From contig JAFXTO010000036.1 of NCBI GenBank assembly GCA_017535725.1, forward strand, positions 1 to 39,789: a stretch of DNA of 39,789 bases. Reading direction: 5' to 3'. This document shows, one piece after another, positions 1 to 39,789 of this stretch (within the stretch, counting starts at the first letter, position 1; every line of letters begins with the position of its first letter). The position numbers were made by a program, and so were the translations under genes. The stretch is from Bacteroidaceae bacterium (lineage in GTDB: Bacteria; Bacteroidota; Bacteroidia; Bacteroidales; Bacteroidaceae). The notes beneath the pieces were generated by a model, which was not told where the DNA came from, did not search any database, and saw nothing but the letters and a program-made list of their open reading frames with translations.

Positions 1-102
1 GCTGAGTCATTCAATTCGAAAATAAAGGGACTGAGAGCACAAGTGCATGGAGTCAATGACCTTGCCTTCTTCATGTTCCGTTGTGGGAAGATATTTGGTT
101 AG
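1..102 (+). CDS. Transposase, C-terminal end (ISL3/ISAon1-like), cut by window edge
   Basis: Frame 1 is open from the first base to a TAG at 100-102 and encodes 33 residues starting AESFNSKIKGLRAQ and ending FFMFRCGKIFG. The AESFN.KIK...R.Q..GV.D..FF.FR pattern is, from memory, the C-terminal end of DDE transposases of the ISL3 type common in Bacteroidales. Only the tail is visible, so activity cannot be judged. The sequence after the stop (about 104-155) probably contains the end of the element, but I could not find the matching inverted repeat because the other end lies outside the window. Confidence 0.75.
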   Translation, partial: AESFNSKIKGLRAQVHGVNDLAFFMFRCGKIFG

Positions 103-193
103 GCTATGGGGCTATCCACGGAAAATCACACCTGCGCCCAAATTTATCATGAATTAAAGTATCCCTAAGTATCCCAATGTACAAGCATCTTAC

Positions 194-685
194 ACGCGCG
201 CGGGCACGAGAGAGCAGAAAATCTCGTCATTTCGTCACATTCTGACACAATCTATTGTATTCCAATAAAATACTCTGTGACGAAGAGCGTGACGGAGTGT
301 GACGAAGTGACGAAACGCCGCCCTTTCCGACTCCGCACAGCAATAATTCATGGAAAATTCGTGGTTAAATTTGTGGATAATTAATGTGAGAAAAGAAGTA
401 TTGCTGTTGACTACTTGACTAACTGGCGTGAAGGATTCATCATTAAAGATTCATCTTTACATAAATTTATCATGCGCTCGGCTCGAAGAGACGCTTGACA
501 CTTCAAGAATTTAACCATGAATTAATCATAAATTCGGGTGTTTCGTCACTTCGTCACCAAAATATCACCTTCGTCACAACTTTCGTCACACTTATAGGCA
601 TCTAATAATCAGACAGCATACACCTCTTTCACCTCCTTTTGTGACGAAATGACGAGTTTTTCGTTTCATTCGTGCCCGCGCGCGT
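194..685. repeat. Nested inverted repeats made of TGACGAA words
   Basis: The outer arms are 194-239 and 640-685. Each contains a perfect 16-bp match (ACGCGCGCGGGCACGA at 194-209 against its complement at 670-685) and a perfect 17-bp match (223-239 against 640-656), separated by exactly 13 bp in both arms. Inside these, GTGACGAAGTGACGAAAC (299-316) pairs perfectly with 540-557. About a dozen TGACGAA/TTCGTCA words lie within 226-656. The arrangement is seen directly. Its role is unknown; iteron-like protein-binding sites or the ends of a small non-coding element are possible. Confidence 0.8.
475..512 (+). repeat. Intergenic copy of the repeat found in the GH3 gene
   Basis: This stretch starts CGCTCGGC and continues GACGCTTGACACTTCAAGAA, closely matching the first about 38 bases of each 57-bp unit at 21004-21060 and 21061-21117. 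It shows that the GH3 insertion belongs to a dispersed family and is not an ordinary protein duplication. Confidence 0.75.
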
Positions 686-710
686 ACGCGTACGCGAGAG
701 AAAGAGATAA

Positions 711-870
711 CTCAAACACGTAAGGACGAAAACTCAAACACGAAAGGGCGAAAACTCAAACTTGTCTGGACGAAAAGGAAAACACGGACGGACGTGAAGG
801 AAAACACGGACGGACGAGTGAATCGTTTGACAAGAGTCAAACGATTCACGCATCTATATCTGTTGTGCAA
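711..870 (+). repeat. 22-bp tandem repeat plus hairpin, copy 1
   Basis: Four consecutive 22-bp units (720-741, 742-763, 764-785, 786-807) and a partial fifth follow the pattern G(T/G)A.GGACGAAAACTCAAACAC. They run straight into a perfect hairpin with 13-bp arms GTGAATCGTTTGA / TCAAACGATTCAC (818-830, 837-849) and then CATCTATATCT. The same order of parts recurs at 15816-15941. There is no U-tract after the hairpin, so it is not a classical terminator, although it lies 40 bases past the stop of the minus-strand gene at 890. Confidence 0.8.
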
Positions 871-889
871 TTGATCTGGCTGGTATTCC

Positions 890-1534
890 TCATTCCACCA
901 CGACCTTGTACGCGACAATCTGGTCAAGGGCGGCGATGTACTTTTGCACGTAGGTCACTCCTTTGGCTATTCCGTACAACTTATGGTCTCTAATGGCGAC
1001 AACCACTCCATCCGCAAAGACAAAGGAATCATCCTGTTCACACTCCAAGGGTTCATCATTCACGCGGAGGCTAATGGTCTCTGGTTGCAGTCGGTAATAC
1101 CTGAAAGAGCCCATCCGAGTCATCACTTCAAGTGCATTTCCAGACAATCCCGTCACGTACCATGTATAGCGCCGCTGATACCCATATCCATTGGAACGCA
1201 ACGTCAACATCGCTCCCAACTGTGAGTACCAGCCATAGGTCATGGTATCAAATCCGTAGGTGAAGTAATTGTCGTACCCTATGTAGGTATAGTCATCGTT
1301 GAAGGTCAGCAACTCATAGTATCCCGCTTCCACGCTGCCCCACAACCAGCTGCCTTCCAACTTAGCTTCCACGACCTCATTATCCACATCTACGAAAGTG
1401 ATGCTATCCACCTGCTCTATAGGTACGTCCACGTGTGTTCCATCTTTCTGATGAATGCGCACGGCGGTTTGGGCATGAGCATTGACGCCGCATAGCAGCA
1501 ACATCAAAGCGATGAGCATTCGTATCTTCATCAT
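890..1534 (-). CDS. Small exported protein, lipocalin-like middle, unknown function
   Basis: The chosen start is the first of two adjacent ATGs (1534, 1531). The longer frame upstream would overlap queA and place the signal peptide internally. From here the product is 214 aa with a clear signal peptide (MMKIRMLIALMLLLCGVNAHAQ region, cleavage after AHAQ). The mature start, VRIHQKDGTHVDVPIEQVDS, is the 'transmembrane-less' lead segment common on Bacteroidales exported proteins. The middle (roughly residues 55-140) is rich in aromatic beta-strand pattern and resembles a lipocalin-like fold. The C-terminal part resembles a bacterial Ig-like strand pattern. It lies 67 bp downstream of queA in the same direction, so it may be read through from it. 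Function not recognised. Confidence 0.75.
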   Translation of the reverse strand: MMKIRMLIALMLLLCGVNAHAQTAVRIHQKDGTHVDVPIEQVDSITFVDVDNEVVEAKLEGSWLWGSVEAGYYELLTFNDDYTYIGYDNYFTYGFDTMTYGWYSQLGAMLTLRSNGYGYQRRYTWYVTGLSGNALEVMTRMGSFRYYRLQPETISLRVNDEPLECEQDDSFVFADGVVVAIRDHKLYGIAKGVTYVQKYIAALDQIVAYKVVVE

Positions 1535-1601
1535 AAAACCTACTTTGTCTTTTTTCAAGGAATGTCTTTTTTCAAAGGATGTCTCTCTTTGCGGAAACGA
1601 G

Positions 1602-2852
1602 TCAGGGGATAAGGAGGCTGCTGTCACCGTAGCTGAGGAAGCGGAAGTCGTGGTCAAGGGCGTAGCGGTAGATGTCGCGCCAATGTTCACCGCCCACAAA
1701 GGCAGACACGAGCAGGAGGAGGGTGGACTGCGGCTGGTGGAAATTGGTAATCATGCGGCGCACGATATGGTAGTGGTACCCAGGGGCGATGATAATCTGC
1801 GTGGAGGTGTGGAGGGCATCGAGGTGGTGGCGATCCATCCAGCCGAGGATGGCACGGAGAGAATCCATTGATGAATGCCGAACACACTCCTCTTCCATCG
1901 TTCGTCCTTCGTCACTCTCATACGGTTCCCATTGGTGTACTTTCAGGTCCTCTTCGGTGGCTTCGGGGTTCGCAAGGATTTTCTTACCTATATAATATAA
2001 GGATTCGAGGGTGCGGACGCTGGTGGTTCCGACAGCGGTACATTCGCCTCCGTGGTGCAGCAGGGCTTCGACCACGCTGCGGGGGACATAAATCCATTCG
2101 CTGTGCATCTCATGGCCTTCGATGCGTTCACTCTTGACGGGCTTGAAGGTACCGGCACCAACGTGCAGGGTCAGTTCTGCGCGTTGGATGCCTCGGTCAT
2201 CAAGGGCGGCGAGAACAGCTGGGGTGAAGTGAAGACCGGCGGTGGGGGCTGCTACGCTACCCTTAACCTTGGAATAGACGGTCTGGTAGGTGCGAAGGTC
2301 GGAGGCTTCGGTCTTGCGATTGAGGTACGGAGGAATGGGAAGTTCGCCGCAAGCGTCGAGCACCTGCGCCCAGGTGACCTCTTCATGACCCCACGAAAAG
2401 CGGATGAGGTCGGCATCCCCTCGTTCCACCGTCAAAGTCAGCACACGTCCATCCACCTTAATCTCCCGCGTGAGCACACCCGCTTTCCACTTCTTGCTGT
2501 TGCCAACCAGGCAATGCCAAGTGCATTGTCCCGTCTGCTGAAACATCAGCACATAGTCGTGGGGTTCGGCGGGTTCCAGACAAAAGACCTCGATGAGGGC
2601 GCCTGTCTCCTTTCGGAAATGGAGGCGCGCCTGGATGACCCGGGTATTGTTCATCACCAACAACGACCCTGTAGGCAACAGCTCGGGCAAGTCGCGGAAG
2701 TGACGGTGGCTGATGGTGCCGTGGTCATAGATCAGCAGCTTCGATGCATCGCGCTCTGCCAGCGGGTACTTGGCGATACGTTCGTCCGGCAGGTCGTAGG
2801 CGAAGTCGGCTATCTGGATGTCTTTTGGGCTTTTCAATTCTTCAACTTTCAA
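1602..2852 (-). CDS. queA: S-adenosylmethionine:tRNA ribosyltransferase-isomerase QueA
   Basis: QueA transfers the ribosyl part of SAM to preQ1 in tRNA to make epoxyqueuosine in the cytosol. Recognisable family segments include DYPLPDERIA-type N-terminus (here FAYDLPDERIAKYPLAERD), LLVMNNTRVIQARL, PTAGLHFTP, LHVGAGTFKPV and the C-terminal ITNFHQPQSTLLLLVSAFVG. At 416 aa it is longer than the enterobacterial enzyme, mainly because of an extra segment before the C-terminal motif. No ATG precedes the conserved domain. The frame opens with TTG at 2852, or possibly TTG at 2837, both inside a TTGAAA-type repeat tract, so the exact N-terminus is uncertain. It follows the Smr gene by 55 bp on the same strand. 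Confidence 0.93.
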   Translation of the reverse strand: MKVEELKSPKDIQIADFAYDLPDERIAKYPLAERDASKLLIYDHGTISHRHFRDLPELLPTGSLLVMNNTRVIQARLHFRKETGALIEVFCLEPAEPHDYVLMFQQTGQCTWHCLVGNSKKWKAGVLTREIKVDGRVLTLTVERGDADLIRFSWGHEEVTWAQVLDACGELPIPPYLNRKTEASDLRTYQTVYSKVKGSVAAPTAGLHFTPAVLAALDDRGIQRAELTLHVGAGTFKPVKSERIEGHEMHSEWIYVPRSVVEALLHHGGECTAVGTTSVRTLESLYYIGKKILANPEATEEDLKVHQWEPYESDEGRTMEEECVRHSSMDSLRAILGWMDRHHLDALHTSTQIIIAPGYHYHIVRRMITNFHQPQSTLLLLVSAFVGGEHWRDIYRYALDHDFRFLSYGDSSLLIP

Positions 2853-2915
2853 TTTTCAACTTTTCAATACTTCAATATTTCAATCTTTCAACGTTTCAAT
2901 GTTTCAACTATCGAA
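2823..2915. repeat. TTTCAA-type simple repeat tract at the queA start
   Basis: About ten short units of the form TTTCAA or TTCAAT lie in a row between the Smr stop and the queA frame, and extend into the first queA codons. Similar tracts occur at 22516-22545 (complement) and in the tail of the 57-bp GH3 repeat. They look like a common intergenic filler in this genome. Confidence 0.7.
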
Positions 2916-4401
2916 TAGTTACCATAGTGGCTCCGTAGCCATATTTCTGGAAGTTTGCATCCTCGTAGGTGCATGTACGGTAGCGGCGGCGCAGTTCCTT
3001 GATGATGGATTCGCGCAGTACGCCATCTCCTTTGCCGTGGATGAAGACGATTTGCTGCCCCTTCTTGCGGATGTTGCGGTCCATGATGATGCGAAACTCC
3101 GTGAGCTGGGTGTTCAGCAATACGGCGGGCGAGAGCCCTGCGGTGTTGTCGAGGAGCGCATTGATATGGAGGTCAACCTCGAGGATCTCTGCCGAGGACA
3201 GGGGCTGCGCGGAAGAGCGGGGTTGGGTGGAAGAGGCGGGTTGCGAGGAGGGGGCGGGAGGTTGGTTCTTGGCCTGTTGGGCCTGTTGCTTGGCGGCCTG
3301 GGCTTGTAGTTCTGCCTTGAGGGCGCGCTTGGCCGCTTTTAGGGCCTCGCGCTCTTCGGCGCGAGTGCGGGGGGGGATGGAGGGGGAGGGTGTCCCCGTC
3401 GCTGAAGCAACGGGCACGGTGGCCGCAGAAGGAGTGGGAGGGGCAGGGGTATTGGGGTGGGAGGGGGAAGCGGGGGGGACGGGGGAAGTGGGAGGGGCGG
3501 GGGTATTGGGGTGGGAGGGGGAAGCGGGGGGGACGGGGGAAGCGGGGGGGACGGAGGTATTAGGGTGAGAGGGGGAAACGGGGTGGGAAGCGGGTTCCAC
3601 ACCTCTCATTGCATCCAGGACTTCCTCTGCCTCGACGAAGACCTGACGGATGGGGCGGTCGTCGCGAACAATGTCATAGATGAGGGCTGGCTCGCGGAAG
3701 AAGGGCGAGGGTTGGAAGACGTGGAGTTTGTAGAACTTCACCGTATCGAGGCGCAGTTCAACACCCACGGCAGGCTTCAGCAGGTAGGGCTTGTCCTGCT
3801 TCCAGGCAATCAGCTGGACGCTCAGGCGCTGAAGGTCATTGAGGATGCTGCGGTCGAAAGTCTCTAAGAGCTGCTTCGTATTCGGCTCCATGATACCCTG
3901 CCAACGGAGATGCCAGGCGGCTCCCTCGTTGTTGGCCAGCACCACGCTGATGAAGTAGTTGGAGTCATTGATTATGTAAGCCTCAAAGCGGGTGGTGGTG
4001 AGTTCACGGGAGTCCTCGGGGATGAAAGCGAGACAGACGTTCAGCAGCTCCCCTCCCCTACGTTCCTTCGGCTTGGCCTGAAAGGTGAGGGGGCGTTCAC
4101 CCGGCTCGATGTCTTCTTCCTCTGTATCGAGACCGGCATTCACGGCAGCCTTCACACTCTGACGCTCCACGGCAGATGTGGCAGCAGGCTTTTGAGGTTC
4201 TGCGGCGGCAGCAGGCTTCTGTGCCCTGGGTCTCCGCTCGAAGTTGTTTGCATTCGTCTCGATGACCACCACCTGCGAACGCAGCATGGGGATATCAAAT
4301 CCGTCCTCGTCCTTGACGAGCACGACATCTTTTCCTTGGAAGCCAGAGATGACGCCACCTCCGACCTCGTTCAGGAATCTTACCTTTTCACCTATTTGCA
4401 T
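2908..4401 (-). CDS. DUF2027 / Smr domain protein
   Basis: The ATG at 4401 gives 497 aa starting MQIGEKVRFLNEVGGGVISG; the longer frame upstream is AT-rich leader. Residues about 1-60 form a small SH3-like or Tudor-like N-terminus; about 105-265 is the DUF2027 beta-rich domain. About 275-385 is low-complexity Pro/Ser/Ala, including three copies of an 18-residue unit of the SHPNTPAPP type and a Lys/Ala/Gln coiled stretch. The C-terminal about 85 residues are an Smr domain with DLHI and HGKGDGVLR, the motifs of the MutS2-type nuclease. Proteins of this kind are widespread in Bacteroidales and their substrate is unknown. It heads the minus-strand run with queA. The Pro-rich tract corresponds to a 54-bp DNA tandem repeat. 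Confidence 0.9.
   Translation of the reverse strand: MQIGEKVRFLNEVGGGVISGFQGKDVVLVKDEDGFDIPMLRSQVVVIETNANNFERRPRAQKPAAAAEPQKPAATSAVERQSVKAAVNAGLDTEEEDIEPGERPLTFQAKPKERRGGELLNVCLAFIPEDSRELTTTRFEAYIINDSNYFISVVLANNEGAAWHLRWQGIMEPNTKQLLETFDRSILNDLQRLSVQLIAWKQDKPYLLKPAVGVELRLDTVKFYKLHVFQPSPFFREPALIYDIVRDDRPIRQVFVEAEEVLDAMRGVEPASHPVSPSHPNTSVPPASPVPPASPSHPNTPAPPTSPVPPASPSHPNTPAPPTPSAATVPVASATGTPSPSIPPRTRAEEREALKAAKRALKAELQAQAAKQQAQQAKNQPPAPSSQPASSTQPRSSAQPLSSAEILEVDLHINALLDNTAGLSPAVLLNTQLTEFRIIMDRNIRKKGQQIVFIHGKGDGVLRESIIKELRRRYRTCTYEDANFQKYGYGATMVTIR
3432..3598. repeat. 54-bp G-rich tandem repeat inside the Smr gene
   Basis: The landmark TATTGGGG/TATTAGGG occurs at 3450, 3504 and 3558, giving an exact 54-bp period over three units. 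The plus strand carries more than twenty runs of three or more G. The repeat encodes the Ser-His-Pro-Asn-Thr / Pro-Ala-Ser repeats of the linker and keeps the reading frame because 54 is divisible by three. Confidence 0.9.
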
Positions 4402-4425
4402 GGTCTTTTCTTTTAATTTTGGGCG

Positions 4426-4433
4426 CAAAGATA
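4426..4433 (-). promoter_or_regulatory. -7 box for the Smr-queA run
   Basis: CAAAGATA on the plus strand reads TATCTTTG on the minus strand, matching the Bacteroidales TAnnTTTG -7 element, and lies 25 bp upstream of the ATG at 4401. No good TTTG -33 box is evident. Confidence 0.6.
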
Positions 4434-4508
4434 CGGAAAAGTTTAAAGTTTCAGGTTTAAAGTTCAAAGTTTCTGCTTCAATTTGCGACAATAATAACTT
4501 CTTTTCAC

Positions 4509-4516
4509 TATCTTTG
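4509..4516 (+). promoter_or_regulatory. -7 box for tex
   Basis: TATCTTTG followed by CAGC fits the Bacteroidales -7 consensus and lies 22 bp upstream of the tex ATG. TTTG at 4482-4485 could be the -33 box with a slightly long 23-bp spacer. Confidence 0.65.
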
Positions 4517-4538
4517 CAGCTGAAAGACCAATCATTAT

Positions 4539-6683
4539 ATGGAACCAAACATTTTTACCCGCCTCATCGCGGAGCGATTAGGGCTGCGAGAGAACCAAGT
4601 GGAAGGAACGCTGGCCCTGCTGGATGATGGCGCCACCATCCCCTTCATTGCACGTTATAGAAAGGAACGCACAGGCGCGCTGGACGAAGTGCAGATAGCC
4701 GCCATCAGCGAACAGAACGACCGCCTGAAGGAGATAGAGAAACGCAAGGAAACGGTGAGGAAGACCATCACCGAGCTGGGCAAGATGACGCCCGAGCTGG
4801 AACAACGCATCGCCGACTGCTGGGATGCCACGGAGCTGGAAGACATCTACCTCCCCTACAAGCCCAAACGCCGCACCCGTGCACAAGTGGCTCGCGAGCA
4901 GGGTCTGGAACCGCTGGCGACCCTGCTGTTGATGCAGCGCGAGACGAATCCCGAGGCTGCAGCAAGCAAGTTCGTGAAAGGCGAGGTGCCTGATGTAGTT
5001 GCTGCCCTGAAAGGAGCACAGGATATCATTGCCGAGATGGTCAGCGAGGACGAGCGCAGCCGACAGAGCGTACGCGGCAGTTTCCGCCGCACGGCCATCA
5101 TTACCTCCAAGGTTGTCAAGACAAAAGCCGAGACGGACGAGGCACAGAAGTTCTCGGACTACTTCGACTGGAGCGAACCCCTGAAGCGCTGCTCCAGCCA
5201 CCGTCTCCTGGCCATGCGCCGAGGCGAGGCAGAGGGGATTCTGAGGGTGAGTATCACGGTGGATGAAGAAGAGAACGTGGAACGCCTGTCGCGTCAATGG
5301 GTACGTGGTTCCAACGCAAGCTCTCAGTTAGTGGCCGAAGCCGTTAGTGACGGATACAAACGCTTGCTTCAGCCCTCCATCGAGACAGAGTTCGCCGCCC
5401 TCTCCAAGGAGAAAGCCGATGACGAGGCCATCCGCGTCTTTGCCGAGAACCTGCGGCAACTGCTGTTAGGTGCTCCGCTGGGACAGAAGCGAGTGATGGG
5501 TATCGACCCAGGCTTCCGCACAGGTTGCAAGGTCGTCTGCCTGGATGCACAAGGCAACCTGCTCCACCACGAAGCCATCTTCCCCCACCCTCCCGTGCGG
5601 CAAACGGCCAATGCTTTCGAAGCCGTAGCCGGGATGATTAAGAAATACAAGGTGGAGGCGATTGCCATCGGCAACGGCACCGCCAGCCGCGAGACCAAGG
5701 CATTCGTGGAAATGGTCGTGCAGCAAGCCGCCACCCAGCCACGCCCCGGTCTTTTCGTCGTCTCGGAGGATGGTGCCTCGGTCTATTCTGCCTCCAAGGT
5801 GGCACGCGATGAGTTCCCCGATGAGGACGTGACGGTGCGCGGCGCGGTCTCCATCGGACGCCGGCTGATGGACCCGCTGGCAGAACTGGTGAAGATTGAC
5901 CCAAAGAGTATCGGAGTAGGACAATACCAGCACGATGTTGACCAAGGCAAATTGAAGAAGAGTCTGGATCAGACCGTGGAAAGCTGCGTGAACTCCGTAG
6001 GAGTGAACCTGAACACGGCGTCCATCCACCTGCTGACCTACGTCAGCGGACTAGGCCCTGCATTGGCAAAGAACATCGTGGAATACCGCCGCGAGAACGG
6101 AGCCTTCACCAGCCGTGCACAGCTGAAGAAGGTTCCCCGACTGGGACCTGCCGCCTTTGAGCAATGTGCCGGTTTCCTGCGTATCAGCGGAGCCAAGAAC
6201 CCATTGGACAACAGCGCCGTACACCCCGAACGCTATGCCCTCGTGGAACAGATGGCGAAGGATCAAGGCTGCACCGTAGCCGACCTCATCGCACAAAAAG
6301 ACCGTCGCGCACGCGTAGATATAAATAGGTATGTGGACGGCGAAGTGGGACTGCCTACGCTGACCGATATCATGAAGGAACTGGAGAAACCCGGTCGCGA
6401 CCCGCGCGAAGCACTGGAGGAATTTGAGTTCGACAGCCGCGTGGCCTCCATTGATGACCTCGTAGAGGGTATGGAGCTGCCGGGAATTGTGACGAATATC
6501 ACCAACTTCGGCGCCTTCGTGGACATCGGTGTACATCAGGACGGACTGGTCCACATCTCCCAAATGGCCAACCGCCGAATCAACCATCCCTTGGATGTCG
6601 TGAAGCTGCATCAGCACGTCCTTGTCCGCGTCATCGACGTTGACCGGCGCCGCAACCGCATTTCCCTTTCAATGAAAATATAA
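4539..6683 (+). CDS. tex: Tex-family RNA-binding transcription accessory protein
   Basis: The protein is 714 aa, within the normal Tex range. The helical N-terminus has [13 protein letters not shown] and [14 protein letters not shown], hallmarks of Tex. A YqgF/RuvC-like domain begins near residue 320 ([13 protein letters not shown]), a double helix-hairpin-helix spans about 490-545 ([13 protein letters not shown] and [14 protein letters not shown]), and a C-terminal S1 RNA-binding domain occupies about 646-714 ([16 protein letters not shown]). Tex is a cytosolic nucleic-acid-binding factor linked to transcription and RNA quality control. The exonuclease III gene starts 14 bp after the stop, so the two are probably co-transcribed. 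Confidence 0.95.
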
Positions 6684-6697
6684 AAACCGAAAATACT

Positions 6698-7453
6698 ATG
6701 AAGTTTATTTCCTGGAACGTCAACGGGCTACGTGCCTGCGACGGCAAAGGCTTCCGCGACATCTTCCGCGAGCTGGACGCCGACTTCTTCTGCCTGCAAG
6801 AGACGAAGATGCAAGAGGGCCAGTTGGACATTGCCTTCGAGGGCTACGAGAGCTATTGGAACTACGCCGAGAAGAAGGGCTACTCTGGCACGGCCATCTT
6901 CACCCGGCACACGCCCCTGAGCGTAAGCTATGGGCTGGGTATCGAGGAACACGACCACGAAGGACGTGTCGTCACACTGGAATACAAGGATTTCTATATC
7001 GTTACCGTCTATACGCCCAACTCACAGGACGGCCTGAAGCGGTTGGACTACCGCATGACGTGGGACGATGTGTTCCGCGAGTACCTCGTAGCGCTGGATG
7101 CGAAGAAGCCCGTACTCGTCTGCGGCGACATGAACGTCGCCCACGAGGAAATCGACCTGAAGAACCCCAAAAGCAACCGTATGAACGCAGGCTTCACGGA
7201 CGAGGAACGTGCCAAGTTCACCACGTTGCTGGAAGCAGGCTTCACCGACACCTGGCGCACCCGTAACCCCGATGTCCGCGATGTCTATTCGTGGTGGAGC
7301 TACCGCTTCCAGGCGCGGCAGAAGAATGCCGGCTGGCGCATCGACTACTGGCTCGTCAGCAACCGCCTCTTCCCACAAGTGACGGACGCCCGTATCCACA
7401 CGGAAATCCTGGGCAGCGACCACTGCCCGGTGGAAGTCGTCGTGGAGTTCTAA
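6698..7453 (+). CDS. xth: Exodeoxyribonuclease III (AP endonuclease)
   Basis: The 251-aa product matches the ExoIII/ExoA family end to end. It has SWNVNGLRA with the substrate Asn, CLQETKM with the metal-binding Glu, [17 protein letters not shown]-like [37 protein letters not shown] with the catalytic Asp and Asn, RIDYWLVS, and the terminal [10 protein letters not shown] with the catalytic His. It repairs abasic sites in base excision repair. It follows tex by 14 bp and converges with the GH53 gene, whose stop lies only 8 bp away. Confidence 0.95.
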
Positions 7454-7461
7454 TAGATTAG

Positions 7462-8631
7462 CTACTTCGTTGCCCGCTTTTTGCCGTTCGCGACCAAAAT
7501 GCCGTGAGCCGAAGGGAGGGTACGGCGGCCGTTGAGGTCATAGCAGACTTGCTCTTCTGCCTTGTCTGCCGATTGAGCCTGTACCTTGGTGTCCTCGCCC
7601 GCGAAAGCATCGAGGGCGGCAGCAGGACGACCCTGCGAAGTGAACGCTCCCTTATTATAAGCGTTCCATCCCACCGTATTATAATAAGAAGGTTTCCACC
7701 AGCCATACAGTTCCGGTTCCCAGTAGAAGACGCCGGCACAACCATTGGCACCCTTCACCTTGGTCATAAAGTCCGACATCACTTGTGCAGCCAGCGTCTC
7801 GCTGGAGCAATAATAACCGGTCTCAACCACCATCACAGGAACATTGAACTGAGTGGCCAACGTCTGTACATTCGCAGCCGTCTTGCTGTTCTCGTTCTCC
7901 CAAGAGCCTTCGGGGTAATGGGAAAGCCCTATCATATCGAACTTGCCGCCATACTGTTTGAAAGCCTGGAAGAACCAAGCATTGTCATCAGGCCCCTTGT
8001 CGATATGCACAATGACCTGCGCCTGTGGCAGCACGCTCTTCACGGCGTCGTAGCCTGCATTGCTCAGGGCGATGTATCCTTCCCAGGCGGCCTTGCCGTT
8101 CTTGTTCCAGTCTATCTTACCGCTGTTCCAAATCATACCGCTACGTGTCTCGTTGCCCACCTGCACCCATCGTGGTTCTATTTCTTCCTCCTTCAATGCA
8201 GAAAGCACATCTGTTGTATGGTCGGCGACCGCCTGCTTCAGCTGCTCCATCGTATAGGATGCCCACTCAGCAGGCTTTGTCTGGTTGCCGGGATCGGCAA
8301 AGAAATCGCTGTAGTGGAAGTCTATCATCAGGTCCAGCCCTGCCGCCTTAGCCCTACGTGCCTTGGCGAGTACGTCCGCCTTGTCCGACCATGCGCCGTA
8401 GTTCGTCTCGGGATTCACCCAGACACGCAGTCGCACCGCGGTCATACCAATCTGACGCATCAGCGTCATCAGTTCTGTTTCTGTGCCTTGAGCATTGTAG
8501 AAATGCTTTCCGTCGGCTTCCATTTCCGTACACCAGCTGACATCTGCCCCACGGGCGAAGTCCGACTGTGCCATGGCATGCTGTACTGCTCCGGCAGTCA
8601 GCAGAAGGAGTGAGAGGACAATCTTTTTCAT
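7462..8631 (-). CDS. GH53 endo-beta-1,4-galactanase, secreted
   Basis: The chosen ATG at 8631 gives 389 aa with signal peptide MKKIVLSLLLLTAGAVQHAM-AQ. The longer upstream frame runs through the promoter. The GH53 barrel spans about 24-345, with RLRVWVNP, DFHYSDFFADP, the acid/base Glu161 in WVQVGNETRSG and the nucleophile Glu270 in VMVVETGYY. These enzymes cut beta-1,4-galactan side chains of pectin. The tail (about 360-389, YDLNGRR...HGILVANGKK) is the short C-terminal signature found on many exported Prevotella proteins. It stands alone here, 20 kb from the other two GH53 genes, and is transcribed from a divergent promoter shared with the M28 peptidase. Confidence 0.93.
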   Translation of the reverse strand: MKKIVLSLLLLTAGAVQHAMAQSDFARGADVSWCTEMEADGKHFYNAQGTETELMTLMRQIGMTAVRLRVWVNPETNYGAWSDKADVLAKARRAKAAGLDLMIDFHYSDFFADPGNQTKPAEWASYTMEQLKQAVADHTTDVLSALKEEEIEPRWVQVGNETRSGMIWNSGKIDWNKNGKAAWEGYIALSNAGYDAVKSVLPQAQVIVHIDKGPDDNAWFFQAFKQYGGKFDMIGLSHYPEGSWENENSKTAANVQTLATQFNVPVMVVETGYYCSSETLAAQVMSDFMTKVKGANGCAGVFYWEPELYGWWKPSYYNTVGWNAYNKGAFTSQGRPAAALDAFAGEDTKVQAQSADKAEEQVCYDLNGRRTLPSAHGILVANGKKRATK

Positions 8632-8664
8632 ACGTTGGATTTGATTCCTTTGTCGTTTAGCGGG

Positions 8665-8672
8665 ACAAAAGT
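8665..8672 (-). promoter_or_regulatory. -7 box for the minus-strand GH53 gene
   Basis: CAAAAGTA on the plus strand reads TACTTTTG on the minus strand, a good TAnnTTTG box 34 bp upstream of the ATG. Confidence 0.6.
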
Positions 8673-8748
8673 AGTAATAAAACCTCGAACCGTCGCACTC
8701 TTTCCCGCTTTTCTTCACTTTTTTGGCTGCAAATTGGGAGAAAATGAC

Positions 8749-8756
8749 TACTTTTG
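8749..8756 (+). promoter_or_regulatory. -7 box for the M28 peptidase gene
   Basis: TACTTTTG lies 32 bp upstream of the ATG at 8789, with TTTG at 8722-8725 as a possible -33 box. With the minus-strand box at 8665 it makes a back-to-back promoter pair. Confidence 0.6.
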
Positions 8757-8788
8757 TACCCGCTAACGAACTAAACCTCATTAAAACG

Positions 8789-10075
8789 ATGTACCAAAGA
8801 ACGAACATCCTCCGCAGCGCTCTTCTGCTCACGCTGCTTCTTGCAGCAACCTCCCTCCCCGCCCAAGACCTACCACGATACAAGCGAATAATCAAGCAAC
8901 TCTCCTCCTCGAAGTTCCAAGGCCGAGGCTATGCACGTGATGGCGTTCGCAAAGCAGGCAACTACATCGTGAAGGAATTTCAGAAGGCTGGCGTGGACGA
9001 AGTGATGGTTCAGCCCTTTACGCTGGACATCAATACATTTCCCCGACGAATGGAGTTGTCCGTTGATGGCCACAAGCTGACAGCAGGACGTGACTTCACC
9101 GTGCGCGAGTATTGTCCCGCGGTTCATGGTGAGTTTCAACTCTACCATATCGATACGCTGCACTATGACTTCCCGCGCATCCGCGAAGAGCTTGCGCGGC
9201 CAGAGAATCAAGGTGTCTTCGTCGTTTGTGATTTCTGGTTTCCCTACAAGCACCGCAAGGACTTCGCCCTGCTTCAGAATAAAGATAGCAGCAACGTGGG
9301 GGGCTTCATCTACACATGGAACGAACCGCTGAAGTTCTACAAGGCCTATGGCGAACGGGTTGCAGACATTCCCTCGCTCTGGACGTTGGCTTCCGTTCTC
9401 CCCAACGATGCCAAAACCATTCACGCGGACATCGACCAGCAGTTCTTCAAGGACTATGAGACAGACAACGTCATCGCCAAGGTGGAAGGACGCCGCCACG
9501 ACAGCTGTTACATCTTCACCGCCCACTACGACCACCTTGGCAACCTCGGTCGAAAGGTATTCTACGGCGGCGCCAACGATAACGCATCAGGCACGGCAGC
9601 CATCATCACCCTCGCCCGCCACTTTGCGCAAAACCGGCCGCAGTTCGACACCTATTTCATCGCCTTCTCCGGCGAAGACGCCTACCTGCGCGGCTCACGC
9701 TGGTACGTGGACCATCCCATCGTGCCGCTGTCACACATCAAATACCTATTTAATATAGATATGATTGGGGACAACAACCCCGAACTGCATTGCGAGCCCA
9801 GCGAGGCTGGAGCCTGGGCCTTCCCCCTGTTGGAACAACTCAACCGTCAGGGACAATACTTCCAAGGTCTGAAGCTGGCCAAGCTGGAAGAGAAGAGTGA
9901 CCATTATCCCTTTGCTGTGCGTGGTGTGCCTTGTATCTTCCTGGAGAACGAGGAAGGCGATGCCTTCCCCTTCTACCACACCCCACAGGATGATTACCGC
10001 CACGTACGCTTCGACACCTACCTCCCCCTCTTCCACCTCATCACAGACTTCCTGCAGGCTATCGAGCCAAATTGA
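8789..10075 (+). CDS. M28-family zinc peptidase, exported
   Basis: The ATG at 8789 gives 428 aa starting MYQRTNILRSALLLTLLLAA with a signal peptide ending LPAQ. Zinc-site motifs of M28 are visible in order: FTAHYDHLG, GANDNASGTAA, FSGEDAYLRGSR, NIDMIGD and FYHTPQDDY. The usual Glu-Glu pair is Glu-Asp here (GED), a conservative change at a zinc ligand. SDHYPF matches the family's SDHxPF. It probably releases N-terminal amino acids from peptides in the periplasm or at the surface. It stands as a single gene between the GH53 gene and clpB. Confidence 0.9.
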   Translation: MYQRTNILRSALLLTLLLAATSLPAQDLPRYKRIIKQLSSSKFQGRGYARDGVRKAGNYIVKEFQKAGVDEVMVQPFTLDINTFPRRMELSVDGHKLTAGRDFTVREYCPAVHGEFQLYHIDTLHYDFPRIREELARPENQGVFVVCDFWFPYKHRKDFALLQNKDSSNVGGFIYTWNEPLKFYKAYGERVADIPSLWTLASVLPNDAKTIHADIDQQFFKDYETDNVIAKVEGRRHDSCYIFTAHYDHLGNLGRKVFYGGANDNASGTAAIITLARHFAQNRPQFDTYFIAFSGEDAYLRGSRWYVDHPIVPLSHIKYLFNIDMIGDNNPELHCEPSEAGAWAFPLLEQLNRQGQYFQGLKLAKLEEKSDHYPFAVRGVPCIFLENEEGDAFPFYHTPQDDYRHVRFDTYLPLFHLITDFLQAIEPN

Positions 10076-10221
10076 CCGCTTTTGCGGGGATAAGCAAGGC
10101 TGGCGACCGCCAAAACGACCATTTCTCTGACTTTTTGGCTGGTATTCAGTCGCATGCACACCTTTTGCCGCATTGATGGTAAACATTCTAAATCGTAAAA
10201 TCTTTAAATCATAATCAAACT

Positions 10222-12918
10222 ATGACATTCGACAAGTTTACCATCAAAGCGCAAGAGGCCGTGCAGGAGGCCGTGCGCATAGCCGAGGCCCGCCATCAGC
10301 AGGCCATCGAACCAGAACACTTGCTGGCTGCCATCTTGAAGACAGGACAGCAGGTCACTCAGTTCCTGCTGCGTAAGTTGTCGGTTAACGAACAGGCTGT
10401 CAGCCATGCCCTGGAAGCCCAGCTACAGAGCCTGCCACGTGTGGAAGGTGGCGAACCCTACCTCGCCCGCGAGACCAATAACATCCTCAACCGCGCCGAA
10501 GAACTTGCAGGCAAGCAAGGCGATGAGTTCGTCACCATCGAGCTCCTCCTCCTTTCCATTGTAGGCAGTAACTGTGTTGCTGCGAAAATCCTCAAAGACG
10601 CTGGCGTCAACGAGAAAGACCTCGCCGCAGCCATCCGCGAACTGCGCGGCGGTCAGCATGTGAAATCGCAGTCCAGCGAGGACACTTACCAAAGCCTTTC
10701 GAAGTATGCGCGTAATCTGATAGAGGAAGCGCGTGCGGGAAAGCTCGACCCCGTGATTGGTCGTGACGACGAAATCCGTCGCGTACTGCAAATCCTCAGT
10801 CGCCGCACCAAGAACAACCCCATCCTGATTGGCGAGCCGGGAACAGGTAAGACGGCTATCGTCGAAGGCCTTGCACACCGTATCCTTCGCGGCGACGTGC
10901 CCGAGAACCTGCGCGACAAGCAGTTGTTCTCCCTTGATATGGGAGCGCTCATCGCCGGTGCCAAGTACAAGGGCGAGTTCGAGGAACGTTTGAAGAGCGT
11001 CATCAACGAAGTCACCAAGAGCGAAGGTCGCATCATCCTCTTTATCGATGAAATACACACCCTTGTGGGTGCTGGCAAGAGTGAAGGTGCCATGGACGCC
11101 GCCAACATTCTGAAGCCTGCGCTGGCACGCGGTGAGCTGAGGGCGATTGGTGCCACCACCCTCGACGAGTACCAGAAATATTTCGAGAAGGACAAAGCCC
11201 TGGAGCGCCGGTTCCAGAGTGTGATGGTCGATGAGCCAGACACCCTCTCCTCCATCAGCATCCTGCGCGGACTGAAGGAACGCTATGAGAACCACCATCG
11301 AGTGCGTATTCAGGACGATGCCATCATCGCGGCCGTGGAACTCTCTAACCGCTACATCACCGACCGTTTCCTGCCCGATAAGGCTATTGACCTGATGGAC
11401 GAAGCCGCCGCCAAGCTCCGGATGGAACGCGACAGCGTACCAGAGGAACTGGATGAAATCACCCGCCGCCTGAAACAGCTGGAGATCGAGCGCGAAGCCA
11501 TCCGCCGCGAGGCAGAGGGCAATGTGGGAAGCGGTTTTCCCGCTTCCGATAAACTCCAAGCACTGAACAAGGATATTGCCGACCTGCAGGAGCAGGAACA
11601 ATCCATGCGAGCCAAATGGGAAGGCGAAAAGGCCCTCCTCTCCAAGATACAGGCCAACAAGCAGCAGATTGAGCAACTGAAATTCGAGGCCGACCGTGCT
11701 GAACGCGAAGGCAACTACGGCCGTGTAGCAGAAATCCGCTACGGCAGCCTCCAGGCACTCGAAGCTGAAATCCAGAGGATTCAGGAACAGCTACGCTCGG
11801 CACAGGAAGGCGAGGCCATGGTCAAGGAAGAAGTGACAGCTGACGACATCGCCGAAGTCGTCAGCCGATGGACAGGAATCCCCGTATCCAAAATGCAACA
11901 GTCGGAACGCGAGAAGCTGCTGCACCTCGAAGAGGAGCTGCACCGACGGGTCATCGGACAGGACGAGGCCATCCGTGCCGTCAGCGACGCCGTACGCCGC
12001 AGCCGTGCCGGCCTGCAAGACCCGAAGCGCCCCATCGGCTCGTTCATCTTCCTCGGTACCACGGGTGTAGGAAAGACCGAACTGGCTAAGGCGCTGGCAG
12101 AATACCTCTTTGATGACGAGACGATGATGACACGAATCGACATGTCGGAGTATCAGGAGAAGCACAGCGTCAGCCGACTCATCGGCGCCCCTCCGGGATA
12201 CGTGGGCTATGACGAGGGCGGACAACTCACCGAAGCCGTGCGCCGCAAGCCATACAGTGTGGTGCTCTTCGATGAGATCGAGAAAGCCCACCCCGATGTG
12301 TTCAACACCTTGCTGCAGGTGCTGGACGACGGCCGACTGACCGACAACAAAGGCCGCACCGTGAACTTCAAGAACACCATCATCATCCTCACCTCGAACC
12401 TCGGTTCGGAATACATCCGCGAGCAGTTCGCAAAGCTGGACAGCCCCACCAACGGCAGCACCACCTCCTCCCCCACCAGCGTGCTCGGCGAAACTTTCGC
12501 CGAGGACTCTCTCCCCGCCAAGAACCGCGAAGCCGTCATCGAGGAAACTAAGCGCACGGTGTTAGACCTCCTGAAGCGCACCATCCGACCAGAGTTCCTG
12601 AACCGTATCGACGAAACCATCATGTTCGAGCCACTCACGCAGAGCGAAATCCGCGAGGTAGTGAAACTGCAAGTGGCCTCCGTTCAGAAGATGCTCGAGC
12701 AGAACGGTATCACCCTCTCGCTGAGCGATGCCGCCATCAACTTGCTAACCCGCGAGGGCTATGACCCCGAGTTTGGTGCACGACCCGTGAAGCGAGCCAT
12801 CCAGCGCCTTCTCCTCAACGACCTCTCGAAGGCCATCCTCGCCGGCACCGTCAGCCGCGACCACGAAATACACGTGGATACCGACCCGAAGGACGAGCAT
12901 CTGACGTTCGGACATTAA
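10222..12918 (+). CDS. clpB: ClpB disaggregase
   Basis: The 898-aa product has the full ClpB architecture. A Clp N-domain starts [16 protein letters not shown] and ends near 145. The first AAA+ module has Walker A GEPGTGKT at about 204 and [12 protein letters not shown]. The long coiled-coil M domain covers roughly 400-540, and the second AAA+ module has GTTGVGKT at about 612 and [11 protein letters not shown]. It rescues aggregated proteins with DnaK in the cytosol. It is somewhat longer than E. coli ClpB because of a Ser/Thr-rich insertion near residues 735-785. No clear heat-shock operator or canonical -7 box was seen in the 146-bp leader; ACCTTTTG near 10160 is a weak candidate. Confidence 0.97.
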
Positions 12919-12936
12919 CATTTCCCATATTCATGT

Positions 12937-12997
12937 AGGCTCCGAAGTATTCGTACCTTTGCAGCAAATGACTGCAAGATACGATACTTCGGAGCCT
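12937..12997 (+). terminator. Long hairpin after clpB, with a promoter-like left arm
   Basis: AGGCTCCGAAGTAT (12937-12950) pairs perfectly with 12984-12997, and an inner stem CTTTGCAG / CTGCAAG extends it to a 61-nt structure, followed by CTTTTATT. This is a plausible clpB terminator. The left arm also contains TACCTTTG (12954-12961), and 12954-13003 resembles the GH3 promoter and start region at 19084-19133. Confidence 0.6.
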
Positions 12998-13213
12998 CTT
13001 TTATTCCGCTATCTTTCACAGACAGACGCAGTGTCGTTCGCATAGCTGAACAGCATCTACCTGCCAAGATACATCTATATCAAGTAATCAGATATTGGCA
13101 GGAAAAAATCAATTCAACATTTAAGAATGTTTAATTTCAGGCGGCAACTCTTGCACGTTTGACAGATTGTTTGTTCCTTTGCACCGTCGGAAAAGACTTA
13201 ATGGTAATTAACG
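12998..13213. promoter_or_regulatory. Leader of the BlaI/M56 operon
   Basis: The stretch contains an inverted repeat CTGCCAA / TTGGCAG (13061-13067, 13095-13101) and, nearer the gene, CTTG (13150-13153), a 20-bp spacer and TTCCTTTG (13174-13181), a near-match to the -33/-7 pair. BlaI-type repressors normally bind dyads next to their own promoter. The 13061-13101 repeat is a candidate but differs from the classical TACA...TGTA operator. Confidence 0.4.
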
Positions 13214-13483
13214 ATGAGAAAAGACAAACAAAAACCACTGCTCACGGCGATGATCATCGCCAGCGGCCTTAGCCTCGCATCAGTGACTTCCTGTGATACT
13301 CCCAAATCGATAGCGTGGAGCTATTATTATTGTGCAAGGGACACGTTGGCTGCAGGCGATCCCTACGCCGCAAAGCACTACCTGAAAGCGTGTAAGAAAA
13401 CTGTTTCTAAGGAACTCACCCTCAAGGCCGACTCGCTGATGGAAGTCATTGAGCAGACAATTGAACAGCGTGAAAGAAAGTAA
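13214..13483 (+). CDS. Small putative lipoprotein upstream of blaI-like gene
   Basis: The 89-aa product begins with a basic N-terminus and a hydrophobic stretch (LLTAMIIASGLSLASVTSC) ending in Val-Thr-Ser-Cys, a lipobox-like sequence at residue 27. The remaining about 60 residues are helical, with a TPR-like Ala/Tyr/Leu pattern (AAKHYLKACKKT). It precedes the BlaI-type repressor by 30 bp and shares the promoter, so it probably belongs to the same antibiotic or envelope-stress response unit. I do not recognise a named family. Confidence 0.7.
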   Translation: MRKDKQKPLLTAMIIASGLSLASVTSCDTPKSIAWSYYYCARDTLAAGDPYAAKHYLKACKKTVSKELTLKADSLMEVIEQTIEQRERK

Positions 13484-13513
13484 ATCGATAATCTTTGAAT
13501 ATTAAAGTTTGTC

Positions 13514-13873
13514 ATGATTAAACTTAGTGCAAAGGAAGAAGAAGTGATGGAGCTCATCTGGAAGCTTGGTGAGTGCACGCCACGCGAGGTGCTGAACCTC
13601 TATCCTGAACCACAGCCGCTGCTGAATGGAATCCAGAACACGTTCCAGTCGCTGGAGCGCAAGGGCTACCTCGCCCATCGGCAGCAAGGTCGAGGTTACG
13701 TCTATTGGCCCATCGTGGAGAAGAAATCCTACGGAAAGACAAAGCTTGGCTCGCTGGTTGACCGTTTCCTCGACGGCTCTGTCAAAGAACTGGTCACGTT
13801 CTTCGCCCGAGAACAGCGCATCTCGCCCGAAGAACTGCAGGACATCATCAACGAAATAGAGAAAGGTGGATAA
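13514..13873 (+). CDS. BlaI/MecI/CopY-family transcriptional repressor
   Basis: The 119-aa protein has the family's N-terminal winged helix (LSAKEEEVMELIWKLGECTP, then NGIQNTFQSLERKGYLAH and GRGYVYWPIV) and a C-terminal dimerisation helix region with LVDRFLDGSVKELVTFF. It is a cytosolic DNA-binding repressor inactivated by the partner M56 protease. Its stop is separated from the M56 ATG by one base, indicating translational coupling. Substrate or signal cannot be read from sequence. Confidence 0.93.
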   Translation: MIKLSAKEEEVMELIWKLGECTPREVLNLYPEPQPLLNGIQNTFQSLERKGYLAHRQQGRGYVYWPIVEKKSYGKTKLGSLVDRFLDGSVKELVTFFAREQRISPEELQDIINEIEKGG

Positions 13874-13874
13874 T

Positions 13875-15596
13875 ATGTTGTACCTCATCAAAGTCAATAT
13901 CATTCTTGCACTGCTGTGCCTGCTGTTCCTGGTCGTGATGCACAGGGACACCTTCTTCGGCGTGCGTCGCGCCATGCTGTGGGGAATCTACCTGACGGCA
14001 CTGCTGCTACCGCTGTGGAATGTGCAGTCTTGGCTGCAGGGGGATACCGCAGCCATGCACGTGGCTTCCGACTACGCCACCTATGTCCTTCCCTCATTGG
14101 AGGTCACCGCCACACGGGTAGCATCGATGGGCATTCATCAGCAAGAGCCCGGCTGCGGTTTATGGTTCGTGGGGATGCTGGCTCTTTGGAGCCTCATCTA
14201 TCTCATCCCCGTCGTGTGGATGACGCTGAAGCTGCTCTGGCAGTTCACGTACATTATATATTTAAGGTGTACGTGCCGATGGGAGGGTTCCTACTTCCGT
14301 TATCCCCGTCCTTGTTCACCGTTCTCCTTCGGCCCGTGGATTTTCCTGCATCCCGACGACATGGACGAGCAGACCCTGCGCGAGGTGCTCATCCATGAGC
14401 AGGCGCACGTCCGCGGATGGCACACCCTCGATATCCTCTTCTCGCAACTCGTCTGCATCCTCTTCTGGTGGAATCCCGCTACTTGGGTACTGCGCCGCGA
14501 GGTGCGCCTCAACCTCGAATTTATTGCCGACAAGGCCGTTGCCGACTCCCTTACTCCCCTCCCTAACAGGGGAGGGGCAGGGGGAGGGGCCCTCAAGGCC
14601 TACCAGTACCGCCTCCTCGGCTTTGCCACTCAAACGAACGTAGCTACGATTGCAAATAACTTCAATGTCTTACCCTTAAAACGCAGAATTAAAATGATGA
14701 ATCTACAAAGAACCCGCCGAACGGGGATGATCAAGTACATCCTCTTCGTGCCCGCAGCCGCCGCGATGCTATTCCTATCGAATATTGATGCGCTGGCACG
14801 TAGCATCAAAGCTAAAGTGAAACCGCTCGCACATATTGAACAAGCAATAACTACTCCTCAGACCATTGCTTCCGTGATGGAGGACGTACAGCCTGCAGCA
14901 GAAAAGCCCATTGTCGAGCAAATGGAACTAATTGTCGAAGAAACGTCAGATGTGCAGGACTCTGTAGTATCGGAGGCGACCTCGCCTAAGGCTTTAAACC
15001 TTGTCCACCTCCATGACAAAGCGCTCTGGGTCATCGACAACATAGTGTCAACAAAAGAGGATGCCGCAAAGCTCAACGCAGACGACATCGAAAGCATTGC
15101 TGTGCTGGAGGACAGTGCTGCCACTTCTGTCTGGGGCTCTCGGGGTGCCAACGGTGTCATCGTAATTAAAACGAAGAATGCTTCTATGGACGGTGGCGAT
15201 GCCATCTACGCCGAGGTAGAACAGATGCCCAATTTCCCTGGCGGTGATAATATTCTATACAAATGGCTCACAGAGAATATCAAGTACCCTGCGGTGGCGC
15301 AGGAAGTAGGCATTCAAGGCCAGACCTTCGTATCCTTCATAGTGGAAAAAGATGGCTCTATTTCAGAGGTTAGCGCCCATAGAACGGCAGACCCGAACGC
15401 TGGCCATCTGCTGAAAAAAGTCATTAAAACCACTAAGCGCAAACAACCGAGCCAAGAGATAGAAAACGGCGAGATGTACCTTGACAAGGAAGTCATGCGC
15501 GTCGTGTCTTGGATGCCGCGATGGCAGCCCGGCGAACAGGACGGCAAGCCCGTCCGCGTCCGCTTCACCCTTCCCGTGGTATTCAGGTTGCGGTAA
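13875..15596 (+). CDS. M56 (BlaR1-type) membrane metallopeptidase with TonB-plug-like and TonB C-terminal segments
   Basis: The ATG at 13875 follows the repressor stop directly; a GTG at 13866 is an alternative. The protein is 573 aa. Several N-terminal membrane helices precede the zinc motif HEQAH (about residues 174-178) and a downstream NLEFIADKAV ligand region. A short Gly/Pro-rich stretch (about 225-240) comes from a captured DNA palindrome. After a further helix near 300-315, residues about 375-437 resemble a TonB-dependent receptor plug (ESIAVLEDSAATSVWGSRGA), and about 450-572 resemble a TonB C-terminal domain (FVSFIVEKDGSISEV). The protease presumably senses an envelope signal and cleaves the BlaI-type repressor. 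Confidence 0.88.
   Translation: MLYLIKVNIILALLCLLFLVVMHRDTFFGVRRAMLWGIYLTALLLPLWNVQSWLQGDTAAMHVASDYATYVLPSLEVTATRVASMGIHQQEPGCGLWFVGMLALWSLIYLIPVVWMTLKLLWQFTYIIYLRCTCRWEGSYFRYPRPCSPFSFGPWIFLHPDDMDEQTLREVLIHEQAHVRGWHTLDILFSQLVCILFWWNPATWVLRREVRLNLEFIADKAVADSLTPLPNRGGAGGGALKAYQYRLLGFATQTNVATIANNFNVLPLKRRIKMMNLQRTRRTGMIKYILFVPAAAAMLFLSNIDALARSIKAKVKPLAHIEQAITTPQTIASVMEDVQPAAEKPIVEQMELIVEETSDVQDSVVSEATSPKALNLVHLHDKALWVIDNIVSTKEDAAKLNADDIESIAVLEDSAATSVWGSRGANGVIVIKTKNASMDGGDAIYAEVEQMPNFPGGDNILYKWLTENIKYPAVAQEVGIQGQTFVSFIVEKDGSISEVSAHRTADPNAGHLLKKVIKTTKRKQPSQEIENGEMYLDKEVMRVVSWMPRWQPGEQDGKPVRVRFTLPVVFRLR
14547..14594 (+). repeat. G/C palindrome captured in frame in the M56 gene
   Basis: CCCCTCCC (14556-14563) and GGGGAGGGG (14569-14577) form a hairpin with loop TAACA, followed by a second AGGGGGAGGGG run. 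The segment encodes LTPLPNRGGAGGGAL between IADKAV and KAYQYRLLG, where related M56 proteins, as I remember them, have only three or four residues. Confidence 0.7.
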
Positions 15597-15607
15597 GTGT
15601 TCCCTAT

Positions 15608-15645
15608 CCCGGCCCGCCACCTCCCCTTGATGTGGCGGGGCCGGG
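15608..15645 (+). terminator. G/C hairpin downstream of the M56 gene
   Basis: CCCGGCCCGCCAC (15608-15620) pairs with GTGGCGGGGCCGGG (15632-15645) with one bulge. It starts 12 bp after the stop. There is no T-run, so it is terminator-like only. Confidence 0.5.
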
Positions 15646-15763
15646 GCAAATGAAGTGCCACGTTATCGCACCCTCACTTACTGCGTCAACACCCGTCCCG
15701 AAATCATCAACGCGCGCTGTGTACACTATTATTGAGCACCTACTTATTTTCAAATTTTAACAG

Positions 15764-15784
15764 AAAAAGAGCGCACCCGTCACC
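15764..15784. repeat. Left orphan half of a terminator repeat
   Basis: AAAAAGAGCGCACCCGTCACC is the inverted counterpart of 16630-16650, with one mismatch over about 20 bp. An intact hairpin made of two such halves lies at 39469-39510. The two halves here are separated by about 845 bp holding the 22-bp repeat element and the toxin-antitoxin remnant. Confidence 0.7.
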
Positions 15785-15815
15785 AAACTGCTCGAGCGGA
15801 CACGAGAGATTATAT

Positions 15816-15941
15816 GTATGGACGAAAACACAAACACGTATGGACGAAAACTCAAACACGTACGGACGTGAAGACAAACACGTACGGACGTGTGAATCGT
15901 TTGACAGACGTCAAACGGACTACACATCTATATCTATTTGT
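15816..15941 (+). repeat. 22-bp tandem repeat plus hairpin, copy 2
   Basis: Three full 22-bp units (15816-15837, 15838-15859, 15860-15881) of the GTAYGGACGAAAACTCAAACAC type and a partial fourth lead into GTGAATCGTTTGAC. The hairpin has arms CGTTTGAC (15898-15905) and GTCAAACG (15910-15917) and is followed by CATCTATATCT. Order, orientation and unit length match copy 1 at 711-870, but the outer stem is degraded. The rest of 15597-16145 shows no gene. Confidence 0.8.
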
Positions 15942-16100
15942 ACGAAAAGACGGATGCTCGAAAAGGACAATACGGCTGGAGATATGAGACTAAGTTTGCG
16001 GAAGTTGAATTTTTGATAAGTGGAAAGTGAAAAATACACAAAGACATCCTTCCATTTCAAATATATTCTCCAATCCTTCGTTCAAACAAAAACTTTTCCC

Positions 16101-16108
16101 TATCTTTG
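16101..16108 (+). promoter_or_regulatory. -7 box for the toxin-antitoxin remnant
   Basis: TATCTTTG followed by CGGCC lies 37 bp upstream of the antitoxin ATG. No matching TTTG -33 box is evident. Confidence 0.6.
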
Positions 16109-16145
16109 CGGCCAAGAAAGACGAAAAGGTCTTCATTCAAGACAA

Positions 16146-16451
16146 ATGAGTAGCAAGGAATGTAAGGAGAAACTCTCTCCCATCTGCTTTTGGGATGTGG
16201 ACAAGGAACAATTCGAGATGGATGCGTTCCCCGCCCACATCATTCCTCGCGTATTGGAATATGGAACTCTTGATGACTGGCGCCTTATACGTTCATACTA
16301 TGGTATGGATAAAATCGTAGAGGTTTGCCAACATGTCAGAACCTTGGATCCTGTGAGCCTTGCCTTCGTTTGTGCTATGTCAGATACTAAAAAGGAGGAC
16401 TATCGATGCTATCATTTCAGACAGTCGAGCCCCACACTCTGGAACTCCTGA
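16146..16451 (+). CDS. DUF6922-like antitoxin of an AbiEii-type system
   Basis: The ATG at 16146 gives 101 aa; the longer frame runs through the promoter. FWDVD near residue 13, IIPRVLEYGTLDDWRLIRSYYG and the C-terminal KKEDYRCYHFRQSSPTLWNS match, from memory, the small DUF6922-type proteins that precede AbiEii/AbiGii nucleotidyltransferase toxins in Bacteroidales. It appears complete. AGGAGG at 16393-16398, inside its coding sequence, serves the downstream toxin start at 16406. With the toxin gutted, it may persist as a free antitoxin. Confidence 0.75.
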   Translation: MSSKECKEKLSPICFWDVDKEQFEMDAFPAHIIPRVLEYGTLDDWRLIRSYYGMDKIVEVCQHVRTLDPVSLAFVCAMSDTKKEDYRCYHFRQSSPTLWNS

Positions 16452-16618
16452 GCTTCTATCATCAAAAATATCCAGAACACTCGGATTTCGTAGCATTGCG
16501 CAGCATGACTTATTTTGAAGATGCTGAGCAATATGGTATGCCTAAAATGTTTGTCCCATTTGATTGGGAAGAACTGAAACGTACGATTATCAAGAAGGTT
16601 GCAGATTTTATCAAATAG
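16406..16618 (+). pseudogene. AbiEii-type nucleotidyltransferase toxin with internal deletion
   Basis: This 70-aa frame starts at an ATG 7 bp after AGGAGG and overlaps the antitoxin by 46 bp. Its first about 15 residues (MLSFQTVEPHTLELL) are the usual start of AbiEii-like toxins. The following SFYHQKYPEHSDF and RSMTYFEDAEQYGMPKM are the usual end of the same family. The roughly 150-residue nucleotidyltransferase core, with its GG.AL and D.D motifs, is absent. The join is in frame, so a short protein could still be made, but toxin activity is not expected. Confidence 0.75.
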
Positions 16619-16629
16619 CTAACCCTTCC

Positions 16630-16650
16630 GTGACAGGTGCGCTCTTTTTT
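16630..16650. repeat. Right orphan half of a terminator repeat
   Basis: GTGACAGGTGCGCTCTTTTTT matches the right half of the intact hairpin at 39469-39510, and similarity continues into GTTAAAAAATG beyond it. The left arm needed for a local hairpin is missing here; the nearest complement is at 15764-15784. Confidence 0.7.
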
Positions 16651-16705
16651 CGTTAAAAAATGAAAAAAAGATATGGCGGGGAGGTCGAAGGGAACATAAA
16701 CAAAG

Positions 16706-16756
16706 GAGCCAAAGGAGGATTCAAGACAGGGAATCATGAATCGAGTCCTTTGGCTC
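16706..16756 (-). terminator. Hairpin terminator of the secreted repeat protein gene
   Basis: GAGCCAAAGGA (16706-16716) and TCCTTTGGCTC (16746-16756) are a perfect 11-bp stem. Read on the minus strand, the stem is followed by CTTTGTTTATG. It lies about 40 bp past the stop of the minus-strand gene at 16798. Confidence 0.65.
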
Positions 16757-16797
16757 TGTGGTTAGAGTTTAGTGCCTGCGACGGTTGTCGGTGATGT

Positions 16798-18750
16798 TTA
16801 CTTCTTTACGAACTGGGCGGTTTGGAAGAGGCCTTCGGCGTTCAGACGAAGAATATAAGCACTTGCTGGCAAATCGCTAATGTTAATCTTATTGCCGACA
16901 ACTCCTGTGCGTTTAACCAGACGACCGTCTGCGGAATACATGCTTGCCGTGGCTTCCACATCCGATGGCAGAACGAGGTAGTTTCCTTCCACCTGGACAC
17001 TGATGGTCTCAATACTGCTATCAGCGGCCTTCACCTGAGTAAGGATTTCTCCACTGAACTTGGCTGTTGCCGTGGTGATGTCATCCTTAACGGTGAAGTC
17101 CATCATCTGATTAGCATATTCCTTCCCATTGATGGTCCAGCTGACAAACTTGTTGTCACCGACAGGAACTGCAGCGAGGCGTACGGGATTGCCAACAAAG
17201 ACCTTGTAAGAACTATTTCCGGCAAACTCTTCGCGTGGGAAGGCCAAGCCTTCACCCTCCGTCTGCACGTTGAATGTGCCGATGCGAATAGTGCACCCAT
17301 CTGTGATTTTTGTAGAACCTTTTATGAAGTCTCCGCCTGTATCCTCCACACCGAAGAGCTCGCTAATCATGAGATATTCCTTATTAGGATCAAATCGGCC
17401 ATATAACTTTCCTTCTTTGTATTTTACATCCAGATCTTGGTAATCCAATGTAAAGAACTCTATGGCATCCTTTAGTCCTGAGTAGCCCTTATTATCCAAG
17501 ATTTGTGCAAGAGTCACCCCATCAATCGTGACATCGAAAGATATCATTTTGGGTACTGTATATGTCACTGTCGTATCTTCAGAAACGGCTATTGTATAAT
17601 TCTCATTATTCTCTATTTTAACAAGATACTTACCTTCTGGTATGTCGAAAACAGCCTTTCCGTTTTTTGTCCAATGGTCATAATAGTCTAAGCCTTTTAG
17701 GCGTACATAAATATCATCCTGGGGTGTGCCCTCTGTGTCAACAATATTAACTGTTAAGGATATTATTTTGGGTATTGTATATGTCACAGTCATATCTTCA
17801 GAAACTTCTATTCCCACTTCTAAATATTTATGATAATCCTCACTTACTTCAATATCATACTTACCTTCTGGTATGGTGAAAACAGCTTTTCCATTTTCTG
17901 TGCTTTCGTAATAATCATAATGTTCGTAATAAGGATAATAAGAATCAGAACTAAGTTTTACCTTAATATCATCCTGAGGAGTACCATCTTCGTCAATAAT
18001 ATTAACTATTAAGGATATCATTTTGGGTATTGTAATTGTCACAGTCCCTGTCCCGGTTCCTTCTCCTGAAACGGTAAATTTCTCTGAGGCATAATTACGA
18101 CCATCTCTTATTACATCAATAACATACTCACCTTCTGTTACGTCGAAAACAGCTTTTCCGTTTACTGTGCGTCTGTTATCATAATCTTGATAAGAGCCAG
18201 AACTTAGTCTTGACAGCTTTACCTCAATATCATCCTGGGGAGTACCATCCGTGTCTATAATATTAACTGTTACGATACACTCTGCTGGAAAGTACTTTGT
18301 TAAATCTATAGTCGCACTATCAACAACTTGTTTCGTTATATCGCCCCCTTCAAAAGTGTTCCCCCCTCCGCTTCGTGTATATGCCCAAGAATATTTGTAT
18401 TTCACGACATAGCCAGAACCATCATCATTATAAATGGTGACGGTAGAATCATTATAAAATCCAGTTTGTCCTGCTAGGTCGAATAAATAAAGATTCCTTT
18501 GAACATACTCAAAAGGGCCATCAAGTTCAATCCAGTCTGATGATTCTAGATCTTTTACATCTTGCTCCACACCGCCTCCTCCCGTCATGTTCCCGTCTGC
18601 ATCATAAAAAGTCGTAGTCTGAGTTGTGTAAATATGAAGCTTGTAGCTTTCTGGGAAGACGAACTTCACACGAACAGCCTGTGCGCCATCGCAGAATCCA
18701 AATAATGCTGCCATAGTTACCAGCAGAATGGCTAATGTACTTTTTTTCAT
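16798..18750 (-). CDS. Secreted protein with three repeat domains and a type IX sorting tail
   Basis: The 650-aa product has a signal peptide (MKKSTLAILLVTMAALFGFC, cleavage near AQA). Residues 158-246, 247-330 and 331-404 are three tandem domains, each with VNI.D.(D/E)GTPQDDI..(K/R)L, NGKAVF..(P/T)EG.Y and a closing T.T.PK.IS. They resemble carboxypeptidase-regulatory or prealbumin-like beta-sandwich repeats. The last about 75 residues (MYSADGRLVKRTG...LPASAYILRL...KK) are a typical type IX type-A sorting domain, so the protein is probably exported and cleaved at the outer surface. The repeat part is visibly more AT-rich than neighbouring genes. Function unknown; a surface stalk or adhesion role is possible. 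Confidence 0.85.
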   Translation of the reverse strand: MKKSTLAILLVTMAALFGFCDGAQAVRVKFVFPESYKLHIYTTQTTTFYDADGNMTGGGGVEQDVKDLESSDWIELDGPFEYVQRNLYLFDLAGQTGFYNDSTVTIYNDDGSGYVVKYKYSWAYTRSGGGNTFEGGDITKQVVDSATIDLTKYFPAECIVTVNIIDTDGTPQDDIEVKLSRLSSGSYQDYDNRRTVNGKAVFDVTEGEYVIDVIRDGRNYASEKFTVSGEGTGTGTVTITIPKMISLIVNIIDEDGTPQDDIKVKLSSDSYYPYYEHYDYYESTENGKAVFTIPEGKYDIEVSEDYHKYLEVGIEVSEDMTVTYTIPKIISLTVNIVDTEGTPQDDIYVRLKGLDYYDHWTKNGKAVFDIPEGKYLVKIENNENYTIAVSEDTTVTYTVPKMISFDVTIDGVTLAQILDNKGYSGLKDAIEFFTLDYQDLDVKYKEGKLYGRFDPNKEYLMISELFGVEDTGGDFIKGSTKITDGCTIRIGTFNVQTEGEGLAFPREEFAGNSSYKVFVGNPVRLAAVPVGDNKFVSWTINGKEYANQMMDFTVKDDITTATAKFSGEILTQVKAADSSIETISVQVEGNYLVLPSDVEATASMYSADGRLVKRTGVVGNKINISDLPASAYILRLNAEGLFQTAQFVKK

Positions 18751-18865
18751 TTCTTAGAATTTTAAATAAATCTTTGCCTATCCAGTCCCTCAAAGGGCAA
18801 TTAATAATTAGCAGGAAGCTTGGAACTGTATCCACATCTGGGCCTTGATGAGCAATGTTATGCCG

Positions 18866-18896
18866 CAAAAGTAGAAATAATCAGTGATTCCGCAAA
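18866..18896 (-). promoter_or_regulatory. -33/-7 promoter for the secreted repeat protein
   Basis: On the minus strand, TTTG (18893-18896), a 19-bp spacer and TACTTTTG (18866-18873) match the Bacteroidales promoter very well. It leaves a leader of about 110 nt before the ATG at 18750. The rest of 18751-19114 holds no gene I can support. Confidence 0.7.
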
Positions 18897-19083
18897 GGAA
18901 AAGGGCAGAAAACTACGGTTGAAGGTTCAAAAAGCATTGATTTCAGCCTTTGTGATAAGGAAAATGGTATCAAAAATAGAGGGAACAAAACTTTTCGGCC
19001 ACTTTTCAGGATAATTCGAATAATTAGGACACAGAGGTCTCATATTTTTTTCATTTTTCATCCTTTCATTCTTTCCTTTTTTA

Positions 19084-19091
19084 TACCTTTG
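19084..19091 (+). promoter_or_regulatory. -7 box for the GH3 gene
   Basis: TACCTTTG followed by CAAC lies 23 bp before the ATG, implying a short leader. The 50 bp from here into the first codons resemble 12954-13003. Confidence 0.65.
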
Positions 19092-19114
19092 CAACTAAAT
19101 AACGGCAAGATACG

Positions 19115-21406
19115 ATGCTTCTGAGACTTTTTACATTCTTTTTTGCAGCTACGGCCCTGCTGGCCGCCACTCACGCGCAGACTGAGGTTCCCCCTTATCG
19201 CGACGCCTCCTTATCGGTGGAGGTTCGCGTGCAGGACTTACTGTCACGCATGACCACTCAGGAGAAGGCCGACCAGTTACGCTGTGTGCTCGGCTGGCAG
19301 GACGAAGATATTCAGGCGGGGGCACTGTGGGGCACCTTCCGCGCCGACCCCTGGACGGGTCGCACCCTCGAAAACGGTCTCGACCCCCGTCGTGCTGCCG
19401 AGAAAGCCAACGCCCTGCAGCGTCGCGCATTGACCGAAACGCGACTGGGCATTCCGCCCTTCCTGGCCGAGGAAGCGCCGCACGGCCACATGGCCATAGG
19501 CACCACCGTCTTCCCTACGGGCCTCGGCCTCGCAGCCACCTTCTCCGAGGAACTGATGCAACGCACCGGCACGGCCATCGCCCGCGAAATCAGGGCGCAG
19601 GGAGCGCATATCGCCTACGGTCCGGTGCTGGACTTGGCTCGCGACCCACGTTGGAGCCGCACCGAAGAGACACTGGGTGAGGACCCCGTACTGGCCGGAC
19701 GCCTCGGAGCCGCCATCGTGCGAGGGATGAGGAGCGAGGGCAAGGATTCTGCTGCCTCCGTGCTTCCTACCCTGAAGCATTTCATCGCCTACGGCACCAG
19801 TGAGGGCGGACAGAACGGGGGCGCCTCCATCGTGGGACGTCGCAGCCTGCTGCAAACCTTTCTGCCACCGTTCCGCGAGGCCATTCGTGCGGGAGCACAG
19901 TCCGTGATGACCGCCTATAACGCCGTCGACGGCCAACCCTGCACGTCCGACCGCTGGCTGCTGACCGATGTGCTGCGCCGCGAATGGGGTTTCACGGGCT
20001 TCGTCGTCTCAGACCTCTATAGCATCAACGTGCTCCACAACACGCTGCACACCGCCGCGTCGTTGCAAGAGGCAGCGTTGCAGGCCCTCGAGGCCGGAGT
20101 GGATATGGACCTCGGCGGCCTGGCATTCCCGCTCCTTGCCGACTCCTCCCCTGCCCCAGCCCGGCTGGACTCTGCCGTGGCGCGCATTCTCCGCCTGAAA
20201 TTCCAGATGGGTCTCTTCGACCGGCCATATACTAACCCCGACCAGACGTCCCGAATCGTACACAACGCCGACCACATCACCTTGGCCCGCGATGTGGCCC
20301 GCGCCTCCGTAGTCCTGCTAAAGAACGAAAGCATTCTTCCTTTTATAAAAGGTACGCGCGTATATGTATGCGGTCCCAACGCCGATGACCGCTACGCCCA
20401 GCTCGGCGACTACACGGCGCCGCAGCCCGAGGCGAAAGTCATCACCGTCCGTCGCGCCCTTGAACAGCGTCACTGCCTGACCCCGTCGGCCGCAGAAGCA
20501 GATGTCATCGTCGCTGTCGTCGGAGGCAGCAGCAGCCGCTATGCCGGGGCCGAGTACAAGGAGACAGGAGCCGCCGTCAGCGGAAAAGCCGACAGCGGCG
20601 AAGGTCTCGACCGCGCCACCCTCGACCTGCCGGAAGAACAACAGGCGCTACTGGATTCCATGAAGCAGACCGGCAAGCCACTCATTGTCATCTATATCGA
20701 GGGCCGTCCCTTGCTGAAGAACTGGGCAGCAGAAAATGCCGCAGCCCTCCTCACGGCCTTCTATCCGGGCGAACAGGGCGGAGCGGCCATCGCCGATGTG
20801 CTCTTCGGAGACTACAACCCCGCCGGCCGTCTGCCCATCAGCCAGCCGCGCAATGTAGGCCAGCTGCCCGTCTGCTACAACCGCCCCTTGCCCCTGCCGC
20901 ACGACTACATCGATTCCTCTGCCACGCCCCTCTACCCCTTCGGCTACGGCCTCAGCTCCACCACCTTCGAATATAGCGATCTCACCATAAACCCTGAGTC
21001 CTTCGCTCGGCCCGATGGGACGCTTGACCCTTCAAGAAACTTCCAACATTTCAATGTTTCCGCTCGGCGCCTTGCGACGCTTGACACTTCAAGAACGTTT
21101 CAACTTTTCAATGTTTCTTTCTCTCTCACCAACACCGGCCCCCGCGATGGCGAAGAAGTGGTACAGCTCTACGTGCGTGATGATGTCAGCTCCGTTGTCC
21201 TCCCCGACCGCCAGTTGCGTCGCTTCGCCCGCGTCTTTCTACGTAGCGGCGAGTCCCGTCGCATCACCTTCACCCTCACCGCCGACGACTTCGCCCTCAT
21301 CGACCGCGACCTCCGCAGCGTCATCGAGCCCGGCACCTTCACCCTGCTCCTCGGCTCCTCCTCTGACGACATTCGGCTACAAGAAATTATCAGAATAGAC
21401 AATTAA
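19115..21406 (+). CDS. GH3 family beta-glycosidase, exported
   Basis: The 763-aa product starts with a signal peptide ending ATHAQ. The GH3 N-domain includes PPFLAEEAPHGH, GPVLDLARDPRWSRTEETLGEDP, LKHFIAYG and the nucleophile Asp in GFVVSDLYS. The C-domain includes VLLKNES, YVCGPNADD and FYPGEQGGAAIADVLFGDYNPAGRLP, followed by a fibronectin-III-like end (GEEVVQLYVRDD). Substrate cannot be fixed by sequence; beta-glucoside or beta-xyloside is most common in the family. Between FEYSDL and VSFSLTNTG, residues about 630-668 are encoded by two 57-bp repeat units and appear as an insertion relative to typical members. Confidence 0.93.
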   Translation: MLLRLFTFFFAATALLAATHAQTEVPPYRDASLSVEVRVQDLLSRMTTQEKADQLRCVLGWQDEDIQAGALWGTFRADPWTGRTLENGLDPRRAAEKANALQRRALTETRLGIPPFLAEEAPHGHMAIGTTVFPTGLGLAATFSEELMQRTGTAIAREIRAQGAHIAYGPVLDLARDPRWSRTEETLGEDPVLAGRLGAAIVRGMRSEGKDSAASVLPTLKHFIAYGTSEGGQNGGASIVGRRSLLQTFLPPFREAIRAGAQSVMTAYNAVDGQPCTSDRWLLTDVLRREWGFTGFVVSDLYSINVLHNTLHTAASLQEAALQALEAGVDMDLGGLAFPLLADSSPAPARLDSAVARILRLKFQMGLFDRPYTNPDQTSRIVHNADHITLARDVARASVVLLKNESILPFIKGTRVYVCGPNADDRYAQLGDYTAPQPEAKVITVRRALEQRHCLTPSAAEADVIVAVVGGSSSRYAGAEYKETGAAVSGKADSGEGLDRATLDLPEEQQALLDSMKQTGKPLIVIYIEGRPLLKNWAAENAAALLTAFYPGEQGGAAIADVLFGDYNPAGRLPISQPRNVGQLPVCYNRPLPLPHDYIDSSATPLYPFGYGLSSTTFEYSDLTINPESFARPDGTLDPSRNFQHFNVSARRLATLDTSRTFQLFNVSFSLTNTGPRDGEEVVQLYVRDDVSSVVLPDRQLRRFARVFLRSGESRRITFTLTADDFALIDRDLRSVIEPGTFTLLLGSSSDDIRLQEIIRIDN
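21004..21117 (+). repeat. Two 57-bp repeat units in frame in the GH3 gene
   Basis: Units 21004-21060 and 21061-21117 are adjacent, both 57 bp, and agree at about 48 of 57 positions by eye. Each starts CGCTCGGC, contains GACGCTTGAC and CTTCAAGAA, and ends TTTCAATGTTTC. The start matches intergenic 475-512 and the end matches the TTTCAA tracts near 2890-2910. Each adds 19 codons (pattern S-A-R...T-L-D-x-S-R-x-F-Q-x-F-N-V). Confidence 0.88.
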
Positions 21407-21519
21407 GGCTGACCCGAATTTGATTTTTCACATAAATGTCCATGAATGGGCACATCAATGGTCATAAATAGTTCTTGAAACTAATTTTTCATTTTTCACT
21501 TTTAATTTTAATTCTTCAC

Positions 21520-21560
21520 TTTTTTGGGGTTCTCATGTAACAAATCACATCCTTTTCACG
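21520..21560 (+). promoter_or_regulatory. Possible autoregulated promoter of the ECF sigma operon
   Basis: The region 21407-21586 has no TAnnTTTG box. It does contain GGGGTTCTCATGTAACAAAT at about 21534-21553, which resembles, from memory, GGGGTTT...TGTAACAAA sequences upstream of ECF sigma operons in this group. Tentative. Confidence 0.3.
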
Positions 21561-21586
21561 TTTATATAGATGAAAGACCCCAAAAG

Positions 21587-22078
21587 ATGACAGCTGCCAC
21601 ATTCAAGTCGACCTTCCTGCCACTGAGCGCAACGATGTATCGCACGGCCTACAGCCTCCTCGGGAATCCGCAGGACGCAGAGGACGCTGTACAGGAAGCG
21701 TTTATCCGCCTTTGGCAAAAGCGCGACCGTCTGCCGGTGAACAAGGACTTAGGGGCTTACTGCCAGACGCTGGTGCGTAACCTCTGTATAGACGAAATGC
21801 GACGTGGCAGACTGTCAGAGGCGGACACGACGGCAGAGAACCTACGGGTGGCAGGCGAAACATCAGCCTCATCGGCATTGGAGACCAAGGAAGCCGTGGA
21901 GCAGGTGGAACACGCTATCCACGCCCTTCCGGAGAACCAGCAGCGAGTGGTGGAACTGCACCTCATGCACGACCGTTCGCTCAGCGAAATAGAACAAGAG
22001 ACTGGCTTCAGCCCCGTGAACGTGCGCGTGTTGTTGAGCCGGGGCAAAAAGAAACTTCAACAACTGTTACGACGATGA
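21587..22078 (+). CDS. ECF RNA polymerase sigma factor
   Basis: The ATG at 21587 gives 163 aa, the normal ECF length; the upstream extension is AT-rich leader. Sigma region 2 (about 8-75) shows YRTAYSLLGNPQDAEDAVQE and LWQKRD. Region 4 (about 105-160) shows ALPENQQRVVELHLMHDRSL and the recognition helix around GFSPVNVRVLLSRGKKKL. It directs polymerase to a small stress-type regulon. The next gene overlaps its stop by 4 bp (ATGA), so the two are coupled. Confidence 0.93.
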   Translation: MTAATFKSTFLPLSATMYRTAYSLLGNPQDAEDAVQEAFIRLWQKRDRLPVNKDLGAYCQTLVRNLCIDEMRRGRLSEADTTAENLRVAGETSASSALETKEAVEQVEHAIHALPENQQRVVELHLMHDRSLSEIEQETGFSPVNVRVLLSRGKKKLQQLLRR

Positions 22079-22518
22079 AAGAGATACAGAACAACCAGGA
22101 GATTCCCATTCCAGAGGGGTTGGAACAACGCCTGAGTGCGCTGGTGGACAGATTAGAAGCCGAGGAACAGGGAAGGAAAAATGAAAGAATGAAAAATGAG
22201 AAGAATAAAAGACTTTTCATTTCTCTCGCCATCGCTGCCGCCTTCGTGGCCGTTGCCTTCCTCCTCATCGTTCCGCAGGTCAGAGAGAGGCAGCAGCTAG
22301 CACTTTATGAAGGGAGTTATACGTTGATCGACGGTCAACGTATCGACGACCTCGGACAAATAAAAGCTGACATCAGCGAAGCGCTGGCAATGGCCCAGAT
22401 GGCCGAAGCCAATGTACCGGCAGGCGACTTCGCCTCACAAACAGAACGCGCCATACTCCAAGCCACCGACGACCCGGAGATGCAGGCCGTGGTACAAAGG
22501 ATACTTGGAGAAAATTGA
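22075..22518 (+). CDS. Single-pass membrane protein, probable anti-sigma partner
   Basis: The 147-aa product has a cytosolic N-terminus (about 1-43), one membrane helix (LFISLAIAAAFVAVAFLLIV, about 43-62) and an outside C-terminal part. Size, topology and the 4-bp overlap with the sigma gene suggest an anti-sigma factor, although I do not see a zinc-binding HxxxC motif. The basic stretch RKNERMKNEKNKR before the helix is encoded by an AAAAATGAAAGAATGAAAAATG tract resembling intergenic AT repeats nearby. Confidence 0.7.
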   Translation: MKEIQNNQEIPIPEGLEQRLSALVDRLEAEEQGRKNERMKNEKNKRLFISLAIAAAFVAVAFLLIVPQVRERQQLALYEGSYTLIDGQRIDDLGQIKADISEALAMAQMAEANVPAGDFASQTERAILQATDDPEMQAVVQRILGEN

Positions 22519-22565
22519 AATGTTGAAATATTGAAATATTGAAAAGGGGAAAAATACATACCATT

Positions 22566-22967
22566 ATGAAACGATATATCCTCCTTTGGCTTATCAGCCT
22601 GACAGCCGCAGTGAGCGCCACGGCACAGAACCGCATCGACCGCTTCGTGGACAACGAAAGTACCATCGGGCGAAGCAAATTCACCAGCGTCGTGGAACGC
22701 GACCCGAAGACCCATGAGGTAGTTCGCGTCGTTAAGGTGCGCGAACTCACCCGCGGCATCGACATCAACGCCTGTCTGGGCATCTTCGAGGAAGAGAGCA
22801 CAACCGGCCGCTTCTCCCACAACATTGATGCCTACAACCAGCACACCCTGCTCCTCGCCGTGGAAGGCAAGAAACAAGACCGCATCTACATGCTCCAATA
22901 CACTGGCAAGCAACCCCTTCACGGGCACGACGGCAAGGTGACAGTAGTGATAAAAATGAAAAAGTAA
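22566..22967 (+). CDS. Small exported protein, DUF5024-like
   Basis: The ATG at 22566 gives 133 aa with a signal peptide (MKRYILLWLISLTAAVSATA-Q). The mature part begins NRIDRFVDNESTIGRSKFTS and continues VVERDPKTHEVVRVVKV, which I associate tentatively with DUF5024 proteins found in ECF sigma operons of Bacteroidales. It follows the membrane protein gene by 47 bp, a gap holding a TTGAAAT repeat, and precedes the DUF2807 gene by 31 bp. Function unknown. Confidence 0.7.
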   Translation: MKRYILLWLISLTAAVSATAQNRIDRFVDNESTIGRSKFTSVVERDPKTHEVVRVVKVRELTRGIDINACLGIFEEESTTGRFSHNIDAYNQHTLLLAVEGKKQDRIYMLQYTGKQPLHGHDGKVTVVIKMKK

Positions 22968-22998
22968 ATATCAATCTTTCAATATTCTAATAACCACT

Positions 22999-24000
22999 AT
23001 GAAAAGAATTCTTGCATTATTACTTGTTATCGCAACAACTGGTATACTACTTGCAAAAGTAACTACTCCCACCCGCACAGGTGGTTCGAAGCCGGAACTA
23101 TTAAGTGTTCCGGCTGGAGAAGCTGATGGGGGTGGGTCTAAATTCTCCACCCGCACCTACCCCCTCGCCGACTTCACCAGTCTCGATGTGACCAACGTCG
23201 TGAAGGTTATCTACACGCAGGGCGACAGCTACAAGGTACAGCTGACAGGCCGCACCGACTGGCTCGACCTGATGGAAGTGACGTCCATCGGCGGGACGTT
23301 GAAAGTACAGGCCAAGAAAACCAAAAAGTTTGACAATGTGAAGAAGAAGGACCAGCCCGACGGCGAGCACAACTTCATCCTTCACCTGACCGCTCCCTGC
23401 CTCCAGAACATCGACCTCGGCGGCGTCTCCGAATTCAAGGCCAAACGCCTCACGCCCGACCAACTCCGCGTGCACCTCGGCGGGGTGTCGAAATTCAAGG
23501 TGGATGCCCTCGAATGCGCCACTCTCAACATGAGTGTCACGGGCGTATCCGAAGCCGATGTCGACCACATCACGTGCCAGAAGCTGCAAGCCGAAGTCAG
23601 GGGATCCAGCAAGGCCGACATCGATCACCTGAGCACCAAGGAAGCAAGCTTCATTATCAGCGGTGCCAGCAAGGTCAACCTTCCACAATTCACCCAAGGC
23701 GAGCGTGCCACCTTCGGTCTCAACGGAGCCTCGGAACTCACCCTCTCGTCAGAGGTGTCCGGTGACATGAACTTAGGCCTCGCCGGTGCCAGCAAGGGAA
23801 AACTCACCTTCAAAGGCGGCATCCTGCGCACGGTGTGTACAGGAGCCTCAAAACTCCACGCCGAAGTCAACTGTAGAAAGCTCAATGCCAACTGCGATGG
23901 TGCCTCGAAGACCGATTTCAGCGGCACTGCCGACGAGGTGGAAATCGACCGCAGCGGCGTGGCCGTGAATATCGACACCAGCCGCCTCAACCAATTCTGA
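22999..24000 (+). CDS. DUF2807 (head GIN) exported protein
   Basis: The 333-aa product has an N-terminal signal (MKRILALLLVIATTGILLA). From about residue 53 it is a beta-helix-like DUF2807 domain: FTSLDVTNVVKVIYTQGD, then repeated strands with Gly-Ala/Val-Ser pairs (LGGVSEFKAK, LGGVSKFKVD, ISGASKVNL, LNGASELTL, CTGASKLHAE, CDGASKTDF). Such proteins are periplasmic or outer-membrane associated and often lie in ECF sigma operons; their role is unknown. Residues about 22-52 are encoded by a run of DNA hairpins and look like an insertion between the signal peptide and the domain. Last gene of the sigma operon. Confidence 0.9.
   Translation: MKRILALLLVIATTGILLAKVTTPTRTGGSKPELLSVPAGEADGGGSKFSTRTYPLADFTSLDVTNVVKVIYTQGDSYKVQLTGRTDWLDLMEVTSIGGTLKVQAKKTKKFDNVKKKDQPDGEHNFILHLTAPCLQNIDLGGVSEFKAKRLTPDQLRVHLGGVSKFKVDALECATLNMSVTGVSEADVDHITCQKLQAEVRGSSKADIDHLSTKEASFIISGASKVNLPQFTQGERATFGLNGASELTLSSEVSGDMNLGLAGASKGKLTFKGGILRTVCTGASKLHAEVNCRKLNANCDGASKTDFSGTADEVEIDRSGVAVNIDTSRLNQF
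23069..23152 (+). repeat. Multi-hairpin block in frame in the DUF2807 gene
   Basis: Three short inverted repeats follow one another: CCACC/GGTGG (23069-23073, 23080-23084), AGCCGGAAC/GTTCCGGCT (23090-23098, 23107-23115), and GGGTGG/CCACCC (23130-23135, 23147-23152), the last enclosed by GGAGAA/TTCTCC (23116-23121, 23143-23148 partly overlapping). The encoded linker is Gly/Ser/Pro-rich. Confidence 0.65.
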
Positions 24001-24033
24001 CAGCATCCACAAACACCCCCTCATCCCCTCCAA

Positions 24034-24069
24034 CCCTGCTGCATCACAGATGCAGCGGGGCTTTTATTT
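24034..24069 (+). terminator. Rho-independent terminator of the sigma operon
   Basis: CCCTGCTGCATC (24034-24045), loop ACA, GATGCAGCGGGG (24049-24060), then CTTTTATTT. The stem is strong with one G-T pair, 34 bp past the DUF2807 stop. It separates this operon from the convergent histidine kinase gene. Confidence 0.85.
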
Positions 24070-24070
24070 C

Positions 24071-24919
24071 TTACCGCATGATGAGGCAGAAGGTGGTGGT
24101 GTAGCCTGTTTGAGGGTGTTCCATCAATTCCAACCGTCCACCTTGACACACCAAGATCTGACAACTCAGAGACAGGCCGATTCCCGTGCCATCATGTTTA
24201 GTAGTGAAGAAGGGGACAAAGATGCTTTCACGCACTTCTGGAGGAATGGGGGCTCCATCATTTGAAATGAGAAGCGAAGCATTTTCTCTTTTCACTTGTA
24301 TTTTCCTCGCGCCCGCTTCAACGGCGTTTTTCGCCAAATTCATCACCACCTGCTGCAAAAGTACAGGATCGGCGTGAACCGTGGCATCGCAGAATGGCAG
24401 AATGTCCCATTCTATCTTTGAGAACAAACGTTCTATCTCCTTAAAGAAAACCGTGAGATTCACGTCCTGCAACTCGGGCTTCTGCAACTGAGAGAGCCGA
24501 CGGTAACTCTCCACGAAAGTCGTCAGGCGTGAGGCTGTGGAATGGATGCTTTGTATGCCCGCTTCCAGTGCCGTTCCCTTCACATCGTCGCGTCGTAGCA
24601 GACTCTGACTAATACTGGCAATAGGTGCCGTGGAATTCATGATTTCATGGGTCAGCACCCGCATCAGGCGCTCCCATGATTCCACTTCACCTTGACTGAC
24701 CTGCTGCCGGATTGCTTCGCCCAATTCGTTGAGTGTTTCCTGCATAGCCCGTTCCCCACTTGTCAGTCTTTTCGTGTTGAGTCTGAATGTCCAGTCATGA
24801 TTGCGGATGGCCTCACGCATCAGCCACGCCCGTTGACGCAGATTGTGCTGATGGCGCACAAAGAGCATCACCGCTAATGCCAGAAATAAAACTATTAATA
24901 GGATGAGGATGATTTTCAT
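24071..24919 (-). CDS. Short sensor histidine kinase
   Basis: The 282-aa protein has one N-terminal membrane helix (about 3-21), a helical linker and then the catalytic core: His91 in VLTHEIMNSTAPI, the N box NLAKNAVEAGA (194 onward), SNDGAPI, FVPFFTTK and GTGIGLSL. There is no periplasmic loop, PAS or GAF domain, so it is much shorter than usual NtrB-like kinases. Signal input may come through the membrane helix or a partner protein. It overlaps the upstream response regulator by 4 bp (ATGA) and is co-transcribed with it from 25457-25488. Confidence 0.92.
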   Translation of the reverse strand: MKIILILLIVLFLALAVMLFVRHQHNLRQRAWLMREAIRNHDWTFRLNTKRLTSGERAMQETLNELGEAIRQQVSQGEVESWERLMRVLTHEIMNSTAPIASISQSLLRRDDVKGTALEAGIQSIHSTASRLTTFVESYRRLSQLQKPELQDVNLTVFFKEIERLFSKIEWDILPFCDATVHADPVLLQQVVMNLAKNAVEAGARKIQVKRENASLLISNDGAPIPPEVRESIFVPFFTTKHDGTGIGLSLSCQILVCQGGRLELMEHPQTGYTTTFCLIMR

Positions 24920-25437
24920 TTTCGGTTAAGTTTGTTGTATAGCGTCTGGCGTGTGACCCCCAACATTCGTGCCGCCACGGTCAGGTTGCCATCGGCCCGG
25001 TCCACTGCCCGTCGGATATGTGCTTGTTCCACTTCGTCTAACGATGCCACTTCATGTTGTGCTGTCAGTACGTCAGAAAGCTTACTGATAAGTTCATCAT
25101 TGTCCCACGGCTTTGTGATGAAGTCGGCAGCGCCACTCTTCAGCGCACGCACAGCCAGCGGCACGTCGCCGTAAGCCGTGAGCATCACGACGGGCACATC
25201 CGGATGCCACTCGTGCAGCGTCTTCAACCACTGTAGTCCTTCCAGACCATTGTTCATTCCCATTGAGAAATTCATATCTAACAACACAATATCCACGGCC
25301 TCTGCCGCCATCGTGGGAAGCAGTTGATCAGGCCGCGAGAGCTTGATGATTCGCTCGAACGTGCCTTCTAATGCATAACCAAGCGCGGTCAGAATATTGG
25401 TGTTGTCGTCGCAGATGATAATGGTGCCGTAGTGCAT
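24916..25437 (-). CDS. Response regulator, receiver plus Fis-type HTH, no AAA+ domain
   Basis: The ATG at 25437 gives 173 aa (MHYGTIIICDD...); the longer frame covers the promoter. The receiver domain (about 1-125) has the acidic pair Asp10-Asp11, phospho-acceptor Asp54 in VLLDMNF, Thr87 and Lys109. A Fis-type helix-turn-helix follows at about 136-173 (GNLTVAARMLGVTRQTLYNK). NtrC-family regulators would have a sigma-54 AAA+ ATPase between these parts; here it is missing, giving a RegA/PrrA-like layout. It is divergent from tolC and the best candidate to bind the palindrome at 25526-25540 and its twin at 39556-39570. Confidence 0.92.
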   Translation of the reverse strand: MHYGTIIICDDNTNILTALGYALEGTFERIIKLSRPDQLLPTMAAEAVDIVLLDMNFSMGMNNGLEGLQWLKTLHEWHPDVPVVMLTAYGDVPLAVRALKSGAADFITKPWDNDELISKLSDVLTAQHEVASLDEVEQAHIRRAVDRADGNLTVAARMLGVTRQTLYNKLNRK

Positions 25438-25456
25438 ATCTTTTCTTTTTTTGTCG

Positions 25457-25488
25457 CAAAGGTAGGCAAAACGACACTTATGGCCAAA
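25457..25488 (-). promoter_or_regulatory. -33/-7 promoter for the regulator-kinase operon
   Basis: On the minus strand TTTG (25485-25488), a 20-bp spacer and TACCTTTG (25457-25464) match the Bacteroidales consensus, 19 bp before the ATG at 25437. Confidence 0.75.
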
Positions 25489-25525
25489 TTTCGGCACGTG
25501 AAAGTGCTATGCGGACAAATAAAGT

Positions 25526-25540
25526 GTCTAATTTTTAGAC
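25526..25540. promoter_or_regulatory. Operator palindrome upstream of tolC
   Basis: GTCTAATTTTTAGAC is a perfect palindrome with 6-bp arms and a 3-bp centre. Its centre is about 84 bp before the likely tolC start site and about 45 bp before the -33 box, a usual position for an activator. A 14-of-15 copy in the same relative place lies at 39556-39570. Confidence 0.7.
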
Positions 25541-25578
25541 ATTTTACATCTGCAAGTCTACTTTTATTAAATCTACAA

Positions 25579-25610
25579 CTTGCAGGATCTTGAGAAATGC
25601 CCTAACTTTG
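25579..25610 (+). promoter_or_regulatory. tolC promoter
   Basis: CTTG (25579-25582), a 20-bp spacer and TAACTTTG (25603-25610) followed by CAC. CTTG lies in ACTTGCAG (25578-25585), which forms an inverted repeat with CTGCAAGT (25550-25557). The weak -33 box fits an activated promoter. Confidence 0.65.
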
Positions 25611-25650
25611 CACCGCGATTCAGAACGACACACTAAACTGATATCCCAAT

Positions 25651-27018
25651 ATGTATAATTTCATTATGTCACACGCTTATTCCAGCCTCTTCGGACGCAT
25701 GGTTGTCTTTTTGCAGTGTATATTCCTATGTATTAGAATACAAGGTCAAGCTACCAGCGACACAACAGCACTCGCCATGACGGTGGAAGACTGTATGCGA
25801 TATGCGGTAGTACACAGCCATAGCCTGAGACAACAGGAACTCAGATTAGATAACTCCAAGGCTACACATTTGCAAGCCGTGGGGGCTTTCCTGCCCAGCC
25901 TCAACGCCTCAACAAGCATACAATGGAATTTCGGACGCGCCATCGACCCAGAAACAAACACGTACACGAGCGTGAGTACCTTTAATAATGGTTACGGCCT
26001 GTCGGCATCACTACCCGTCTTCGATGGCCTCTACCGTGTCCACGCCCTGCGTGCCGCACGAGCCGACGTCCTGTTGCAAAAAAATGCACTGCAAGCCAAT
26101 CGCGACCATGTGGCCCTACAGACCTATCAGGCTTTCATCGATGTCATCTATGCCCTGGAATCCGTGCACCTCGCCACAGAGAAACTACGTGAGAGTGAGA
26201 TGATACTTCATCGAACAAAGGTCATGGAAGAAGAAGGACTGAAAAGCCCTGCCGACGTAGCACTGATAATGGCACAACAGGCAGCCGATGAACTGATGCT
26301 GACAAAACAGGAGAACCAATTGGAAAGCTGTATGTTGAAGTTGAAGGAGGTCATGAATTGGCCGATGGATAATCCTATGCCAACACTCCATCCTATTACC
26401 TTGAGAACAGAGCCAGACGGGGAGGCCAGTTCATCAGCACTCCTTTTACAATCATTCTACTCCCTACAGTCAGCCCGTCACAACTTGCATGCCACCCGGG
26501 CCTCACTCTTCCCCACCCTCTCCCTCTCTGCCGGCATCAATTCCTCTTACTACCGCAACCTCAACAATCCGAGTGCGACCTCGTTCGGTCAACAGCTAAA
26601 AAACAACTTGGGTGAATATGTCTCCATCAACCTTTCCATTCCGCTCTTCAATCGTCTTGGCACAATGATGAGCCTACGGCGAGCAAAGAACAATCTGCTC
26701 ATTGCCGAAGAGCAATATGCTGCCAAACAGACAGAACTCGATGTCCTGCGCCGTCAGGCACGGCTTGACGTTGCTGCCTATTGCAAGGAAAGTGAACAAG
26801 GCGAGCAGAAGGTGGCTGCCGACAGCCTTGCCTACGAACTCGTGCGGCAGCAATATACCGAAGGATTGGCCTCCCCCATAGACCTGCAAACATCATCAGC
26901 CACCCTACTACAAAGTCGAGCCACTCTGCTCCAATCCCGCCTGATGGTAGGCGTCAAGGAGATGCAGCGCCGCTATTACGACGGACATCCCCTGGTGGAG
27001 ATAGGACATAAACCTTAA
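25651..27018 (+). CDS. TolC-family outer-membrane efflux protein
   Basis: The 455-aa product starts MYNFIMSHAYSSLFGRM; the ATG at 25666 is an alternative, and the export signal is the hydrophobic stretch MVVFLQCIFLCIRIQGQA. The mature part has the two-fold repeat of TolC proteins: long helical hairpins (MTVEDCMRYAVVHSHSLRQQ, LQAVGAFLPSLNASTSIQWN and, in the second half, ARHNLHATRASLFPTLSLSA) and beta strands with SIPLFNRLG. It forms the outer-membrane channel of a tripartite exporter with the adaptor encoded 52 bp downstream. The gap contains a small hairpin ACGGCT/AGCCGT (27050-27063). Confidence 0.92.
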   Translation: MYNFIMSHAYSSLFGRMVVFLQCIFLCIRIQGQATSDTTALAMTVEDCMRYAVVHSHSLRQQELRLDNSKATHLQAVGAFLPSLNASTSIQWNFGRAIDPETNTYTSVSTFNNGYGLSASLPVFDGLYRVHALRAARADVLLQKNALQANRDHVALQTYQAFIDVIYALESVHLATEKLRESEMILHRTKVMEEEGLKSPADVALIMAQQAADELMLTKQENQLESCMLKLKEVMNWPMDNPMPTLHPITLRTEPDGEASSSALLLQSFYSLQSARHNLHATRASLFPTLSLSAGINSSYYRNLNNPSATSFGQQLKNNLGEYVSINLSIPLFNRLGTMMSLRRAKNNLLIAEEQYAAKQTELDVLRRQARLDVAAYCKESEQGEQKVAADSLAYELVRQQYTEGLASPIDLQTSSATLLQSRATLLQSRLMVGVKEMQRRYYDGHPLVEIGHKP

Positions 27019-27070
27019 ACTTTAAACATTGAACATTAATCTTTAAACTACGGCTCCAGCCGTTTCCCCT

Positions 27071-28321
27071 ATGGATAAACCCATCACACCCCGGAAAGGT
27101 TTGCAGCGCAAGCACATCCCCTACCTCGCCGCTGGCATGGTAATAATTCTCATCATCGCCTGGCTGATCCTTGGCAACCATGCATCCACCCTTCGCGTCA
27201 GCGCCGAAGACATCACTATTAGTGACGTCCGCCTCGCAGAATTCAAAGACTACGTGAGGCTGAGCGGACAAGTGGTGCCGATTCAGGTGGTGCAGCTCTC
27301 GCCCGAGGAAGGCGGCATCGTCACAGAGCGCGTAGCCGAAGAAGGAACTATGGTGCGCAAGGGTGATGTCATCATCCGACTGCGCAACAGCGGTCTCGAC
27401 CTGCAAATCCTCAACGCAGAGGCAGAACTGGCCGAGAAGCAGAACCTGCTGCGCAACACCCAGGTATCCATGCAGCAAGACCGCCTCAACAACCAGCTCG
27501 AACAGGCACAGCTCGCCATGGACACCGAGCGCAAGCTGCGTACCTTCCGCCAGAACGAGCGACTCTACAACGAGCGACTTATCAGCCGCGAAGTGTATCT
27601 CCAGAGCGAAGAAGACTACCGCTTAGCGCAGCGCAAGCAGGGACTTATCGTTCAGCGCCTGCAGCAGGACAGCATCTACCGCAGTGTACAGATGGACCAG
27701 ATGGAGGACAACCTCGCCAATATGCGGACGAATGTGGTTCTCGTGCGCGAGCGCAAGAATAAATTAGAGGTACGCGCGCCTATCGACGGCGAACTGGGAC
27801 TCTTAGAAGTGGAACTCGGACAGAGCGTCACCTCCGGACAGAAGATCGGGCAGGTCAACGACCTGAGCGATTATAAGATAGAAGCCCAAGTCGATGAGCA
27901 TTACATAGACCGAGTGCGAGCAGGGCTCTCTGCTAACTTCGTTCGTGGCGACGCCAACTTCTCATTGACAGTACGCAAGGTTTATCCCGAAGTGCGACAA
28001 GGCAAGTTCCGCACCGATTTCATCTTCCGAGACGAACGGCCCGCGAATATCCGCAGCGGTCAGACCTATTACCTCAACCTCGAACTGGGTCAGCCCGAAC
28101 AAGCAGTGCTCATCCCTCGCGGCGCTTTCTTCCAGAAGACCGGCGGCACCTGGATTTACGTCCTCAGCAGAGACGGACACACCGCCTTCCGACGCACCAT
28201 CCGCATCGGCCGCCAGAATCCGCAGTACTACGAAGTCACCGAAGGTCTGGAACCCGGCGAACGCGTCATCACCAGCGGCTACGAAGCCTTCGGCGACAAC
28301 GAGCGATTAGAGATAAAATAA
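27071..28321 (+). CDS. HlyD/MacA-type membrane fusion protein
   Basis: The 416-aa adaptor has one N-terminal membrane helix (HIPYLAAGMVIILIIAWLIL), a beta-barrel and lipoyl segment (LSPEEGGIVTERVAEEGTMV), a coiled-coil hairpin (about 115-225, rich in Gln/Leu/Arg), the returning lipoyl half (VRAPIDGELGLLEVELGQ) and the membrane-proximal domain (ITSGYEAFGDNERLEI at the end). It bridges an inner-membrane transporter and TolC. No transporter gene follows directly; the nearest permease candidate is at 39706. Confidence 0.93.
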   Translation: MDKPITPRKGLQRKHIPYLAAGMVIILIIAWLILGNHASTLRVSAEDITISDVRLAEFKDYVRLSGQVVPIQVVQLSPEEGGIVTERVAEEGTMVRKGDVIIRLRNSGLDLQILNAEAELAEKQNLLRNTQVSMQQDRLNNQLEQAQLAMDTERKLRTFRQNERLYNERLISREVYLQSEEDYRLAQRKQGLIVQRLQQDSIYRSVQMDQMEDNLANMRTNVVLVRERKNKLEVRAPIDGELGLLEVELGQSVTSGQKIGQVNDLSDYKIEAQVDEHYIDRVRAGLSANFVRGDANFSLTVRKVYPEVRQGKFRTDFIFRDERPANIRSGQTYYLNLELGQPEQAVLIPRGAFFQKTGGTWIYVLSRDGHTAFRRTIRIGRQNPQYYEVTEGLEPGERVITSGYEAFGDNERLEIK

Positions 28322-28364
28322 GCAACCTACTTCATCAACATAAGTTAGTAAATTCTAACATCAA

Positions 28365-28392
28365 CCCTGCTCCGTCGTGAGATGTGGCAGGG
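28365..28392 (+). terminator. Terminator-like hairpin after the adaptor gene
   Basis: CCCTGC (28365-28370) and GCAGGG (28387-28392) flank a 16-nt loop and are followed by CTATTCTTT. The stem is short. It marks the end of the tolC-adaptor transcript and the start of the CAZyme cluster. Confidence 0.5.
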
Positions 28393-28533
28393 CTATTCTT
28401 TAAGTATACAAACGGAGTCACATCACCCGGTTATCGCGAAGGAAGGTACTGGAATGAAGCTGCATAATAGCCAAATGTTACATAAGGACAGAAGTTTGTT
28501 ATGTTTGTGAAAGGACAGAAGCAAGAAAAGACG

Positions 28534-28541
28534 TACCTTTG
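28534..28541 (+). promoter_or_regulatory. -7 box for the second GH53 gene
   Basis: TACCTTTG followed by CCGCAG lies 39 bp upstream of the ATG at 28581. TTTG at 28504-28507 is a possible but distant -33 box. Confidence 0.6.
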
Positions 28542-28580
28542 CCGCAGATTTTATATAACCCAACAAAAAGACATGAAAGT

Positions 28581-30458
28581 ATGGCAAAAAAAGCTACTCT
28601 TTTAATTCTTCTGATGGCGATGACGTTCGGCGTACGCGCCATCACGGTGACCGACACGCTATTCAACCGGTCGGCACATGAGCTGGACTTCGCCTTTGGT
28701 GCAGACGTGAGTTTCGTTCCGCAGATGGAAGGCTGGGGCACGAAGTGGCTGGACAAGGATGGCCGTCAGAAAGACATCCTTCAGATACTTAAAGAACAGG
28801 GTATCAATAGTGTGCGGCTGCGCGTGTGGACGGTGGGCAGCGGTGCCAGCAGTAAGGCGGAGGTCGTCGGCATGTGCAAGCGTGCGAAGTCGAAAGGGAT
28901 GAGCGTGATGATTGACTTCCACTACAGCGACACATGGGCAGACCCAGGTAGCCAGACCATCCCGTCGGCATGGACAGACCATTCCGTGGAGGCGCTGGCG
29001 CAGCACGTTTACGACCACACGAAGGACGTGCTCTCTGCCATCAAGGCAGCTGGGGTGGTGCCCAAGTGGGTGCAAGTGGGTAACGAGACGAAGCGGGGAA
29101 TGCTGTACCCCGTCGGACAGACGAACAAGGGAGGCTCGGTGGCTTTCGCGAAGTTTGTTCAGGCGGGCTATGATGCCGTGAAGGCTGTGGACTCCACGAT
29201 GCAGGTAATCGTCCATCTGCCGGATGGTCATGATAATTCACTCTATCGGAGCATCTTCGACGGATTGAAGAAGAATGGTGCCAAGTGGGACATCATAGGA
29301 CTCTCTGCCTACCCTCGATGGTCACATCTGGACGGACCTACGATGATTACGAAGGTGATGGCAAACATCAATGACCTGAAGTCACGCTACAAGACCCCAT
29401 GTATGGTCGTGGAGACTGGTCACTATCCGAAGGAGGCTGTGGTGGGGAATCAGTATTTAGCGGGTGTGATGGACAGGATGATCAAGAATGGCGACCTGGG
29501 CTGCTTCTACTGGGAACCAGAATCCATGGGTGGCTACGATATGGGTGCCTGGGACGAGGCGACGAGGCGACCCACAGTGATGATGGATGCTTTCTTGGGC
29601 GTGAAACACACGGAAGTAAGTTGGATGATGAAGGTACGTATGCTCTCGCCGACGAAGGGGCAGAGTGTGGATGAGGGAGACGTGGAACTCCTGACGCGGG
29701 TGCAGCATCAGCGTAAAAACCGTATTCTGTCGGTGGAATTCCATCTGGACAAGAAGACAGCCGGAACGTATAAGGCGGAAGATATGAGTGCTATAGGCAG
29801 CACGGCCACCATTCCCTTTGTCCTGACGGACGTTCCAATAGGCGTTCACACAGCTTGGGCGAAAGCCACAGACACCTCAAAGAACACCCAGGTGAGTGAC
29901 ACGGTGACGTTCTTTGTGGGGCGTTCGGCGCTGCTGGACGAAGGTGTCGTGGAAAACGGGGACCAGAAAGGTGGAATAGAGCGTTGGGGCCTGGCCGTGG
30001 CAGAGACTGGCACCTATCGTCTGGTATTCCAATATGGCAGTCCGGCTCTGCGAGGTGGTGAGTTGAGATTGGACGGCGACAGCATCTCCAAGGCCTATTT
30101 CCAGAAGAATGCTGATGCTTACCAGTCTCTGGACATCGTAATACCAGAACCCGGCACTCATTTGCTGGAACTTGTTGCCACGAGCACAACCGGTCTGCCG
30201 GTAATATCCTCGTTGCGCGTCTTTCCATTGGAAGGTCAGGCTCTCCCCACAACTGCCGACGTGACGGGTGTTGGTTCGCGGTTCGGAGAAGACAAGGATG
30301 CGATGATTGATGTCTACACGTTGGGAGGTGTGTTCGTGAGGCAGGTTCCTCTGTCTCAGTTAGGAATATCTTTGGGACAACGGTCGTCGGCAGTGGTCGT
30401 TTTGCCAAACTGTGTGGGCGGCACGCCATACATCGTTCGGAAACACCGGCTGAAATAG
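28581..30458 (+). CDS. GH53 endo-beta-1,4-galactanase with C-terminal beta modules
   Basis: The ATG at 28581 gives 625 aa with signal peptide MAKKATLLILLMAMTFGVRA. The GH53 barrel (about 35-345) has SVRLRVWT, DFHYSDTWADPG, acid/base Glu169 in WVQVGNETKRG and nucleophile Glu278 in CMVVETGHY. It is followed by an Ig-like segment (about 355-460) and a galactose-binding-like beta sandwich (about 465-580), probably for carbohydrate binding. The tail (IDVYTLGGVFVRQ ... YIVRKHRLK) resembles a sorting tail. The last 103 bp overlap the end of the convergent AraC-type gene, so its final about 34 codons are antisense to that gene's DNA-binding domain. Confidence 0.9.
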   Translation: MAKKATLLILLMAMTFGVRAITVTDTLFNRSAHELDFAFGADVSFVPQMEGWGTKWLDKDGRQKDILQILKEQGINSVRLRVWTVGSGASSKAEVVGMCKRAKSKGMSVMIDFHYSDTWADPGSQTIPSAWTDHSVEALAQHVYDHTKDVLSAIKAAGVVPKWVQVGNETKRGMLYPVGQTNKGGSVAFAKFVQAGYDAVKAVDSTMQVIVHLPDGHDNSLYRSIFDGLKKNGAKWDIIGLSAYPRWSHLDGPTMITKVMANINDLKSRYKTPCMVVETGHYPKEAVVGNQYLAGVMDRMIKNGDLGCFYWEPESMGGYDMGAWDEATRRPTVMMDAFLGVKHTEVSWMMKVRMLSPTKGQSVDEGDVELLTRVQHQRKNRILSVEFHLDKKTAGTYKAEDMSAIGSTATIPFVLTDVPIGVHTAWAKATDTSKNTQVSDTVTFFVGRSALLDEGVVENGDQKGGIERWGLAVAETGTYRLVFQYGSPALRGGELRLDGDSISKAYFQKNADAYQSLDIVIPEPGTHLLELVATSTTGLPVISSLRVFPLEGQALPTTADVTGVGSRFGEDKDAMIDVYTLGGVFVRQVPLSQLGISLGQRSSAVVVLPNCVGGTPYIVRKHRLK

Positions 30459-32275
30459 CTGACGGAGGAGAAACCCGTGTCGTAGCTGACTTCGGTGACG
30501 GACAGGTGTCCTTCGCGCAGGAGTTCTGCTGCTCGGCGCAGGCGTATGGTGCGTATGAACTCCGAGGGCTTTTGTCCTGTGGCCGACTGAATTTTGCGAT
30601 AGAAGGTCATTCGGCTCATGGCAAGGTCGTTGCTGAGTTGTTCCACTCCGTATTCATCTTTGTCGATATGACTCATGACAAGGGCAATGGCCTTCTGTAG
30701 CCACTGCTCTTCGGGGTTGAGCAGAGGAGAGGCTGCGTCTTGAGGCGAAGGGGCAGACTCGTGTGACGATGGTGGTGCCTCCCTGACAGCCTCCCGGATG
30801 GAGTCGAGGAACCTGCGGCGCTGTTTCCTTAATATATAATAATGTATCATCAGCGCCAGCAACAATGCGACGATGATCAGGAAGATGAGCCACATCCACC
30901 AGGCGGTGAGCCATCTTGGCAGCCGCTCGACGACCATGTTCCTCTCGGGGTGGCTCCATCGCTGATATGGTTGGGTCTCTGCGAGCTCTATGGCGTAGGT
31001 ACCAGTAGCCTCGCGGCTCTGCTGTCGCAGGGTGTGGCGCTGGGGGTCGTAAAGTCGGACGTAGCGTTCGAAGACGAGAAGCATTCGCTGGAGGCTGTCG
31101 GTCTGGAGGGCGAGGAGGGCGTCGCCGTATTCGTTCGAGGCGTAATCGTCAGTGCTGAGGATGCCTTCCTTGAAGGTATGTATGACTCCGTAGATGCTTC
31201 CAAGCCAGAGCGTACCATCTGCCGCAAAGGTCATGGCAGCGATGTCGGCAAGATCTGGAAGTATAACTTCTTCGGTCGCAAAGGGTTGCTGCTGACGGCG
31301 TATATCTTGTCCTGTGCTGAACCAGAACCGTCCCGTGGAATCGAAGGTATATGCGGCGGGACGCTGAGAGAGTCCTCTGGCATCTCGCAGGGAATCCGCG
31401 AGAAAGGGAGATGAGGGGTGTGTCTGGTACCAGAGCTGCTGGGGTGCGGATGTAATGACAAAGCAGTTCCCCGTGCCGTCGGCCACGAGCAGCCGCCCGT
31501 TGTTGTCGAAACGTTCGTGGCTCAAGGAGAAAGACTGGTGGAAAGGCAGGGAGACAGGGGTGGAGACAGCGTCGGCGGGCAGGTTTGGTTGATAGAGAAC
31601 AGTGCCCATGCCGAATGTGCTGATGAGCAGTCCTTCTCCGGAGGGATTGTCGGCAATGTTCGTAGGTGCGACCTCGTGGGGCCAGGGAGCAGGCTGCAGG
31701 CGTCCGTCGGTGAGTTGCAGTAGCCCGCCTTGCCACTGGGAGGCCCAAATACGTCCGCTGGTGTCTTGGTGGAGCCGGAAGATGTATTTGTCACCGGCGG
31801 GATAGGTGTTGAGGAGATGTCCGTCGGAGGAGAATTCAAAGACTTTCTTATTGGCCGTGATCCACCAATGTCCATCCTTCGTGACCATAACATCATCGAC
31901 TCGTTTGTCGTCTACCTCTGTGAGCTGGCGAATGTTGTAATCACTCTTGTCGAGGACGTAGGCTCCGTGGAAGGTTCCGATAATGATGTGACTTCCTGCC
32001 GCTGCCAAGCTGGCGATATTGTTGCTGCCGAGGAGGTCGGGGTGCCGTGCATCATTGCGAAAGACTGTCATCTGGTGCCCGTCGTCGCAACAGACGCCTC
32101 CGCCCTCCGTGGCATACCAAACGAATCCCTCTTCGTCCTGAACAATGCAGTTCACTCGTGGTGATGGCAACTGCTCCAGGTTGGGCAGTTGCAACCGTTG
32201 GAGCGTTTGTGCGCTGAGGTATGGATGCAAGAGAACGATGGTGCAGAGCAGGATGAAGCAGTCTTTGGGTTTCAT
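30356..32275 (-). CDS. Membrane-spanning propeller sensor with AraC-type HTH, no kinase or receiver
   Basis: The 639-aa product has a signal peptide (ending LSAQ) and a periplasmic beta-propeller of hybrid two-component type (SPRVNCIVQDEEGFVWYATE and later D..GR.W blades at about 165-185, 305-325 and 350-365). One membrane helix lies at about 455-482 (WWMWLIFLIIVALLLALMIH), and after a 40-residue linker an AraC HTH fills about 525-625 (VEQLSNDLAMSRMTFYRKIQ, VSYDTGFSSVSYFSRCFR). Classical hybrid regulators have roughly 1,300 aa with a Y_Y_Y domain, kinase and receiver; all are missing here. It presumably senses galactan or arabinan fragments and activates the flanking genes directly from the membrane. 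Confidence 0.85.
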   Translation of the reverse strand: MKPKDCFILLCTIVLLHPYLSAQTLQRLQLPNLEQLPSPRVNCIVQDEEGFVWYATEGGGVCCDDGHQMTVFRNDARHPDLLGSNNIASLAAAGSHIIIGTFHGAYVLDKSDYNIRQLTEVDDKRVDDVMVTKDGHWWITANKKVFEFSSDGHLLNTYPAGDKYIFRLHQDTSGRIWASQWQGGLLQLTDGRLQPAPWPHEVAPTNIADNPSGEGLLISTFGMGTVLYQPNLPADAVSTPVSLPFHQSFSLSHERFDNNGRLLVADGTGNCFVITSAPQQLWYQTHPSSPFLADSLRDARGLSQRPAAYTFDSTGRFWFSTGQDIRRQQQPFATEEVILPDLADIAAMTFAADGTLWLGSIYGVIHTFKEGILSTDDYASNEYGDALLALQTDSLQRMLLVFERYVRLYDPQRHTLRQQSREATGTYAIELAETQPYQRWSHPERNMVVERLPRWLTAWWMWLIFLIIVALLLALMIHYYILRKQRRRFLDSIREAVREAPPSSHESAPSPQDAASPLLNPEEQWLQKAIALVMSHIDKDEYGVEQLSNDLAMSRMTFYRKIQSATGQKPSEFIRTIRLRRAAELLREGHLSVTEVSYDTGFSSVSYFSRCFRTMYGVPPTQFGKTTTADDRCPKDIPN

Positions 32276-32476
32276 TAAGGGATACTAGTACTGTGAATGT
32301 GTGGACAAAAGTAGTAAAAAAAACCTTGGGAACGGCATGAATTGTCCAAAAAAGATAGAAGATGGTGTATTTTGTTACATTTTTGCAATGAATTGTTAAG
32401 ATATTGCAACCCTAATCGGTTAATTATTGCGACCTTTGCAGCACGAAAACTCATCAAACCCATTTATTCTATCATT
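32276..32476. promoter_or_regulatory. Divergent promoter region, regulator and GH51 operon
   Basis: For the minus-strand regulator, CAAAAGTA at 32306-32313 reads TACTTTTG, 31 bp from its ATG. For the GH51 gene, GACCTTTG (32431-32438) followed by CAGC is a near-consensus -7 box, 39 bp from the ATG. The region between is AT-rich and is a likely place for the regulator's own binding site, which I could not identify. Confidence 0.5.
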
Positions 32477-35008
32477 ATGAGAAAAACGTTTGTATTCTTC
32501 GGCACACTGATGAGCATCTTTTGTGCCAGCGCCCAGACGGAGCCCATCCGCATCGACCTTCAGCAAAAAGGTGCTGTTGTGTCGCCTAACCTCTATGGTA
32601 TCTTCTTCGAGGAGATTAATCATGCCGGGGACGGTGGTCTCTATGCTGAACTGGTTCAGAACCGTGGCTTCGAGGAGCAAGTGCTACCCTCTGGCATGAC
32701 GCTGAAGGAGGGACGGGCTTTGGCTCCCAATGCCATGAATTATGAGCACCGGAACAATCGCCATTGGAGTATTCCCTGGAACGTGGAGGAGAAGAAAATG
32801 ACCGGCTGGACGGTGAGGGGCGAGCAGGCCTACGTAAAGGGCGAGGTCGTGGAAGTGCCACAACCGCTGCACCCGAATACGCCCCATGCCATGCAACTCA
32901 CCATCAAGAAGGTGCAGCAGGGTGGAAAGGCGTTACTCACCAACACTGGTTACTGGGGCATAGGATTGAAACAGGGAGAGAAGTATGACCTGCGATTCTA
33001 TGTCAAGAGCAGCAACTACAGGGGCTGCATCACTGTCCGCCTGGTGGACACGGAGAGTGGAACATCACTTGGAAAGGCAGAATTCAGGGATAGACAGCTG
33101 AAGGAGTGGACGGAGCTCACGGCTACGCTGACGGCCGACGGCACAACAGCCAAGGGCGCGCTGGCATTGGAATTCGACCAAAAGGGTACGTTGTTCGTTG
33201 ACTACGTATCGCTCTTCCCTCAGGCCACCTTTAAAGGTCGGAAGAATGGCCAGCGTGCCGACGTGGCTCAGATGCTGGTGGACCTGCACCCGAAGTTCAT
33301 GCGATGGCCCGGAGGCTGCATCGTCGAGGGCGCAACGTACGAGAACCGCGTGAGGTGGAAGGAGACACTGGGCGACCCGATGACGCGACGTGGCGAGTGG
33401 GATCTCTGGGGGTATCGTGCCACCTGGGGCATGGGATACCATGAGTTCCTGCAGTTCTGCGAGGATCTGGGTATGGACGCTATGTTTGTGAACAATGCTG
33501 GTATGTCCTGCTCGGTGCGCAATGGTGATTTCGTCAGCAGCGATGCCGCCATGGAAGCCGTGGTTCAGGACTTCCGCGATGCCATAGACTACGCCCTCGC
33601 AGATCCAGCTGCCAACAAGTGGGCTAAGATGCGTGCCGATGCCGGCCACCCGAAACCTTTCCCCCTGAAGTATGTGGAAATCGGAAACGAGAACGTGGGA
33701 CCAGAGTATGTCACCCACTTCAATTATATCTTCCAGAAGCTGAAGGCCGAGTATCCGCAGATCATCTTCATCAACACACTCGGACACACCGACCCGCTGC
33801 TGGAGCGGATTCCTGGCGACTACATGGTGGATCCCCACTGGTACCGCAATCCCGACTTCTTCTTTGCCAACTACCACCTCTTCGACGATGCACCGCGCAC
33901 CCGTGACATCTATGTTGGCGAGTACGCCTGCAACGGTGGCGTCGGTGCCGGCAACCTGCTGGCAGCCTTGAGTGAAGCTGCCTTCATCCTGGGCATGGAG
34001 CGCAACAGCGACGTGGTGAAGATGTCATCATACGCACCCCTGTTCGAGAACGAGAACCGCCGCGACTGGCCATGCAACCTCATCCACATCAACAGTTCCG
34101 AGGTCTACGGTCGCGCCTCGTACTACGTTCAGCAGATGGCTGCCGAGAACCGCCCCACCTATAATGTCTATGTGAGCGAACCCACCACGGCAACCCCGGC
34201 AGACCCCTTTGCCGCAGGGGGCGTAGGACTGGGCAGCTATGCCACGCAGTGCGAGTACAAGGACATCTGCGTTGTCACGGCCGACGGTCAGACGACTCGC
34301 TACCAACCCTCCCAACTCACCACCGAGCGCGGACAATGGCAGGTGGAAGGCGAGGTGCTCCGCCAGACCTCCGATGCACGCACATCGCTGGCTATGCTGC
34401 CGGCCATCAACAGCGACAACTACACCATCACCCTGAAAGCACGCAAGACGGGTGGCATGGAAGGTTTCTTCATCTTCTATTCCCTTGATGAGAGAGGACG
34501 CAGCGGCTATGGTGTCAACATTGGCGGATGGAACAATCAGATCACAGCGGTGCAGCCCATGCGCGGCGGGCGCCTGACGGACGTCGTCAGCCCCCGTGTC
34601 CGCCAGAGTGTGGAGACGGGGAAGTGGTACGACATCAAGCTCGTAGTTACTCCGATGGCTGCAACGCTCTTTGTCGATGGCAAGGAAATCACCGTAGCCA
34701 AGCCGGCAGAACCTACGCGCCACTTCTGCCAGACCGGCTACGACGAACAGACGGGTGAGCTCGTCATCAAGGTTGTCAATGGCTCCGACCACCCCTACAG
34801 CCGTTCCTTCTGCATCGACGGTGCCAGGAACGTCATGCCCACGGGGCGCGTCATCACCCTCAGCGGCAACGCACAGGACGAGAACACCTTCGAGGAGCCC
34901 ACGAAACTGTCGCCACAGACCACCCTCTACAGCAAGTTCGGCAAGCGGTTCACCTATGAGTTCGCACCATCCTCGTTCACCATCATCCGTGTGAAGGTGG
35001 AGCGCTGA
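32477..35008 (+). CDS. GH51 alpha-L-arabinofuranosidase, exported
   Basis: The ATG at 32477 gives 843 aa with signal MRKTFVFFGTLMSIFCASAQ. An N-terminal strand region (SPNLYGIFFEEINHAGDGGLY) is followed by a carbohydrate-binding-like insertion (about 95-250), then the GH51 barrel with MRWPGGCIVEG, acid/base Glu405 in VEIGNENVGPEY and nucleophile Glu482 in YVGEYACNGG. After the GH51 beta domain begins, a LamG or concanavalin-like module appears at about 635-760 (GFFIFYSLDERGRSGYGVNI). It removes arabinose side chains from arabinan or arabinogalactan. It leads a three-gene run with GH43 and the GH53 fusion. Confidence 0.93.
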   Translation: MRKTFVFFGTLMSIFCASAQTEPIRIDLQQKGAVVSPNLYGIFFEEINHAGDGGLYAELVQNRGFEEQVLPSGMTLKEGRALAPNAMNYEHRNNRHWSIPWNVEEKKMTGWTVRGEQAYVKGEVVEVPQPLHPNTPHAMQLTIKKVQQGGKALLTNTGYWGIGLKQGEKYDLRFYVKSSNYRGCITVRLVDTESGTSLGKAEFRDRQLKEWTELTATLTADGTTAKGALALEFDQKGTLFVDYVSLFPQATFKGRKNGQRADVAQMLVDLHPKFMRWPGGCIVEGATYENRVRWKETLGDPMTRRGEWDLWGYRATWGMGYHEFLQFCEDLGMDAMFVNNAGMSCSVRNGDFVSSDAAMEAVVQDFRDAIDYALADPAANKWAKMRADAGHPKPFPLKYVEIGNENVGPEYVTHFNYIFQKLKAEYPQIIFINTLGHTDPLLERIPGDYMVDPHWYRNPDFFFANYHLFDDAPRTRDIYVGEYACNGGVGAGNLLAALSEAAFILGMERNSDVVKMSSYAPLFENENRRDWPCNLIHINSSEVYGRASYYVQQMAAENRPTYNVYVSEPTTATPADPFAAGGVGLGSYATQCEYKDICVVTADGQTTRYQPSQLTTERGQWQVEGEVLRQTSDARTSLAMLPAINSDNYTITLKARKTGGMEGFFIFYSLDERGRSGYGVNIGGWNNQITAVQPMRGGRLTDVVSPRVRQSVETGKWYDIKLVVTPMAATLFVDGKEITVAKPAEPTRHFCQTGYDEQTGELVIKVVNGSDHPYSRSFCIDGARNVMPTGRVITLSGNAQDENTFEEPTKLSPQTTLYSKFGKRFTYEFAPSSFTIIRVKVER

Positions 35009-35057
35009 AGTACCTGGTAACATCCGGACTATTATCTATTTGTGAAAATAAGTCGAC

Positions 35058-36827
35058 ATGAAAAATCATTTCACCTTATTCCTTGCGGCGGCGATGGCCC
35101 TCGTTCCGTGCGTAGGCCGCACCGCCACAGGCACACGCGTCAGCGTTCACGACCCCAGCATTGTCTGGAACCCCTCCAACAAGACCTATTATATTTTTGG
35201 TTCCCATCGCGCCACCGCCACGAGCCGCGACATGATCAACTGGACGTGGAGCAGCTTCTCCTGGTATGGTAATGCCAGCAACGCCAACACCTTCAGGACC
35301 CAGCAGGCAACGACCATGGTGAAGAACGGCGAAGAAGTGGAATTCCCCAACTTCGATGCCACGGGATGGTCGGGAGCACTCGGCAACTACAACATCGACG
35401 GGAACCTCTGGGCACCAGATGTCATCTACAACACGGCAATGAAGAAGTGGTGCATGTACATGAGCGTCAATGGACCCACGTGGAACTCCAGCATCGTCCT
35501 GCTCACCGCCAGCAGCATCACAGGTCCCTACCGCTATCAGGGACCCGTCGTGGTCACAGGCTTCAACGTCAACGGCAACGCCAACGTAGACTATAAGAAG
35601 ACGGACCTCGAACTGGCCATCGGTGCGCAGAAGTCACTGCCCTCGCGGTACAATGCCTACTGGGGTCGGCGCTGGCCGCATGCTATCGACCCCTGCGTCT
35701 TCTATGACGAGGAAGGACTCCTCTGGATGAGCTATGGCTCATGGAGCGGAGGCATCTGGATTCTCAGGCTGAATGCCGAGACGGGACTGCGCGACTATGA
35801 TGTGAAATACCCCATTGCCGGCTCTGGGGACAACGTGACCAGCGACCCCTACTTCGGCAAGCGCATCGCTGGCGGATTCTATGCCTCGGGCGAAGGGTCA
35901 TACATCGAGTACATCGACGGGTTCTACTTCCTCTTTGTCAGCAATGGCGGCCTGGCTGAAGGCGGCAAGCAGGACGACTACAACCATGGAGGATACCAGA
36001 TGCGCGTCTTCCGCTCCTCCAAACCCGACGGACCCTATAAGGACCGCCGCGGTCAGAACGCAGTACTCAGCAACTACGAACTCAACTTCGGGCCCAACAG
36101 CAGCCAGCTCGGAGTCAACATTTTCGGAGCTTACAGTGACTGGGGCTACCAGACCGTGGGCGACAGAGGCGAACGCTCTCAGGGCCACAACTCCATCATC
36201 GCTGCACAGGACGGGCGTATCTATCTCGTATATCACACCCGGTTCCAGACGGGTGGAGGATTCGAGAACCGGGTCCATCAGTGCTACCTCAACAAAGAAA
36301 AATGGCTCGTGGCGGCGCCATTCGAGTATTCCGGCGAGAGGGTGAAGACTGCAGACATACCAGCCAAGCAGTTGGTTGCCACCGACAAGGTTCCAGGCGT
36401 CTATCAATTCCTCAAACACAGCTATGGCCTTGACCACCGTAAGAAGGAGGTCTCTACACCAGTGGAAATCAACCTCAATTACGACGGCACTATCTCCGGC
36501 GACCTTTCTGGGAGATGGACCATAGAAGAAGGAACCTCCTACATCACGGTCAATTGCGGAGGAGTGACCTACAGGGGCGTCGTGGTCGAACAGACCTTGG
36601 AACCTAGGACTACCAGGACGCCGGCGTTCACCGCACTGGCCGCCAACGGAACAACCGCCTGGGGCTACAAGAAAGCGAGCCTGCCGGTACCAGATGCCGT
36701 CAGCGGTGCCGCCGAAGCACCAGCCACCAACGAGCAGTGGTACGACCTGAGAGGTATGCCCGTGAAGATGCCACTGAAGGGAGGCGTCTATATTAGGAAC
36801 GGCCGCCGCTATCTCATCAAAAACTAA
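35058..36827 (+). CDS. GH43 arabinanase-type enzyme, exported
   Basis: The 589-aa product has a signal peptide (MKNHFTLFLAAAMALVPCVG). The five-bladed GH43 propeller shows Asp32 in SVHDPSIVW (general base), Asp211 in HAIDPCVFYDEEG (pKa modulator) and a Glu in YASGEGSYIEYIDG (acid, probably Glu279). The overall pattern (GSWSGGIW, GHNSIIAAQDGRIYLVYHTR) fits endo-alpha-1,5-L-arabinanases. A C-terminal beta domain and the short tail YDLRGMPVKMPLKGGVYIRN follow. It lies 49 bp after the GH51 gene and 32 bp before the GH53 fusion, so co-transcription is likely. Confidence 0.92.
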   Translation: MKNHFTLFLAAAMALVPCVGRTATGTRVSVHDPSIVWNPSNKTYYIFGSHRATATSRDMINWTWSSFSWYGNASNANTFRTQQATTMVKNGEEVEFPNFDATGWSGALGNYNIDGNLWAPDVIYNTAMKKWCMYMSVNGPTWNSSIVLLTASSITGPYRYQGPVVVTGFNVNGNANVDYKKTDLELAIGAQKSLPSRYNAYWGRRWPHAIDPCVFYDEEGLLWMSYGSWSGGIWILRLNAETGLRDYDVKYPIAGSGDNVTSDPYFGKRIAGGFYASGEGSYIEYIDGFYFLFVSNGGLAEGGKQDDYNHGGYQMRVFRSSKPDGPYKDRRGQNAVLSNYELNFGPNSSQLGVNIFGAYSDWGYQTVGDRGERSQGHNSIIAAQDGRIYLVYHTRFQTGGGFENRVHQCYLNKEKWLVAAPFEYSGERVKTADIPAKQLVATDKVPGVYQFLKHSYGLDHRKKEVSTPVEINLNYDGTISGDLSGRWTIEEGTSYITVNCGGVTYRGVVVEQTLEPRTTRTPAFTALAANGTTAWGYKKASLPVPDAVSGAAEAPATNEQWYDLRGMPVKMPLKGGVYIRNGRRYLIKN

Positions 36828-36859
36828 CATATATCACATAAAAAAATCTCTCTGAAAGT

Positions 36860-39448
36860 ATGAAAAAGACATGGATTTGCTTATTGCTGCTGGCGCTGCC
36901 GCTGGTGGCGGGCGCACAGAGCACCACAAAAGATTTTGTTAAGGGAGCCGACGTGGGATTCCTCACGGGCCAGGAACGCCGTGGGGTGAAGTTCCACGAT
37001 CGCAACGGACAGGAACGGGAGTGCCTGGAGCTCCTGAAGAACGACTACCAGATGTCCGCCATCCGCATGCGCGTCTGGGTCAATCCCCGGGGCGGAGACT
37101 GCGACAAAAACACACTGCTGGCCATGGCACGCCGCGTGAAGGCGCTGGACATGGACCTCATGGTAGATTTCCACTATGCTGACTCGTGGGCCGACCCCGG
37201 CAAACAACCCATCCCCGCTGCCTGGCAGGGACACTCGTTTAAGCAAATGCTGCAGGATGTGCGGGAGCACACCATCGACGTCCTCTCGCTGCTGAAGCAG
37301 AACGACATCGAGCCGCGCTGGGTGCAGGTGGGCAACGAGACGGCCAACGGACTGTTGTGGCCCATGGGACATATCGAGAAGAATCCCAAGCAGTATGCGG
37401 GGTTCATACGTGCCGGCTACGACGCCGTGAAAGAGGTGTTTCCGCAGGCTACGGTCCTTGTACACCTGGACCGGGGCCACAAGCAGAGCCTCTATGACTG
37501 GAACCTCAACATCATCAAGAAGTACGGTGGCAAGTGGGATATGATAGGCATGTCGCTCTATCCCTACTGGGCCACCAAGGGAGGCACACCCGAACAAGAC
37601 AACCAGATCATCACCGACTGCATGGCTAACATCCGCCACTGCAGCGAGAAATATGGGTGCGATGTGATGATTGTGGAGACAGGCTTTGAGGTCGACGAGC
37701 AGCACCCGGAGAAGATGGAGGAGGGACGCCGCCAGTTGGCGCGCGTCATCCGTGAGGCTCGCACGGCCACCAACGGTCACTGCCGCGGTGTCTTCTACTG
37801 GGAACCGCAATGCCTGCCCGGAGGCTACAAGCTGGGAGCCTTCGACCACAATGCCGCCCCGACGGCCATCATGGAAGGTTTCGTGGAGGCCAGCCAGCAG
37901 CAAATCACCATCACGGAGAATATCCATTATAAACAGGAGCCGTCCTGCGTCCTCGACCTGGCGCAACCCCTCTTCGGTCCGCAGAAGAACCGCCCTGCCA
38001 TCCTCATCATCCACGGCGGCGGATGGAGTGCGGGGTCGAAGAACGACCTGGTGTACCGCAGCCTCATGGTGGACTATGCCCTGAAGGGCTATGTCGTCTG
38101 CAACATGAACTACCGCCTGGTGCAGGAAGCTCCCATGCCTGCATGCATCGAGGACGTGCAGACCGCCATTCGCTGGATGAAGTCGCATGCCGAAGAACTG
38201 GGCATCGACCCCAACCGCATCGGCACCTATGGTCACTCTGCCGGCGGACACCTCTCGCTCATGGCGGGTCTGACGGCTGACATCGCCTGTGCCGCAGGCG
38301 GTGCTCCTCCTACGGAGATCGGCCGCGCCGGCGAGTGGGCAGACCACACCGAGTGGTGGCCCATAGGCTACATCGGGGCATCGGAGACGCCCTTCCTCGT
38401 GCTGCAAGGAGGCGAGGATCCCATCGTGCGACCCAATCTGACCGAGGACTGGGTTACGAAGATGCAGCGGGCTGGTGCACAGGTGGACTATGTGAAGGTC
38501 CACGGGCAGCACAGCGTAGCCTTCGACCAGCAACTGGAGTTCACCCGTCCGGCGCTGGACGCCTTCTTCGCACGCCACCTCCGGCACGACGACCCCAGCG
38601 TCAGCTTCGAGCAGATGAAGGTGCCTGAGTATGGCGGCAGCGGACCCTTCAAGGCCGTGGCCGTGCGGGAGAAGACGCTGCAGGACTTCGTGGTCTACAG
38701 GCCTATGAACCTGGATGCCGCCATGAATATTGGCCAGCGAGGTATGTTTGGACGCGGCGAGATGAAGCGGGAACAGCTGCCCGTGCTCATCTTCTGCAAC
38801 GGCGGCTGCATGGACACCAGTATCGGTTATGAGAATATGCTCACCGAGGTGGCTTCCTACGGCTACGTGGTCATCGCCATCGGCGAACTGCAGATGATGG
38901 CACAGCATGAGAAGGATCAGCACACGCCATCGTCGATGGTGCAGAAGGCTCTGGACTGGATCTGCCAGCGTGCTGCCGACCCCGCCTCACCATATTATAA
39001 TAAGGTGGACACGACGCGTATGGCCGCTGCGGGTCATTCATGCGGCGGTGCACAGGTGCTGGCCAATGCCGCTGACCCGCGTCTGAAGACCTACCTCATC
39101 CTCAACGCCGGCATGGGCAAGATGACGATGGCGGATGCGAGTGCCCAGTCCCTGAAGCAACTTCACGGTCCCATCCTCTACCTCGTCGGAGGCACTACGG
39201 ACGTAGCTTGGCAGAACGCACAGATGGACTACGAGGCCATCAAGAAGGTGCCTGTGGTTCTGGCCGACAACACCCAGAGCGGTCATGGCGGCACCTATGA
39301 GCAACCCCTCGGCGGCGCCAACGCACGCATGGTACGCGCTTGGCTGGACTGGCAGCTGAAGGGCAAGAGCGAGCCTGAGGCTCTCTTCCTCCGAAGTGAC
39401 CTGACGGGCTATGACCAGTGGACCATCAAGCACAAAAACTTCAAGTAA
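36860..39448 (+). CDS. Three-module enzyme: GH53 galactanase fused to two alpha/beta hydrolases
   Basis: The 862-aa product has a signal peptide ending VAGAQ. Module 1 (about 22-345) is GH53: FHYADSWADPGK, acid/base Glu160 in WVQVGNETANG, nucleophile Glu273 in MIVETGFEV. Module 2 (about 355-575) is an esterase-like alpha/beta hydrolase: oxyanion HGGGWSAG, Ser460 in YGHSAGGHLS, Asp520 in GGEDPIV, His551 in GQHSVAF. Module 3 (about 595-850) is a second hydrolase: Ser727 in AGHSCGGAQ, Asp781 in GGTTDVAW, His809 in SGHGGTY. Both triads look intact. I infer that it cuts galactan and removes acetyl or feruloyl esters in one secreted protein. The frame is continuous across both junctions, so this is a real fusion in the given sequence. 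Confidence 0.9.
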   Translation: MKKTWICLLLLALPLVAGAQSTTKDFVKGADVGFLTGQERRGVKFHDRNGQERECLELLKNDYQMSAIRMRVWVNPRGGDCDKNTLLAMARRVKALDMDLMVDFHYADSWADPGKQPIPAAWQGHSFKQMLQDVREHTIDVLSLLKQNDIEPRWVQVGNETANGLLWPMGHIEKNPKQYAGFIRAGYDAVKEVFPQATVLVHLDRGHKQSLYDWNLNIIKKYGGKWDMIGMSLYPYWATKGGTPEQDNQIITDCMANIRHCSEKYGCDVMIVETGFEVDEQHPEKMEEGRRQLARVIREARTATNGHCRGVFYWEPQCLPGGYKLGAFDHNAAPTAIMEGFVEASQQQITITENIHYKQEPSCVLDLAQPLFGPQKNRPAILIIHGGGWSAGSKNDLVYRSLMVDYALKGYVVCNMNYRLVQEAPMPACIEDVQTAIRWMKSHAEELGIDPNRIGTYGHSAGGHLSLMAGLTADIACAAGGAPPTEIGRAGEWADHTEWWPIGYIGASETPFLVLQGGEDPIVRPNLTEDWVTKMQRAGAQVDYVKVHGQHSVAFDQQLEFTRPALDAFFARHLRHDDPSVSFEQMKVPEYGGSGPFKAVAVREKTLQDFVVYRPMNLDAAMNIGQRGMFGRGEMKREQLPVLIFCNGGCMDTSIGYENMLTEVASYGYVVIAIGELQMMAQHEKDQHTPSSMVQKALDWICQRAADPASPYYNKVDTTRMAAAGHSCGGAQVLANAADPRLKTYLILNAGMGKMTMADASAQSLKQLHGPILYLVGGTTDVAWQNAQMDYEAIKKVPVVLADNTQSGHGGTYEQPLGGANARMVRAWLDWQLKGKSEPEALFLRSDLTGYDQWTIKHKNFK

Positions 39449-39468
39449 TCATGGCTCCAGAATCTGCA

Positions 39469-39510
39469 AGAGCGCACCCGCCACGTATTGGTGACAGGTG
39501 CGCTCTTTTT
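39469..39510 (+). terminator. Rho-independent terminator ending the CAZyme run
   Basis: AGAGCGCACC (39469-39478) pairs perfectly with GGTGCGCTCT (39497-39506), followed by TTTT. Strong stem and T-run, 20 bp past the stop. Its two halves also occur separately at 15764-15784 and 16630-16650. Confidence 0.9.
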
Positions 39511-39555
39511 CAAGTTAAAAAATGTTTTTTTGATGGGCGGCGTGTAGGGAGGGGT

Positions 39556-39570
39556 GTCTATTTTTTAGAC
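39556..39570. promoter_or_regulatory. Operator palindrome upstream of the ABC permease gene
   Basis: GTCTATTTTTTAGAC differs by one base from the tolC palindrome at 25526-25540. Flanking bases are also similar (GTGTCTA before; ATCTGC after). The distance from its end to CTTGCAG is 38 bp at both sites. Confidence 0.7.
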
Positions 39571-39608
39571 GTTTTTATATCTGCGGAAGCAGAAAGTGGG
39601 ACGGAGGG

Positions 39609-39641
39609 CTTGCAGGTAAAGGGAATTTGTACGTACCTTTG
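39609..39641 (+). promoter_or_regulatory. ABC permease promoter
   Basis: CTTG (39609-39612), a 21-bp spacer and TACCTTTG (39634-39641) followed by CAC. It copies the arrangement of the tolC promoter, including CTTGCAG around the -33 box. The leader to the ATG is about 58 nt. Confidence 0.7.
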
Positions 39642-39705
39642 CACTCGTAAACGGGCATTAGCCTAAGCAATCGCAAATTCGTAATTCGTCAAATCGTAAA
39701 TCATC

Positions 39706-39789
39706 ATGTCTTCTCTCTTCTACCTGGCGCGCCGCTTCAAGACCGCCACCGCGCTGAACATCCTTGGCTTGACCGTAGCCTTCGCCGCC
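39706..39789 (+). CDS. ABC transporter permease (MacB/FtsX type), N-terminal 28 codons
   Basis: The ATG at 39706 opens a frame that runs off the window: MSSLFYLARRFKTATALNIL followed by GLTVAFAA. A short basic ARRF segment before the first membrane helix is the usual start of FtsX/MacB-type permeases encoded beside TolC and HlyD genes in Bacteroidales. It carries the same promoter layout as tolC, which supports its being the inner-membrane partner of that exporter. The identification rests on a short fragment. Confidence 0.75.
   Translation, partial: MSSLFYLARRFKTATALNILGLTVAFAA

Follow-up and report, generated by a model that had tools for sequence, protein, structure and literature searches.

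Putative operator dyads of an AAA+-less NtrC-type response regulator at exporter promoters of a Bacteroidaceae bacterium and their probable origin as sigma54 enhancers

The window analyzed here is the whole stretch of 39,789 nt given above, contig JAFXTO010000036.1 of a Bacteroidaceae bacterium, whose genome assembly comprises 2.9 Mb in 72 contigs and is 76% complete. It carries a two-component system next to exporter genes:

24071 to 24919, reverse strand: histidine kinase of 282 aa, short form, with HATPase_c domain
24916 to 25437, reverse strand: response regulator of 173 aa, receiver and Fis-type HTH, no AAA+; likely start ATG at 25437
25651 to 27018, forward strand: TolC-type outer membrane efflux protein (Pfam)
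27071 to 28321, forward strand: HlyD/RND-type periplasmic adaptor
39707 to 39789, forward strand: start of an FtsX/MacB-type ABC permease gene, truncated where the contig ends, recognized by its first residues compared with relatives such as L148

The receiver domain (PF00072, E 3.7e-21) and the Fis-type HTH (PF02954, E 9.9e-12) of the regulator were both identified using Pfam. An AAA+ sigma54-interaction domain was not found in the Pfam scan of this protein and is missing in the alignment too. The exporter is represented in the window by TolC, the adaptor and the cut permease, and no ATPase was seen there. TolC, adaptor, permease and ATPase are encoded together in the related locus L060 and in several units in other relatives, and the two sites of the window described below, at a distance of 14 kb from each other, probably mark two parts of a single exporter locus. 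The stretch from adaptor to permease (28539 to 39448) splits this locus and contains GH53, arabinofuranosidase, GH43 and GH53/esterase genes together with an AraC-type/propeller regulator.

Two arrays of dyad and promoter were identified in the window, together with the promoter of the regulator gene:

25525 to 25541, no strand: dyad 1, TGTCTAATTTTTAGACA, between the divergent regulator and tolC promoters, the presumed regulator binding site
39555 to 39571, no strand: dyad 2, TGTCTATTTTTTAGACG, before the permease promoter
25579 to 25582, forward strand: −33 type box CTTG of the tolC promoter, inside CTTGCAG (25579 to 25585)
25603 to 25610, forward strand: −7 type box TAACTTTG of the tolC promoter
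39609 to 39612, forward strand: −33 type box CTTG of the permease promoter, inside CTTGCAG (39609 to 39615)
39634 to 39641, forward strand: −7 type box TACCTTTG of the permease promoter
25457 to 25464, reverse strand: −7 type box TACCTTTG of the regulator promoter, divergent from tolC
25485 to 25488, reverse strand: −33 type box TTTG of the same promoter, separated from dyad 1 by 37 bp

Within the dyads, perfect palindromes were read in the window sequence at 25526 to 25540 on the tolC side (GTCTAATTTTTAGAC) and at 39556 to 39570 on the permease side (GTCTATTTTTTAGAC). The preliminary description of this DNA had reported the palindromes, the CTTGCAG motifs and the −7 boxes at both loci with an equal gap of 38 bp between dyad and CTTGCAG, and this was borne out by the window coordinates. 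The spacer between the −33 and the −7 boxes was found to be 20 nt at tolC vs. 21 nt at the permease gene, so that this spacing is not identical.

The −33/−7 promoter consensus of the Bacteroidota is TTTG / TAnnTTTG. With TTG and TAnnTTTG boxes 19 to 22 bp apart as the criteria, promoters were called at both loci, as CTTG-N20-TAACTTTG and CTTG-N21-TACCTTTG. An alternative assignment of CTTGCAG as the −12 element of a sigma54 promoter was rejected by eye, since at tolC there is no GG at −24 and at the permease gene the nearby GG is one or two bases off. The regulator promoter reads away from dyad 1 with its −33 box 37 bp off, so that dyad 1 lies nearly midway between two divergent promoters. This second promoter facing dyad 1 was absent from the preliminary description, as were the tandem dyads of relatives and the sigma54-enhancer-like origin treated below. 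The position of the palindrome upstream of both divergent promoters led us to reject a terminator or RNA hairpin.

Between the dyad and the −33 box, many promoters of permease genes that belong to the 38-bp class have a second conserved block, approximately GCAGAAAGTGGG; in the window it is located at 39589 to 39600. The block is also present at the permease promoters of L151, L153, L157, L159, L168, L170 and L173, with variants in L148, L150, L165 and L167. The block is absent at the tolC gene of the window.

Taken alone, the palindrome is mildly unusual in the window. With at most one mismatch allowed, two were found (both exact) where 0.62 were expected, and 11 of 100 window shuffles reach two. 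A search of the genome to which the window belongs gave 4 sites for GTCTAN5TAGAC vs. 1 for the reversed pattern; the two sites outside the window have a G or C centre and fall within long frames free of stops (645 and 406 codons).

For the identification of further sites, 139 same-genus genomes were searched with the pattern GTCTAN5TAGAC-N24..42-TTG-N20..26-TAnnTTTG, using the reversed pattern as control. A total of 29 matches was obtained in 20 of the genomes, three of them the window's own, vs. none for the control. The genes behind these matches are 7 tolC, 3 regulator, 18 FtsX/MacB-type permease and 1 FecCD permease genes. The earlier proposal would have been refuted by a palindrome that is frequent and randomly placed, or absent from orthologous tolC promoters; neither turned out to be the case. 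Pfam was applied to 13 target genes (8 permeases, 1 FecCD, 4 tolC) and to the tolC and regulator genes of the window, and the remaining genes, including the cut permease of the window, were assigned by their first residues. FtsX was found in all 8 permeases analyzed and MacB_PCD in 7 of them. The FecCD-type target (genome G112) diverges from one of the FtsX/MacB-type permease genes. In this genome (L152/L168) a single dyad is located between the permease gene and the FecCD-type gene, the latter having its own −33/−7 promoter at 27 bp.

The pattern allowed gaps of 24 to 42 nt between dyad and TTG, and only gaps of 26–27 and 37–38 nt were found in the 29 matches. Furthermore, the variant dyad TGTATGAN3TCATACA combined with the promoter gave 11 matches in 8 of the 139 genomes (control 0). 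The short regulator was detected in 62 of the 139 genomes (cut-off E 1e-40), among them 19 of the 20 genomes with a GTCTAN5TAGAC site and 7 of the 8 with a variant site. The first site is thus present in 19 of 62 genomes with the regulator vs. 1 of 77 without it (Fisher p 4.8e-7), a value which treats the genomes as independent and is too small because related genomes are not. For the variant site the corresponding value, which ignores relatedness, is p 0.022. Target genes, co-occurrence and quantised spacing support the earlier proposal of a small regulon of the neighboring Fis-HTH response regulator, acting from about −82/−84.

Next to the short regulator, dyads recur in relatives. A total of 105 short-regulator loci was compiled from the window, 24 genome stretches and the best 80 of 575 confirmed records, the latter ranked by regulator similarity and not by the dyad; some genomes are present twice. 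Cultured strains with an orthologue of the short regulator include Prevotella ruminicola KHT3 (L109) and Leyella stercorea DSM 18206 (L139). An upstream dyad was found in 92 of these 105 loci (shuffles: 367 of 2,100) and tandem dyads in 68 of them (shuffles: 2 of 2,100), whereas 13 of the 105 had no dyad by the criteria used. Among the 98 distinct upstream sequences of this selection, all 65 dyad pairs 17 to 40 bp apart are exactly 23 bp apart, and dyad and promoter were both called in 66. In these 66 upstream sequences from the same selection, the distance from the dyad to the −33 box is 41–43 bp in 55 cases and 53–54 bp in 9, with single outliers of 40 and 66 bp. The window belongs to the 54-bp class and has a single dyad. 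In the window's clade (8 sequences including the window and omitting L035 and L038, whose dyad-to-−33 distance is off by one base), the identity of the spacer was 0.34 at constant length and that of the dyad 0.81. Overall, the dyads were found in the genus of the window as well as in further genera and families.

The arginine R163 of the regulator is invariant in 21 aligned regulators. We take it to be the equivalent of Fis Arg85, on the basis of the Fis sequence. In the available part of a published analysis, Arg85 of Fis contacts the G of the high-affinity site, which has a 15-bp core with G at position 7, Y-R at 3–4, an A/T centre and T at 8 (PMC4784862). The T at 8, the G at 7, the pyrimidine-purine step at 3–4 and the A/T centre are all common to this core, as far as described there, and the dyad (PMC4784862). 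In its sequence pattern the dyad fits a Fis-like operator, although it would serve as an operator before a few genes, whereas the Fis site is that of a nucleoid protein. A covariation between the recognition helix and the half-site (Asn vs. position 6) gave strong raw counts, with few independent changes and exceptions in L129, L136, L137 and G059/L046. On the tree it was not significant, with supported branches providing 2 independent contrasts (sign test p 1), and it was not used as evidence.

The origin of the short regulator was traced through its long relatives. In other families of the order, the best matches listed were regulators of ~440–490 aa in which the receiver alone matched, and within the same family short forms as well as long ones of ~440–500 aa occur in other genera. 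A scan of three long forms placed a sigma54 AAA+ domain in the middle of each protein, with the receiver on one side and the HTH on the other, and all 40 long regulators examined for the ATP-binding motif were found to contain it. In the alignment with the long regulator of L246, residues 4–123 of the window regulator match 5–124 (52%) and residues 123–172 match 403–454 (48%), leaving out ~278 residues of AAA+ domain and lid. In the tree, 27 short forms are on one side of a branch (100/100) and 39 long forms on the other. In addition, a 262-aa regulator from another genus (L230, 4447–5232) has an apparent diverged piece of the lid; this piece was recognized by pairwise comparison (35% over 125 columns including the HTH, E 1e-18), and the Pfam match to AAA_lid_14 (E 0.013) is below its cut-off. 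By its sequence L230 is a possible intermediate of the loss. Loss of the AAA+ domain is the better direction than gain, because the short form aligns to the long one with the motor missing, the short forms group on one branch and L230 has kept a relic. A second AAA-less set (L225–L232, L234) forms its own clade; a single clade together with the Prevotella-like set was not rejected (AU p 0.418), and within a single bacterial family the domain would have been lost in one line or in two separate ones.

In 35 of the 40 long regulators (L059–L063, L174–L208), GAFTDA was observed in place of the GAFTGA loop; of the others, one has GAFTHA and one GAFTGA (cut by the frame end), and in three no such motif was found. 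The kinases beside the short regulators comprise 282 aa in the window (24071–24919), 292 aa in L043 (8363–9238) and 311 aa in L039 (8093–9025), and the kinase beside the long regulator of L060 (7113–8447) comprises 445 aa. Since the shorter kinases are next to short regulators, parts of the sensor may have been lost along with the AAA+ domain.

For a comparison of promoter classes, loci with long regulators were chosen from match lists by regulator similarity before any look at dyads. Of the 38 long loci whose regulator has the recognition helix R[QP]TLYNK, 31 have an upstream dyad; with other helices the figure is 8 of 31, near the shuffle rate. In the same-helix loci, 13 of 15 dyad pairs are 21–23 bp apart. 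A sigma54-like element was defined as TGGCAC-N5-TTGC-like with a score of at least 9/12, located 70–72 or 92–95 bp from the proximal or distal dyad. It was identified in 22 of the 31 same-helix long loci with dyads, the remaining 9 having no such element at these distances, and in 2 of the 8 long loci with dyads and other helices. At the set distance it was found in none of 100 short-regulator loci with dyads, 5 of which reach the score at other positions. In L246, a perfect TGGCACGATATTTGCA precedes tolC. Under a stricter definition (at most 2 mismatches), the element is present at the dyad in 7 of 38 long vs. 1 of 111 short loci. Conversely, 64 of 111 short loci have a dyad at a −33/−7 promoter, compared with none of the 38 same-helix long ones. 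As the same dyads are located at a fixed distance from sigma54-like promoters in the long-regulator relatives, the dyad looks like an ancestral sigma54 enhancer. In L176 and L190, paralogous long regulators with the helix NRSTLY are accompanied by other dyads (TGTTGGAAAATCCAACA, TGTAGGAAAATCCAACA), perhaps their own operators.

A loss of sigma54 as the cause of the switch was rejected, since rpoN was found in 98 of 101 genomes searched, G000 included. The sigma54 activator domain was found in 132 of 139 same-genus genomes, with one such domain in G000. The presence of rpoN and the activator domain kept in G000 indicate that the switch is local to this circuit.

The sites, their distances, their co-occurrence with the regulator, the domain loss and the difference in promoter class can be read directly from the sequences. 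On this basis we regard it as likely that the dyad is the operator of the neighboring regulator, which would have lost its AAA+ domain and kept its enhancer sites, and that the targets now have −33/−7 promoters with class I-like activation. The wider history appears probable, namely that a two-component regulon moved from sigma54 enhancer to housekeeping-sigma control by excision of the AAA+ domain in one or two lines, with the enhancer DNA kept, a half-decayed form still visible in L230 and the tandem enhancer now serving as a helically phased class I site.

According to this proposal, the ancestral sites would have been TGT-N11-ACA dyads, often in tandem 21–23 bp apart, acting as enhancers 70–72 bp upstream of sigma54 promoters. 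A Bacteroidota enhancer-binding regulator of the NtrC type would then have lost the central AAA+ motor and the lid (~278 residues), leaving receiver and Fis-type HTH. The dyads would have been kept and the target promoters would have become those of the housekeeping sigma factor (−33/−7 type), located ~42 or 54 bp from the proximal dyad, two distances that differ by about one turn of the helix. The kinase presumably phosphorylates the regulator, whose dimer would bind the dyad in a Fis-like manner, with the recognition-helix Arg directed to the outer G. From about −70 or −82 the dimer may contact RNA polymerase, as in class I activation, and thereby activate tolC, the permease genes and the regulator gene itself; in relatives with the proximal dimer at −70 a second dimer would be located near −93. 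Since the two distances are about one helical turn apart, a contact on one face of the DNA fits.

Repression by the regulator bound at the dyads, for instance through looping or occlusion of its own promoter, is improbable. The distal dyad overlaps the −33 region of the regulator's own promoter in 29 of 81 loci, so that autorepression is possible there. However, the dyads are upstream of the −33 boxes of the divergent target promoters, at two distances about one helical turn apart, and the ancestral sigma54 arrangement is activating by the nature of sigma54. A location upstream of −33 is the usual place of an upstream activator.

It is still less probable that another transcription factor binds the dyad and that the regulator is only its neighbor. 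Two of the 28 site-bearing genomes (G048 and G134) have sites and no short regulator detected at E 1e-40, their assemblies being incomplete (82% and 84%). The sites nevertheless track the regulator across genomes as well as across the change from long to short forms, the long loci with dyads are largely those with the R[QP]TLYNK helix, and the dyad has the Fis-core form expected for a Fis-type HTH, going by the available part of the source (PMC4784862). A chance palindrome, or one kept only through recent copying between promoters, is hardly credible: the 15-mer alone is just mildly rare in the window, but the 29 matches without any in the control, the spacers diverged in sequence at constant length and the dyads of other genera and families contradict it.

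An operator of the neighboring regulator derived from a sigma54 enhancer can be compared with known systems. The long NtrC-type regulators of the Bacteroidota (L246, L238, L060) have in common with the window regulator a receiver with LDMNF insertion, the Fis-type HTH, the dyads and the kinase/TolC/adaptor/permease neighborhood; the window regulator differs in having neither AAA+ domain nor lid and in targets of the −33/−7 instead of the −24/−12 type. In R. capsulatus and Caulobacter, NtrC proteins without the GAFTGA loop act at sigma70 promoters, according to the accessible part of the source (PMC10274813). As described in that part, these proteins have kept the AAA+ domain with a deletion of the loop only (PMC10274813). 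In the window regulator, by contrast, the motor is missing altogether, and the ancestral enhancer DNA appears traceable. The domain layout of RegA/PrrA/ActR (receiver and Fis-type HTH without AAA+) is the same, and the window regulator scored 71.5 bits against NF033791, not reaching the cut-off of 250. Among PDB entries, its closest relative is the receiver 2qr3 (E 7.2e-35); 3rqi, in which receiver and HTH were matched, gave E 2.8e-14. By sequence and architecture, and in trees without a RegA row, the window regulator lies among the Bacteroidota NtrC-type regulators.

Control of FtsX-like ABC permeases by sigma54 in Bacteroidia was proposed by motif scoring in the available text of PMC12316311. 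These permeases represent the same target-gene class in the same phylum and match the ancestral state proposed here; AAA-less regulators or dyads are not treated in that text (PMC12316311). In the literature searched, which was largely without subscription papers, we found no description of an AAA-less descendant that has retained its enhancer.

Activation by sigma54 and by sigma70 is usually taught as two distinct mechanisms. Among the related living species compared here, both states are found with homologous regulators and one and the same DNA site, and the promoter class changes with the motor domain. The rewiring of an enhancer circuit without loss of the operator would thereby be directly testable with natural parts. 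Furthermore, with the dyad a candidate operator has been defined for an export-pump regulon of Prevotella-like bacteria from the rumen and gut.
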